A DNA stretch of 64,000 nt from Candidatus Syntrophopropionicum ammoniitolerans (GTDB lineage Bacteria; Bacillota; Desulfotomaculia; Desulfotomaculales; Pelotomaculaceae): contig JABMJD010000001.1 in the NCBI GenBank assembly GCA_013201395.1, positions 1 to 64,000 on the forward strand. Reading direction: 5' to 3'. Numbering within the stretch: position 1 is the first letter of the stretch; the number at the start of each line of letters is the position of its first letter. Made by a program: the position numbers and the translations under genes. Below the pieces are notes generated by a model that saw only the letters and a list, made by a program, of their open reading frames with translations, made no database searches and had not been told where the DNA came from. Positions 1 to 64,000 of this stretch are shown here, piece by piece.

Positions 1-1
1 C

Positions 2-409
2 GTTGCAGTACCACTCCCGCTGACAAGGGGACTGAAAGCGCCAATTCTTCATCTGATGCCCGTGATAACGCCCCTGTTGCAGTACCACTCCCGCTGACAA
101 GGGGACTGAAAGACCCTCACCGTCCCCGGAAATAAACGCTTCCTCTTCCGTTGCAGTACCACTCCCGCTGACAAGGGGACTGAAAGCATAAAACATTTTT
201 CTAAGGTTAATATCTAAGCCATTATTGCAGTACCACTCCCGCCGACAAGGGGACTGAAAGCCTCCCAATTAGTACCATTCCAAAGGTACCCCATAGCGTT
301 GCACCGCTAGACCCGCTGGCAAGGGGACTGAAAGTCTATAACACCAGATGATCTGCGATCCTCCATACCCAAGTTGCACCGCTAGACTCGCTGACAAGGG
401 GACTGAAAG
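2..409 (+). CRISPR. CRISPR array 1 (leader-distal end; continues left of window), repeat GTTGCAGTACCACTCCCGCTGACAAGGGGACTGAAAG
   Basis: Repeats start at 2, 76, 150, 224 (degenerate), 298 and 373; 37-bp units with 37-38 nt unique spacers. The last two units are variants (GTTGCACCGCTAGAC(C/T)CGCTG(G/A)CAAGGGGACTGAAAG). Confidence 0.97.
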
Positions 410-472
410 CATGGGCCAAAGGGACTGGCTGCAATGCTGTAGATTCTACAGCTGAATCCTAACAATAACCTT

Positions 473-495
473 AGGAGCCTTCAGGCTCCTTTTAC
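473..495 (+). terminator. Rho-independent-like terminator downstream of array 1
   Basis: AGGAGCC-TTCA-GGCTCCT stem-loop followed by TTTA. Confidence 0.6.
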
Positions 496-666
496 TTTGC
501 CCAAATACAATTTTGGACAAATTTTCTAGGAACCTTTACAAAATTAGCAGGATTTTTACATACATCCCCTTAATACCTAATTATCGACAAATTTGGTATT
601 ATGCCCAATGCAGGTATTTTACTGAAATGATTTCTACAAAATAATTTTTAATAGGAGGCGTTTGCA

Positions 667-1872
667 ATGGCAATGGCGGCAGATCTGATGAATTATCAAA
701 CAGACTTCCTTTTTTTGCTTGTTGGGAGCAATCCTCTACCAAATTTTGTTTCAGCGATGCTGCTGGCAAAAAAGGGTGGCAAGGTTATTTTGCTTCATAC
801 AGCAAAAACAGGCCAAGTGGCGGCAAACTTAAAAGATGCAATCGACCACAGGAAAATGGGGATTACAGTTGAGCCACGGGAAATTGATACTAAATGCAGT
901 GATCGTATCTTGAGGGAAATGGAATCCATATTGGAGGAGATGGGCCGGGAATCCTCTGTGGGACTCAATTACACCGGTGGCACAAAAGCCATGTCTGTCC
1001 ACACCTTTCGAGCTGTTGGCAATGCCTTTGATGAAGCTGTGTTCAGCTATTTAGACGCCCGGGCTCTCTCCCTGGTGATTGATACCAAAGGTGAACTTAC
1101 CAAAGAAATTGGTGTGGGACAGGCTTGCCCTGTAGAGCTAGAGGAAATGCTGGCCCTGCATGGTTTTAGAAGGTATTCATCTAAACAAGAGCTCACCCAG
1201 CCCGATTTTTGCAAGGTCCTGGCGGAGGAAGTAAGCAGCAATATCGAGGCTTATAAGGATTGGAAAAAATGGTTGGAGGGCAGTGAAGGTGAAGCCAACC
1301 GTGGGTGGCTGGAGACATTACCGACAAAAGAGGAATATCCGGAGCTGGCAAAGGTGATAGATGCAATCAGCAAAATATGCGGCGGCAAGCCATCTCCTGA
1401 GCTCTTTGCCAAAGGATTAGGTAAGGATAAGTTAAACAGTTGCAAAGAATTTTTGGGAGGCACATGGCTGGAGGAATATACTTATTGCTCAGTCAGGCAG
1501 TTGGCTGAAGATTTAAATTTAAAGGATCTCACTTTTGGGATAAAGCCAACCCCAAACAGTAAGAAACCCCAAAAATTTGAATCGGATGTGGTTTTTATCC
1601 GGGGCTACCAGCTGTATGTTGTGTCTTGCAAAGCATCAACCAAAAAGAGTTACAGCAAGCTTGGACTTTTTGAAGCCTTTACCAGGGCCCGGCAACTAGG
1701 GGGGGATGAAGCGAGGACAGGCCTTGTCTGTTGTTATGAGGATCCTAAGTCGTTGCAGCAGGAGGTTGAGGAATCCTGGTTTGCAAAAGATGAGGTGAGG
1801 GTTTTTGGGCGGAAGGATCTCCGTAAACTAGAGGATAATTTGCGGCGCTGGATCATGAATGAAGACAACTAG
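667..1872 (+). CDS. CARF-domain nuclease, Card1/Can2-like (DUF1887 family), predicted cyclic-oligoadenylate-activated
   Basis: N-terminal CARF-like motif NYTGGTKAMSVHTFR; C-terminal PD-(D/E)XK-like FESDVVFIRGYQLYVVSCK; first gene of the type III operon. Confidence 0.85.
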   Translation: MAMAADLMNYQTDFLFLLVGSNPLPNFVSAMLLAKKGGKVILLHTAKTGQVAANLKDAIDHRKMGITVEPREIDTKCSDRILREMESILEEMGRESSVGLNYTGGTKAMSVHTFRAVGNAFDEAVFSYLDARALSLVIDTKGELTKEIGVGQACPVELEEMLALHGFRRYSSKQELTQPDFCKVLAEEVSSNIEAYKDWKKWLEGSEGEANRGWLETLPTKEEYPELAKVIDAISKICGGKPSPELFAKGLGKDKLNSCKEFLGGTWLEEYTYCSVRQLAEDLNLKDLTFGIKPTPNSKKPQKFESDVVFIRGYQLYVVSCKASTKKSYSKLGLFEAFTRARQLGGDEARTGLVCCYEDPKSLQQEVEESWFAKDEVRVFGRKDLRKLEDNLRRWIMNEDN

Positions 1873-1881
1873 GAAGGGGCT

Positions 1882-3471
1882 GTGTTTTTGATGCCGTATA
1901 CTCTAACCGTTGTTGATACAAGAGGGATACAAAAATACATTTACGGTACCAACAGTTTGAAGCAAAACGTAGGGGCTTCCTATCTAGTGGATTGTTCCAC
2001 GCGGCATTGGTTGGTGGACTGTCTGCCCTACCCCCATAACGTTATTAATATCGACAAAATTAAGCCGAACGAAAGGATCAATAGGCGAAAGATTGAAGAG
2101 GGAGATTTGGCTGCGGAACTGCTTTATACCGGGGGCGGAAATGCGGCGCTGCTCTTCAAGGACAGGGAATATGCCGTTGAATTTGCCCGTTGCCTGACCC
2201 GCAAGGTACTGCTGGAAGCGCCGGGACTGAATCTAGCTTTGGTCCACAGCGATTTTGACTGGGAAGACCACAATTTGCATGAGGTGCTAGGAGAAACTAT
2301 GGATACACTAGCTGAACGCAAGGCAAATCAAGCCGCGTCAACTCCAATGCTCGGCCAGGGAGTGACAGCGGCTTGTGTTTATACGGGAATGCCGGCAGTG
2401 GGTTATGTAGAGGATCGTTTGATTAGTGCTGAGGCGGCAGCAAAAATAAATGGGGCCCAAAAAGCCAATGAACGCCTGGAGGCTCAACTGAAGGAAGAGC
2501 TGGATTTACGGGGCCACAAGATCCCAATGGATTTTGAGGAACTGGGTCGCACAAGAGGGGAATCGAGTTATATTGCCATTGTTCACTCTGATGGCAATCG
2601 CATGGGTGAGAGAATAACGAACTACCTGAGTGGACATTCGTCCAGCAACCGTTCCCTCATTACAGCCCAGAGGGATTTTTCCTATTCTATTGAGAAAAAT
2701 TTCCGGGAGGCCTTAAAGGAAACCACCAATCAATTAATTGAAGCCATTAGTAACGAAACCCTGGCCGGCATAGAGCTCCGGGAAAATAAGCTGCCCTTTC
2801 GCCCGATTGTTTTTGGCGGTGATGATTTAACCTTTGTTTGCGATGGGCGCCTGGGTTTGTCACTGGCTGTGTATTATCTGCGTAAATTGGCCGAAAAAAG
2901 GTTGGTGGACGACGAGCCTATCTACGCTCGGGCCGGGGTGGCGGTGGTCAAGACCCGTTTTCCTTTTGCCCGGGGCTACGCCCTGGCGGAGGAACTATGT
3001 TCATCAGCAAAAAAACGGGTAACGGAATTAAAAGGCAGGTACAAAAAAGGCGCTATTGCTCTAGACTGGCACTTTGCCACTGGAGGTTTGCTGGATGATT
3101 TGGGGAGCATCAGGAAGCGGGAGTACACTTTGCCGGAAAACAGGTATCTTTACCTGAGACCACTTTCCCTTAACTGTGAGGAGGACTGGCGATCGTGGGC
3201 TAATTTTGAACGGGTTGTTCAGGGATTTCAGAAGGAACCCTGGAAGGATAGGCGCAATAAAGTTAAGGCCCTGCGGGAAATATTGCGCACCGGTTCTCGG
3301 GATGCTGTTGGGTGGTTCTTGAAAGCCCATAGTATAGCAGCAGGGTTGCCGGATATTCCAGAACAGCCGGATATGAAAAGCAAAGGCTGGCAGGGCGAAT
3401 ACTGTGGCTATTTTGATGCTATAGAGGCAATGGATTTTTATATCCCCTTTGAGGGAGGCGAAGGGCAATGA
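1882..3471 (+). CDS. cas10: Type III Cas10-like protein with GGDD cyclase motif, no HD domain seen
   Basis: VVDTRGIQKYIYGTNSLKQNVGASYLVD N-terminus; YTGGGNAALLF and IVFGGDDLTFVCDG palm motifs; 529 aa. Confidence 0.85.
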   Translation: MFLMPYTLTVVDTRGIQKYIYGTNSLKQNVGASYLVDCSTRHWLVDCLPYPHNVINIDKIKPNERINRRKIEEGDLAAELLYTGGGNAALLFKDREYAVEFARCLTRKVLLEAPGLNLALVHSDFDWEDHNLHEVLGETMDTLAERKANQAASTPMLGQGVTAACVYTGMPAVGYVEDRLISAEAAAKINGAQKANERLEAQLKEELDLRGHKIPMDFEELGRTRGESSYIAIVHSDGNRMGERITNYLSGHSSSNRSLITAQRDFSYSIEKNFREALKETTNQLIEAISNETLAGIELRENKLPFRPIVFGGDDLTFVCDGRLGLSLAVYYLRKLAEKRLVDDEPIYARAGVAVVKTRFPFARGYALAEELCSSAKKRVTELKGRYKKGAIALDWHFATGGLLDDLGSIRKREYTLPENRYLYLRPLSLNCEEDWRSWANFERVVQGFQKEPWKDRRNKVKALREILRTGSRDAVGWFLKAHSIAAGLPDIPEQPDMKSKGWQGEYCGYFDAIEAMDFYIPFEGGEGQ

Positions 3472-4142
3472 CCAGGTATATTTTGCAAATAAAGCTGGAA
3501 AGTGATGCTGCATTTAGCAGGGGTGATGGTGTTGCGGGTACTGTTGATAGTGAGGTCCAACATGACCAAAATGGGTTCCCTTTTTTAAACGGCAGGACTA
3601 TCAAGGGCCTGCTGGTGCAGGAATGTGCCGATATTTTGGCCTCCTTGTCCAAAAACAGAAGCCAATGGGAGCAGCATGCCCAGCGCTTATTTGGTGCGCC
3701 CGGCAACTTGCCCGGTGACGGCGCGATAATGACGATTGGTAGTGCCCTTTTGCCGGAAGACCTTAGGCTGATGATGGCTGCTAAAGGTGACATTGACGAA
3801 GATGGGGGAGGAAGAATCAAGCCTACGGAAATGCTGGATTTGTTTACTGATATAAGAAACCAGACAGCGATAGATGACAGCGGTGTAGCCAGAGATGGGA
3901 GCTTGCGCCGGATAAGGGTAATTCTAAGAAAGACATTCTTCGAAGCGGAACTGGCTTTTATTCTTCAGCCCACAGATCATGATTTGGCCCTGCTGGCAGC
4001 TTGCATCAAGGCCTTCCGGCGTGCAGGTACAGGTATCACCAGGGGATTGGGACGGCTTAGTGCGGAGCTCCTGGATCAGGAGCTCCAGCCTGTAACTGAG
4101 TGCTACTTTGAAAAATTCCTAAAGGAGGTGCATGAGGTATGA
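3468..4142 (+). CDS. RAMP superfamily Cas7 (Csm3-like)
   Basis: Glycine-rich loop GTGITRGLGRL; FPFLNGRTIKGLL; 4-nt overlap with cas10. Confidence 0.85.
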   Translation: MTRYILQIKLESDAAFSRGDGVAGTVDSEVQHDQNGFPFLNGRTIKGLLVQECADILASLSKNRSQWEQHAQRLFGAPGNLPGDGAIMTIGSALLPEDLRLMMAAKGDIDEDGGGRIKPTEMLDLFTDIRNQTAIDDSGVARDGSLRRIRVILRKTFFEAELAFILQPTDHDLALLAACIKAFRRAGTGITRGLGRLSAELLDQELQPVTECYFEKFLKEVHEV

Positions 4143-5704
4143 CGGCATTGTCCTACCAGATCCATCTACTAAGTCCTTTGCTGGCCACACAACTAAGTGC
4201 AGGTGAGGAAAACAGCTCCCAGTCTTTTAGCTTTATTCCCGGGAGCATGCTGCGCGGCGCCTTGATCAATTTATATCTGCGAGAGCATCAGGCGCATGGA
4301 AGTGAAGCCGGTGACCCGGTCCAGGATCTTGATCCTGATTGCCGCAGGCTTTTCTTTGGGGGCACAAACTGTTATTTAAACGCCTACCCGGTTGATAATA
4401 GCCTTCACCGCACCATACCCAAACCCCTTTCCTGGTACATGGACAAGGAAGAGCTAGAGCTGGATGGTGATGGAGGGGGCACTATCTATGATTTTGCAGT
4501 AGAGAAAAAAAGCTTCCGAGGTTTTCGATCTTGCCCGGGAGAGTTTTATTCCTTACGTGAAGGTGAAGACAAAGCCTCCCTAGTTAAAACCAGCCGCAGC
4601 CTGTCAATGCACAACGCCAACGAAAAACGTCTGATCCGGCTGAGGGACAAAAGTACAGTTTTCCGTTATGAAGCTATTGGGGAAGGACAAATTTTCGGCG
4701 GTGTTATTGTTTCCAAGAGCAAGAAGGACCTGGAGCTGCTGAAGTCAATGATGGATAACAGGCAGATTGCTATCGGAGGCTCTAGAAGCGCCGGTTACGG
4801 CCAGATCATTTTTAAAAAAATGGAGATTAACTCTAGCTGTTGCGAGTACCGGCAAAACCCACAGCAGGAGGGGGAGCTAACTGTGTTGACCCTGCTCAGC
4901 GATCTAATTTGCCGGGATGAAAATGGACATTATACGACAAACCTGGATGAAATCCTCAATTGTAAACATATCCGTGCCTACCAGGCAATGAAAATCACCG
5001 GGGGGTTTAACCGCAAATGGGGTTTGCCCCTGGTTCAAGTCCCTGCTATACAAGCCGGAAGCGTTTTTGTATACCGGGCCGGGGATATTGATCAGAACCT
5101 TCTTAATAAATACCATGCTGAGGGTATCGGGGAACGCCGGGAGGACGGTTTTGGCCGTATTGCCGTTAATTTAAACAGGCATGAGACCCTGGCCAAAGGT
5201 ATAGAAAGCAGGCCCTATCAGTTTTCACAGGAGGAGCTTTCATCTTTATCAGATGAAAGCAAGAAATTGGCCGAGAGACTGGCAGCCAGGCGCCTAAAAA
5301 AAACGCTGGACAGGCAGCTGTTGGCGGCCATAGGCCGTTTAGACGACATATCTTTCCCACCGGAGAAAGCCCAGCTAAACCGCCTGAGGGAGATAGTAAA
5401 GCAGGCCTGGTGGCAGGGGAAGGGGGAAATTATCACCGCCTACCTGAATGATCTTAGTCCTACAGCCGCCATGCAATTGGATCGTGCCCGGATGATGAAT
5501 ATAAAATTTTCTTCCTGGCTGAAGGCTGGTATTGAAAAAGAAAAAATATGGAGCGACTATTTTAAAATAGAATCAAGGCTTGTCTCCATTGCGGGTATAG
5601 AGGCAGAGGTTACAAATGAAATAAAATTAGAATATACAGCACGATTGCTAGAGGCATTGCTGAAAAAAAATGTAAAAGGATTGCAGGAGGGAGGTGCCTT
5701 ATGA
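4139..5704 (+). CDS. csx10: Type III-D RAMP protein Csx10-like (Cas5-like) with a helical C-terminal extension
   Basis: SYQIHLLSPLLATQLSAGEENSSQSFSFIPGSMLRGALINLYLRE; RAMP loop IGGSRSAGYGQ; operon position. Confidence 0.75.
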   Translation: MTALSYQIHLLSPLLATQLSAGEENSSQSFSFIPGSMLRGALINLYLREHQAHGSEAGDPVQDLDPDCRRLFFGGTNCYLNAYPVDNSLHRTIPKPLSWYMDKEELELDGDGGGTIYDFAVEKKSFRGFRSCPGEFYSLREGEDKASLVKTSRSLSMHNANEKRLIRLRDKSTVFRYEAIGEGQIFGGVIVSKSKKDLELLKSMMDNRQIAIGGSRSAGYGQIIFKKMEINSSCCEYRQNPQQEGELTVLTLLSDLICRDENGHYTTNLDEILNCKHIRAYQAMKITGGFNRKWGLPLVQVPAIQAGSVFVYRAGDIDQNLLNKYHAEGIGERREDGFGRIAVNLNRHETLAKGIESRPYQFSQEELSSLSDESKKLAERLAARRLKKTLDRQLLAAIGRLDDISFPPEKAQLNRLREIVKQAWWQGKGEIITAYLNDLSPTAAMQLDRARMMNIKFSSWLKAGIEKEKIWSDYFKIESRLVSIAGIEAEVTNEIKLEYTARLLEALLKKNVKGLQEGGAL

Positions 5705-7200
5705 GCGCGCGGTGGCGGGATTCTCGTAAAATCCAGGAGCGTGTTCTGGTTAAGGGCAAACTGATTTTGGAAACGCCGGCTTTGTTGGGCAGCGGGGACG
5801 CGGAGGGGCTTGCAGATATGCCTTTGCTTGTCGACCCGCTGGAAGGCAGGGCCCTGTTGACTGGTTCGTCTCTTGCAGGTGCCTTGCGTAATTATCTGCG
5901 CCGGTATGACGAAAGTTTGGCGGAAACTGTCTTTGGTGGCCAGGTGTCCGACAAGTCGCGAAGCACAGGCGGACAATGGTCGGGCAGCCTATCGCCCGTG
6001 GCATCAAACGATAGCGTAATACAAGGTTACCGTAACAGTTTGCTGTTTGTGGACGATGGGCTGGGCGACAAGGGTGTGGTGAAGGTGGAACTGCGTGACG
6101 GCGTGGCTGTTGATCCCCGCACCCGAATAGCCGTGGATAAAGCCAAATATGATCTGGAGCTTTTGGCAGCCGGAGCATCTTTTAAAATTTCTTTTGAACT
6201 GCTGGTGCTACGGGGAGACATGGGAGAAAGGTTAATCAAAGGTTTGGCCCAAGCCTTGCAAGGGCTGGGTAAAGGGGAAATCCCACTTGGCGGCAAAAAG
6301 AGCCGGGGGTTCGGCCGCTGTAAGGTTACTAGCTGGCAGGTGGTTCGTTATGACCTGACCAGGCCGGAAGGCATGCTGGCCTGGCTGGCAAATGATTTAA
6401 CCCATTGCCGCAAGGGTGCCGATATTGCCGGCCTGTTGGGAGTTAGCAATATGGAAGAACTGGTTTCCGACAATTTTACCCTGCAGGCTTCATTTACTAT
6501 CAATGGTTCACTGCTGTCCTGTTCGCCGGGGCAGATTGGCTTGTCCCCGGATGGCAGCAATGAATCTAGACGGGTGGCTGCCTGCCTGCCGGATATGGTA
6601 CACCTGCATTCCTGGCGGAATGAAGATCACTATGTACCTGTTGTCAGTGGTACTAGCCTGGCGGGGGCCTTGCGTTCCCGAGCTGTCAAAATTGCCAATA
6701 CTCTCGGAAAAGATGGCTATGCAATAACAGATAGCCTGTTTGGTTACCGGCGCAAAAACCAAGAGGATGAGGCACCGCCTACTGCCAGTCGCCTATGGGT
6801 GGAAGAGGCGGTCATTCAAAATCCCTTAATGCTGGTACAAAGCAGGATAATTATCGACCGTTTTACTGGAGGGGCATACCCTACAGCTCTTTTTGATCAG
6901 CAGCCTGTATTTGGCAAAGGTGATACGTCATTTGAAATAAAGCTGAGCTTGGACAGGCCTGAGGATTATGAAATCGGCCTACTGTTGCTGCTTTTAAAGG
7001 ACCTGTGGACTGGTGATCTTCCTTTGGGCGGTGAAAGTGCTGTAGGGCGGGGTCGGCTAAAGGGGAAAGAGGCCAGACTGGTTTATGCAGGTGAGCAATG
7101 GGAGATTAAGCAGACCCCAGGGGAGAAAGTTACAGTAAAAAAGGGTGATGCGGACAAGTTGGAGGAATTTGTCCAGAGCCTCGGGAGGTTGGGAAGTTGA
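5701..7200 (+). CDS. Double-RAMP (Cas7-Cas7) type III CRISPR protein
   Basis: Two RAMP halves, each with GSSLAGALR / GTSLAGALR and a G-rich loop (GGKKSRGFGR; GGESAVGRGR). Confidence 0.85.
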   Translation: MSARWRDSRKIQERVLVKGKLILETPALLGSGDAEGLADMPLLVDPLEGRALLTGSSLAGALRNYLRRYDESLAETVFGGQVSDKSRSTGGQWSGSLSPVASNDSVIQGYRNSLLFVDDGLGDKGVVKVELRDGVAVDPRTRIAVDKAKYDLELLAAGASFKISFELLVLRGDMGERLIKGLAQALQGLGKGEIPLGGKKSRGFGRCKVTSWQVVRYDLTRPEGMLAWLANDLTHCRKGADIAGLLGVSNMEELVSDNFTLQASFTINGSLLSCSPGQIGLSPDGSNESRRVAACLPDMVHLHSWRNEDHYVPVVSGTSLAGALRSRAVKIANTLGKDGYAITDSLFGYRRKNQEDEAPPTASRLWVEEAVIQNPLMLVQSRIIIDRFTGGAYPTALFDQQPVFGKGDTSFEIKLSLDRPEDYEIGLLLLLLKDLWTGDLPLGGESAVGRGRLKGKEARLVYAGEQWEIKQTPGEKVTVKKGDADKLEEFVQSLGRLGS

Positions 7201-7820
7201 AACAGGTGGATCATTGGAAATGTAATACGGCACCTCTTTGTATTGATGGTTTTGCGTCCGACCCGGTGGGCTGGTTTAGTGGGCATTGTGTGCAGGGCCA
7301 AAAAGCCCTATTCCTTGCCCACGCTGATGATGGTGTCATCTGGGGCCGGCAAGAGGACAACCTGTTGACTACTTCAAGCCGGTTGTTCCAGCACTACAAG
7401 CCTTCACCCCCGTTGAGAGCAAACACCTTGCAGAATGCCCGTTTGTTTTGTGAAACTGAGGAGGTCCGGGTGTGGCGTAGTGAAGGGGGATTCCAGGCTT
7501 GCCGATTGACCGATAGGTTAGATGAAAACGCTGATTCATTTGATGAAGAGCAGATTCTCTGGGGTACCCGGATCGAGGATGTAGACAGGGAACACGGCTT
7601 CACCCTGGTAGCAGACGGGAGACAGAGATTTCGGCATGGGGTGCCCTTAAATATCCCCCCAGCGTGTTTTGGTGACAAACAAGGCTATAGACCATTGCGG
7701 TTAATTCTGCGACACTATTTGACCTACAGCAAAGATGGCTGTGCCCGGGTCTACCTTAGCCGCCTGGTGGGCCTGCGCTGGAACCCATTGGACGGACAGA
7801 AAGGAGATATGCGTAAATGA
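7197..7820 (+). CDS. csx19: Csx19-like type III-D accessory protein
   Basis: 207 aa; GWFSGHCVQGQKALFLAHADDGVIWGR resembles Csx19; located between III-D RAMP genes. Confidence 0.65.
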   Translation: MKQVDHWKCNTAPLCIDGFASDPVGWFSGHCVQGQKALFLAHADDGVIWGRQEDNLLTTSSRLFQHYKPSPPLRANTLQNARLFCETEEVRVWRSEGGFQACRLTDRLDENADSFDEEQILWGTRIEDVDREHGFTLVADGRQRFRHGVPLNIPPACFGDKQGYRPLRLILRHYLTYSKDGCARVYLSRLVGLRWNPLDGQKGDMRK

Positions 7821-9739
7821 ATCCCAAGCACAATAATCCAACCAGGCCAAAGTATACTGCCCACGCGCCCTACAATTTTGTACCCCTGCCTGAAAAAGCG
7901 ATACCTGCCCCGGAGAACCTGCCGGGTATGGACCAGTATTACGATGAACGCTATTCTGGTGTAATAGGTTGTAAAATTACTACTAGGTCACCAGTTTATG
8001 TGCGGGGCATGGCAGAACCGGATTTTTTTGCGGAGTTAAAGGAAAAACCTGTGCATGAAATGGACGATAAAAAAAAGCGGCAGTACGCACGTTTTTATAG
8101 CCGGGATGACAAGGGACTGCCTGCTATTCCGGGCAGTTCACTACGGGGAATGATCCGGTCTATTGTTGAGGTGGCAGCCTTTGCCAAAATGCAGTGGGTG
8201 ACAGATGCACCCCTATTTTTCCAGGCCCTAAGGGATCTTACCAGTTTGGGAACATATTACCGGAACAGTGTCATGAGGAATGCTGGCAAGGGCAATTTTG
8301 TGCCCCTGGTGCAAGGGGGTTACTTGGTTAGAAAAAGAGATCAGTGGTTTATCCGCCCTGCACAAATTGTGCAAGGCGTCACTTTTGCGCGTATTCTTAA
8401 AAAGAAAATACAGAAAATGGAGCTCCAGGTATGGCGTGAGCATAATAGGGCAAAGGAAATCTGGGTCAGGCTTGGTGAGCGTAGCTATGAGAGGCTCGGG
8501 AAAAATGTAAGGCTGGAATATCTCTGCGTCCAAGAGGCCAAAAATGCTCCTGCTAAAGATTTTAAGAAGGCTCTTCTTGTTACTGGAGTTGATATCTCTA
8601 ATAATAAAAATATGGAGGTGGTGTTATTTCCACCAGATTCCTCCTCAGAGCTAATCAAAGTTAGTGATGAAATCTTTTGGCTTGAACAGGTCTGTTATAG
8701 GCTAGAGGAACCTGGGGCTAGACAAGATGAGGCTTTAAAGCCTTTTCAACCTGTGTTTTACTTGCTGGAAGAGGGGGGACTGGTATTCTTTGGACGTACC
8801 ATCATGTTTCCACTACCCTATATAAGAACGCCAAGTGGTTTAGTCCCCACAGAGCTCTCCCCGGAAGCCTCACAGGTTAAACTTGACATAGCTGAATCTA
8901 TTTTTGGTTTTACTCCCAGAGGGAAAAATGACCAGCGCCCCAGCCTTGCTGGTCGGGTATCCTTTTGTGATGCCCTGGTAAAACCTAATCAGGATGAAAT
9001 CTGGCTTTCAAAAGATCCAATAATTCCTGAAATTCTTAGCGAGCCAAAACCAACCGCTTTTCAGCATTATCTCACCCAGGAGACGACGCCGGATGGTGCT
9101 TTGAATCATTACGACAGTCCACCACCGCACGATACAGTGATTCGGGGCCATAAATTCTACTGGCACAAGGGCCCGGGGAGGTTATCCGATATAGAGGATG
9201 ACAAGCTAAAGAATTTGCAAATAGATAGCCAGCACACCCTTATTTCACCTGTTAAGCCGGGTGTTGAATTTCAAAGCAAGATCTATTTCGAAAACCTGTC
9301 TAAAATAGAATTGGGTGCTATCCTGTGGGCGCTTGTTTTACCAGGGGAAAAGGACAAGGAATACTGTCATAAAATCGGTATGGGCAAACCACTTGGCCTG
9401 GGTTCAATAAAAATAATCCCTAAACTTTTTCTTGATTATAGGAAAAGCCGTTATGAGCGGCTGTTTGACGAGAGGACATGGCACCAGGCCAGAAGGCAGG
9501 AGATGAACATAGAAGGTTTTATTAAGTGTTTTGAAAAATATGTGTTTGGCAAATTATGCAAGGAAGAACGGGGAGATGTTGATCAGTTAGCAAAAACAAA
9601 CAGGATCCAAATGTTTTTTAAGTTGCTGGAATGGCCCGGCCCTGCAGATCATAGTGTGACCGGGTATATGACGGGAAGTAAATCTAGAAAACGTTCAGTA
9701 TTACCTGATCCATTACATGTGAAACCGGGGCAGGAATGA
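7817..9739 (+). CDS. Large RAMP protein (TIGR03986-like)
   Basis: PAIPGSSLRGMIRSIVEVAAFAKMQWV; GMGKPLGLGSIKI; 640 aa; overlaps csx19 by 4 nt. Confidence 0.8.
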   Translation: MNPKHNNPTRPKYTAHAPYNFVPLPEKAIPAPENLPGMDQYYDERYSGVIGCKITTRSPVYVRGMAEPDFFAELKEKPVHEMDDKKKRQYARFYSRDDKGLPAIPGSSLRGMIRSIVEVAAFAKMQWVTDAPLFFQALRDLTSLGTYYRNSVMRNAGKGNFVPLVQGGYLVRKRDQWFIRPAQIVQGVTFARILKKKIQKMELQVWREHNRAKEIWVRLGERSYERLGKNVRLEYLCVQEAKNAPAKDFKKALLVTGVDISNNKNMEVVLFPPDSSSELIKVSDEIFWLEQVCYRLEEPGARQDEALKPFQPVFYLLEEGGLVFFGRTIMFPLPYIRTPSGLVPTELSPEASQVKLDIAESIFGFTPRGKNDQRPSLAGRVSFCDALVKPNQDEIWLSKDPIIPEILSEPKPTAFQHYLTQETTPDGALNHYDSPPPHDTVIRGHKFYWHKGPGRLSDIEDDKLKNLQIDSQHTLISPVKPGVEFQSKIYFENLSKIELGAILWALVLPGEKDKEYCHKIGMGKPLGLGSIKIIPKLFLDYRKSRYERLFDERTWHQARRQEMNIEGFIKCFEKYVFGKLCKEERGDVDQLAKTNRIQMFFKLLEWPGPADHSVTGYMTGSKSRKRSVLPDPLHVKPGQE

Positions 9740-9883
9740 GATGGGTGCCGGAAAATCACCAATCAAAACAGAGACCGGCATTGAAAATCACAATGGTTAC
9801 CATGTCCTTAGAGAAAGCCTATAGAAAGGCAGCAAAAGGCACGGTCGAAGAAAATAGACTTGTAATGGGGGGCACAATGAATT

Positions 9884-11185
9884 ATGAAGGTTCTAATACT
9901 CACAGTGGGCGGATCGGACGCCCCAATTGTTAATTGTATAAAAAATTACCAGCCAAACTATGTGGTTTTTCTATGCACAGGAGATGAAAATGGCAAGAAG
10001 GGCAGTAAGAAAATAATCGCTAACGGGCCCATTGTAAAAAAAGAGCGACCTTGCAAAATGTGTGATCATGAGGATGTTACAAAAAAAGATTGTGTTGTTG
10101 ACCAGTGTGCTTTAGGCAGCGATGATTATTCCATTCATGTGGTACCTCATGATGAACCTAACATGTGCTATGAAACTGCATTTAAATTGATCAAACATTA
10201 TACCAGCGAGGGACATGAAGTTATAGTTGACTATACGGGTGGCACAAAATCGATGTCCGTTGGCCTGGCTGTCGCGGCTATGGAATTTCCCCAGAGCAAA
10301 CTGAGCGTTGTCAAAGGTGTTAGACAGGATTTGGACCGGATAAAGGATGGGATGGAAGTGGTTTCAAAACTGCCATCCCATGCTGTTTTTGCGCAGAGGC
10401 AAAAAAGGCTATGTATGGATTTAATCAGCCAACACAACTATGCTGGAGCCGTACGGATTTTAGAAGAGTTAAGCACCCTGGGTTTTGTTGATGATGAGAA
10501 AGAATTTAACCGGCTGCTAATTCTTTGCCGCAGTTTTGCTGCCTGGGATAAATTCGATTACTATAAAGCGGCAGATATGATGAGTGTTTATAGTAGTGAC
10601 CCGCTGATTACCGAATACTATGCTGCCCTCAGACAAATTTGCGCTGCATTGGAGTGGTACCGGGATTGGGCCCCAGGAGACAAAAAACCGCCTCCTGTTT
10701 TTATGCTTATTTATGATGTTCTGCTAAACGCTGAGCGAAGGGCCGATCAAGGCCATTATGATGATGCCGTTTCCAGAATGTACAGGGCATTGGAGATGTA
10801 CGGGCAATTCTGCCTGCGCACAGGTGAACCACAACTGACTAGTGAAGATATGGATGTATCATTAATACCGGAACAACACCGGGAGTATTATGAAAGGAAA
10901 CGAGGTATAGGGGGCAGGATTCAGATCGGTTTGATAGATGATTATGAACTGCTGGCTCTGCTTGGTCACCCGGTAAACCAGGTATGGGAAAATTGTCGGG
11001 TTCAGATAAAAGGTGTTTTAAATAATAGGAACGACAGCTTTCTGGCCCACGGCATGACACCCGTTCCCTATGAGGAATATACTAATATGAAGAATATAAT
11101 ATGGGGTTTTATATCTAGCTGTGATGAAGTTATGAAAATCAAGAAAAGGTTATTAGAATATAAACAGTTTCCACTGGAAATATAA
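9884..11185 (+). CDS. CARF-HEPN protein, TIGR02710/Cas02710-like (Csm6-like ancillary RNase)
   Basis: KVLILTVGGSDAPIVNCIKNYQPNYVVFLCTG, VDYTGGTKSMSV CARF motif; C-terminal RNDSFLAH fits the HEPN Rx4-6H pattern. Confidence 0.82.
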   Translation: MKVLILTVGGSDAPIVNCIKNYQPNYVVFLCTGDENGKKGSKKIIANGPIVKKERPCKMCDHEDVTKKDCVVDQCALGSDDYSIHVVPHDEPNMCYETAFKLIKHYTSEGHEVIVDYTGGTKSMSVGLAVAAMEFPQSKLSVVKGVRQDLDRIKDGMEVVSKLPSHAVFAQRQKRLCMDLISQHNYAGAVRILEELSTLGFVDDEKEFNRLLILCRSFAAWDKFDYYKAADMMSVYSSDPLITEYYAALRQICAALEWYRDWAPGDKKPPPVFMLIYDVLLNAERRADQGHYDDAVSRMYRALEMYGQFCLRTGEPQLTSEDMDVSLIPEQHREYYERKRGIGGRIQIGLIDDYELLALLGHPVNQVWENCRVQIKGVLNNRNDSFLAHGMTPVPYEEYTNMKNIIWGFISSCDEVMKIKKRLLEYKQFPLEI

Positions 11186-11464
11186 GCGGAGAAAGGGCCT
11201 CCTTAAAGTTAACTTGGGGGGACAAGCCCCAAACAAATAGTGGCATTTGCATTTGTCAGCCAGCATACTGAGGCATTTTTGAATACTCTGATTCCAATCT
11301 ACACCCCTAATTCTAGTTGCCTTAAGTCAAATGGCTATACCTTTTGGGGTATTTCACTAAAAGCTAAGGCCCGGGTAGTGAATGTGACTTATATGAAGGG
11401 TGCCCTCATTCCACAGTTGGTATCTTCTTTAGCACTGGCGGCTGGTTTAAAACCAGTCAGATCG

Positions 11465-11693
11465 CCTTTTGCCCCATATAATTTGCCGTGCCCCGGGCAA
11501 AATAAAAGAAGGGTTTCCACTGCCCAGAGTGAAGATAGATATTGATATAGGTTTTTCCAGATAAATGATTTTTCGCAAAAGGAAGGGGTTTTGGAGCAGA
11601 AAAGGGATTTGCGAAATTTTGGGCTCATAAGGCCCGTTACTATAGCTAAAAAACCCAGTGTTAACATGGGTTTGAGCCAACCGCCTGTAGTCG
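11465..11693 (+). promoter_or_regulatory. CRISPR leader of array 2 (preceded by a remnant of the csa1 3' end)
   Basis: Near-identical to 15750-15970 upstream of array 3 (e.g. AAAATAAAAGAAGGGTTTCCACTGCCCAGAGTGAAGATAGATATTGATAT). Confidence 0.9.
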
Positions 11694-12851
11694 GTTGCAT
11701 CGCTGGACCCGCTGACAAGGGGACTGAAAGACGGCGGCATTGCCGACCTGACGAATGTAATTCTCCGTTGCATCGCTGGACCCGCTGACAAGGGGACTGA
11801 AAGGTTACCGCCCGCACAGGTATCATAGCCCTATTTTGCAGTTGCATCGCTGGACCCGCTGACAAGGGGACTGAAAGTACTCAGACAACACTGTTGCATG
11901 GCCACCCAACCAGGCGTTGCATCGCTGGACCCGCTGACAAGGGGACTGAAAGGTTGGCTATATGCCCAGGGCATACCGGACCATTACGCTGCGTTGCATC
12001 GCTGGACCCGCTGACAAGGGGACTGAAAGGCAATGATTGGGGTGCTTAAGAATGTTGACTCACTTTGTTGCATCGCTGGACCCGCTGACAAGGGGACTGA
12101 AAGTCCATAACTCTGTTCCTGTTGACACTGTTGTCGATACCGTTGCATCGCTGGACCCGCTGACAAGGGGACTGAAAGCAATTATAGGATCCCCTAATTC
12201 AAGCGCCGGGTTCCCTCGTTGCATCGCTGGACCCGCTGACAAGGGGACTGAAAGGCAAAAATCTACTGAGGCGGAGTGGGTGTGACTCCGTTGCATCGCT
12301 GGACCCGCTGACAAGGGGACTGAAAGAAACTCTCCGCACATTTTACGGATCAGATCAGCGTATGTTGCATCGCTGGACCCGCTGACAAGGGGACTGAAAG
12401 ACACCGACAGGCTAATTCTGTCCGTGAAAAATGTTTTGTTGCATCGCTGGACCCGCTGACAAGGGGACTGAAAGTTTATTTTTTGAGATAGCGTAGCCGT
12501 GCCTATGCCTATGTTGCATCGCTGGACCCGCTGACAAGGGGACTGAAAGTCATTAGGCCCACCCTGTTTCTCTAGCATATTGTCTTAGTTGCATCGCTGG
12601 ACCCGCTGACAAGGGGACTGAAAGCAAGGTAATATGTTGCGCTTGCCGCATCAATTGCGGGAGTTGCATCGCTGGACCCGCTGACAAGGGGACTGAAAGA
12701 TACTCCAGTTAGCCCGGGACCAGGGCTGGCAACCGGAGCGAGTTGCATCGCTGGACCCGCTGACAAGGGGACTGAAAGCTGCTAGGTGGTGACGCAGTTA
12801 TAATTGATACTAGCGTTGCATCGCTGGACCCGCTGACAAGGGGACTGAAAG
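11694..12851 (+). CRISPR. CRISPR array 2, 16 repeats / 15 spacers, repeat GTTGCATCGCTGGACCCGCTGACAAGGGGACTGAAAG
   Basis: Repeat starts read at 11694, 11767, 11841, 11915, 11993, 12067, 12142, 12218, 12290, 12364, 12438, 12513, 12588, 12663, 12742, 12815; spacers about 35-42 nt. Confidence 0.98.
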
Positions 12852-12872
12852 ACTATTACACCGCCAATTAAG

Positions 12873-12898
12873 GCCGCCTGTGCTTTGGCGGTTTTTTG
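12873..12898 (+). terminator. Rho-independent terminator after array 2
   Basis: CCGCC-tgtgcttt-GGCGG followed by TTTTTT. Confidence 0.7.
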
Positions 12899-12999
12899 CT
12901 ATGTGGTGCACCCTTGGAAACTACCGTGCTAACTCCCCTGGTTAAAAATTCCTCTAGGTGGGTATAATAGGGACCAAAACAGAAGGGATTTACATTTAA

Positions 13000-14007
13000 A
13001 TGGATCTCCTTGTTTCCAACTACGGCTCCTTTCTGGGGAAAAAAAGCGAGCGGCTGGTTTTAAAAGAAAAAGGCAAGGTTGTCAACGAAATTCCTTTTTA
13101 TGATCTGACGCAGGTGACCATTGATACCCCCGGCGCCAGCCTCTCCACCGACTTGATCAGAGAATGTGTGGAGCATGGCATCCAGATTAGCTTTCTCACC
13201 CCTTCAGGAAAGCCCTTCGCCAAACTAGTTTCACCCTATTTGACGGGCACGGTGCTTACCCGCCGGGAGCAGCTGCTGGCCTTTACCGATACCAGGGGTG
13301 TTGCCCTGGCTAAGTTTTTTGTTGAAGGCAAGTTGAAAAACCAGCTCAATGTGCTAAAATATTTTGCCAAATACCGTAAAGGTGTAGATCAAGAACTTTT
13401 TGCGGCTATCTACACCAGGATCACCCAGATGGAGCAAATCTCAGATCAGCTTGGCCAGATCAAGGGTAGCTGTATAGATGATGTGCGCGGTCAGATTATG
13501 TCTGCGGAAGGGCGAGCCGGAAACCTGTACTGGCAAGGTGTCAAACTGCTAATCGAGGACAAGGTGGATTTCCCTGGGCGCCAACACCGAGGCGCCGCCG
13601 ATCCGGTCAACTCACTGCTGAATTATGGTTACGGTATGCTTTACCGGCAGGTGGAGGGCGCTCTAATATTAGCCGGCCTGGATCCCTTTGCTGGTTTTTT
13701 GCATGTGGATCGTCCGGGCAAGCTGAGCCTGGTCTATGATTTTGTTGAAGAATTCCGGCAGCAGGTGGTAGATCGGGTGGTAGTGGCCATGATAAACAAA
13801 GGCATTGCTGTGGAAATGGAGGACGGGATGCTTTCGACCGCTACCAGGCGCTGCCTGTCTGAACGAATTAACGAACGGCTGGAAAGTCAGGCCACGTTCC
13901 GGGGCAAGAAATATAAACTGTGCACTATTATTCAGAGCCAGGCCCGCCGTGTGGCCACTTTTTTACGGGGCGAGGCCAAATACCGGCCTTTTGTCGGCGG
14001 ATGGTAG
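13000..14007 (+). CDS. cas1: CRISPR-associated endonuclease Cas1
   Basis: MDLLVSNYGSFLGKKSERLVLKEKGKVVNEIPFYDLTQVTI; HVDRPGKLSLVYDFVEEFRQQVVDRVV motif. Confidence 0.97.
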   Translation: MDLLVSNYGSFLGKKSERLVLKEKGKVVNEIPFYDLTQVTIDTPGASLSTDLIRECVEHGIQISFLTPSGKPFAKLVSPYLTGTVLTRREQLLAFTDTRGVALAKFFVEGKLKNQLNVLKYFAKYRKGVDQELFAAIYTRITQMEQISDQLGQIKGSCIDDVRGQIMSAEGRAGNLYWQGVKLLIEDKVDFPGRQHRGAADPVNSLLNYGYGMLYRQVEGALILAGLDPFAGFLHVDRPGKLSLVYDFVEEFRQQVVDRVVVAMINKGIAVEMEDGMLSTATRRCLSERINERLESQATFRGKKYKLCTIIQSQARRVATFLRGEAKYRPFVGGW

Positions 14008-14020
14008 GGTAGGTGGTGAA

Positions 14021-14287
14021 TTGAAAACCCTGGTTATTTACGATATCGAAGAGGACAGGATCCGCACCAAAATATTCGAAGCCTGCAAGGATTATGGTCT
14101 TGCCCACATCCAGTATTCCGCCTTTTTTGGTGAATTGAACCACAACCGCAGGGAAGAGCTAACCCAGAGGATTAAAAGAACCCTGGGCAGACGAAACGGC
14201 AACATATTCATCTGCCCCATTTGTGACAAGGACCTAAAACTCCTCACGGTGATCAATGTGCAGCCCGGAGGGATTCTTGATGCTTAG
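14021..14287 (+). CDS. cas2: CRISPR-associated Cas2 (TTG start, 88 aa)
   Basis: MKTLVIYDIEEDRIRTKIFEACKDYGLAHIQYSAFFGEL; in-frame part of ORF 13805-14287. Confidence 0.93.
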   Translation: MKTLVIYDIEEDRIRTKIFEACKDYGLAHIQYSAFFGELNHNRREELTQRIKRTLGRRNGNIFICPICDKDLKLLTVINVQPGGILDA

Positions 14288-14852
14288 ACTGAGGGTAACA
14301 GATATCAAGCAATACCTATATTGCCCACGGATTATCTATTTTACCTATGTCTGCCCAGTTCAGAAGAAGGTTACACGGAAGATGCAGTACGGTACAGAAG
14401 CACACTTGGAGCTGGATCAACTGGAAAAACGCCGGACTTTTAGGCGTTATAACTTCAAAGATGGCCAGCGAAAATTTCACACCGCTCTTTATTCCCCGCG
14501 CCTGGGCCTGCAGGGCAAATTGGACATGCACATCATAGCGGGAGGCGATATCTTTCCCGTTGAATTCAAGCACAGTTCGCAAAAGCCGTCTTTGAACCAT
14601 AAATACCAGCTTGTTTCCTATGCCATGCTGCTGGAGGATGAATATAACAAACCTGTGCGCTATGGCTTTATATATATAGATCAGGGCCAAATTATAACAG
14701 TAGACGTTACACCCAATGCTCGGCTTTTTGTTAAGGAAACTCTGAATAAGATCCGCCTGTTGGTATTAAGGGAATTAATGCCCAATAGGGTTCGTGAAAA
14801 AGGAAAATGTATTGACTGCGAGTATCGTAATTTTTGCGGGGATGTGAGGTAG
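14280..14852 (+). CDS. cas4: CRISPR-associated Cas4 exonuclease
   Basis: VTDIKQYLYCPRIIYF; VEFKHSSQK nuclease motif; C-terminal CIDCEYRNFC cysteines; overlaps the cas2 stop. Confidence 0.93.
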   Translation: MLRLRVTDIKQYLYCPRIIYFTYVCPVQKKVTRKMQYGTEAHLELDQLEKRRTFRRYNFKDGQRKFHTALYSPRLGLQGKLDMHIIAGGDIFPVEFKHSSQKPSLNHKYQLVSYAMLLEDEYNKPVRYGFIYIDQGQIITVDVTPNARLFVKETLNKIRLLVLRELMPNRVREKGKCIDCEYRNFCGDVR

Positions 14853-14856
14853 AAAA

Positions 14857-15777
14857 ATGTACTTTTTAACCGATGAAGAAAGGAAACAGCTATCTAAAGG
14901 ATACCTGCCGCGTTCCAGACAAATGGAAATAGCTGAAGAACTGCGGGGGTGGAATTGGCACCAGCCGCCGCTAGCGCCTGTTTATGATCAAAGATTGGCC
15001 TTGTATGAGGTGGCCAATTCATATTGTTCAACAAACCGGGACCTTTACCTGAGAAGGATTGACGGTATAAAAACCCGGCCCAACGCTGCCATGATCAGGG
15101 GGAAAATATTCCACGATATCCTGGTCCGGGTATTGGTGCGGGCCAAAAGGTTGATTTACGAAAAAGGGGTGGGCAATTTTCAAGAAATACTAAAACAATT
15201 AAATGCTCCCCTTAGTTTAGGTTTTCTGTCAGAATATCAGGACCAGCTCCAGGAAGCAGAGTTCTCCGAATTGAAGAAAAAGGCTGTCACCCTGGCTGCT
15301 TTTGAAAACGCCAGGGTTGCTGCACGGGTTCAGGAAATACTGGTGAAGCAGCCTTATATAGCTGAGGATTCCCTGGCTGCTCTGGCTATACCCGTTGTTG
15401 TGGAGCAAAAACTGGACGGTACGTTTTTTGGGTTGAGTGCAAATCTCAGCGCTGATGCCTATACATTTTCTGAGCCGATGGTGCTGGATTTGAAATTCGG
15501 CCGGCCCCAAAAATTTCACCAGCTTACTACAACCGGTTATGCTCTGGTGATGGAAGCCATTTATGAATATCCGATAAATTTGGGTTGCCTGGTTTATGCT
15601 GAATTCAAAGGCGACCGCCTGGTGGTAAAAAAGGACATTCATGTTATTGATGAGGAACTGCGCCAGTGGTTTATTGAAGAGCGGGATGAAAAAATGAGGA
15701 TGGTTTACGAGGAAATGGATCCGGGATTTGGCCAGTGCTATGATAGCTGTCCATATAATTTGCAGTGTCACGGGTAA
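14857..15777 (+). CDS. csa1: Csa1 / Cas4-like subtype I-A adaptation protein
   Basis: MYFLTDEERKQLSKGYLPRSRQMEIAEELRGWNWHQPPLAP; MVLDLKFGRPQ; C-terminal CYDSCPYNLQC. Confidence 0.88.
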   Translation: MYFLTDEERKQLSKGYLPRSRQMEIAEELRGWNWHQPPLAPVYDQRLALYEVANSYCSTNRDLYLRRIDGIKTRPNAAMIRGKIFHDILVRVLVRAKRLIYEKGVGNFQEILKQLNAPLSLGFLSEYQDQLQEAEFSELKKKAVTLAAFENARVAARVQEILVKQPYIAEDSLAALAIPVVVEQKLDGTFFGLSANLSADAYTFSEPMVLDLKFGRPQKFHQLTTTGYALVMEAIYEYPINLGCLVYAEFKGDRLVVKKDIHVIDEELRQWFIEERDEKMRMVYEEMDPGFGQCYDSCPYNLQCHG

Positions 15778-15970
15778 AATAAAAGAAGGGTTTCCACTGC
15801 CCAGAGTGAAGATAGATATTGATATGGGTTTTTCCAGATTAATGGTTTTTCGCAAAAGGAAGGGGTTTTGGAACAGAAAAGGGATTTGCGAAATTTTGTG
15901 CCATTTAAGCCCGGCATGATAGCTTAAAAACCCAGTGTTGCCAAGGGTTTGAACCACCCGCCCGTAGTCG
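15778..15970 (+). promoter_or_regulatory. CRISPR leader of array 3
   Basis: About 190 bp, near-identical to the array 2 leader, ends ..CCCGTAGTCG immediately before the first repeat. Confidence 0.92.
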
Positions 15971-17760
15971 GTTACATTGCCACACCCGCTAACAAGGGGA
16001 CTGAAAGCTCCAGTCAATGGTATGGGGAACATCCTGGAACGTCTGTTACATTGCCACACCCGCTAACAAGGGGACTGAAAGGAAACTTGCTTGCTATTGC
16101 GGGGTACAACATCGTTGTAGTTACATTGCCACACCCGCTAACAAGGGGACTGAAAGTTCTCTCGATGGTCCGCAACTTTTCCTGGAATTCATCTGTTACA
16201 TTGCCACACCCGCTAACAAGGGGACTGAAAGCCGAGCACCAGTCGATTACCGGTGAGGAATATGTCGATGTTACATTGCCACACCCGCTAACAAGGGGAC
16301 TGAAAGCACCACTACCAACGCCTTTCATGTAATTTTCAATTTCGTTACATTGCCACACCCGCTAACAAGGGGACTGAAAGCTTTTATGGGCGGGGGCCGG
16401 ATTCGAACCGGCTTTGCCGTTACATTGCCACACCCGCTAACAAGGGGACTGAAAGGCTGTAAGAACCGTCTGACTATCAACAAGCTGACTACGTTACATT
16501 GCCACACCCGCTAACAAGGGGACTGAAAGTGATACTTTGTGGATGCAGGGGAAAGGAAGAACCCATGTTACATTGCCACACCCGCTAACAAGGGGACTGA
16601 AAGGATCAATATCTCTTGGTACCCGCCAGCTGTTTGCTGCGTTACATTGCCACACCCGCTAACAAGGGGACTGAAAGTTACATGACATTGTGAGACAAGT
16701 AGCCGAAAGCACCGAGTTACATTGCCACACCCGCTAACAAGGGGACTGAAAGACACACTGCAATACCGATCAGCGCGGGAAGATAAAGATGTTACATTGC
16801 CACACCCGCTAACAAGGGGACTGAAAGGATCAAGCAAATAGAGGAGTGCAGGAAGCCTTGAAAAGTTACATTGCCACACCCGCTAACAAGGGGACTGAAA
16901 GATATTGGGCACGGGCGGCAAACTGGATGATCTGGTAAGTTACATTGCCACACCCGCTAACAAGGGGACTGAAAGTTTGCGAATGCCGACTTTTGCTCTG
17001 CCCTTAGATCCTAGTTACATTGCCACACCCGCTAACAAGGGGACTGAAAGATTACACGAGTAAACCAATCAGTTATATTTCCTTGACGTTACATTGCCAC
17101 ACCCGCTAACAAGGGGACTGAAAGAACTATTTCCCGCATGTTAAATTCCTTCTGCTGTAAAGTTACATTGCCACACCCGCTAACAAGGGGACTGAAAGCT
17201 TAGAAGTTTCGGTTAAGGCAGTTATGCACATATCCGTTACATTGCCACACCCGCTAACAAGGGGACTGAAAGGCGGCGGGAGTGTGTTTGACGACGGGGA
17301 TATCCCGTTGTTACATTGCCACACCCGCTAACAAGGGGACTGAAAGCCTTGATTATTTAATTGAGAACCGTCTGTAGGAACTCTGTTACATTGCCACACC
17401 CGCTAACAAGGGGACTGAAAGATTTAGATATATTGCATATGTACATAATGCCTTGCATATGTACATAATGCCTTGCATATGTACATAATGCCTTCCGGTG
17501 TTACATTGCCACACCCGCTAACAAGGGGACTGAAAGGCTTGCTCAACCACAACTGGTTTTCTGACACTTTCAAAGTTACATTGCCACACCCGCTAACAAG
17601 GGGACTGAAAGTTATAATTCTTATCAAATTTAGTTCTCCTTTCTTTTCGTTACATTGCTATACCCGCTGACAAGGGGACCGAAAGTTTGGCACTTCTGCT
17701 ATCATATGGTTAGGATAAGAAGGTTGCAGTACCACTCCCGCTGATAAGGGGGACTGAAAG
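15971..17760 (+). CRISPR. CRISPR array 3, about 24 repeat units, repeat GTTACATTGCCACACCCGCTAACAAGGGGACTGAAAG
   Basis: 22 essentially identical repeats from 15971 to 17611, then a degenerate one at 17649 and an array-1-type one at 17723. Confidence 0.98.
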
Positions 17761-17883
17761 GAAAGGACTCCGCCCGGCTGGGGGGGGGACAGTCCCCCGA
17801 CAGGTAGCAACATTTGCCAGGCCATCTGCTATAGGTTAACGGGGTATGTATAATTTGTTTGTACAATATATTAGGGGCTTTAA

Positions 17884-18216
<333 letters not shown>

Positions 18217-18443
18217 AGATGTGCCCCCTTTCCCTGACCAGTCATCTATTCAGCTATAACTGGCTGGAACAAGGGACCGGATCCCTAGTTTCATATCATG
18301 CGGGTAATGTACGAAAGGCAGAAGCAGAAATGCCAAGATGTGTTATAACCTGGCACCACCTGCCTTTCTTCTTTGTTTACCAAATAAAAAGCAATATAAT
18401 TGTCGATAATTTATTCATGGGACTATATACATAGCCAGACCAC

Positions 18444-18472
18444 CGAAGCCGGGTTCATAACCCGGCTTTAGC
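18444..18472 (+). terminator. Terminator-like hairpin
   Basis: AAGCCGGGTT-CATA-ACCCGGCTTT. Confidence 0.5.
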
Positions 18473-18612
18473 TTTGATCCTATATTTTTGCCGGCAGAAA
18501 TTGCGCCTGCGATATTTTTACTGTATGAACACCCCGCACTTTCCTTGTCTAATAAAGGAATACTCCGGCTGCCATTGAATTATACTATTTGGAATACAGA
18601 AGGCAGGTGGTT

Positions 18613-19965
18613 TTGCTGAAAACGGAAGAAACATTTCTAAATATAGCGGAAAATGCTGTGAATAAGGCTAAAAAAATGGGCGCTGAGCAAGCAGAGGCGT
18701 ACATAAGCAATACCAAGGAACTGAGCCTGGATGTGCGGGAGGCACGTGTGGAAACAATGAAGCTGGCTGAGGAAAGAGGCCTGGGCCTGCGGGTGATCTG
18801 CCAGGGCCGGAGAGGTTTTTCCTTCAGTACCGATCTCAGTTCCCAAGGTATAGATGATATTGCCGGACAGGCTCTGGCTAATTGTGAACAAACCACTGAG
18901 AATTCCCATAGCACTCTTCCATCTCCCGGCTGGACCTATCCCACACTGGATATTTATGATCCGGCCATTGGGGAAGCCACCGTGGAACAGAAAATTGCAA
19001 TGGCCAAACATATGGAGGAATCCGCCTGGGCCTTTGATCCCAGGGTGAAAATAGTGGAAAGCTCGGCCTATCAGGATGGGGAGGCCCTGGTCACAGTGGT
19101 CAACAGCCTGGGTCTCAGCGCTGTGTTCAAGGGTTCTTTTTGCGGCATCTACCTGGCCCTGGCGGCAGGGGAAGGGGACGAAAGCCAGACTGGTTTTGCT
19201 ATGGACTTCGGCCTCAAATATAACAGCCTCAAGCCTGAAGAAACGGGTCGAAAGGCGGCCCATAGGGCTGTGCGTATGCTGGGGGCCCGCCCGGTTAGCA
19301 CCCGCAAGGCTTCCATTATATTGGAACCCTCTGTGGCCACGGGCTTTTTGGGGATAATCAGTTCTGCTCTCACTGCCGAGGCCGTCCAGAAAGGCCGCTC
19401 ACTGTTTGCCGGCAAACTGGGGAACAGGGTGGCTGCCGATGTGGTCACACTGATCGATGACGGTACACTGGAGGGCGGAATTGGATCGGCTCCCTTTGAC
19501 GGTGAGGGCGTTCCCACCGGGCGGACGGTGCTCATTGACCGGGGGGTACTGCAGCAATATCTATACAATACCTACACCGCTGCCAAAGACGGTGTCCATT
19601 CCACTGGTAACGGAGTGCGCGGCTCCTTTAAGGGGACCCCCGAGGTGGGGGTGACAAACCTTTTTATTGAAGCGGGCCAAACACCAGTGGCCGAACTGTT
19701 CCAGGACGTGGCCAGTGGCCTCTATGTGACTGAGGTGATGGGCATGCACACGGCCAATCCGATTTCCGGGGATTTTTCTGTGGGCGTGGCCGGTCTTTTA
19801 ATCGAAAACGGGGAAATAACTGCACCGGTGCGGGGGATGGCCATCGGTGGCAACATTATCGAATTATTTAACAACATCGATGCTGTGGGTGATGATTTGC
19901 AGTTCTTTGGCAGCAGAGGCGCCCCCACAATCAGGATAGCCGAGATGATGATTAGCGGCCAATAG
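18613..19965 (+). CDS. TldD/PmbA family metalloprotease-like protein (TTG start; alternative 18589)
   Basis: ETFLNIAENAVNKAKKMGAEQAEAYISNTKELSLDVREARVE; VTEVMGMHTANPISGDFSVGVAGLLIENGEI. Confidence 0.9.
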   Translation: MLKTEETFLNIAENAVNKAKKMGAEQAEAYISNTKELSLDVREARVETMKLAEERGLGLRVICQGRRGFSFSTDLSSQGIDDIAGQALANCEQTTENSHSTLPSPGWTYPTLDIYDPAIGEATVEQKIAMAKHMEESAWAFDPRVKIVESSAYQDGEALVTVVNSLGLSAVFKGSFCGIYLALAAGEGDESQTGFAMDFGLKYNSLKPEETGRKAAHRAVRMLGARPVSTRKASIILEPSVATGFLGIISSALTAEAVQKGRSLFAGKLGNRVAADVVTLIDDGTLEGGIGSAPFDGEGVPTGRTVLIDRGVLQQYLYNTYTAAKDGVHSTGNGVRGSFKGTPEVGVTNLFIEAGQTPVAELFQDVASGLYVTEVMGMHTANPISGDFSVGVAGLLIENGEITAPVRGMAIGGNIIELFNNIDAVGDDLQFFGSRGAPTIRIAEMMISGQ

Positions 19966-20082
19966 GCGCATTATTGGACATAATTATTGTCACCGGTCAG
20001 AAAATCATGGTAAAATATTGGCAGTCTATGCTGGGGCTGGATACCGGCGCCATTGTGCGGTGTCCCCATTGGGGGGTGTACA

Positions 20083-20520
20083 TTGAAAATTCTTGTTCTA
20101 CATGGCCCCAATTTAAATCTTTTGGGCCGGCGGGAGCCATCCGTTTACGGCAGCGCTACCCTCGATCAAATTAACGCGGCCCTGTCCCGTCTGGCTGCCG
20201 AACTGGGTGTGGAAATAACATGCCGGCAGTCAAACCATGAGGGGGAGCTCATTGATCTGCTCCATCAGGCCTTGGATAATGATGTAGATGCCCTGGTGAT
20301 CAACCCGGGGGCCTACACCCATACCAGCCTGGCCCTGCGTGATGCCATTTCGGCGGTGGCCATTCCAACTATAGAAGTCCATCTGACCAATATATATGCA
20401 CGGGAAAATTTCCGGAGCAAATCAGTAATTGCGCCGGTTGTATCAGGACAAATCAGCGGACTCGGTGTGACCGGCTACCTGCTGGCATTGCGGGGGTTGG
20501 TTTCACTGGCCGCATCATAG
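20083..20520 (+). CDS. aroQ: Type II 3-dehydroquinate dehydratase
   Basis: [54 protein letters not shown]. Confidence 0.96.
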
Positions 20521-20531
20521 GAGGGCGTTTT

Positions 20532-21605
20532 TTGCAGGGAAGGATTAGCAAGTTGCGCCAGATTTTTGACACTGATGAAATAGATGCTTTCTATATTATG
20601 AACCCGGAAAATCGTTACTACCTGAGCGGTTTTACCGGTTCCACGGGAGCCCTGCTGCTGACGCGGGAACAGTCATATCTGCTGACTGATTTTCGCTACC
20701 TGTCTCAGGCTGCTGGGGAAAGCCCATCATACCAGATTGTGGAGGTTGCGGCCGAAACCTATGGGGCGGTGCTGCTGCGGATTCTGCAGGAAAAGAAAAT
20801 TTCCCGCTTAGGTGTGGAAGGTGATCACCTCACCTATAACCAGTATGTGGAGCTTTCCCGGGTGTGTACAGGGATCAAATTAAAACCTCTCATCGACCGG
20901 GTGGAAGGGATTAGGATCCTCAAGGACAGATCCGAAATAGAACTGATTGAAAAGGCAGTGAGCATAGCCGATCAGGCTTTTGCCCAAATTCTGCCCCTTA
21001 TTAAACAGGGGGTTACCGAGCAGGAGCTGGCTTTGGAACTGGAATACAACATGCGCCGCCTGGGGGCCAGCGGACCGGCATTCAAATTTATTGTGGCCTC
21101 CGGAGTCCGTTCCGCCCTGCCTCATGGGGTGGCTTCCAGTAAAACGATTGCTGGGGGAGAGCTGGTAACATTTGATTTTGGTGCCGTATACCAGGGCTAC
21201 CACTCGGATATAACCAGGACGGTGGTCGTGGACAGCTTCAACCAGCGGCAGCAGGAGATTTATCAAATTGTTTTGGCCGCCCAGATGAACGGTGTGGCTG
21301 CCGTCAAAGCCGGTGCGACCGCTGCGGAGGTTGATTATGCCGCACGCAGTGTTATCGAGGAAAAAGGCTATGGCAAATACTTCGGTCATAGTACCGGGCA
21401 CGGCCTGGGCCTGAACATTCATGAAAATCCAAGATTGTCGATCAAGGACAAAACAATCCTGGCCCCCGGCATGGTTGTTACCATTGAGCCGGGTATTTAC
21501 ATAGAGGATTGGGGCGGTGTCAGGATCGAGGATACCGTGCTGGTGGAGAAAAGCGGCTGCCGGGTTTTAACGGGGACGCCGAAAAAAGAATTGCTGGTCC
21601 TTTAG
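20532..21605 (+). CDS. pepQ: Xaa-Pro aminopeptidase/dipeptidase (M24)
   Basis: GELVTFDFGAVYQGYHSDITRTVVV; GHSTGHGLGLNIHENPRLS; VVTIEPGIYIEDWGGVRIEDTVLV. Confidence 0.93.
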   Translation: MQGRISKLRQIFDTDEIDAFYIMNPENRYYLSGFTGSTGALLLTREQSYLLTDFRYLSQAAGESPSYQIVEVAAETYGAVLLRILQEKKISRLGVEGDHLTYNQYVELSRVCTGIKLKPLIDRVEGIRILKDRSEIELIEKAVSIADQAFAQILPLIKQGVTEQELALELEYNMRRLGASGPAFKFIVASGVRSALPHGVASSKTIAGGELVTFDFGAVYQGYHSDITRTVVVDSFNQRQQEIYQIVLAAQMNGVAAVKAGATAAEVDYAARSVIEEKGYGKYFGHSTGHGLGLNIHENPRLSIKDKTILAPGMVVTIEPGIYIEDWGGVRIEDTVLVEKSGCRVLTGTPKKELLVL

Positions 21606-21662
21606 GCGGCCTAATAAACAGTATATGGGTAAGTAAAATTTTATATACAGGAGTTGGGGGCA

Positions 21663-22220
21663 TTGATTTCAACAAACGAATTTAGAACCGGTCAGACCAT
21701 CGAACTAGAGGGTGATGTTTTCCAGATTATTGATTTTCAGCATGTAAAGCCGGGTAAGGGAGCCGCTTTTGTCCGTTCCAAGCTGCGTAATATCCGGACG
21801 GGGGCGGTAATTGAAAAGACCTTTAATGCCGGGGAGAAAATGCCCCGGGCCAGGATCGAACGCCACGAGGTGCAATATCTTTATAGTGATGGAAAAGAAT
21901 ATAACTTCATGGATATGGAAACCTACGATCAAATAGCTATGAGCGCTGAACAGTTAGGCGACGCCACCAAATATTTGAAGGAAAACATGAGTATTCATGT
22001 GTTGACCTTTCAGGATAAATCCATCGGTGTGGACCTGCCCAACTCTGTGGAGCTGGAGGTTGTGGAAACCACGCCGGGAATTAAGGGCGACACCGCTTCC
22101 GGAGGTTCCAAGCCCGCCACCCTGGAAACCGGGGCTGTTGTTCAGGTGCCGCTCTTTATCAATGAAGGGGACAAACTGCTCATTGACACCAGGTCAGGCA
22201 GCTACATTAAACGGGCTTAA
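21663..22220 (+). CDS. efp: Elongation factor P
   Basis: [59 protein letters not shown]. Confidence 0.97.
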
Positions 22221-22340
22221 AAGAAGGGCCTTTAGATACCTGAAAAACATGATCTGAAAATTGTTTAAAAACCTCCTTTTTGTGACATGCTATAAAAGCC
22301 AAAACTAGCCACATTATTTAGCAGGGGAGGTTGGAAACTG

Positions 22341-22790
22341 ATGAACGAACTAAAGACCAAGGTAGCTTATTTACATGGTTTGTCCAACGGTTTGGATATA
22401 GGTGCGGAAAGTAAGGAAGGAAAACTGCTCCAGGGGATTATTGAGGTGCTGGATGAGTTTGCTGACTCAGTAGGCAGCCTGGAGGAAACCCAGGAAGAGA
22501 TGGAAGACTACCTGGACAGCATTGACGAGGATCTTTTTCATCTGGAAGATGAGATTTATGAAGATGAGGATGGATACGACAAATATGTGGAGGTAGACTG
22601 CCCCGGGTGTGAGGAAACAGTTTGTTTCGACGCTAGTATTCTTGATGATGAAGACATCGTTGAGGTTACCTGCCCTAATTGTAACCAGGTTGTCTTTGTC
22701 AATGATGAAACCCACCAGTCTGCAGATGAACCGGAAATACTGGAGGGGAAAGCCTCACCAGACGCCGGGCAGAAAGATGAAGTCATCTAA
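22341..22790 (+). CDS. CD1247 N-terminal domain-like protein with zinc-ribbon C-terminus
   Basis: MNELKTKVAYLHGLSNGLDIGAESKEGKLLQGIIEVLDEFADSV; CPGCEE...CPNCNQ. Confidence 0.75.
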   Translation: MNELKTKVAYLHGLSNGLDIGAESKEGKLLQGIIEVLDEFADSVGSLEETQEEMEDYLDSIDEDLFHLEDEIYEDEDGYDKYVEVDCPGCEETVCFDASILDDEDIVEVTCPNCNQVVFVNDETHQSADEPEILEGKASPDAGQKDEVI

Positions 22791-22874
22791 ACAGGTTTTG
22801 GTAATGAAGAAAATGGGCGGTATGTTTTCCCTGCCGCTCTTTTTTGTGTTGTTGCAGGGGGTTAGGAGCCAGAT

Positions 22875-23603
22875 ATGATGCAGGATAGATATGCCGGTGA
22901 TGCAGGTGACTTTGGCAAGCTGGGTATGCTGCGGCAAATAGCCGAGACCGGCCTGAAAATAGGCGTCAACTGGTACCGCACATACAAGCCGGAGGAACAC
23001 GATCGGGGTGACGGTAAGCACATCAGCTACTTGAATAACAAGGCGTTTCGGGGCTGCGATGATCAACTGTTGGCAGCCCTTGGTGCAATTGTTGCCGGCG
23101 GTAGAAGTGTGGCAGCATTGGAACAAGCCAAGCTGATTCCTGGGGCTTGCTTTTATGGAGAAATTTTAAAGCCCGGCAACGACCGGGATTTTTCACGTCG
23201 TGTCTGGCATCAAAGAGCACTGGCCGCACTTGCCGGGGCGGAAATAGTGTTTTGCGACCCGGACAATGGGCTGCTGGTCAAAAGCGTTTCGCTGGGATCG
23301 GCGAAGAGCGATAAATATGTGACGGCAGATGAGCTTATTTCCTATTATCAAAGGGGCCAGAGCGTGATATTTTACAACCACCGCCCTCGCCAAAAAGAAT
23401 CCTTATACCTGGCGAGATTCACCCCGCTTCGCCGCAGGGCGGAATTGTCCGGTGCCCAGTGGATGGGGCTGAAATTTGCGCGGGGATCGGTGCGGGGTTA
23501 CCTGTTCATCCTCCAGGCAAATCATGTGGGGCCGGTGCAGGCGGCCATAGAAAAAATGATGCAAAGCAACTGGCAAAGACATTTTTCCCTGCTGGATATA
23601 TAG
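22875..23603 (+). CDS. Conserved hypothetical protein
   Basis: Long ORF with upstream ribosome-binding context; MQDRYAGDAGDFGKLGMLRQIAETGLKIGVNWYRT; FCDPDNGL motif. Confidence 0.6.
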   Translation: MMQDRYAGDAGDFGKLGMLRQIAETGLKIGVNWYRTYKPEEHDRGDGKHISYLNNKAFRGCDDQLLAALGAIVAGGRSVAALEQAKLIPGACFYGEILKPGNDRDFSRRVWHQRALAALAGAEIVFCDPDNGLLVKSVSLGSAKSDKYVTADELISYYQRGQSVIFYNHRPRQKESLYLARFTPLRRRAELSGAQWMGLKFARGSVRGYLFILQANHVGPVQAAIEKMMQSNWQRHFSLLDI

Positions 23604-23747
23604 TGTTTCAAAGGATAAGAGACCTGACCTACTCGTTAATAAATGGTATAATTAGATATACCTGTTTTCCCGCCGCAGGTGAATGAAACCGATTAAATTA
23701 TGAGGTTCTGCTTTTTAGAAATGGCGTGGTTAAAGGGTTTGTTTAGT

Positions 23748-23837
23748 GTGTTCCCCGCATGCGCGGGGGTGATCCCCAGTTGTGGCTGAGCAAGTCGGCA
23801 GGAGAAGCGTGTTCCCCGCATGCGCGGGGGTGATCCC
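23748..23837 (+). CRISPR. Type I-E-like mini-array: two 29-bp repeats, one 32-nt spacer
   Basis: GTGTTCCCCGCATGCGCGGGGGTGATCCC at 23748-23776 and 23809-23837; spacer CAGTTGTGGCTGAGCAAGTCGGCAGGAGAAGC. Confidence 0.9.
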
Positions 23838-23950
23838 TGATGGGGGATGGTCTGCTGACCTGCTATGACAACACACTGGAATGGCAGGAAAAGGTGCCTG
23901 GGCTACTAAAAATGGGGTGTGTTTATTGAGAGCCAGGTGTTGTTCCCAGG

Positions 23951-23980
23951 GACGCCGCAAAGGATAGCGGCGTTTTTTTA
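23951..23980 (+). terminator. Rho-independent terminator
   Basis: ACGCCGC-AAAGGATA-GCGGCGT followed by TTTTTT. Confidence 0.65.
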
Positions 23981-24127
23981 TGTTTAGTGGGTGGATCTGT
24001 CCAGCACCCAAATATTACCTGTAATATTGAACAGCTGAAGGATTTTCCCGCAATTTATCGAAATGTTTGGATCATGTGGTAATAATCAACCAATTAGATA
24101 GAGTTATGTTTTTAGGGAGGTGGGCCT

Positions 24128-27100
24128 ATGGCACGTCTTGAGGATATAACGGTTGGCAGCAGTGTAGCAGGCGTCACTGGAAACCAGCCGGTGCACGTTG
24201 TGGCTGTCAAATGGCATGGTAGTGCTGTGTTGGAGATTACATATAAAGATGCCGAGGGGCAGCTCGCTGAACAGCTTTTGTATAGAGAAGATGAAGAACG
24301 GCTAAATGTCCCGGAGCAAAACCTGCCCTGGAGTTTTGATGCAGACGCTAATCTACTGCGGCTGGTATCGGAAGCCTACCGCATTAATCTGGCTCACATC
24401 TTTGACCCCTACCTGGCGGTGCATACGTCTGCCATCGAGCCGTTGCCGCACCAGATATCGGCAGTCTATCAGGAAATGCTGCCGCGCCTGCCGCTCCGCT
24501 ACATACTGGCAGATGACCCTGGTGCCGGAAAAACAATCATGACCGGCTTGTTCTTAAAAGAATTGCTGGTGCGCGGTGACCTAAAACGCTGCCTGATTGT
24601 ATCACCGGGCAACCTGGCGGAGCAGTGGCAGGACGAACTATACCGCAAATTCAACCTGCGTTTTGAAATAATCACTAATGACCGCATTCAATCGGCTGTT
24701 ACAGGGAACGTGTTTACGGAGGTAAACCTGGGCATCGCCCGTCTGGATAAGCTATCCCGCAACGAAGAGATTCAGGAAAAACTGCGCGTTACTGATTGGG
24801 ACTTGATTGTCTGCGACGAGGCACACAAGATGTCTGCCACCATTTGGGGCGGGGAAATCAAATACACAAAACGTTTCCAACTGGGCCGGTTACTGTCATC
24901 CATTACTCGGCATTTCCTACTTTTAACCGCCACACCCCATAACGGCAAGGAGAAGGACTTCCAGCTTTTTATGTCCCTCATCGACCAGGACAGATTTGCC
25001 GGAGCGGCCCGCAGCGGTAGCCAGGCGGTGGATGTATCAGATGTGATGCGACGCCTGGTAAAGGAAGAATTATTAAGGTTTGATGGTACACCGCTGTTTC
25101 CCGAACGTATCGCCTACACCGTAAATTATGACCTTTCACCCCTTGAAGCGCAGCTATATACAGCAGTGACTAATTATGTGCAGGAAGAGTTTAACCGTGC
25201 AGACCAATTGACAAGCGATCGTAAAACCACAGTTGGTTTTGCCCTGACTATTCTACAGCGCCGTTTGGCATCCTCGCCGGAGGCTATCTACCAATCCCTG
25301 AGGCGCCGCCGAGAGCGGCTTGAAAACAGGCTGGCTGAGGAACGACTGGGTAAACGGGTGGCTGAATACACGGTGCCTGCTTATGATGACTATGACGATG
25401 ACGATCTGCCTTCCACAGAATTGGAAGATACCGAGGAAAAGGTAGTAGATCGGGCTACGGCCGCCCTGACCATTGCGGAACTGGAGGCGGAAATAGCCAC
25501 ACTAAAAAAACTGGAACGTATGGCCAATGATGTGCGCATCAGTGGTGAGGATCGCAAGTGGGAGGAGTTTTCCAGGCTCCTGCAGGACAACGAAAACATG
25601 TTTGGCCCGGACGGGATGTTGGAAAAATTGATTATTTTCACTGAACATCGGGACACTCTCCGCTACCTGACGAATAAAATACGTTCCCTGCTCGGCAGGG
25701 AGGAAGCAGTCGTGACCATCCACGGCGGCCTGCTCCGTGACGAGCGGCGCAAGGTCGAGGAGCTCTTCAAGCAGGACAAGGATGTGCGTATCCTGATTGC
25801 CACAGACGCCGCCGGTGAAGGTATCAATCTGCAGCGAGCCCACCTGATGGTAAACTACGACCTGCCCTGGAACCCCAACCGCATCGAGCAGCGTTTTGGG
25901 CGCATCCACCGGATTGGGCAGACCGAGGTTTGTCACCTGTGGAACCTGGTTTCCCGAGAAACCCGTGAGGGTATGGTGTTCCAGCGACTTTTTGAGAAAC
26001 TGGAGCAGGAGCGGGAATCCCTTCAGGGGAAAGTCTTTGATGTTCTCGGCCAGGTCACCTTTGATAACCGGCCCCTGCGGGAACTGCTCATCGAGGCTGT
26101 GCGCTACGGCAACGACCCGGCAGTAAGGGCCCGGCTATATGAAATTGTTGATCATTCCCTGGACCGTGAATCGCTGAGGCGGCTACTTGATGAGCATGCC
26201 CTTACTGAAAACACGATGGACGTGCAGCAGGTGATGGCTATCCGGGAGGACATGGAGCGCATGGAAGCCCACAGGCTGCAGCCCCACTTCATAGAATCCT
26301 TCTTTATCGAGGCCTTCACAAGGGTGGGTGGGAAGATCCGCCCACGGGAAAAAGGACGGTATGAAATAACTGCTGTGCCCTTTGCCGTCCGCAACCGGGA
26401 TCTGCAAATAGGCTTTGGTGAGCCGGTACTCCGGCGATATGAGCGTGTTTGTTTCGACAAGGCCTACAGCAACATACCGGGGCTAGCTCCCGCAGCCTTA
26501 ATCGCCCCGGGTCACCCCCTTTTGGAGGCGACGATCGATCTGGTGCGGGAACGCAATGCTGACGTGCTGAAAAGAGGCGCCATATTTGTTGATGAAGATG
26601 ATTACGGTATAGAAGAGCGGCTGCTCTTTTATGTGGAGGACTCTGTACAGGATGGTCTGATCCTGCCCAGCGGGAAAAAACGTGCTATTTCAAAGCACAT
26701 CCATTTTGTGGAGATCAAAGAAGACGGTGGGGCCATCAATGCCGGATATGCTCCATATTTGGACTATCGCGCCGCAACAGAAGAGGAACAGGGCCTGATC
26801 CGATCCTATCTGGAAAGCCGGCAATGGTTGCAGGGGAATGTGGAAGATATTGCAGTCAGCTATGCCATCAGCCAGGTTATTCCCGCCCATGTGGCTGCAG
26901 TGCGGGAACGCAGAACGAAATTAATTAACAGGACTATCAAGGCTGTGAAAGAACGCCTTACAGCGGAAATACAATATTGGGATTTTCGTGCTGCCGACCT
27001 GAAACAAAGAGAATCCAGGGGCAGGAAAAATACCAGGCTGAATTCCCAGATGGCGGCGCGACGGGCGGAAGAGCTGGCAGCCCGGTTGGAGAAGCGCCTT

Positions 27101-27634
27101 GCCGAACTGGCAAGGGAGAAACATATTTCCGCCATGCCGCCGGTGATAGTTGGCGGAGCGCTGGTAGTTTCTCGGGGGCTGGTAAACAGGCTCACCTGCC
27201 GGGCTGACGTTCCCACTCCTGACCCGAAGGCACGGCGCAAGATAGAGCTGGCGGCGATGAAAGCCGTGCTGGACCTGGAAAGGGAGTTGGGTTTTATCCC
27301 CCGGGATGTCAGTGCAGCAAAAGCCGGCTATGATGTGGAATCTCGTATTCCCCCGGGCAAGCGCAGCCCGGAGGGGGCCACCCTGCGCTTTATTGAGGTT
27401 AAAGGCCGGGCAAAGGGTGCGACTACAGTAACGGTTACCAAAAACGAAATACTAACAGCCTTCAACAAGCCGGGGGAATACATTCTGGCTATTGTAGAAG
27501 TGGACGGTGCCGATTCGAAAATTGTCTATCTCAAGAAGCCCTTCCGCGAACGCCCGGATTTTGCCGCCACCAGTGTAAATTACGACATTGTGGAACTGAC
27601 AAATAGTTCAGAAATTATTATGCAGCAAGGTTAA
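24128..27634 (+). CDS. SNF2-family helicase with C-terminal DUF3883-like domain (defence-associated)
   Basis: DDPGAGKTIMTGLF (Walker A), CDEAHKMS, NPNRIEQRFGRIHRIGQ; C-terminal RFIEVKGRAKGATTVTVTKNEILTAFN. Confidence 0.9.
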   Translation: MARLEDITVGSSVAGVTGNQPVHVVAVKWHGSAVLEITYKDAEGQLAEQLLYREDEERLNVPEQNLPWSFDADANLLRLVSEAYRINLAHIFDPYLAVHTSAIEPLPHQISAVYQEMLPRLPLRYILADDPGAGKTIMTGLFLKELLVRGDLKRCLIVSPGNLAEQWQDELYRKFNLRFEIITNDRIQSAVTGNVFTEVNLGIARLDKLSRNEEIQEKLRVTDWDLIVCDEAHKMSATIWGGEIKYTKRFQLGRLLSSITRHFLLLTATPHNGKEKDFQLFMSLIDQDRFAGAARSGSQAVDVSDVMRRLVKEELLRFDGTPLFPERIAYTVNYDLSPLEAQLYTAVTNYVQEEFNRADQLTSDRKTTVGFALTILQRRLASSPEAIYQSLRRRRERLENRLAEERLGKRVAEYTVPAYDDYDDDDLPSTELEDTEEKVVDRATAALTIAELEAEIATLKKLERMANDVRISGEDRKWEEFSRLLQDNENMFGPDGMLEKLIIFTEHRDTLRYLTNKIRSLLGREEAVVTIHGGLLRDERRKVEELFKQDKDVRILIATDAAGEGINLQRAHLMVNYDLPWNPNRIEQRFGRIHRIGQTEVCHLWNLVSRETREGMVFQRLFEKLEQERESLQGKVFDVLGQVTFDNRPLRELLIEAVRYGNDPAVRARLYEIVDHSLDRESLRRLLDEHALTENTMDVQQVMAIREDMERMEAHRLQPHFIESFFIEAFTRVGGKIRPREKGRYEITAVPFAVRNRDLQIGFGEPVLRRYERVCFDKAYSNIPGLAPAALIAPGHPLLEATIDLVRERNADVLKRGAIFVDEDDYGIEERLLFYVEDSVQDGLILPSGKKRAISKHIHFVEIKEDGGAINAGYAPYLDYRAATEEEQGLIRSYLESRQWLQGNVEDIAVSYAISQVIPAHVAAVRERRTKLINRTIKAVKERLTAEIQYWDFRAADLKQRESRGRKNTRLNSQMAARRAEELAARLEKRLAELAREKHISAMPPVIVGGALVVSRGLVNRLTCRADVPTPDPKARRKIELAAMKAVLDLERELGFIPRDVSAAKAGYDVESRIPPGKRSPEGATLRFIEVKGRAKGATTVTVTKNEILTAFNKPGEYILAIVEVDGADSKIVYLKKPFRERPDFAATSVNYDIVELTNSSEIIMQQG

Positions 27635-27653
27635 GTACAGTGAGGTTGAAGAT

Positions 27654-30422
27654 ATGGGTTACAAGAAAAAACTAATTGAAGTGGCACTCCCTTTGAAAGC
27701 AATCAATGCGGCCTCAGTACGAGAAAAGTCTATCCGCCACGGGCACCCTTCCACCCTGCATTTGTGGTGGGCCAGGCGACCCCTGGCGGCGGCCCGGGCA
27801 GTTATCTGGGCATCCCTGGTGGATGACCCCTCCAGTTTGCCCGAACAATTTCCTACCGAGGAAGCCCAGTCCCAGGAGCGCCGGCGTTTGTTTGCCATAC
27901 TGGAGGAACTTGTGCAGTGGAAGAATTCCAACAATAAGGAAGTACTAGAAAAGGCCAAAGCGGAGATTATGAAATCCACCGGCGGCAAGCCGCCGGCACT
28001 CCTTGACCCCTTTGCCGGGGGCGGTTCCATACCCCTGGAGGCCCAGCGACTGGGGCTGGAAGCCCATGCCTGTGATCTGAACCCTGTGGCTGTGATGATT
28101 AACAAGGCCATGATTGAGATACCGCCGAAATTTGCCGGGCAGCCCCCGGTGAACCCAGAATCACGACGCCAACTTGGTGCTGTTTGGGAGGGTGCGGCGG
28201 GGCTGGCTGCAGACGTGCGCTATTATGGCGAGTGGATGAAAAAAAAGGCTTTTGAGTGCATCGGTCACCTCTACCCGAAAATCAAAGACGAAAACGGGCA
28301 AGAGCGCACCGTTATCGCCTGGATTTGGGCCCGGACGGTAAAATGCCCCAATCCAGCCTGCGGTTGTGAGATGCCTCTGGCAAATAGTTTTGTGCTGTCG
28401 AAGAAAAAAGGCCGGGAGGCCTATATTCAGCCTGTTATTGACGGCAACAAGATACGATATGAAGTGAAACAAGGAAAAAATGCTCCAGAGTCGCCGAAGA
28501 AAGCTCGCGGAGCAAAATTTAGGTGCATTAAATGCCGGGAAACAACCTCCCCGGAATATATCAAAGAAGAGGCTATGGAAGGGCGCATGGGTGCAGCTCT
28601 CATGGCTATAGTTGCTGAGGGGAGTAATAGAAGGCTCTACATTTCACCAAATGAAGAGCATATTAAAATAGCAAACCTTGAGAGGCCTGAAAATTATCCT
28701 ACGGGTGACTTATCTGGTGATCGTCGAGCCATATGGTGTCCATTGTATGGGTTGAACACATTTGACAAATTGTTCACCAACCGCCAGTTAACTACGTTGA
28801 CTACCTTTAGCAATCTTGTGGCTGCAGCACAAGCAAAAGCAATCGCAGATGCTAAGGTTGCTGGTATCAGTAACGACCAGGCGGAGCTATCTGAAGGTGG
28901 TACCGGAGCAGTGGCATATGGTCAGGCAGTGGGGGTGTTTCTGGTTTTAAGTATCAGCAAATTATCTGATTATCATTCAATGATTTGTTCTTGGCACACG
29001 AGCAGAGAAACGATAAGGAACACTTTTGCTCGTCAGGCTATACCCATGACATGGGACTACGCTGAGGCAAACCCGTTTTGTGACTCGACAGGGAGTCTTT
29101 CGAGTATGGTTTTGTGGGTTTTTAAGGTGCTTAAGGCATTGCCACCGCCAACACATACTGTTGTGAATCAATTTGATGCCCAAAGTGATAACGACCTTCG
29201 CAATATTATGGTTTCCACCGATCCTCCTTACTACGACAATATTGGCTATGCTGATCTGTCAGATTTCTTTTATATCTGGATGCGCCAATCACTAAAAGGA
29301 TCATACCCCGGACTGTTCCGTACCATGTTAGTTCCGAAGGCAGAAGAACTTGTGGCCACACCCTACCGTTTTGGTGGTGGTGTGGATGCAGCACGTGAGT
29401 TTTTTGAAGATGGTATGTTTAAAACCTGCAGGCAAATCTACAGGTACGCCCGGGAAGATGTGCCGGTGACAATATATTATGCCTATAAGCAAAGTGAGGT
29501 GGATGATAACAGCAATACATCTTCCACAGGTTGGGAAACAATGCTTACGGCCCTTATTCAGGCCGGATTTACAATTACCGGTACTTGGCCTATGCGTACA
29601 GAAATGTCTAACAGGGCGGTTGCTTCAAACACCAACGCCCTCGCCTCCTCCATCGTCCTCGTCTGTCGTAAGCGCCCTGCCGACGCGCCAATCTGTACCC
29701 GCCGGGACTTCATCAATGCCTTAAAACGGGAACTGAAGCCGGCTTTACAAAAGTTGCAGACCAGCAACATCGCCCCGGTGGACATGGCTCAGTGTGCCAT
29801 TGGGCCCGGCATGGGTGTGTACTCACGTTTCAGCAAGATACTAGAAGCGGACGGTACACCGATGGGTGCCCGTAGAGCATTGCAGATTATCAACCAGGAG
29901 CTGGATCTGTATTTTACCGAGCAGGACGGGGAAATGGACAGCGACAGCCGCTTTTGTATAGATCTGTATACACAGTACGCCTTTAACGATGTGCCCTTTG
30001 GTGAGGCCGATGTATTGGCCCGAGCCAAGAACACATCAGTGGAAAAGCTGGCGACAAGTAATGCTCTATATGCCCAAAAGGGTGTGGTGCGCCTGTTGAC
30101 GCGGGAAGAAATCCCGGAAAAAATGGCGCATGGCGGGAAGATGATCTGGCTGCTGACACAGCAGTTGACCCATGCACTAGAAAAAAATGGAGTAGCCGGG
30201 GTGGCCCAGATCCTGACAGATGTCTTGGCTGAGCCGGAACGGGCGAAGGCCCTGGCGTACCGCTTGTTTACAATAGCGGAACGCAAAGGCTGGGCCGGGG
30301 AAGCCTACGCCTACAACTCCCTTGTCATCGCCTGGCCGGAGGTGCAGGCCCGGGTAGCCAAATTGCAATCTGAGTTCGACAAAGGCCGACAAATGGCCTT
30401 ATTTGACAAGGAAAAAGATTGA
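27654..30422 (+). CDS. DUF1156-type adenine-specific DNA methyltransferase
   Basis: KKLIEVALPLKAINAASVREKSIRHGHPSTLHLWWARRPLAAARAVI; LLDPFAGGGSIPLEA; STDPPYYDNIGYADLSDFFYIW. Confidence 0.93.
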   Translation: MGYKKKLIEVALPLKAINAASVREKSIRHGHPSTLHLWWARRPLAAARAVIWASLVDDPSSLPEQFPTEEAQSQERRRLFAILEELVQWKNSNNKEVLEKAKAEIMKSTGGKPPALLDPFAGGGSIPLEAQRLGLEAHACDLNPVAVMINKAMIEIPPKFAGQPPVNPESRRQLGAVWEGAAGLAADVRYYGEWMKKKAFECIGHLYPKIKDENGQERTVIAWIWARTVKCPNPACGCEMPLANSFVLSKKKGREAYIQPVIDGNKIRYEVKQGKNAPESPKKARGAKFRCIKCRETTSPEYIKEEAMEGRMGAALMAIVAEGSNRRLYISPNEEHIKIANLERPENYPTGDLSGDRRAIWCPLYGLNTFDKLFTNRQLTTLTTFSNLVAAAQAKAIADAKVAGISNDQAELSEGGTGAVAYGQAVGVFLVLSISKLSDYHSMICSWHTSRETIRNTFARQAIPMTWDYAEANPFCDSTGSLSSMVLWVFKVLKALPPPTHTVVNQFDAQSDNDLRNIMVSTDPPYYDNIGYADLSDFFYIWMRQSLKGSYPGLFRTMLVPKAEELVATPYRFGGGVDAAREFFEDGMFKTCRQIYRYAREDVPVTIYYAYKQSEVDDNSNTSSTGWETMLTALIQAGFTITGTWPMRTEMSNRAVASNTNALASSIVLVCRKRPADAPICTRRDFINALKRELKPALQKLQTSNIAPVDMAQCAIGPGMGVYSRFSKILEADGTPMGARRALQIINQELDLYFTEQDGEMDSDSRFCIDLYTQYAFNDVPFGEADVLARAKNTSVEKLATSNALYAQKGVVRLLTREEIPEKMAHGGKMIWLLTQQLTHALEKNGVAGVAQILTDVLAEPERAKALAYRLFTIAERKGWAGEAYAYNSLVIAWPEVQARVAKLQSEFDKGRQMALFDKEKD

Positions 30423-30432
30423 GGGAGGGATA

Positions 30433-33400
30433 TTGGTTTTGGGAAACAATCATACACAAGTGTCCCAGGGTTTTCGGGTTTTACTCAGGGTTCTGGCGCC
30501 CTACATAGCCCGGGAACTCGGGAATGAGTACGGCAAAAAATGGTGGCAGGTTGCCGTTTTAGAAATACTTTATGAAGACCAGAAGCGGGATTTGCCCGGT
30601 TCGGGAGACTGGGCCCAGTTGGTGGATTCTTTGGACGTTGCCCGCTGTCTCTTGCTGTTCGATTTGCACTGGCATAAGGTTTTTCGGAAAAAACTTTCCA
30701 TAGATCATCGCACCTGGGCGAAGGAGCTGGTGGGTGTCCGCAATCGGCTGGCCCACCTGGGGCTGGAGGATTTTACCCCCAGCGATGCCTGGCGTGCACT
30801 GGATACTATGTCCCGCCTTGCAGAGCAGATAGATGGGGAAAGCGCGGAGGAAATACGCGATTTGCTCCGCACCGCCCGTTATGGCACTGTGAATGGTTCA
30901 ACAACAGTTACAGAAGGTTCAACCACGCCCGCCGGCCAGGGAAAGAAAGCCGGCATTTTGGACGTGGGTCCCATTAGCGGCCTGCCCAATTGGCGTGATG
31001 TCATCGAACCCCATCCCGATGTGGCCCAGGGGCGGTATAAGAATGCCGAGTTTGCCGCCGACCTGGCCCAGGTGGCCCGCGGCGAGGGGGCCTATGAATA
31101 TCGTGATCCGGTTGAGTTTTTTGCCCGCACCTATGTTACTGAAGGCATGACCGGGCTGTTGGAGCAATCTCTCCGCCGGATTTGCGGTAAAGATGGGGAA
31201 CCAGTCATTCAGTTAAAAACAGCCTTTGGCGGCGGAAAAACCCACAGTATGCTTGCCCTCTACCATATGATGCGCGGCAGGATTACTGTTGACAAAATAC
31301 CCAATGTGAAACCAGTGCTGGAGCGAGCAGGTGTAGCCGTGCTGCCCAAAGCGAATGTGGCCGTGCTGGTGGGTACTGCTCTAGACCCCACGAGGAGCAA
31401 GCGCCCCGGTAATATGCCCGGCATCACCATCAACACTATTTGGGGTGAAATGGCGGCCCAACTGGCCCAGGCAGCCGGCAAACCGGAAATTTATAATTAT
31501 GTAAAGGAAGCTGACAAAAAGGGCGTTTCTCCCGGTTCAGAAGGGCTGAAAAACCTCTTCGATGCCGCAGGACCCTGCTTGATCCTGATGGATGAGGTAG
31601 TGGCCTACGCCAAAAAAATTTATGGCGCCAGGGGGCTGCCGGCGGGTACATTTGATAATTTTATTTCCTTTATTCAGGAAATAACGGAAGCGGCCAGAGC
31701 CAGCAAAAACAGTTTGGTGGTGGCCTCCATTCCCGAATCTGATATCGAAATCGGCGGTGAGGCGGGTAAGACTGCCCTTGAGACCATCGAGCATACCTTT
31801 GGGCGCATGGAATCGATTTGGAAACCAGTGGCGGCAAATGAAGGCTTTGAGGTTGTGCGCCGGCGCCTGTTCCTCGACTGCAAGGACCCGGAAGGGCGGG
31901 ACAAGGTCTGCGCCCGGTTCAGCCGGATGTACAATGAAAACCAGAGCGATTTCCCCCTGGAGACAAAGGAGCTGGAGTATAAGGAACGGATGGTTTCCTG
32001 CTATCCAATTCATCCGGAGGTGTTCGACCGCTTGTATGAAGATTGGGCCACCTTAGAGCGTTTTCAACGGACACGGGGTGTCCTGCGCCTGATGGCGGCG
32101 GTGATCCATGAACTGTGGATGGGTAACGACGCCGGATTGATGATCATGCCCGGTTCAATACCCCTTGACGTGCCGAATGTGCGGGATGAGTTGACGCGGC
32201 ATTTATCTGAAGGATGGAATGCTCTTGTTGATCGAGAGGTAGATGGTAAACATTCCATACCCTATCAAAGGGATCAAGCCAACCCCCGTTATGGAAGCAA
32301 ACTTGCAGCGCGTCGTGTAGCACGAACAGTTATGCTGGGCAGTGCGCCTACTGTTCGTGACCAAAATGTGCGCGGTATTGAGGCCTCACGTATTCGCCTG
32401 GGCGTGGTTCAGCCCGGTGAAAACATCGCTAACTTTAATGATGCGTTAAGCACCCTGGCTTTATCGCTGGCCTACCTCTATACCAATCCCTCCGGCGACC
32501 GTTATTGGTATGATACCCGCCCCACACTGCGCAAAACAGTGGAAGATCGTGCTACTCAGATATCGGCCCCTGACGTGGAGTATGAAATTGAAACCCGTCT
32601 GCGCAAACTGCGCAAAGAGAAGCCTTTTGCCGGCATACATATCTGCCCGGCATCCTCCCTTGATGTACCTGATGACCAGGCGGCCCGTCTAGTGATTTTG
32701 GGCCCGGCTGATGTTTACAAAGCGTCCAATAAGAACAACAGCGCCATGACTGCTGTAAAAGATATACTTGATAACCGGGGCAACACCCCCCGCACCTATC
32801 GAAACATGCTTGCTTTCGTGGTCCCCGATCAGGACCTGATGTTCTCGTTAAAACAGGCGGCGCGGCTTTATCTGGCCTGGAAATCCATCCAGGAAGACAG
32901 TGTGGATTTAAATCTTGATGCGGCGCAAAATCGTGAAACCGAGCTGAGCCTGGGTAGAAGCAATGAAACAGTGGAGGCACGGATTAAAGAAACGTACTGC
33001 TGGCTCCTAATTCCATACATTGATAAGGAAATAGATATAAAGACCATTGTTTGGGATATCATCCGCATCAATGGCGGGGCTGAAGGCATTATCGCCAAGG
33101 CGGCTAAAAAGATGATCCAGAACGAGGCTGTGATCACCACGTGGGCACCGGCTCTGCTTCTGATGGAACTGGAAAATTTGTTGTGGCGTGAATCTGACAA
33201 CATCCATATCAAGACCCTTTGGGAATATCTCTGCACCTATTGCTATCTACCACGCCTGGCCAGTGAGAAGGTATTAGAAGAGACTATACGCACCGGTTTG
33301 GATTCTACGGAATATTTCGCTTTTGCATCTGCCTTTGACGGGACGCGTTATGTCGACCTGAAGTTCGATAAGTATGTCAGCGTTGTTGAACGTTCCGGTT

Positions 33401-33846
33401 ATCTGGTGAAGGTGGATGTAGCCCGGAAGCAACTGGCAGCAGATGAGGCAAAGCGTCAGGCTGAAAAAGCGGCACAAACAGGAAAGGGCATCACCGACTC
33501 GACAAACGGGAAAGATGGTTCGACCGTTTACCCGGATCCATTAGGGACTGGAGGGGAAGAAGAGGGTATTAGAGAAGATGACGAAGACTCACCACCCGCA
33601 GTCGAGATCCCCAAAAACACCCGTTTCTATATGACGGCACAGCTTGACATCACCCGTATCGGGCGGGACGTCCAGCAGCTTGTGGAGGAAGTGATCAACC
33701 ATCTTACCTCAGTGGACAGAGCCCAGGTAGAAGTGTCACTGGAATTGAATGTGAAGTCACCAGATGGCCTATCCATCGATACTGTACGCACCGTTTCAGA
33801 GAATTGTCGGGAGTTAAAGGTGAAGGATTTTGGTTTTGAGGAATGA
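30433..33846 (+). CDS. DUF499 ATPase with N-terminal Swt1-like HEPN domain
   Basis: N-terminal VRNRLAH (Rx4H); LKTAFGGGKTHSMLALYHM Walker A; CLILMDEVVAYAKK Walker B. TTG start at 30433 with GGGAGGG upstream (alternative 30403). Confidence 0.9.
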   Translation: MVLGNNHTQVSQGFRVLLRVLAPYIARELGNEYGKKWWQVAVLEILYEDQKRDLPGSGDWAQLVDSLDVARCLLLFDLHWHKVFRKKLSIDHRTWAKELVGVRNRLAHLGLEDFTPSDAWRALDTMSRLAEQIDGESAEEIRDLLRTARYGTVNGSTTVTEGSTTPAGQGKKAGILDVGPISGLPNWRDVIEPHPDVAQGRYKNAEFAADLAQVARGEGAYEYRDPVEFFARTYVTEGMTGLLEQSLRRICGKDGEPVIQLKTAFGGGKTHSMLALYHMMRGRITVDKIPNVKPVLERAGVAVLPKANVAVLVGTALDPTRSKRPGNMPGITINTIWGEMAAQLAQAAGKPEIYNYVKEADKKGVSPGSEGLKNLFDAAGPCLILMDEVVAYAKKIYGARGLPAGTFDNFISFIQEITEAARASKNSLVVASIPESDIEIGGEAGKTALETIEHTFGRMESIWKPVAANEGFEVVRRRLFLDCKDPEGRDKVCARFSRMYNENQSDFPLETKELEYKERMVSCYPIHPEVFDRLYEDWATLERFQRTRGVLRLMAAVIHELWMGNDAGLMIMPGSIPLDVPNVRDELTRHLSEGWNALVDREVDGKHSIPYQRDQANPRYGSKLAARRVARTVMLGSAPTVRDQNVRGIEASRIRLGVVQPGENIANFNDALSTLALSLAYLYTNPSGDRYWYDTRPTLRKTVEDRATQISAPDVEYEIETRLRKLRKEKPFAGIHICPASSLDVPDDQAARLVILGPADVYKASNKNNSAMTAVKDILDNRGNTPRTYRNMLAFVVPDQDLMFSLKQAARLYLAWKSIQEDSVDLNLDAAQNRETELSLGRSNETVEARIKETYCWLLIPYIDKEIDIKTIVWDIIRINGGAEGIIAKAAKKMIQNEAVITTWAPALLLMELENLLWRESDNIHIKTLWEYLCTYCYLPRLASEKVLEETIRTGLDSTEYFAFASAFDGTRYVDLKFDKYVSVVERSGYLVKVDVARKQLAADEAKRQAEKAAQTGKGITDSTNGKDGSTVYPDPLGTGGEEEGIREDDEDSPPAVEIPKNTRFYMTAQLDITRIGRDVQQLVEEVINHLTSVDRAQVEVSLELNVKSPDGLSIDTVRTVSENCRELKVKDFGFEE

Positions 33847-33990
33847 TGGTTTTCTCACATTCAAACTATCGAAAAACGGGTTGAAAATTAGAGGTTGTTT
33901 AAGGCAGCAGTTGAAGACAAATACATTTGTTGGTAAATAAAACGAAGAAACACCTGGAAAGCATCTTGTTTTATTGTAATTTATAATAGT

Positions 33991-34006
33991 TTATAATATA
34001 TTATAA
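33991..34006. promoter_or_regulatory. 16-bp perfect palindrome upstream of the DUF4258 gene, candidate operator/promoter
   Basis: TTATAATATATTATAA, ends 9 bp before the 34015 start codon. Confidence 0.5.
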
Positions 34007-34014
34007 GGGCGGGG

Positions 34015-34347
34015 ATGCAATTGACCTCAAGGCCTGAAGCCTGGTTGGAATTACTCAGAAAGGCTGGAAAAACCAGGAGTTATATTATTTCAAAACATGC
34101 CTTTAACAGAATGGGTGAACGAACCATTAGTGATGATGATGTGCACAGGTGTTCATTGGAAGGGCATTATATTGAGTGCCAGGGACACGGGCAAGATTTA
34201 AAGGTTGTGCTGCAGGGTGAATGTGAAGATGGATCAGTTTTTTATATGGTTGTTGCTCTTGCTTTTCCACGTCCCGTGATAGTTACCGTTTGCAGGTTTA
34301 AGGCTGAAATTTGGGATGATAAGGGACCTATGAAAAAAAGAAAATAG
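34015..34347 (+). CDS. DUF4258 family protein, putative toxin
   Basis: YIISKHAFNRMGERTISDDDVHRCSLEGHYIECQGHGQDLKVVLQG...PVIVTVCRF. Confidence 0.75.
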   Translation: MQLTSRPEAWLELLRKAGKTRSYIISKHAFNRMGERTISDDDVHRCSLEGHYIECQGHGQDLKVVLQGECEDGSVFYMVVALAFPRPVIVTVCRFKAEIWDDKGPMKKRK

Positions 34348-34379
34348 AGTAAATACCCAGATAAGGGAGGGTTGCAAGG

Positions 34380-34832
34380 ATGCAATGCTATATCTGCAGT
34401 GGCAGCATGGCAAAGGTGCAAAAGGATGTAGAGACAACCTGGAAAGGGAAAACAGTAATCTTTAAGGGGTTGGATGTCTATGTCTGTACAGCCTGTGGTG
34501 AGGAAGCCTATGAGCCGGATGATGTCAAAGCGATGCAGTATTTTATAGAAGGTGCCATAAAGAAGGATGAATATCCTGAAATAATGAATGTGGCCGAAGT
34601 GGCGGATTTTTTCCGGGTCAGCAACCAAACCGTCTACAACATGCTGAGGGCCGGCAAATTACCCGCCGTTAAGGTGGGGCGGGAATGGCGGTTTGTCCGG
34701 GATGAGATAAAGGCGATGGTTTTTGGGCAAGGACAGGAGTCGCAGTCTATTGAACTTGTGGCCAGGGACAACGGCGCCGGTTTGAGCAAAAAGGATGCGG
34801 ATATAATTTCCAAGCATTTAAGTGATATGTGA
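34380..34832 (+). CDS. YgiT-type zinc finger / excisionase-like HTH protein, putative antitoxin
   Basis: MQCYICSGSMAKVQKDVETTWKG...CTACGEEAY; NVAEVADFFRVSNQTVYNMLRAGKLPAVKVGREWRF. Confidence 0.85.
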   Translation: MQCYICSGSMAKVQKDVETTWKGKTVIFKGLDVYVCTACGEEAYEPDDVKAMQYFIEGAIKKDEYPEIMNVAEVADFFRVSNQTVYNMLRAGKLPAVKVGREWRFVRDEIKAMVFGQGQESQSIELVARDNGAGLSKKDADIISKHLSDM

Positions 34833-34945
34833 TGGATTGAGGTGGGGACTGTAGGGTGAAATTTATCCCTGGACTTACTCCTGCTGGGTATGCAGCGGCC
34901 CCGAGCATCCAGAATAAGAAACTGCCTCTTTTTTGTCCCCATTTT

Positions 34946-36112
34946 TCACACCCACAGGGAAACTATTTCCCGCATTTCGGCCAGGTCTTTTCCCAGAATC
35001 TCTGCCCCGCGGCTCATGGTGATTTCATCTTGTTCAATAGCCTGGCGCACCAGCCTGGACAAACGATCCGCAAGAAAGTCTGATGGGGATAGGGTGTCTG
35101 GTTCATGGGCGCGCAAAACCTCGGGCGACTGCCGGAAAGTGTCTGGTGCCAAAGCCTCTGGTTCATCAGTTTTGCCCAGGGTTTTTCCGGTTCTTCTGCG
35201 GAAGGCACCATAGAATTTTCCCCATACAGAGTTATCCCCAGTTATTTCATTTAGGCGATACAGTACAGTTTTATAACTAACCTGGAATATCCGCTTTGTT
35301 TTGAAAACCCGGTCCAAATAGAATAACCCGGCGGCTTCATTCCATTCTGCTATAAAGGCTTTTTCCGGCATTAGGAAATGAGATGCAAAGACATCTGCTT
35401 CCCGTTCCTGGACCTTATTTTCAACGCATTCATCCACATTGTAGGTATCCAAATGGAGGAGCAAGTGCCCCAGCTCGTGAGCGGTGCTAAAAATCCACCG
35501 TTCCACAGAGATTCGCTCCCACACATTAACTATAATGGCTGGGCCACCATCATCTTCAGCCACAGACAAGCCAAAAAAACCATCTGAGACCAGGTTTAGC
35601 GGGTATACTTTGATGCCGCATTTTTCAAGCAAACCAGTAATGTCGCGAATAGGTTCCTTTTCTTTGAGACCCAGTATTTCTCGTGCCCTTCCAGCGGCAT
35701 ATTTAGCTTTGTCATCGCCCCTTTTGATTGAGGACAATTGGGCTAACTCTATGGTGAGAGCCGCAAATTTGTAATCCTGGTGGGCATTCACTAATATTTC
35801 CAGGTCGTTAAAATCGTCTAGCCATCGGGCAACCTCAGTTAAAATGTTTTCTCTGCTGTTCATTTTTTTTGTGGCCCTAAACCGGACTTTCGTGAGGATG
35901 CGGACGGGGATTAGCAAATCCTGGAGTTTTGTTCCTGCACCGGCCGCAATATTCTGCAGGGTGGATACCTTTGGGGTAGATTTGCCATTTTCGATATTCC
36001 GGTAGGCAATCCGGGAAATACTTGCCCGTTCCGCCATTTCGGCCTGGGTCAAACCTTTTGCCTCACGGATTCGGCGCAGATTAGCCCCAATGACTCTAAG
36101 ATCCGGATTCAT
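34946..36112 (-). CDS. XRE-family HTH with ImmA/IrrE metallopeptidase domain
   Basis: LRRIREAKGLTQAEMAERASISRIAYRNIENGKSTP; STAHELGHLLLH. Confidence 0.92.
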   Translation of the reverse strand: MNPDLRVIGANLRRIREAKGLTQAEMAERASISRIAYRNIENGKSTPKVSTLQNIAAGAGTKLQDLLIPVRILTKVRFRATKKMNSRENILTEVARWLDDFNDLEILVNAHQDYKFAALTIELAQLSSIKRGDDKAKYAAGRAREILGLKEKEPIRDITGLLEKCGIKVYPLNLVSDGFFGLSVAEDDGGPAIIVNVWERISVERWIFSTAHELGHLLLHLDTYNVDECVENKVQEREADVFASHFLMPEKAFIAEWNEAAGLFYLDRVFKTKRIFQVSYKTVLYRLNEITGDNSVWGKFYGAFRRRTGKTLGKTDEPEALAPDTFRQSPEVLRAHEPDTLSPSDFLADRLSRLVRQAIEQDEITMSRGAEILGKDLAEMREIVSLWV

Positions 36113-36139
36113 AAAATCGTCTCCTTAATAATGTATATA

Positions 36140-36182
36140 TGTATATAGTTATTATATACAAGGGGGCCAAATATGTATACAT
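36140..36182. promoter_or_regulatory. Candidate XRE operator upstream of the XRE-ImmA gene
   Basis: TGTATATA-GTTAT-TATATACA (36140-36160) plus palindrome ATGTATACAT (36173-36182). Confidence 0.5.
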
Positions 36183-36354
36183 GATAGGCCGGCTTATCAG
36201 AAATAAATTAGTAGGTTGGTTGTATACGGAAGAAACGGCTTTTCAAATAGAGCCGGGGCTTCTGGATTTGTGATCAAGGAGCCTCCGGGGAGGGAAAGAT
36301 ATTTTTTACGGATTGAGGAAGTGTTAGAGCGGTTTAAAAATCCAAAAGGAGATA

Positions 36355-36639
36355 GTGCAGAAAATTCTGGAGGTGAGCAAGATGGAAAACTCTCCGTTTT
36401 TTGACGGTATCCGGGAGGAATGGGAGGCACGAGGAAAAGCTAAGGGAAGAGTTGAGGGAAGAGCTGAAGGACAACTGGAAGTACTTCTGGTCTTGCTGGA
36501 AACCAAATTTGGCCGGGTACCGGGCGAACTAAAAGAGCATCTCACGGCACTGAAGGATCAGGAGCAGATTTCACAGGCGGTACGCAAAGCTATCAGCACT
36601 GATACTGTTGATGAGTATATGGCGGAAATACTAAAGTAG
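36355..36639 (+). pseudogene. C-terminal remnant of an Rpn/PD-(D/E)XK transposase-like protein
   Basis: IREEWEARGKAKGRVEGRAEGQLEVLLVLLETKFGRVP resembles the C-terminus of Rpn/YhgA-type proteins; no N-terminal nuclease domain seen. Confidence 0.5.
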
Positions 36640-36797
36640 GCTTTAGTAAAGGCCAAAGGGGAAGCGCTAAAACATGCCTCAGGCAAAGCCGAAAAATTAT
36701 CTTGGAAAGGGAGCCTGTCAGCGAATATGATCAAAACGCAATCAAGATAATGGGGTGGAGGATGATAACTACTATATGGTTTGTTATTTATGCATGG

Positions 36798-36828
36798 AAG
36801 CCGGGGTGTAATAACCCCGGCTTTTTTA
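36798..36828 (+). terminator. Rho-independent terminator
   Basis: AAGCCGGGG-TGTAATA-CCCCGGCTTTTTTA. Confidence 0.7.
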
Positions 36829-36966
36829 GTGGGAGTATTCTTTATTCGGGGGATTTTTCTCACCCCTTTTGCCTCCTCAGGGAGGCATTATTTTTTGTCC
36901 CGCTGCTTTTTGGCATAAGTTACCGGTGGAGTAAATATTTATTAATAGGGGCTGTCCACAAATGGG

Positions 36967-37974
36967 GTGATTTTTATCAACTGTAAAGGTGAAAAGCATA
37001 ATGTTTGGGCGGGCAATGAAATTTTGTCGGCACTACCCTTGAATATCCGCTATATGATCTCAGCCCTACCCGGTAAGATTCTGGAGGGCGTTGAGGAGAT
37101 AAGGATCAGGCAGGGGAAACCACTGGTGCTGGGCCTGTCTGGGGGGGATATATTCGTTGGTGCCGCCGGCGTACCGGTGCAGCAGGCTGGTGAGGCTTAT
37201 TATATTACAGCGGCTGATATGGAAGGTCTGATTGATCTGATTAGTGGTTCTTCAATATATGCCCTGGAGGAGGAGTTGCGTACCGGGTTTATCACATTAC
37301 CGGGAGGGCATCGGGCCGGCATTACCGGCCGGGCGGTATTAAGTGGGGGGAAAGTAAGAACCCTGAAAAATTTTTCTTGCTGCAATCTGCGTGTTTCCCG
37401 GGAGATCAGGGGGGCGGCATCAGCACTTTTGCCTCATATTATTAATAAAAAGGATAGCGGTATTTACCATACCATACTGGTGTCGCCCCCCGGGTGCGGC
37501 AAAACGACCATGCTGCGGGACATGATCAGGCAAATCAGCAGCGGTGTACCCGATCTCCTTTGCCCGGGGCTTACAGTCGGATTAGTTGACGAACGTTCTG
37601 AGGTGGCCGGGTGTTACCGGGGGGTGCCCCAAAGGGATGTGGGCATCCGGACCGATGTTTTGGATGGTTGCCCCAAAGCGGAAGGGATGATGATGCTTTT
37701 GCGTTCCATGGGGCCCCAGGTGATTGCGGCTGACGAAATTGGCCGCCGGGAAGATGTTGACGCTCTGGAAGAAGTTTTAAATGCCGGGGTCAAAATCTTG
37801 CTCACTGCCCATGGTTCATCCCTGGCCGAACTGGCCGAGAGGCCGGTACTCGGCGGGCTGGTCCGTTCCCGGATCATCGAACGGTATGTAATTCTAAGCC
37901 GTTCCCGGGGTCCCGGCACAGTGGAAAATATAGTTGATGGCAAAACCTTTCGGGCGGTGGGGGTGAGAGGGTGA
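36967..37974 (+). CDS. spoIIIAA: Stage III sporulation protein AA (ATPase)
   Basis: VSPPGCGKTTMLRDMIRQIS; VGLVDERSEVAGCYRGVPQRDVGIRTDVLDGCPKAEGMMMLLRSM. Confidence 0.96.
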   Translation: MIFINCKGEKHNVWAGNEILSALPLNIRYMISALPGKILEGVEEIRIRQGKPLVLGLSGGDIFVGAAGVPVQQAGEAYYITAADMEGLIDLISGSSIYALEEELRTGFITLPGGHRAGITGRAVLSGGKVRTLKNFSCCNLRVSREIRGAASALLPHIINKKDSGIYHTILVSPPGCGKTTMLRDMIRQISSGVPDLLCPGLTVGLVDERSEVAGCYRGVPQRDVGIRTDVLDGCPKAEGMMMLLRSMGPQVIAADEIGRREDVDALEEVLNAGVKILLTAHGSSLAELAERPVLGGLVRSRIIERYVILSRSRGPGTVENIVDGKTFRAVGVRG

Positions 37975-38489
37975 TCAAACTTCTGGGGGCTGCCATGGTG
38001 GTGGCATCGGCCGGTATTGGCGGTATGACTGTGGCCGGTAGATACAGCCGTAGACCCAGGGAGCTGAAGTCTTTAGGGTATGCCTTACAAATGCTGGAGA
38101 CGGAAATTTCCTACGGGGCGAATTATCTCCAAATAGCCCTGGAGCAGGTAGCAGGCCGTTGTGACCGGGCCGTGGCGCCTTTGTTTAGCCGCGCGGCAGC
38201 AGAGCTTTCTTCTAACACCGGTATCACTGCTGCCCGGGCCTGGGAAAATTCTCTGGCTGCTTACTACCGTGCCAGTGCTTTAAATGGACAAGACCTGGTG
38301 ATCCTGCGCAGCCTGGGTTCCTCTCTGGGGATTTCCGACCGCACAGATCAGGTCAAACATTTGCACCTGGCTATGGAACAGATTAAATCAGAAAATGCCA
38401 GGGCGGAGGAAGAAGCGGCCCGTAATGTCAAGCTGTGGAACCATCTTGGTTTTTTGGGCGGGCTGCTGGTGGTTCTGATTCTCTATTAA
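37971..38489 (+). CDS. spoIIIAB: Stage III sporulation protein AB
   Basis: YSRRPRELKSLGYALQMLETEISYG; operon position. Confidence 0.92.
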   Translation: MIKLLGAAMVVASAGIGGMTVAGRYSRRPRELKSLGYALQMLETEISYGANYLQIALEQVAGRCDRAVAPLFSRAAAELSSNTGITAARAWENSLAAYYRASALNGQDLVILRSLGSSLGISDRTDQVKHLHLAMEQIKSENARAEEEAARNVKLWNHLGFLGGLLVVLILY

Positions 38490-38506
38490 GGAAAAGAGGT
38501 GCAGCG

Positions 38507-38710
38507 TTGGTTAACGGTATTGATTTAATTTTTAAAATAGCCGGGGTCGGCATCCTGGTGGCAGTGCTAAACACGATATTAAAACAGGCGGGCAAAGAGG
38601 AACAGGGACATATTGTAACCCTGGCCGGCCTGGCCATTGTTTTTATCTGGGTGATCCAACTGCTGGCGCTACTGTTTGATCAGGTCAAATCGGTTTTCAA
38701 GCTGTTTTAA
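38507..38710 (+). CDS. spoIIIAC: Stage III sporulation protein AC
   Basis: NGIDLIFKIAGVGILVAVLNTILKQAGKEEQGHIVTLAGL. Confidence 0.92.
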   Translation: MVNGIDLIFKIAGVGILVAVLNTILKQAGKEEQGHIVTLAGLAIVFIWVIQLLALLFDQVKSVFKLF

Positions 38711-38728
38711 ATAAGGTAGGAGTTAGTT

Positions 38729-39115
38729 ATGGATGTGCTGCAGATTGTTGCTATCGGGCTGATTGCCACTGTGCTGATCGTTGTAGTCAGAAGCCAGCGG
38801 CCGGAACTGGCGGTATTGTTGAGTGTGGCAGCCGGAGTGATCATTTTCCTCCTGGTGCTGGGGAAAATCAGTTCGATTATGGATGTGATCAAAGAATTGG
38901 CGAGCAGTGCGGGCATCAACATGGTCTATATGGGGACCATTTTAAAAATAATCGGTATTGCCTATATTGCTGAATTTGGTGCCCAGATTTGCCGCGACGC
39001 CGGCGAAGGGACCATCGCCTCCAAAATTGAACTGGCTGCCAAAATTCTCATTATGGTGCTGGCAGTACCCATTGTAGTGGCCGTACTGACAATGCTGATT
39101 AAATTAGTACCGTGA
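38729..39115 (+). CDS. spoIIIAD: Stage III sporulation protein AD
   Basis: MDVLQIVAIGLIATVLIVVVRSQRPELAVLLSVAAG; IAYIAEFGAQICRDAGE. Confidence 0.93.
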   Translation: MDVLQIVAIGLIATVLIVVVRSQRPELAVLLSVAAGVIIFLLVLGKISSIMDVIKELASSAGINMVYMGTILKIIGIAYIAEFGAQICRDAGEGTIASKIELAAKILIMVLAVPIVVAVLTMLIKLVP

Positions 39116-39259
39116 AACCTCCCCCGCCGGGTTTGTGGCGGGGAATGTGCCGGGGAAAATACCCTGGAGTGCGGCTGGCTTTGGGACATGCTGCCGCTAT
39201 TGGGATCAGGTGAGTGAAGGCATAATGGCAAGCAGCAGAATGGGAAGATACCAGGTGAA

Positions 39260-40453
39260 GTGGGAGTGAGAAATGTGGGCCGCCTTGCTAACAGGTTTTT
39301 ATTACTAATTTTTGCACTGGTGCTGCTTTTTTCTCCTGTGCTATGCTTCGCTGCGCCTCTGGATGAAATTACCCCGGAAGGTCTAACCGACCCACTGGAG
39401 CTCAATGATGTCCAGTCCTATATAGACCAGTTGGACAGCACAGTCAAAGGGGTTGTGCCCCAGCTTGACTTCAGGGATATGGTTGTCAAGCTGGTTAAAG
39501 GTGAGCTGGACTGGAAACCGGCGGATATTCTACACAATATGGTCAGCATGCTTTTTAAAGAGGTAGTAGCAAACTTTGCCTTACTGGGCAAGCTGGTAGT
39601 TCTGGCGGTAATTTGTGCCGTGCTGCAGAACCTGGTGTGCTCCTTTGAAAAAGGCACCACGGGGCAGCTGGCTTACTCCGTCACCTATCTGGTGCTGGTG
39701 ACCATTGCCATCGGTTCCTTTTCCCTGGCGGTAAATGCCGGCCGGGAAGTGGTAGATGCCATGGTTACGTTTATGCAGGCCTTGCTGCCGATCCTGTTGA
39801 CCTTGCTGGTAGCTGTGGGCGGATTTGCTTCCGCGGCCATTTTTAGCCCGGTTATACTGGCCACCCTGGGCATATTCGGTTCTCTAATCAAGAACATAAT
39901 CCTGCCCCTGTTTTTTTTCGTGGCCATATTGGGGGTGATCAGCAATCTCACGGACCGGTTCAAGGTGACCAGCCTGGCCGATCTTTTAAAAACTATTGGT
40001 ATGGGTTTGATGGGTGTATTTACCACCATTTTCCTCGGGGTGTTGGCCATCCAGGGTGTGGCCGGTGCGGTAGGTGACTCGGTAACCTTTAAAACGGCCC
40101 GGTTTACAGTGAAAACCTTTGTGCCCCTGGTGGGGGGGATGCTCTCCGATGCCCTGGATGCCGTAATCAGTTCTTCCCTGCTGATCAAAAACGCTCTCGG
40201 TGTGGCCGGTATCGGTGTCATCGGCGCCATTATGATCGTCCCGTTATTAAAAATAGTAACACTGGCTTTCACTTATAAACTGGCCGGTTCTTTAATTCAG
40301 CCTGTGGCCGACGGGCAGATGGTGGATTGTTTAAACAGCCTGGGCAATAGCCTATTTCTCATTTTTGCTGCTGTGGCCACAGTCGGTCTGTTATTCTTTT
40401 TTACCATTACCATCGTCGTCGGCATTGGCAACATCACAGTGATGCTGAGATAG
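39260..40453 (+). CDS. spoIIIAE: Stage III sporulation protein AE
   Basis: 397 aa multi-TM protein between AD and AF; TSLADLLKTIGMGLMGVFTTIFLGVLAIQG. Confidence 0.93.
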   Translation: MGVRNVGRLANRFLLLIFALVLLFSPVLCFAAPLDEITPEGLTDPLELNDVQSYIDQLDSTVKGVVPQLDFRDMVVKLVKGELDWKPADILHNMVSMLFKEVVANFALLGKLVVLAVICAVLQNLVCSFEKGTTGQLAYSVTYLVLVTIAIGSFSLAVNAGREVVDAMVTFMQALLPILLTLLVAVGGFASAAIFSPVILATLGIFGSLIKNIILPLFFFVAILGVISNLTDRFKVTSLADLLKTIGMGLMGVFTTIFLGVLAIQGVAGAVGDSVTFKTARFTVKTFVPLVGGMLSDALDAVISSSLLIKNALGVAGIGVIGAIMIVPLLKIVTLAFTYKLAGSLIQPVADGQMVDCLNSLGNSLFLIFAAVATVGLLFFFTITIVVGIGNITVMLR

Positions 40454-40512
40454 ACAATGCCCGGCCGCAACAGTTTCAGGGCCGGTTTTAAGGCCTGGAA
40501 AGGGGGGATCCG

Positions 40513-41157
40513 GTGGATGCCATTCGCAGTCTGGTGCAGAACATTATTATTATTCTAATCCTGGCCTTGTTCCTAGAAATGTTCCTGCCCCAGGGCGGAC
40601 TAAAAAAATATGTAAAAATGGTCATGGGGCTCCTGGTGGTGATCGCTGTAATTCAGGCCATAGGCACCCTGGTGCAATGGGATTACAGCAGTGAGTTGTC
40701 TGCATTAACCACTGAGGGGGACAGAATGCAGGTTTCTGAGGCTATCGAGGCGGGGAAAAAAATGTCTGGTAACCAGCAGCAAAAGGCCATCGAACAATAT
40801 GAGGGTGGCATAGCCAGACAGATCATCGCTCTGACCAGCCTCTATCAGGATACCCCGGTGGTGGATGTGGACGTCCGGGTCCAGGCCGGCAGTGATGAAC
40901 CGGACTTTGGGCAGATTAAGGAGATAGTTTTGTATGTGGCTCAAACCGGGGACACGGTACCGGGGGAAGACGGGGACAATATTACCCTTGAACAAATTAA
41001 GCCGGTGACCATAAATGTTGAAAATGCTGCAGAAAGTGGGGTGGAACCGGCGGTAGAAACTACCGAACCGCCCCGGGATGTTGTATCCGGTCTAGTCAAG
41101 ACAGTGGCTGGTTTCTACAGTTTAGAACAACAGCAGGTAAAAGTCAGGTACAGATAA
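40513..41157 (+). CDS. spoIIIAF: Stage III sporulation protein AF
   Basis: SLVQNIIIILILALFLEMFLPQGGLKKYVKMVMGLLVVIAVI. Confidence 0.92.
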   Translation: MDAIRSLVQNIIIILILALFLEMFLPQGGLKKYVKMVMGLLVVIAVIQAIGTLVQWDYSSELSALTTEGDRMQVSEAIEAGKKMSGNQQQKAIEQYEGGIARQIIALTSLYQDTPVVDVDVRVQAGSDEPDFGQIKEIVLYVAQTGDTVPGEDGDNITLEQIKPVTINVENAAESGVEPAVETTEPPRDVVSGLVKTVAGFYSLEQQQVKVRYR

Positions 41158-41171
41158 ATGGAGGTGGCAGA

Positions 41172-41807
41172 ATGCGAAAACTACTGGGATACTTTGGCCT
41201 GGGTGGGGAAGAAGAAGGGAAATTTCCTGTCAAGGGGAGGGGCAGCCTGTGGCTATTGGCCCTGGCGGCCCTGGGTGTGGTGCTGCTGGTTTTTTCTTCA
41301 GCTTTCGGTGGTGGCCAGGAGGAACAGCAAGCTGTGGCCCAGTTCCAGCAGCAGGAAGATACTGTTACCACAGCACCGCCTGAAGAACCCAGGAGCAAAA
41401 TGACTGCAGAAGAGGAACAACTGGGTCAAAAACTATGTGCCATGCTGCGTCAGGTGGAGGGTGCCGGCCGGGTGGAGGTTTCGGTACGGCTTTCCAGCAC
41501 TACCAAATCGGAATTTGCTGTGAACGACAGTGCAGCCAAAAAAACAACAGAAGAAAAGGATCAGGGTGGCGGTACACGTACCACTACGGAAAACACCGGC
41601 AGCAGCCAACTGGTGATGAATCGCAGCGGCAACGGTGGCGAACAACCGGTGATCGAAAGACAGGAGGCACCACATATAGCCGGGGTGCTGGTGGTGGCAG
41701 AGGGTGCTGTTGATGCCCGGGTGAAGGCAAAACTATATGAAGCGACACGGGTAGCAGTGGGGGTGGAGCCCCAGCGGATACTGGTACTGCCCATGGAAAG
41801 GAGATAA
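41172..41807 (+). CDS. spoIIIAG: Stage III sporulation protein AG
   Basis: Position; LGQKLCAMLRQVEGAGRVEVSVRL; ISGVLVVAEGA-like IAGVLVVAEGAVDARVKAKLYEATRVAVGV. Confidence 0.9.
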   Translation: MRKLLGYFGLGGEEEGKFPVKGRGSLWLLALAALGVVLLVFSSAFGGGQEEQQAVAQFQQQEDTVTTAPPEEPRSKMTAEEEQLGQKLCAMLRQVEGAGRVEVSVRLSSTTKSEFAVNDSAAKKTTEEKDQGGGTRTTTENTGSSQLVMNRSGNGGEQPVIERQEAPHIAGVLVVAEGAVDARVKAKLYEATRVAVGVEPQRILVLPMERR

Positions 41808-41809
41808 TA

Positions 41810-42394
41810 ATGCAGGCAATGATTATTAGGCGGCGCACCCTGGTCTTGATTCTGTTGGGTGTATGTGGTATTTTGCTCCTGGTGGTCGGGTTGCGGGGTG
41901 GCCTATTGGAACAAAAGAACCAGGAATGGGACATCCCTGTCAGTCAACCCGGTCTGCCCGGAGGTGTCAGTATTGAGGAGGTCTACCCTCCGTCCCTGCC
42001 GGCAGAGAACACAGAAAAAACGGAACTGGCTGTGATTGATGATAGTGCCGACTTTTTTGTTGAGTACCGGTTGGAAAGGGATCGCACCCGGGGTCAGAGG
42101 GTAGAATGGCTGAGAGAGGTGATCAACAACGAACAGTCGGCAGTGGAAACCCGACAAAAAGCCCAGGAGAGTCTACTGGCCATCAGCAACAAAATGGAGA
42201 CAGAAACAGAATTGGAAAGCCTGCTCAAAGCCAAAGGATTTAAGGATGTGGCGGTTATTGCCGATGAACAGGCAGTTACTGTTATCGTTACCTCAGAAGC
42301 ATTGTCTGCCGGTGAATGCAGCGAGATTAACAATCTCGTTTCCCGCAAAACAGGTGTAGACGCCAAAAATATTGCCATTATAGCCAGGACATGA
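41810..42394 (+). CDS. spoIIIAH: Stage III sporulation protein AH
   Basis: DFFVEYRLERDRTRGQRVEWLREVINNEQSAVETRQKAQE. Confidence 0.93.
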   Translation: MQAMIIRRRTLVLILLGVCGILLLVVGLRGGLLEQKNQEWDIPVSQPGLPGGVSIEEVYPPSLPAENTEKTELAVIDDSADFFVEYRLERDRTRGQRVEWLREVINNEQSAVETRQKAQESLLAISNKMETETELESLLKAKGFKDVAVIADEQAVTVIVTSEALSAGECSEINNLVSRKTGVDAKNIAIIART

Positions 42395-42586
42395 TCATAA
42401 TTTGGTTGTTTAAATGGCATATTGTATACTGCATTAGAACACATATACTGTATACTTGCAGCAAAGAGGTTTCCAAACCTTTATGAATCAAATATAATAT
42501 GTCTATAGACACAATAGTTGGGTCAGGTTGTCTTAAAAATATATAGCAACCTGATTTTTATATTCCTGTCACAGGGGGGATTGAAT

Positions 42587-44575
42587 TTGGAGAATAGAGT
42601 AAAGATCACGGACACTACCTTGCGTGATGCCCATCAGAGTCTCTGGGCCACAAGGATGCGCACTGCAGATATGCTGCCCATTGCCGAGAAATTAGATAAT
42701 ATCGGCTATCATTCCCTGGAGGTGTGGGGTGGGAATACCTTTGATGTTGGTTTACGATACCTGAACGAAGATCCCTGGGATAGGCTGCGCCAGTTGAAAA
42801 AAATTATCCGTAAAACACCTTTGCAAATGATGATCAGGGGCCAGTCACTGGTCGGCTATCAACAGTATCCGGATGATGTGGTGGAGGCATATATCAACAA
42901 ATCCGTGGAAAACGGCATTAGTATTATTAGAATATATGATGCCTTAAATGATGTACGCAACCTGGAGACAGCCATACAGTCGGCAAAAAAAGCCGGCGCC
43001 CATGTCCAGGCCGCCATGGTGTATACAGTAAGCCCAATTCATACTAACGAGCATTATACAGAGTTGGCCCGGCATTTGGCTGAAATGGGGGCGGATTCGA
43101 TTTGTATTAAGGATACGGCTGGTCTTTTGGGCCCCTACAACGCCTATGAGCTGGTAAAATCCCTAAAGAAAAACCACGACCTTCCTGTGCAGCTGCACTG
43201 TCACTACATTGGGGGGTTGGCGGTAGGTACCTATCTGAAAGCAGCTGAAGCGGGCGCTGATCTAATCGACACTGCTACAGTGCCTCTGGCTTTTGGCGCT
43301 TCCCAGCCGCCGGTAGAAACTGTCGTGCGTGCTCTGCACGGTTCCAGCCGGGATACGCAGCTTGATATCCACAAGCTATTTGAAATTGCGGAATATTTTG
43401 AGGAGATGAGAAAGGAAAAAGGCTTCAAACGTGGTGTGACCAGGATAAATGATATGCGTGTTTTTGATCACCACGTTCCGGGGGGCGCCATATCTAACCT
43501 GGTCACCCAGCTGGAGGAGCAAAAGGCCCTCTACCGCCTGGGCGAGGTTTTGGAGGAAATCCCCCGGGTGATAGAAGACCTGGGTTATCCACCCCTGGTT
43601 ACACCGACCAGCCAAATTGTCGGTACCCAGGCAGTACTTAATGTTTTAACTGGGGAACGCTATAAGCTGGTTCCGGGTGAGGTGCGTGACTATATCCGGG
43701 GTTATTATGGTCGGCCTCCGGCCCCCATCAACCAGGATATCGCCCGCAAGGTTCTAAGGGATCGTACGGCCATCAGCGACAAGCCTTCAGATCTATTGGA
43801 GCCTAGAATGGAAAAACTGCGGAGTGAATTGGCAGACCAGGTTACCAGGGAAGAAGATCTGATTTCATATGCCCTGTTCCCCCAGGTAGCCAGGCGGTTT
43901 TTCGAATTTAAGCGTAACGGTGGCTTCCAGAAGGGGCAAAACTATCAGGTGAGAGAGAACCTGCCCAAGTTAGAAAGAAATATATCGGTGGCGCCGGAAA
44001 AGGCTCCCGCCGGGAAAAAGGCAGGTGGCCCGAAAGAAACAACCCCGCAAGGGCAGAAGGCAAGTAGGGCGGCAGATTCCGATACTGCTAAGGAGGTAGG
44101 GGAATTGAATGTATCTGATGTCAAAGACCTAATTAAGTTTATCGGTGATACAGATATTACTGAGGTATCCTTGGAAAGTGCTGGTGTCAAGCTATCAGTC
44201 AGAAAAGGTGGTTTTCAGGCGGCAGAGGTGCCTGTGCGGTTAAATGCACCGCCGGCCAATGGAGCCCAGGTAGAAAAACCTGCTGCTGCGGAGGACCTAT
44301 CCGAGCAGATAGCAGATGAATCTCAGGCCGAAGATGGACTACAACCCGTCATTGCGCCCATGGTAGGTACCTTTTATGATACCCCGTCACCGGAATCGGA
44401 TCCCTATGTCCAGGTGGGGGATCAGATCAAAAAAGGACAGGTCCTATGTATTATCGAAGCAATGAAGCTGATGAATGAAATTAAATCCGAATATGATGGC
44501 GAAATTGTGGAGGTAAAGGTGGAAAGGGGCCAGCCGGTGGAATACGGCCAGGTGATTTTCCTGATTAAGGAATAA
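42587..44575 (+). CDS. Pyruvate carboxylase subunit B / oxaloacetate decarboxylase alpha-like carboxyltransferase fused to AccB-like biotin carrier domain
   Basis: [34 protein letters not shown]-terminal [23 protein letters not shown]...[12 protein letters not shown] start at 42587 preferred over 42518. Confidence 0.92.
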
Positions 44576-44616
44576 TGAACATGCAACCAGGTTTAATCAA
44601 TTCCATGGAGGGAAAA

Positions 44617-45963
44617 ATGTTTAAAAAAATCCTGATTGCCAATCGCGGTGAAATAGCTGTGCGGGTAATCCGGGCCTGCCGGGAAATGGGCATCAGTACT
44701 GTTGCTGTGTATTCTGAGGCGGATCGGGATAGCTTGCATGTGTGGTGGGCGGATGAGGCCTTTTGTATTGGACCGGCGCCCTCCGCCAAGAGCTACCTTA
44801 ACTTTACAAACATTATCAGCGCTGCGATCCTTTCCGGGGCGGAGGCTATTCACCCCGGCTATGGTTTTCTAGCAGAAAATGCTGATTTTTCCGAAGTGTG
44901 TGCCAAATGCGGTCTGACCTTTATTGGGCCCCCGGCCCAGGCGATCCAACGGATGGGGGAAAAGGCCTTAGCCAGGGAAACTATGATCCGTGCGGGAATT
45001 CCTATAGTGCCGGGATCCGATGGTGTGATCCGGGATATGGACAAGGCTTTTGAAACAGCAGACCAAATTGGCTACCCGGTGATGGTCAAGGCCAGCCTGG
45101 GTGGCGGCGGCCGGGGCATGCGCATAGTGCAGAGCCCGGAAGATTTGAAAAATGCCGTGGCTACTGCCAAATCCGAGGCACAGTCTGCTTTTGGCAACGA
45201 TGAGATGTATATGGAGAAATATTTAGAAGAGCCCAGGCACATTGAGTTTCAAATTATTGGGGACATGCATGGCCACATTGTACATCTGGGTGAGAGGGAT
45301 TGCTCCATCCAGAGGCGCAACCAAAAAGTGATTGAGGAGGCGCCGTCCAGCGCCCTAACACCGGAACTGAGAGCCCAGATGGGTGAAGTAGCTTTGCAGG
45401 CAGCCAGGGCCGTTAACTATTATAGCGCCGGCACTGTGGAGTTTTTGTTTGATAAAAACCATAATTTTTATTTCATGGAGATGAACACCAGGATCCAGGT
45501 GGAACACCCGGTTACCGAACTGGTCACCGGCATTGATCTGATTAAAGAACAGATTCGGGTGGCCGCCGGTGAGGAACTGGGATTTACCCAGGAGGATGTG
45601 GCCATCAACGGCCATGCTATTGAATGCCGGATCAACACTGAAGACCCTGATCATGGCTTTAGGCCCTGTTCAGGTAAAATTGACAGATATATACCGCCCG
45701 GTGGACCCGGGGTGCGGGTTGATAGTGCCCTTTACACCGGATATACAATACCTCCTTACTACGATTCCCTGATCGGTAAGTTAGTTGTTTGGGGCCGGGA
45801 CAGGCAGGAGGCCATATCCCGTATGCAGCGTTCACTACGGGAGTTTGTGGTTGAGGGTGTCCCCACTACCATACCTTTTCATCAACAGGTATCCGGGAAC
45901 GCCTTTTTCCGCCGCGGTGAAATCTATACAAATTTTATCCAGCGGCGTATTTTAGCTGAATAG
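44617..45963 (+). CDS. accC: Biotin carboxylase
   Basis: [58 protein letters not shown]. Confidence 0.96.
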
Positions 45964-46130
45964 TAAAAACGGTTTGTGTTTGCGTTAATTTACCATATTT
46001 GCTATAATAAACGTGCTAAATTTGCCGGAAAATCAGTAGTTTTTACCTAAAACAACAATGTTGGGGAACAGGAAGCGTTGTCCATAGTAAATAGTCCCGT
46101 TTGGGCCATGTATCAGTTGGAGGTGTAGAG

Positions 46131-46529
46131 ATGGAACACAGCGAAATTGCCAGTGAAGAGCATACAAGTTTGGGCACAATTAGGATTGCCGATGATGTGG
46201 TCAAGGTCATTGCCGGGCTGGCGGCCATAGAAATAAAAGGGGTAGCCGGCATGAGCGGTGGTTTTGCAGGCGGCATCGTGGAAATGCTGGGCAAAAAAAA
46301 CCTGTCCAAGGGCATTAAGGTGGAGGTAGGGGAAAAAGAGGCAGCCATAGATCTCTCGGTGATAATGGATTATGGGGTGCGCATCCCTGATATTGCTGCC
46401 CAAATACAGGAAAATGTAAAAAGTGCTGTTGAACGGATGACCGGGCTGGCAGTTGTTGAGGCTAATGTTAATGTGCAGGGAGTTGCTTTTGCTTCTGATT
46501 TAAAGGAAGAAGAGCATAGGGTTAGATAA
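46131..46529 (+). CDS. Asp23/Gls24 family envelope stress response protein
   Basis: LGTIRIADDVVKVIAGLAAIEIKGVAGMSGG; DLSVIMDYGVRIPDIAAQIQENVKSAVERMTGL. Confidence 0.94.
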   Translation: MEHSEIASEEHTSLGTIRIADDVVKVIAGLAAIEIKGVAGMSGGFAGGIVEMLGKKNLSKGIKVEVGEKEAAIDLSVIMDYGVRIPDIAAQIQENVKSAVERMTGLAVVEANVNVQGVAFASDLKEEEHRVR

Positions 46530-46581
46530 TGCTGAGTCAATCCCCCTTACGAGGGGGTTAATTTTTAAGGGGGTCGGCTGG

Positions 46582-47118
46582 GTGAGTCCTTTCGATCGGG
46601 TTATATTTGCTATTTATTCTGTTTTTATTACCTTGTTGCTGATCCTTTTTTCATCGGTTGCCCTGGGTTGGAAAGCGCCTGCCGACCTGCTCAGGTATGT
46701 TTTTCACCCCGGCCGGCAGGAAGTTTTCTGGACCCTGGGAGCAATTGTAGTATTAATTAGCATCAGGCTTTTCTGGGTCAGTATTTTCGGTGCCGGAAAG
46801 GGTGGTCGTCACGTGGTATTGGCGGAAAATGCCCTGGGCCAGGTGAATTTATCCTTGAGCGCTGTAGAGGACCTGGCAAACAAGGTAGCGGGGCGCATCA
46901 ATGGGGTCAGAGAGGTTAGCTCACGGATATTTGGGGTCCCCCAGGGTGTGGGTTTAAAGGTGCGGGCTTCCGTAACCCCGGATATCAATGTGCCCGACGT
47001 TTCGGCAGAAATGCAAAACATGATTAAGGAAAAGGTGCTGGAAATCACCGGGTTGCAGGTCAGCATTGTCGAGGTGCATATCCAAAGCATTTCTGTGAAG
47101 AAGCCCCGGGTTGAATAG
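46582..47118 (+). CDS. amaP: Alkaline shock response membrane anchor protein AmaP
   Basis: Two N-terminal TM segments and position between Asp23 and DUF2273. Confidence 0.88.
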   Translation: MSPFDRVIFAIYSVFITLLLILFSSVALGWKAPADLLRYVFHPGRQEVFWTLGAIVVLISIRLFWVSIFGAGKGGRHVVLAENALGQVNLSLSAVEDLANKVAGRINGVREVSSRIFGVPQGVGLKVRASVTPDINVPDVSAEMQNMIKEKVLEITGLQVSIVEVHIQSISVKKPRVE

Positions 47119-47141
47119 ACGGCAAGGAAAGGGCGGGTTAA

Positions 47142-47357
47142 ATGGGCATATTTTTGGAATTTCTTGAAAAACACCCGGGCAAGATTATTGGCATCCTGCT
47201 GGGGCTAATTTTTGGCTGGTTTGCTATTACCTATGGTTTGTTTAAGGCTCTTTTTGTTTCTGCCTGTATTGTTGGCGGCTATTATATCGGCAAAAGGTTG
47301 GACGACAAGGTAGACCTAAGGACAGTGTTCGCCAGGTTTTTTGGCGAGCACCAGTAA
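47142..47357 (+). CDS. DUF2273 small membrane protein
   Basis: HPGKIIGILLGLIFGWFAITYGLFKALFVSACIVGGYYIGKRLDD. Confidence 0.9.
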   Translation: MGIFLEFLEKHPGKIIGILLGLIFGWFAITYGLFKALFVSACIVGGYYIGKRLDDKVDLRTVFARFFGEHQ

Positions 47358-47421
47358 AAAAAGCTTCTAAGGGAATATTATAATTATAGTTTGTATTTCA
47401 CATTAACCACCAGGAGGAACA

Positions 47422-47880
47422 ATGAGCAGAAGAAAAGCTAGAAAAAGGGCGCTCCAGGTGCTGTTTCAGGTTGATATCGGCAGTGTAGATCCTGGGAAAG
47501 CAATAGAATATATGGATGAGGAATTTGGCAAGGTGGCAGATAATGAGGACTTTGCCGGACAACTTATTTATGGTGTGCTGGCAAACCTGGCGCCAATTGA
47601 TCAAATTATTGCCCGGGTAAGTAAAGACTGGAAACCTGATCGAATGGCCAATGTAGACCGGAATTTAATGCGGTTGGCCCTCTATGAAATGTTTTTTTGC
47701 CATGACATTCCCAATAATGTCTCGGTGAACGAAGCCATTGATATCGGCAAAATATTTGGTGGGGCTGATTCAGGCAAATTTATTAACGGTATCCTGGGGA
47801 AGGTGATTGAAAACATTGAGAAATATACCCCTGAAGAAATTTTAAATAGTAACCTGCCGCCCAGCAACAGCCCGGTTTAA
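47422..47880 (+). CDS. nusB: Transcription antitermination factor NusB
   Basis: SRRKARKRALQVLFQVDIG; NRNLMRLALYEMFFCHDIPNNVSVNEAIDIGKIF. Confidence 0.96.
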   Translation: MSRRKARKRALQVLFQVDIGSVDPGKAIEYMDEEFGKVADNEDFAGQLIYGVLANLAPIDQIIARVSKDWKPDRMANVDRNLMRLALYEMFFCHDIPNNVSVNEAIDIGKIFGGADSGKFINGILGKVIENIEKYTPEEILNSNLPPSNSPV

Positions 47881-47917
47881 GATTAGGTTTGATCAAAATA
47901 CAAACCGGATCAAATTG

Positions 47918-47940
47918 GACCACCTGACGGTGGTTTTTTA
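47918..47940 (+). terminator. Rho-independent terminator after nusB
   Basis: ACCACC-TGAC-GGTGGTTTTTTA. Confidence 0.65.
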
Positions 47941-48030
47941 AATACTATTGTTCGAGACAGAAGGATTTAATAGGCTACTCTAGAATAGATATGCCATAAT
48001 CCGGTTTGTATTGGGACCCAAGTAGGGATT

Positions 48031-49296
48031 ATGCTGCCGGAAGGGGTGATTTTGTTGCGTATATTAACAGTGAGGGACCTAACAGAATATATTAAAAACC
48101 TGGTCGACAATGATTATCTTCTGGCAAATGTTTGGGTCAAAGGTGAAATATCCAATTTTAAAGCTGCCTCTTCCGGGCATTTATATTTTACTCTGAAGGA
48201 TCAGTCCGGCACCCTGAGGGTGGTTATGTTTCGTTCCAAAAGCCGGTCTCTGGTCTTCCGTCCCGGTAACGGTATGGCTGTGATCGTACGAGGTTATATT
48301 TCTGTTTATGAGCGTGATGGACTATATCAGCTTTATGCCGGGGAAATGCAGCCTGACGGGGCCGGGGCATTGCATCTGGCCTTTGAACAACTAAAAGAAA
48401 GGTTGCGGGAGGAAGGCCTTTTTGATCAGAAACACAAGAAACCTCTGCCTTTACTACCACACCGGATTGGGGTTGTTACTTCTTTAACGGGGGCGGCGGT
48501 GAGAGATATAGTGGAAATAATCAGACGCCGCTGGCCCGGGCTGCAGATCATTATCGTGCCTGTCCTGGTCCAGGGCGAAAGCGCCCCGGCGGATATCGCC
48601 GCCGGTATCCGTCTTTTGAACAGGTGGGGTCAGGCGGATTTGATTATTGCCGGTCGCGGCGGCGGTTCACTGGAGGAGCTCTGGGCTTTTAATACCGAGG
48701 TAGTAGCCCGCAGTATTTTTAAATCGAAAATACCGATTATTTCCGCCGTGGGACACGAAACAGACTACACCATCGCAGATTTTGTTGCCGATGCCCGGGC
48801 TGCGACCCCATCTGCAGCAGCGGAAATGGCTGTACCCGATAAAAAGGAAACAGATCGCTACCTGGGGGCTTTAAACAGCCGTTTGCATAGTGCTGTGATT
48901 GATCAGGCGGCAAGGTACAAGCAACGACTCCGCGCCTGTTTAACCAGCCGTGTTTTTACCAGGCCGGTGGATGTGATCTGCGGTACCAGGCAACAATCCC
49001 TTGATTTTATGCGCCACCGTCTGCAGCAGGCTATTACCGGCCTAACAGGGCAAGAAGAAAAAAGACTGGCCATCCTGGCCGGTAAACTACAGGCCTTAAG
49101 CCCTCTGGCTACCCTGGCCAGAGGGTACAGTATTTGTACTACTGCCGATGGCAAAAAGGTGATCACCAGTGCCGCTAATGTGGAAATTGGCAGTAGACTG
49201 GCTTTGCAGCTGCAAAAGGGCATATTGGAATGTGTTGTAAAAAGGAAAAATGAGAAATTAGCAAAAGGGGAACAAATAAATGGCAACCATCATTGA
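48031..49296 (+). CDS. xseA: Exodeoxyribonuclease VII large subunit
   Basis: LTVRDLTEYIKNLVDNDYLLANVWVKGEISNFKAASSGHLYFTLKD. Confidence 0.97.
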   Translation: MLPEGVILLRILTVRDLTEYIKNLVDNDYLLANVWVKGEISNFKAASSGHLYFTLKDQSGTLRVVMFRSKSRSLVFRPGNGMAVIVRGYISVYERDGLYQLYAGEMQPDGAGALHLAFEQLKERLREEGLFDQKHKKPLPLLPHRIGVVTSLTGAAVRDIVEIIRRRWPGLQIIIVPVLVQGESAPADIAAGIRLLNRWGQADLIIAGRGGGSLEELWAFNTEVVARSIFKSKIPIISAVGHETDYTIADFVADARAATPSAAAEMAVPDKKETDRYLGALNSRLHSAVIDQAARYKQRLRACLTSRVFTRPVDVICGTRQQSLDFMRHRLQQAITGLTGQEEKRLAILAGKLQALSPLATLARGYSICTTADGKKVITSAANVEIGSRLALQLQKGILECVVKRKNEKLAKGEQINGNHH

Positions 49297-50143
49297 AGGG
49301 AAAAAAGTGGCAGCAGCTATTAGGGAAGAAGTCAAGGAGGCCGTAGCCGGATTACGAGATGGGGGCCTCTGCCCCAGGCTAGCTGTTGTTTTAGTAGGGG
49401 ACGACCTGGCCTCCGTGTTGTATTCCCGTTCTATAAAAAAAGCCTGTGGCGCGGTTGCAGTGGAATGCGAATTATTTAAAATGCCCGCAGAATCCTCTGA
49501 AGACGAGGTTGTAGATCTACTGAAAAGACTAAATACAGATGATAGTATCCATGGGATCATGCTGGAGCTGCCTTTGCCGCCGGGAATGAACAAACAAAAG
49601 GTACTCCAGGCTATTTCACCACTCAAGGATGTAGACGGTGTTCACCCGATTAACAAAGGCTATATACTCAGTAACGGTGTGGGACTTTTTCCGACCACAC
49701 CCCAAAGTTGCATTGAAATAATGCTCCGTAACGGGATCGAAATTAGCGGCAAACACGCTGTACTCGTGGGCCGCGGTGAAACAGTGGGCAAACCCCTTAT
49801 TTTTATGATGCTCAACCAGAACGCCACAGTTACTGTCTGTCATACCAGGACTAAAGATTTGCCTTACCACACCCGCCAGGCAGATATATTAATATCGGCA
49901 GTGGGAAAGGCGGGGATGGTTACTGCCGATATGGTTAAACCCGGGGCCATTGTTGTAGACGCGGGTATAAACAGCAAACCCGGCGGAGGCATCTGTGGTG
50001 ATGTTGACTTCGTTAATGTAGAAAAAGTGGCCGGGGCAATTTCACCAGTACCCGGCGGTGTGGGCAGTATTACTACCAGTTTGATTTTGAAAAATATTAT
50101 AAAAGCCATCGAGCTGCAAAAAAACGCCAAGAATTGTATTTAA
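49280..50143 (+). CDS. folD: Methylenetetrahydrofolate dehydrogenase/cyclohydrolase
   Basis: PLKDVDGVHPINKGYI; ISPVPGGVGSITTSLILKN. Confidence 0.97.
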   Translation: MATIIEGKKVAAAIREEVKEAVAGLRDGGLCPRLAVVLVGDDLASVLYSRSIKKACGAVAVECELFKMPAESSEDEVVDLLKRLNTDDSIHGIMLELPLPPGMNKQKVLQAISPLKDVDGVHPINKGYILSNGVGLFPTTPQSCIEIMLRNGIEISGKHAVLVGRGETVGKPLIFMMLNQNATVTVCHTRTKDLPYHTRQADILISAVGKAGMVTADMVKPGAIVVDAGINSKPGGGICGDVDFVNVEKVAGAISPVPGGVGSITTSLILKNIIKAIELQKNAKNCI

Positions 50144-50182
50144 ATCAATGGTTTTTTTAGGTATAATGGAGAAAAGCACGGT

Positions 50183-50467
50183 TTGGAGGGAGTTATGGCA
50201 GAAAAAGATAAGGTTGTCCTCAGTTTTGATCAGGCAATTTCCCAGTTGGAAGATGTTGTACAGGAATTGGAAGGCGGCGGGCTTTCTCTAGAGAAAGCGC
50301 TGGAATTATTTGCTCAAGGCATTGAGCTATCCCGTATATGCAGTCGGAATCTGCAAGCTGCCGAACAGCGTATAGCAATCCTGACCAAGGATGAGGGTGA
50401 GGGGTTGTTTCTAGAAGATATCGATTCCCTACCTGCTACGTCGGAAGGAAATAGAAGTGGATTTTAA
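50183..50467 (+). CDS. xseB: Exodeoxyribonuclease VII small subunit
   Basis: SFDQAISQLEDVVQELEGGGLSLEKALELFAQGIELSRIC. Confidence 0.95.
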   Translation: MEGVMAEKDKVVLSFDQAISQLEDVVQELEGGGLSLEKALELFAQGIELSRICSRNLQAAEQRIAILTKDEGEGLFLEDIDSLPATSEGNRSGF

Positions 50468-51338
50468 AGAAGAATTCAATAAAAAGGCCGCTGTTGTTAA
50501 TGAAGCCCTGGAGGGTTTTATGCCCTCGCCGGATGCCTATCCGCCCCTGATCCACCGGGCTATGCGCTACAGTGTGCTGGGTGGCGGGAAAAGGCTCAGG
50601 CCGGTCTTGCTGTTGGCGGCAGCGGAAATGGCCGGGGGAAGGACCCGGGATGTAATGCCGGCTGCCTGCGCAGTGGAGCTGATCCATTCCTACTCCCTCA
50701 TACATGATGACCTGCCCTTGATGGACAACGATGATTACCGGCGGGGCAAGCTTACCAACCATAAGGTTTATGGTGAAACTGTGGCCCTTTTGGCCGGCGA
50801 CGCTTTGCTGACCCTGGCTTTTTTATTATTGACGAAATGCAGGACAGACTATCCCCAGGATCTTGTCCGGGTGATTGGTGAAACAGCAGCCGGTGCCGGC
50901 ACCGGGGGGTTGATCGGTGGCCAGGTGGTAGACACCTTTTCAGTGGACAAAGAAATAGACACGAGCATATTAGAATATATCCATCGTAATAAGACCGGCT
51001 CCCTTTATCGGGTGGCAGTCAGGTGCGGGGCAATCCTGGCCGGCGCCGGCGAAAAGGATTTGGATTGTCTTACTGAATATGCAGAATATTTAGGCCTGGC
51101 ATTTCAGATCAAGGATGATATTCTTGATGTCACGGGAGATGAAAAAAGGCTGGGCAAACCGGTGGGTAGTGACAAAAGAAATAAGAAAGCCACTTATCCG
51201 GCCCTGTTTGGCCTGGAAGGCGCCAAAAATAAAGCCCGGTTGGCGGTAAAAAAAGCAGAGGAAGCCCTGGAACCCTTTGGTAGTGAGGCTGATTTTCTCC
51301 GGCTACTTGTAGAGTATGTGATAAATCGCGACTTTTAA
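50457..51338 (+). CDS. ispA: Polyprenyl (farnesyl) diphosphate synthase
   Basis: MRYSVLGGGKRLRPVLLLAAAE; HDDLPLMDNDDYRRG; QIKDDILDVTGD. Confidence 0.96.
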   Translation: MDFKEEFNKKAAVVNEALEGFMPSPDAYPPLIHRAMRYSVLGGGKRLRPVLLLAAAEMAGGRTRDVMPAACAVELIHSYSLIHDDLPLMDNDDYRRGKLTNHKVYGETVALLAGDALLTLAFLLLTKCRTDYPQDLVRVIGETAAGAGTGGLIGGQVVDTFSVDKEIDTSILEYIHRNKTGSLYRVAVRCGAILAGAGEKDLDCLTEYAEYLGLAFQIKDDILDVTGDEKRLGKPVGSDKRNKKATYPALFGLEGAKNKARLAVKKAEEALEPFGSEADFLRLLVEYVINRDF

Positions 51339-51422
51339 ATAGTAGACTGGCCGGCATATTCCATCATAGCCGGGGGGTCAGGTGGCAGGTCCGGGCTAGT
51401 TAGTTGTATAATATAGCGGTGT

Positions 51423-51451
51423 TTGATTATGCATCGCTATTTTGTTATAAT
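51423..51451 (+). promoter_or_regulatory. Sigma-A-like promoter for the OLE RNA
   Basis: TTGATT (51423-51428), 17-bp spacer, TATAAT (51446-51451). Confidence 0.7.
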
Positions 51452-51457
51452 TAAAAA

Positions 51458-52085
51458 TTGTAAAAGTTTTTACGATAAATGATGCAGTATCCTAGTCAGA
51501 TAAACCTTTTTGAAGGCGGGCCTAAAAATCCGTCAAAGGGCATATCGATGAAGTTCCTGGTGCTGGCTGCTGACGCCCAGTTGGGGGCTGGTACTGGGAG
51601 TTAAGGGGGGAGGGCGACCCGCAATGGCATGCGGGCGTTGACCCTGCCCCCGTGGAGACCCAAGTTTGTGGGTAGTCACACCATTTTTTGGGTGGTCAAC
51701 TATGGCTTGGGATTGAACCTGCATGTGGTTACCGCTGCGTGCAGTGTAGCCTGCCTTGAGTGGGATTGGCGAATTTCTAACGTGCAAAGGCTGTTCATGG
51801 GCCCATGAACGGGTTTTGTTGAATGAAACCTTTCTTGCAAAAGAGGTTAGAAAAGGGAAGTCTGTTGAGGAAAACTCCTAGGCTGTCCGGAATTCTAGGG
51901 CAGGCCGGGGATTGCAGTGTGGACTAAGTGGTAATCTAGCTCCGGAACCGGTAACGGCCGGGAACAGCTTTAAAGGGAAACCGCCGGTTTTGGCGACAGC
52001 CGGCAGTTGTTTGGGAAAACCTGCTAGACCTAAGCCGCAATATTTATCCGGTCTGCTATCATTTATCACATTACATAGGTCGGCT
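51458..52085 (+). ncRNA. ole: OLE (ornate large extremophilic) RNA, boundaries approximate
   Basis: Long GC-rich, structured, ORF-poor ~630-nt interval between ispA and a small membrane-protein gene, followed by dxs: the known ole-oapA context; own promoter. Confidence 0.82.
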
Positions 52086-52107
52086 TGCATTTAAGTCCTT
52101 TTTTGAG

Positions 52108-52713
52108 GTGAAATTTTTGGGAAACAAAAAATCTACCGTTTCCGGTAGGTATATTGTTTTTGTCGGGATAGTATCGTTGCTTTTGGCAGTGGTATTCACC
52201 TTTTTTTCAGAGTATTTTACCTCAAAATTAAATAGTGTTGTTTTGGCTCTTGTTTTTTTGCTTTTTGTAATCCTAATCAATATAGCGGCGGATGTAGTGG
52301 GTACGGCGGTGACTGCGGCCTCTCATGTTCCTTTTAACGCCAAATCAGCCAAGAAAATTAGGGGAGCGTCTCACGGTCTGCAGCTGGTCAAAAATGCCGA
52401 TAAGGTTGCTAATTTAACGAACGATATGTTGAGTGATATCACTACGACCGTAGGAGGGGCCCTGGGCATCTCCATTGCTGTACAGGTGATTAGCCTGAAT
52501 CCCGGTATAAGCCAGTTCTGGTTAAATATCCTAATCACCGCATTTATTGCTGCGGTGATTGTTTCCGCCAAGGCATATTCCAAAAAAATTGCCTTGTCTT
52601 ACCCCAACGATGTAATTTTTTTTGTCGGGAGGATCCTGGCTACGATAGAAGAAACAACAGGTTATAGCCCATTTAGAAAGAAACGCGTATCCAGGGGAAA
52701 AAGGGGTGAATAA
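52108..52713 (+). CDS. oapA: OLE-associated membrane protein OapA-like
   Basis: About 200-aa multi-TM protein (FVILINIAADVVGTAVTAASHVPFNAKSAKKIRGASHGLQLVKNADKVANLTNDMLSDITTTVGGALGISIAVQV) between the ncRNA and dxs. Confidence 0.82.
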   Translation: MKFLGNKKSTVSGRYIVFVGIVSLLLAVVFTFFSEYFTSKLNSVVLALVFLLFVILINIAADVVGTAVTAASHVPFNAKSAKKIRGASHGLQLVKNADKVANLTNDMLSDITTTVGGALGISIAVQVISLNPGISQFWLNILITAFIAAVIVSAKAYSKKIALSYPNDVIFFVGRILATIEETTGYSPFRKKRVSRGKRGE

Positions 52714-52716
52714 GGA

Positions 52717-54642
52717 ATGTCCGATTTCCTCAAAAAAATTAACTCCCCAAAGGACGTACAAAGTCTTGGTTATTCACAACTAAATAAACTAGCTGAAGAA
52801 ATTCGCCGACTGATCATTGATACCGTAGCCAAAAATGGTGGGCATTTGGCGCCTAGTTTGGGTGTAGTGGAACTAACTCTAGGTCTATATAAGGCCTTTC
52901 ATACACCCCCGGATAAGATTCTCTGGGATGTGGGGCACCAAAGTTATGCCCATAAAATCATCACTGGGCGCCGGGAAGAGTTTTGTACATTGCGCCAGTT
53001 CGGGGGCCTCAGTGGTTTTTTGTGTCCTAAAGAAAGTAAATATGATTTTTTTAAGACCGGACACAGCAGTACCTCTATTTCAGCGGCCCTGGGTATGGCT
53101 GTGGCCCGGGATTTAAATGGCGAAAAACATAAAATAGTAACAGTGATAGGTGATGGGGCACTAACGGGTGGTATGGCTTTTGAGGCCCTTAATAATGCCG
53201 GACACCTAAAAAAAGACCTGATCGTGGTACTGAATGATAACGAGATGTCGATAGCGCAAAATGTAGGTGCCTTATCCGGATACCTGGCCAGGTTACGTAC
53301 AGATCCCATGTACACCAGGGGTAAGGAAGAACTGGAACAACTAATGCGCAAAATACCTGTGGGCACTGCTTTACTGCGCCTTGGTTTAAGGCTCAGAGAC
53401 AGCCTGAAATACCTGGTGGTGCCCGGAATGATTTTTGAAGAGATGGGGTTTATATATCTGGGCCCGGTAGATGGGCATGATATCAAAAAGATTGCCAGTG
53501 TGTTGCAGCGGGCTAAAAACATAAAAGGACCGGTTTTGGTCCATGTCTTAACAAAAAAGGGCAAAGGTTACCAGCCTGCGGAGAAAAATCCCGGCCGTTT
53601 TCACGGTGTGGGCCCCTTTGATCAAGCCAGCGGCAAAGTTTATAAAGGTAGTAACATTCCCTCATACACGGATATTTTTGGCCGGACTATGATCAGGCTG
53701 GCCCAAAAGCATGAAAACATTGTGGCCATCACTGCGGCGATGACCGGTGGTACCGGACTGACCAATTTTGCTCGACTTTATCCGCGGCGTTTTTTTGATG
53801 TGGGTATTGCCGAACAGCATGGGGTTACTATGGCTGCCGGTTTGGCCGCCGGCGGTTATCGGCCGGTAGTGGCCATCTATTCAACATTTTTACAGCGTGC
53901 CTACGACCAAATTCTCCATGATGTTTGCCTGCAAAAACTGCCGGTAACCTTTGCTATCGATCGGGCGGGTATAGTGGGGCAAGACGGTCCTACCCATCAT
54001 GGCCTTTTTGATTTTTCCTATCTACGACCGCTGCCAAACATGGTAATTATGGCGCCCAAGGATGAAAATGAACTGCAGCATATGCTGGCAACGGCTACCA
54101 GGCATCCGGGCCCGGTTGCCTTGCGTTATCCACGTGGGACTGGGGTCGGCAGTGTACTGGATGAAAAATTTATGAGAATCCCTATTGGACAGGCTGAGGT
54201 ATTAAAAAAAGGGTCTAATGTGGCCCTGCTGGCTATCGGCAACACTGTACGGCCGGCTTTAGAGGCTGCGGTAGCCCTGAAGGATCGGGGAATCAGCGCT
54301 GCTGTTATTAATGCTCGGTTTGTGAAACCTCTGGATGAGGAATGTATATTGTACTATGCCAAACGGACCGGTGTACTATTTACCCTGGAGGAGCATGTCC
54401 TACAGGGCGGCTTTGGCAGTGCTGTACTGGAATTGCTTTCTGCCAGGGGCTTAAGGAATATCAGGGTCCATCGTTTTGGGATTCCGGATGTTTTTGTGGA
54501 ACATGGCAGCCCGGCTGAACTGAGAGAAAAGTACGGGCTAACGGTAAGGCATATAATTAGAACCGTAGCCAATAAAATGGCACACATAAAACGTGCTAAA
54601 CGGCTTAAAAATATTAAGGGTTTTGATACTAAAACATGTTAA
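52717..54642 (+). CDS. dxs: 1-deoxy-D-xylulose-5-phosphate synthase
   Basis: [61 protein letters not shown]. Confidence 0.97.
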
Positions 54643-54693
54643 AAATAATGCCCCACAAAGGTTTTCTGCGGGTGTCGGCCGGGGATTAATTCA

Positions 54694-55539
54694 GTGAGCA
54701 CAGATATCCAGGTAGGGGGGGATCCTGCTGTGTCCCAAAAAAAACAACGATTAGACGTCAGGCTGGCCGAAGAGGGCTGCTACCCGAGCAGGGAAAAAGC
54801 ACGGGCAGCGGTTATGGCCGGTTTGATTTTTGTTGATGGGCAAAAGGTAGACAAACCAGGTTCGATGGTTAAACCCCAATCCAAGGTTGAGGTGCGTGGC
54901 CCATCCTTGATTTATGTCAGCCGGGGCGGGCTTAAATTGGAAAAGGCTATAAAATCCTTTTGCCTGACCCTACATGACCGGGTGGTGCTGGATGTGGGTG
55001 CCTCCACAGGCGGGTTTACCGACTGTGCTCTCAGAAATGGGGCCAGGTTGGTATATGCGGTGGATGTTGGTTATGGCCAGCTGGACTGGCAATTGCGGAA
55101 TGATCCCCGGGTGGTAGTTTTAGAACGCACCAATATTCGCTATTTAAAAGAGGAAGCCTTGTCGGAAACCCCTGACTTTATCACTATTGACGTTTCCTTT
55201 ATCTCCTTATCCAAAGTACTGCCCCGAATAGGTGCCCTCACTGCAGCAGATGCGGCAGGAGTGGTCCTGGTTAAACCCCAATTTGAGGCGGGCCGGGATC
55301 AGGTAGGTAAAAAGGGTGTGGTCAGGGATCCAGCTGTTCATGAGGCGGTGCTGAATGCTGTTGCGGATACGATTGAGGGACTGGGTTGGGTGATTGGCGG
55401 AGTGGATTATTCCCCCCTCACCGGGCCCCAGGGGAATATTGAGTTCCTAATTTATTTTCAGAAAGATGGCCTGCCGGCGGACTACGATATTGGGCAGGTC
55501 GTAAGAACAGCACATACCAATTTAGGTCCCCAGATTTAA
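54694..55539 (+). CDS. tlyA: TlyA family rRNA (cytidine-2'-O)-methyltransferase
   Basis: QRLDVRLAEEGCYPSREKARAAVMAGLIFVDGQ (S4); VLDVGASTGGFTDCALRNGA. Confidence 0.95.
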   Translation: MSTDIQVGGDPAVSQKKQRLDVRLAEEGCYPSREKARAAVMAGLIFVDGQKVDKPGSMVKPQSKVEVRGPSLIYVSRGGLKLEKAIKSFCLTLHDRVVLDVGASTGGFTDCALRNGARLVYAVDVGYGQLDWQLRNDPRVVVLERTNIRYLKEEALSETPDFITIDVSFISLSKVLPRIGALTAADAAGVVLVKPQFEAGRDQVGKKGVVRDPAVHEAVLNAVADTIEGLGWVIGGVDYSPLTGPQGNIEFLIYFQKDGLPADYDIGQVVRTAHTNLGPQI

Positions 55540-55570
55540 ACGGAAGAAACTGCTGTGGAGGACTTGCTAA

Positions 55571-56440
55571 TTGAAAAAATTCGGGCTGGTAGTAAATCTT
55601 AATAAGAAGGGTGTTCAGCGGTTTGTGGAACAGATCACCTGTTGGCTGGAGGAAAGAGACTGCCAGGTGATGATCAAAGATGATACGGCCCGCATGATCG
55701 GACTATCCAGGCTTGCTGTATCTCAAGAGCAGTTGTTTGATCAAGCCCAGTGCGTCATTGTGTTTGGCGGTGATGGGACCATGTTATGGACGGCCCGCAA
55801 GGTGGCCCAGGCAGGCACGCCCCTGATCGGGATCAACATGGGACATCTGGGTTTCCTGACTGAAATAGATGTGCCGGAAGCACTGGTTGACCTCAGCAAA
55901 ATTTTAGCCGGTCAGTATTTTGTGGAAGAGAGAATGATGCTGGAGGCGGCAGTCTACAGGGACGGCGCCACGGTGGAACATGCTGTGGGGCTTAATGATG
56001 TGGTAATCAGCAAAGGGGCTATTGCCAGGCTGATTCAAATGGATACCTATGTAAATGATTGTTTTGTAAATAAATACCACGCGGATGGTTTAATCATCGC
56101 CAGTCCCACCGGTTCAACTGCCTATTCCCTTTCTGCCGGTGGGCCCCTGGTATCGCCGGATCATAACTTAATCTTGCTTACTCCTATCTGCCCCCATTCT
56201 TTGTGGGCCAGACCTGTTGTTACCGCTCCCGATAGTGTAATCAAAGTAGCGGTGTTGTCGGATGGCGGTGCGGTGACCCTGACTATAGACGGCCAGTATG
56301 TGTTCAGCCTGCGTCAAAATGATGAAATTGTAGTCAGACAGGCTCCCCAGAAAGCAAAATTTCTGCGCATTACAGGGCGGAACTTTTTTGAAATATTACG
56401 CAAAAAGTTAAAGGAAGAGGGAGAAAGAAATAATGTCTAG
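55571..56440 (+). CDS. nadK: NAD(+)/NADH kinase
   Basis: [60 protein letters not shown]. Confidence 0.97.
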
Positions 56441-57008
56441 GGGCCTGGACAATGTCGTTCATCTGGTGCAGCATTTTTTGTCCCCTTCTGTACAAAATGG
56501 GGGGACAGTTGTTGATGCTACTGCCGGTCGAGGGCACGATACCCTTTATCTGGCCGGGTTGGTCGGTCCCAGTGGCCGGGTTTTTTCCTTTGATGTGCAG
56601 GAAGATGCGCTGCAGTCTACACGTTCGCTGCTGGAAGGTGCCGGTGTGGCTGACCGGGTTACATTGGTAAAAGACTGTCATGGAAATATGGAACATTATG
56701 TTTTCGGTCCGGTGGATAGTGTTATTTTTAATTTGGGTTACCTGCCCGGTGGTGAACATTCGGTAATCACAGAGCCTGCTTCGACTGTGCGGGCCCTGCA
56801 GGCTGCTCTGGGTCTACTGCGTTCCGGCGGCCGGGTGGGTATGGTGATTTACCCCGGACACCAGGGAGGCAGGGAGGAGTATGAGGCTGTAGAAAAAATA
56901 TGCAGCGGCCTGGACAAGACACTTTTTAATGTGCTTAAAATAGGTTTATTAAACAGGGCTGCCACCGCACCTGTGGTGATTATTATTGAAAAGGCGGATG
57001 CTAGATGA
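56433..57008 (+). CDS. YtqB-like class I SAM-dependent methyltransferase
   Basis: [55 protein letters not shown]. Confidence 0.92.
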
Positions 57009-57460
57009 AAGTTGGGCGGCAGCGTAAGGTACTGGAAATAATTAGACGCCGGCGTATCGCCACCCAGGAAGAGTTGTCCGGCGAACTAAAAAAAAATGGC
57101 TATAATGTTACTCAGGCTACTATTTCTCGGGATATTAAGGAGTTAGGTTTAGTAAAAATACCCTTTGATAATAATGAACTCTATTATGCTCGCCCGGGTG
57201 AAAACCCAGTGCCCACCAGCAAAGAACGTCTGAGAAAGGTGTTTCTTGACTCTGTGATTGGATTTGATGCTAGTGAAAATTTGATTATTTTGAAGACAAA
57301 CCCTGGGGGTGCCCAGGGTGTTGCCTCAGCCATTGATCAGAGTGGCTGGGAGGAGATTATTGGTACGGTAGGTGGGGATGATACGATACTTGTAGTGGTC
57401 AAGCCCAAAGAAGCCACCGGCCTGGTATTGAAAAAATTTGGGGACCTACTCGGGGGGTAG
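57005..57460 (+). CDS. argR: Arginine repressor
   Basis: RQRKVLEIIRRRRIATQEELSGELKKNGYNVTQATISRDIKELGLVKIP. Confidence 0.96.
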   Translation: MKVGRQRKVLEIIRRRRIATQEELSGELKKNGYNVTQATISRDIKELGLVKIPFDNNELYYARPGENPVPTSKERLRKVFLDSVIGFDASENLIILKTNPGGAQGVASAIDQSGWEEIIGTVGGDDTILVVVKPKEATGLVLKKFGDLLGG

Positions 57461-57464
57461 GATA

Positions 57465-59165
57465 ATGCTGCTCAATATTTTTATTCAAGATTTTGGTATT
57501 ATTGACCAGTTAAGTATTGACTTTGCAAAGGGTTTTAATGTGCTCACCGGTGAAACCGGGTCCGGCAAATCAATTATTATAGATGCCTTGCAGGTAGCCC
57601 TGGGCGGCAGACCCTCAGCCGGGCAGATCCGTTCCGGGGCTGAAAAAGCTTTGGTCCAGGCAGCATTTGCTGTGGGCGGCAATAGGGAATTAAATTTGCT
57701 TTTAAATGAAATGGGTTTTGCCGATCCCGATGATGGAATAATAGTAATGGCCAGGGAGGTCACCCACAGGGGCAAAAATCTCTGCCGTATCAATGGCCGA
57801 GTGGTTACTCTGGGGTATTACAGAAAAGTAGGCGGTTTACTGGCCGATTTACATATGCAGCCGGAAACAAATTCTCTGCTTAACCAGGAAAAGCAGCGTC
57901 AATTATTGGATCGTTTTGCAGGTAAAAAGGCCCTGGAAGTCCTGGAGCAGGCCAATCTGCTATATACCCGTTGGCGAGAAGCCCATAAAAAATATACAGA
58001 ATTGAATAGGGCTGCTGGGGAGAGGGCTAGAAGGATAGATATGCTGCGCTACCAGATCGATGATATCCAACAAGCGAACCTGGATCCGGGGGAAGACGCC
58101 ACATTGGAAAATGAAAAAAATTTTCTAGTCAACGCCGAAAAAATCAGCATGCTGGCGGCGGATGGATGTAGATTTCTTTCTGAAGGAACAGGCAACCAAT
58201 ATTCGGCTCTGGATTTGTTGGCCAAAACTGTAGAAAGTCTCAGGGATTTGGTTTCTTTTGACAACCGTAATGAACCTCTGTTAAAGGCGTTGGAAGACAT
58301 CTTTTACCAAACGGAGGATATTGCTCGGGAGCTGGCCCGCTATTGTGAAGGAGTGGATTTCAATCCTTCACGTTTGGCTGTTGTTGATGAAAGGTTGGAG
58401 CAGATTAAAAAACTTAAGCGTAAATATGGGGAAACAATTAGGGAAATACATAACTACCAGCAGGAAGCAAAGAAGGAACTGGACCAGCTGGAAAATGTGG
58501 ATCAATCTCTAGAAGAACTTTTACAGGAGGTTCAGGAGATTGAGTCCGCATACAATAAAGCGGCCGGTGTTTTGAGCGCCACCCGGAGAAAAATGGCCCG
58601 GGAACTGGAGACAGCAGTAAAAGAAGAATTATCCTATCTGGAAATGGGCCGGGTGGAATTCAAGGTCGCCTTCACTGATCTTGATGCTCCGGCTCGCGAT
58701 GGGTTGGAACGGGTGTCCTTCATGATCGCCACCAACCCCGGGGAACCGCTTAAACACCTGGCCAAAATAGCTTCCGGCGGGGAACTAACCCGGATCATGC
58801 TGGCGCTGAAAGCTTTATTGGCAGATGCGGATGATGTACCGGTATTGGTTTTCGATGAGGCGGACACCGGTATTAGCGGCAAGGCCTTGCAAGCGGTGGC
58901 TGAAAAAATGATGCAATTAGGTTCCCATCACCAGGTTATATGTGTTACCCACTCTGCCCAGGTAGCCTGCCTGGGGCAGGTGCATTACAGTATCATCAAG
59001 GAATATGATGGTCAACGCACAGTTACCAAAGCCAAACAACTCAATTCTGCAGAACGCCTGAAGGAATTGGCGAAGATGCTGGATGGGAATGAGATCACTG
59101 AAATTACTATGCGCCATGCACGGCAGATGCTTGGTTTTTCTCCAGACAAGGATGAAACGCTATGA
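57465..59165 (+). CDS. recN: DNA repair protein RecN
   Basis: MLLNIFIQDFGIIDQLSIDFAKGFNVLTGETGSGKSIIIDALQVALGGR; VLVFDEADTGISGKALQAV. Confidence 0.97.
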   Translation: MLLNIFIQDFGIIDQLSIDFAKGFNVLTGETGSGKSIIIDALQVALGGRPSAGQIRSGAEKALVQAAFAVGGNRELNLLLNEMGFADPDDGIIVMAREVTHRGKNLCRINGRVVTLGYYRKVGGLLADLHMQPETNSLLNQEKQRQLLDRFAGKKALEVLEQANLLYTRWREAHKKYTELNRAAGERARRIDMLRYQIDDIQQANLDPGEDATLENEKNFLVNAEKISMLAADGCRFLSEGTGNQYSALDLLAKTVESLRDLVSFDNRNEPLLKALEDIFYQTEDIARELARYCEGVDFNPSRLAVVDERLEQIKKLKRKYGETIREIHNYQQEAKKELDQLENVDQSLEELLQEVQEIESAYNKAAGVLSATRRKMARELETAVKEELSYLEMGRVEFKVAFTDLDAPARDGLERVSFMIATNPGEPLKHLAKIASGGELTRIMLALKALLADADDVPVLVFDEADTGISGKALQAVAEKMMQLGSHHQVICVTHSAQVACLGQVHYSIIKEYDGQRTVTKAKQLNSAERLKELAKMLDGNEITEITMRHARQMLGFSPDKDETL

Positions 59166-59192
59166 ATTAGCAGGTAAAAATAATTTTTTTTA

Positions 59193-59226
59193 ACCATGTT
59201 TGCCAAAAACATGGCTTTTTATTTTT
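59193..59226 (+). terminator. Rho-independent terminator after recN
   Basis: CCATGTTT-gcc-AAAAACATGG followed by CTTTTTA. Confidence 0.65.
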
Positions 59227-59433
59227 ATACCAGGAAAAAGAACTAAAACTTACAAAATAGCCTGTTGAATCAATGGACTCACGCTAAAAAAAATTAAGGA
59301 ACATTAAGGCTTAATAAAAGATTTTTTTAAGGGTTATATTAAATTTACACACAATATTGTTCGAATAATATGATTATCTTGAATTCTCTTTATTTTTTGG
59401 AGGTGACTGGCAATAAAACTGGGGGAGTGATGC

Positions 59434-60711
59434 TTGAGGGGAAGATTTATCGGACTCTTATATTGTTTGATGCTTTTATTTTCCGGTTTGTTATCCTTCC
59501 AGGCCCAGGAGATAATGCAGCTACCGGATAAGCAGTCCGTTGTTGTTGGTGAACCGCTAAGGTTGGGGTTCCCTGCCCCATTACAAAAGACTTTGAAAGC
59601 ACAGTTTATTAGAAACGAAAAGCTTATAGATACCTGCCCCGCCACTACGGAACCGGGTGAATACCAAATTAGGCTTAGCCTGTTTGGTGTCATACCGGTA
59701 AGAAATGTAATGGTGAGTGTTGTGCCCCAGGTTATGGTTGTACCCGGTGGCCAGTCAATCGGGGTTTTAATCCATGCGGAAGGTTTAATGGTTGCCGGGC
59801 ACTCTACAGTCCATGATCAGTATGGCCACTATAATAATCCCGCCGCAGCCCTGCAGGAAGGTGATGTTATTATCAAGGTAGACAACGAAATCCTGCATAA
59901 CGAAGGGCAGTTTCGTGGGGCCATCGCCACGGCAGGCACTGCTGGAAGATCCCTTACTATAGAGGTAAAACGTGGTAACCAAACATTTGTGACCTGTGTA
60001 GAGCCCATATTCTGCCGGGACACTTTGAGTTACCGGGTGGGACTGCTGATTAAGAATAGCACGGCGGGTATCGGTACACTTACTTTTTATGAACCAAACA
60101 GTATGATTTACGGCGCCCTGGGTCATATGGTCACAGATAGTGATTCCACTCGCCCGATGGAAATATCCGATGGCCGGATTATTGATGCCGACGTCCAGTC
60201 CATCCATAGGGGGAAAAAGGGACAGCCTGGTGAAAAAATAGGATTATTCCCTGATGATGCCCAGGTAAACGGCACTATTAACAAAAATTCTAGCCAGGGG
60301 ATCTTCGGCGATTTAAAAAGTATTTTTACCAAAGATGCCTATGCTGAGCCCATACCGGTGGCTACAGTTAACCAAATTCATGTTGGACAGGCTGAAATAT
60401 TAACAGTGATAGAGGAGAATAAGGTAGAGAAATTTACCATAGAAATTTCCAAAATAAACCCCTTGGCCCGGCATGACGGCAAGGTATTGGTGATCAAGGT
60501 CACGGATCAGCGGCTGCTGGAAAAGACAGGCGGTATTGTACAGGGTATGAGTGGAAGCCCGATTATCCAGGATAATAAGCTTGTTGGCGCAGTGACTCAT
60601 GTGTTTGTTAATGACCCCACTAAAGGATATGGTATACCGGCTGAATGGATGGTGGAGGAATCCGGATTGCGAAATAGCAATAAACAAATTGTTGAACAAA
60701 CGGCTGCTTGA
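59434..60711 (+). CDS. spoIVB: SpoIVB peptidase
   Basis: GALGHMVTDSDSTRPMEISDGRI; GIVQGMSGSPIIQDNKLVGAVTHVFVNDPTKGYGIPAEWM (GMSGSP catalytic Ser); PDZ-like region. Confidence 0.95.
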   Translation: MRGRFIGLLYCLMLLFSGLLSFQAQEIMQLPDKQSVVVGEPLRLGFPAPLQKTLKAQFIRNEKLIDTCPATTEPGEYQIRLSLFGVIPVRNVMVSVVPQVMVVPGGQSIGVLIHAEGLMVAGHSTVHDQYGHYNNPAAALQEGDVIIKVDNEILHNEGQFRGAIATAGTAGRSLTIEVKRGNQTFVTCVEPIFCRDTLSYRVGLLIKNSTAGIGTLTFYEPNSMIYGALGHMVTDSDSTRPMEISDGRIIDADVQSIHRGKKGQPGEKIGLFPDDAQVNGTINKNSSQGIFGDLKSIFTKDAYAEPIPVATVNQIHVGQAEILTVIEENKVEKFTIEISKINPLARHDGKVLVIKVTDQRLLEKTGGIVQGMSGSPIIQDNKLVGAVTHVFVNDPTKGYGIPAEWMVEESGLRNSNKQIVEQTAA

Positions 60712-60716
60712 CATAT

Positions 60717-60753
60717 AATCCCCGGCGGGCATCATGGTCGGGGATTTGTTTTA
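60717..60753 (+). terminator. Terminator-like hairpin after spoIVB
   Basis: AATCCCCGGCG..GGTCGGGGATT followed by TGTTTTA. Confidence 0.5.
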
Positions 60754-60906
60754 CTATAAAATAAATGTATATGTCTATTATTAAAATTTATAGCCAATAT
60801 ATCCCATTTATCATATTTATCTGAAGGAGTTTCTTTTTGGCCGTCGAATCTTAGGTATAGAACAAATTAGCAAATTATAGAAATGGTTTAGGAGGCGGGG
60901 AATTTT

Positions 60907-61677
60907 ATGGTAAAGAAGTCTATTCGTCTATTAATTGCAGATGATAACAGGGACTTCTGTGAACTACTCAAGGAATTTTTCTCCCAACAGGAAGATTTCA
61001 GTCTGGTCGGCATAGCTTATAACGGTTTGGAAACATTGCAAATGATTGAGGAAACTAAGCCTGACGTGGTTGTTTTGGATGTAATCATGCCTCACCTGGA
61101 TGGTATCGGGGTTTTGGAAAAATTGTTGCCGGACCTTTCCGACGATAAGCCCAAAATTATTATGCTGACAGCATTTGGGCAGGAAAGCGTAACGCAGAGG
61201 GCAGTAGAATTTGGCGCCGATTATTATATTTTAAAGCCCTTTGATTTTAATGTCCTGGCTACACGTATCCGCCAACTGGCTGAAGGGGTTAATGTATCGG
61301 AGTATATTACTCCGGCCAAAACAAAAAATCTTGATATTTCAGTGACAAACATTATTCATGAGATGGGTGTACCGGCACACATTAAGGGTTATCATTATCT
61401 GCGGGATGCTATTTTAATGGTTATAGGCGAAGTAGGCTTACTGGGTGCGGTGACCAAGGAGCTTTACCCCATGATTGCCCAGAAGTTCCAGACCACTCCC
61501 AGCCGCGTGGAAAGGGCCATCAGACATGCTATCGAACTGGCCTGGGATCGAGGTAATGTGGAAATGATGGCCAAATTTTTTGGTTACACCATAAACCTGG
61601 AGCGTGGCAAGCCCACTAATAGTGAATTTATTGCGATGGTAGCCGATAAGTTAAGAATTGAGCAAAAAGTAAGCTAG
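60907..61677 (+). CDS. spo0A: Sporulation master response regulator Spo0A
   Basis: Receiver ([29 protein letters not shown]) plus [27 protein letters not shown]-binding region; follows spoIVB. Confidence 0.97.
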
Positions 61678-61725
61678 CTGGGTTAGGCCGGACTAATAAC
61701 AATATTTTTTTCATCAAACAACGGG

Positions 61726-61773
61726 GGACGGTTATTTTGTGTCATGTTAATGAACAACACGAAATAACCGTCC
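61726..61773. repeat. REP-like long inverted repeat
   Basis: GGACGGTTATTTTGTG (61726-61741) / CACGAAATAACCGTCC (61758-61773), one G-U pair, 16-nt loop. Confidence 0.6.
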
Positions 61774-61870
61774 TCTTATGTCCTGGTACTTTTTAATATT
61801 CAAAAAGGCCGCCCAAAGGTATATAATATGACCTGTAATAAGTTATACTTGCGGGGCAGGTGAGTTACTA

Positions 61871-62542
61871 CTGTTTAAAAAACTGAAAAGGGTTAGTATA
61901 TTTACCGGCTATTTTGGCAGTGGCAAGACAGAGATCGCTCTAAATTATGCAATTAAAATAAAAGAAACAGGCAAAAAGGTGGCCTTAGTCGACCTTGATC
62001 TGATTAATCCCTATTTTAGGGTCAGGCAGGTCAAAAATGATTTTGCCGAAAAAGGGATTGCAGTGATCAGCCCGCCGGGAAAACTCGCCGGCGCCGATAT
62101 TCCGGCGCTGCCGCCAACCATCCACAGTGTTTTAGAGAATCCGGCAATTTATGGTGTTTTTGATGTTGGTGGCGGGGATATTGGGGCTACTGTTTTAGGC
62201 CGTTTTAAAAATAAATTGCCCGATGGGGCTTTTAATCTTTTTTTGGTGGTAAATACCTGCCGTCCCTATAGTAGTAGTGTGTCGGATATAATCAACATCA
62301 CACGGATGATTGAAGGGTCCTCCAGGTTAAATGTAGGCGCCCTGGTCAGCAATACCAATCTCGGTATGGAAACTGATGTGGCGACTATTCTGGCCGGGCA
62401 CCGGGTTATAGCACAGGCCGCAGCACAAATGGCTTTGCCTGTGGCCTTTATCGGTTTACATGAGGGCCTGGCACCGGCCATGGGGAATATTGGTGTGCCC
62501 TTGCTGCCCCTGACAATGTTTATGAAAACCCCCTGGCAGTGA
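61871..62542 (+). CDS. P-loop NTPase (ParA/CobQ-like), probable CTG start
   Basis: Extending ORF 61979 upstream in frame gives LFKKLKRVSIFTGYFGSGKTEIALNYAIKIKETGKKVALVDLDLINPYF, a full Walker A; no ATG/GTG/TTG before the in-frame stop at 61829. Confidence 0.7.
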   Translation: MFKKLKRVSIFTGYFGSGKTEIALNYAIKIKETGKKVALVDLDLINPYFRVRQVKNDFAEKGIAVISPPGKLAGADIPALPPTIHSVLENPAIYGVFDVGGGDIGATVLGRFKNKLPDGAFNLFLVVNTCRPYSSSVSDIINITRMIEGSSRLNVGALVSNTNLGMETDVATILAGHRVIAQAAAQMALPVAFIGLHEGLAPAMGNIGVPLLPLTMFMKTPWQ

Positions 62543-62603
62543 AAGAGGATTATATAGATATAGATTAGAAGCAAGTGAAGATATTTTTTAGGAGGGAGAA
62601 ACT

Positions 62604-62822
62604 ATGGCAAGGGTTATTTTTTTAGAAGAACGTTGCAAAGGATGCCAACTGTGCACGGCTGTATGCCCCAAAGGCATCATAGTGATGTCCGACAGCACAA
62701 ATGGGATGGGCTATCACCCGGCCTCAGTGCCCGAGCAGGATAAATGCACCGGTTGCGGCATCTGCGCTCTAGTTTGTCCGGACATGGCTATTGTAGTGGA
62801 GAGGGAGGAGAAAGCGGTTTGA
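62604..62822 (+). CDS. 4Fe-4S ferredoxin, 2-oxoacid:ferredoxin oxidoreductase delta-type subunit
   Basis: CKGCQLCTAVCPKG; CTGCGICALVCPD. Confidence 0.92.
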   Translation: MARVIFLEERCKGCQLCTAVCPKGIIVMSDSTNGMGYHPASVPEQDKCTGCGICALVCPDMAIVVEREEKAV

Positions 62823-63883
62823 GAGTCTTAATGAAGGGAAATGAAGCCATCGGAGAAGGTGCGGTAAGGGCCGGCTGCCGCTATTTTTTTGGCTATCCGA
62901 TTACACCCCAGAGCGAACTGACTCACTATCTGGCCAAACGGCTACCCGAGGTAGGAGGACTATTCCTACAAGCAGAAAGTGAAGTGGCATCCATCAATAT
63001 GGTCTATGGTGCTGCCGCTGCCGGGGCTAGAGTGATGACCTCCTCCTCCGGTCCGGGGATCAGCTTGATGCAGGAAGGCCTATCATATTTAGCCGGGTCC
63101 GAGCTGCCCAGTGTAATAGTCAACCTGATGCGGGGCGGACCGGGACTGGGTAATATTGCCCCTTCCCAATCCGATTATTTTCAAGCTGTTAAAGGTGGCG
63201 GTCACGGTGATTACCATATGATTGTGCTGGCCCCTAATACTGCCCAGGAAATGTTGGACACTATGGGCAAAGCCTTTGATTTGGCGGATCAGTATCGCAA
63301 CCCGGTAATGGTGATGGCTGATGGGATCATGGGGCAAATGATGGAAGCGGTTGATTTGGCTGGGGATACAAAGATTGAGATTCCTCCCAAACCATGGGCC
63401 ACTACCGGTATGGCCCACCATACAGGTAAAAATGTGATCAACTCCTGCCTGGTGATTCCGGAAGAAATGGAGGAGTTAAACCTCAGGCTGGAGAAAAAAT
63501 ACAAAGTGATCAGCCAAAAGGAGCAAGCCTGTGATCAATATATGTTGGCCGATGCCGATATTGTATTAGTGGCCTTTGGGTTGGTGTCTAGAATCTGCAT
63601 GTCGGCAGTGGAAAAGGCGCGGGCCATGGGCATCAAGGCCGGTTTGATCAGGCCCATCACCCTGTGGCCTTTCCCTACCGAGTTAATTGAAAAAACAGCA
63701 GACAAAACCAGGGCTTATCTGACGGTGGAGATGAACATGGGCCAGATGATTGAAGATGTGCGGCTGGCCGTAAGAGGACGGGCTCCCGTTTTTCATTATG
63801 GTCGTTTGGGCGGCATGGTTCCGGAACTAAAGGATGTCCTGGCGGAAATAAAGAATTTACATGAGGGGGGTACCGGACGTTGA
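62819..63883 (+). CDS. 2-oxoacid:ferredoxin oxidoreductase alpha subunit (VorB/KorA-like)
   Basis: [69 protein letters not shown]. Confidence 0.92.
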
Positions 63884-64000
63884 AAAAAGCATTTTCCAGA
63901 CCCCAATCACTCCTAGACGTGCCCTTCCATTATTGCCCGGGTTGTACTCATGGTGTTGCCCACCGCCTGGTCGGTGAGGTGATTGATGAGCTGGGCATCC
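63880..64000 (+). CDS. 2-oxoacid:ferredoxin oxidoreductase beta subunit, 5' end (truncated by window)
   Basis: [40 protein letters not shown]. Confidence 0.8.

Follow-up and report, generated by a model that had tools for sequence, protein, structure and literature searches.

The stretch between ispA and dxs in the window (the whole piece of DNA analysed here, 64 kb in length) raises the question of whether it encodes a complete OLE RNA and whether the gene behind it is that of the RNA's partner protein, OapA. OLE, a large noncoding RNA of bacteria, assembles with proteins into a particle bound to the membrane; it ranks among the largest structured RNAs in bacteria for which a biochemical function is still to be established. 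A first-pass annotation had proposed a probable OLE RNA in this gap with oapA immediately downstream, and had called for a covariance-model search and for a check of the downstream protein against the OapA family. As set out below, the gap holds an OLE RNA gene that is complete and ordinary, next to the gene of the RNA's known partner OapA (Table 1).

Comparison of the 64-kb window with all 4227 Rfam families yielded a single match above the gathering score. This match, to the OLE model (RF01071), runs from 51463 to 52078 on the forward strand and covers model positions 1 to 616 without truncation, with a score of 523.2 bits against a gathering score of 50 bits and an E-value of 9.5e-152. The genome contains no other OLE copy. 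The gap in which the first-pass annotation had placed the RNA, 51339-52107, is real, extending from the end of the ispA ORF (51338) to the next ORF, and the full-length, highly significant match bears out the proposal itself; the RNA proper, however, occupies a narrower interval than the gap. The strand folds with an energy of -245 kcal/mol, compared to -213 (sd 7.1) for 20 dinucleotide shuffles (z = -4.5), and out-folds all 20 of them.

Table 1. Features of the OLE locus (positions in the window) and the evidence on which each was placed.
Feature	Position	Strand	Evidence
xseA	48031..49296	+	TIGR00237, E 1.1e-144
folD	49280..50143	+	PF02882, PF00763
xseB	50183..50467	+	TIGR01280
ispA, farnesyl diphosphate synthase	50457..51338	+	NF045485, E 1.2e-108
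Probable ole promoter, sigma-A-type, TTGATT-17-TATAAT, extended -10 (TG before)	51423..51451	+	Motif scan and conservation
ole, full-length OLE RNA gene	51463..52078	+	RF01071; 145/156 standard pairs; 0 departures at 180 conserved columns
Long hairpin, P5 region	51554..51600	+	Transferred structure
P6 stem, described bS21 site	51605..51651	+	Transferred structure; site from PMC12054373
3' hairpin, probably P13, described OapB-binding region	51983..52004	+	Position; literature (PMC9723947)
oapA, OLE-associated protein A, 198 aa from TTG (201 aa from GTG 52108)	52117..52713	+	Synteny, motif, fold
dxs, 1-deoxy-D-xylulose-5-phosphate synthase	52717..54642	+	TIGR00204, E 7.5e-263
tlyA-family rRNA methyltransferase	54694..55539	+	TIGR00478, E 3.4e-79

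When the Rfam consensus structure was transferred onto the window sequence, 156 of the 159 consensus pairs had letters on both sides, and 145 of these 156 are standard pairs. Among 27 OLE sequences from different genomes, 105 of the 156 pairs changed on both sides and 88.6% of cells pair. In slid controls, where the partner was moved by 1-3 columns, 40-48% of cells pair (at most 47.5%) and 47-64 pairs change on both sides; the structure being taken from the Rfam model, this control somewhat favours it, but the margin is large. At each of the 180 columns with 97% conservation or more among 61 OLE sequences, the window sequence has the conserved letter. It therefore combines the highly conserved nucleotides of the OLE class with its covarying secondary structure. 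It shares with RF01071 the full-length match, the conserved positions, the pairs, the promoter of its own, the neighbourhood and the adjacency to oapA, and differs from it by a 9-nt insertion in a hairpin loop near 51677-51694.

The described protein-binding regions can be located on this structure. The segments flanking P5, CGATGAAG (from about 51546) and GTGGAGA (51652 on), correspond to the kink-turn strands that have been assigned to OapC (PMC9723947, PMC12286853) and that are near-invariant among the 61 OLE sequences. The anti-Shine-Dalgarno mimic CCUCC described for P6 is absent from the window OLE (region 51640-51654). The same motif (CCTCC in DNA) occurs in 9 of the 61 sequences and is missing from 51 of the 60 besides the window's own; the exact sequence is thus no general feature of OLE. 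Binding of bS21 tolerates changes that keep pairing (PMC12054373).

Besides the RNA gene and its conserved fold, the computation shows that the genome encodes all the partner proteins. OapB and OapC, common but not obligatory companions of the OLE class, are both present. OapB is a 94-aa protein matching the crystallised OLE-associated protein B (7k9b, E 5.8e-12); its gene lies in a ribosomal-protein cluster, between ORFs that are methionine-aminopeptidase-like and infA-like by their sequence character. A weak KOW match on contig 8 was also considered as OapB and rejected, as it lies opposite a carboxylase-like ORF. OapC/YbxF (82 aa; best PDB match YbxF) is encoded between rpoC and rpsL, and a gene for bS21 is present as well. 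A CNNM/MpfA protein was not found in this genome, which is about 91% complete, making the absence provisional. Absence of CNNM/MpfA has been published for many OLE genomes, and an anticorrelation has been reported (PMC11332333).

Within the 124 nt that precede OLE lies a promoter-like element that is conserved in relatives and ends at 51451, 11 nt ahead of the first base of the model. Of 100 OLE loci, 66 carry the motif TGnTATAAT no more than 60 nt ahead of the RNA, where shuffling predicts about 0.6. A hairpin at 51413-51440 that scored as a terminator was rejected, its second arm being lost in more distant family members; because this arm is not kept whereas the -35/-10 pair is, the region was read as a promoter. 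That ole carries its own promoter inside a large operon has already been stated for H. halodurans (PMC9723947). Lying directly upstream of oapA-dxs on the same strand, with a promoter of its own, the element could also be a long cis-regulatory, riboswitch-like leader of these genes instead of a free-standing noncoding RNA. We regard such a leader as very improbable, as the matched model is that of OLE, which in H. halodurans is a discrete membrane-localised RNA of ~630 nt (PMC9723947, PMC12265935), and a simple scan listed neither a strong terminator nor a hairpin that would sequester the oapA start.

The gene order, xseA-folD-xseB-ispA-[OLE]-oapA-dxs-tlyA, agrees up to dxs with the one given by the first-pass annotation, and every gene in it except oapA is supported by Pfam or NCBIfam. 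Where OLE loci have enough flanking sequence, ispA is found upstream of the RNA in 60 of 67 cases and dxs is found downstream of it in 73 of 79; the locus has the adjacency to oapA within an ispA/dxs/folD/xse neighbourhood that characterises the class. The literature connects ArgR with the OLE complex (PMC12265935). An ORF that is argR-like by appearance (57005-57460) is seen a few genes downstream of the locus.

No Pfam or NCBIfam model names the ORF at 52108-52713, and profiles built from 12 or 33 OapA proteins found no PDB chain by sequence. Its assignment to OapA thus rests on synteny, motif and fold. An oapA homologue was found directly downstream of OLE, on the same strand, in every one of 31 loci, this one included (E below 1e-17); conversely, each of the 38 genomes to which an OapA homologue led has OLE. 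The protein is of the family's usual size, about 200 aa, and carries the DxxxD motif, D103xxxD107 (numbered from TTG 52117; D106/D110 from the GTG), both aspartates being invariant in 111 proteins. OapA is described as CNNM-related but with a DxxxD motif absent from CNNM domains (PMC11332333). The AlphaFold model of the window protein (pLDDT 84) is all-helical with several membrane-length helices; its top four PDB matches are CorB/CNNM chains (probability 0.99-1.00, best E 0.012, TM 0.42-0.47), a weak but specific resemblance of the predicted fold. The CNNM family PF01595 gave no Pfam match for the window OapA and was matched weakly by 8 of 12 relatives (E up to 0.01). The ORF is therefore OapA, as the first-pass annotation had suspected of a multi-membrane-span protein of ~200 aa, and the family check places it among the proteins directly downstream of OLE. 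Relatives share a GAGGTG Shine-Dalgarno sequence, a TTG start behind it and an N-terminus of the form G-N-x-K-S, so that translation more probably begins at TTG 52117 than at GTG 52108.

The window OapA departs from its family at several near-invariant positions. All six readable genomes of its genus have the motif DMLSD where other members have DVIGD-like sequences, the interior VIG of the family being replaced by MLS; the same genus has S(A/G)KAxSK instead of GGKAxGK, the last Gly changing to Ser at residue 155. In the window, the DMLSD motif lies at 52417-52440 (OapA residues 101-108). Being common to all six genomes, it represents a lineage trait and not a sequencing error, and it is the one unusual point of the locus. 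Loci from Pelotomaculum and other Desulfotomaculaceae keep the motif Gly (DVIGD-type), DMLSD being confined to the window's genus. These departures, together with a score below the Pfam CNNM model, suggest that the exact activity of the protein could differ. It is conceivable, though improbable, that the changed OapA core of this genus alters the transport or signalling output of the particle while the canonical RNA architecture is kept. Natural variation in the DxxxD motif offers a small lead for structure-function work.

Drift of the oapA product at conserved positions could also point to a degenerate, non-functional OLE relic retained merely as the oapA leader. This seems still less probable than a regulatory leader: the strongly conserved OLE positions are all intact, the pairs and the promoter are kept, and OapB, OapC and bS21 are present. 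That the gap codes for protein has a negligible chance of being right, since its short ORFs (60-84 codons), which the first-pass annotation had likewise found not credible, gain stops and change length in close relatives when tested, whereas the RNA pairs covary. We thus consider it nearly certain that the locus holds an OLE RNA gene that is complete and most likely functional, with oapA behind it; none of the evidence contradicts this identity.

The nearest OLE sequences, 82-84% identical, come from Desulfotomaculaceae/Pelotomaculum records, and the source organism lies near Pelotomaculum (Desulfotomaculaceae). The OLE loci of these relatives have the same synteny and the same TTG start of oapA. 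Of the "extremophilic/anaerobic Firmicutes" context initially invoked, the synteny stands but "extremophilic" does not, these nearest relatives being anaerobic. OLE was found in 218 of 300 genomes drawn evenly across the phylum and in none of 14 control genomes. The locus is a textbook OLE-oapA arrangement of an already described RNA class, and interest attaches to the class, not to the instance. It contributes a further complete set of OLE parts, in which every known partner gene is present, from a lineage of anaerobic Desulfotomaculaceae, and by itself leaves existing knowledge of OLE unchanged.

By analogy with other species, from which we infer promoter use as well as the later steps, the OLE RNA would probably be transcribed both from the promoter in front of it and by read-through of the ispA-dxs cluster. 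It would fold into its conserved structure and dimerise, as OLE has been reported to do (PMC12286853), and OapA, which binds OLE at P2/P4a, would anchor it to the membrane, where OLE is held (PMC12265935). The RNA may also recruit OapC at the P5 kink-turn and OapB at P13 (both sites from PMC9723947) and possibly bS21 at P6 (PMC12054373). The resulting particle might aid adaptation to Mg2+ excess, cold, alcohols and poor carbon sources, in line with the support of growth by OLE under Mg2+, cold, ethanol and carbon stress (PMC11332333).

Elsewhere in the window are two CRISPR-like arrays, at 11841-12852 and about 15970-17700, with a spacing of about 75 nt. Their 37-nt repeats are related but distinct: GTTGCATCGCTGGACCCGCTGACAAGGGGACTGAAAG (14 copies) and GTTACATTGCCACACCCGCTAACAAGGGGACTGAAAG (about 23 copies). 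Near the second array, at 17433-17494, a 20-nt unit, TTGCATATGTACATAATGCC, is repeated 3.1 times with no mismatch.
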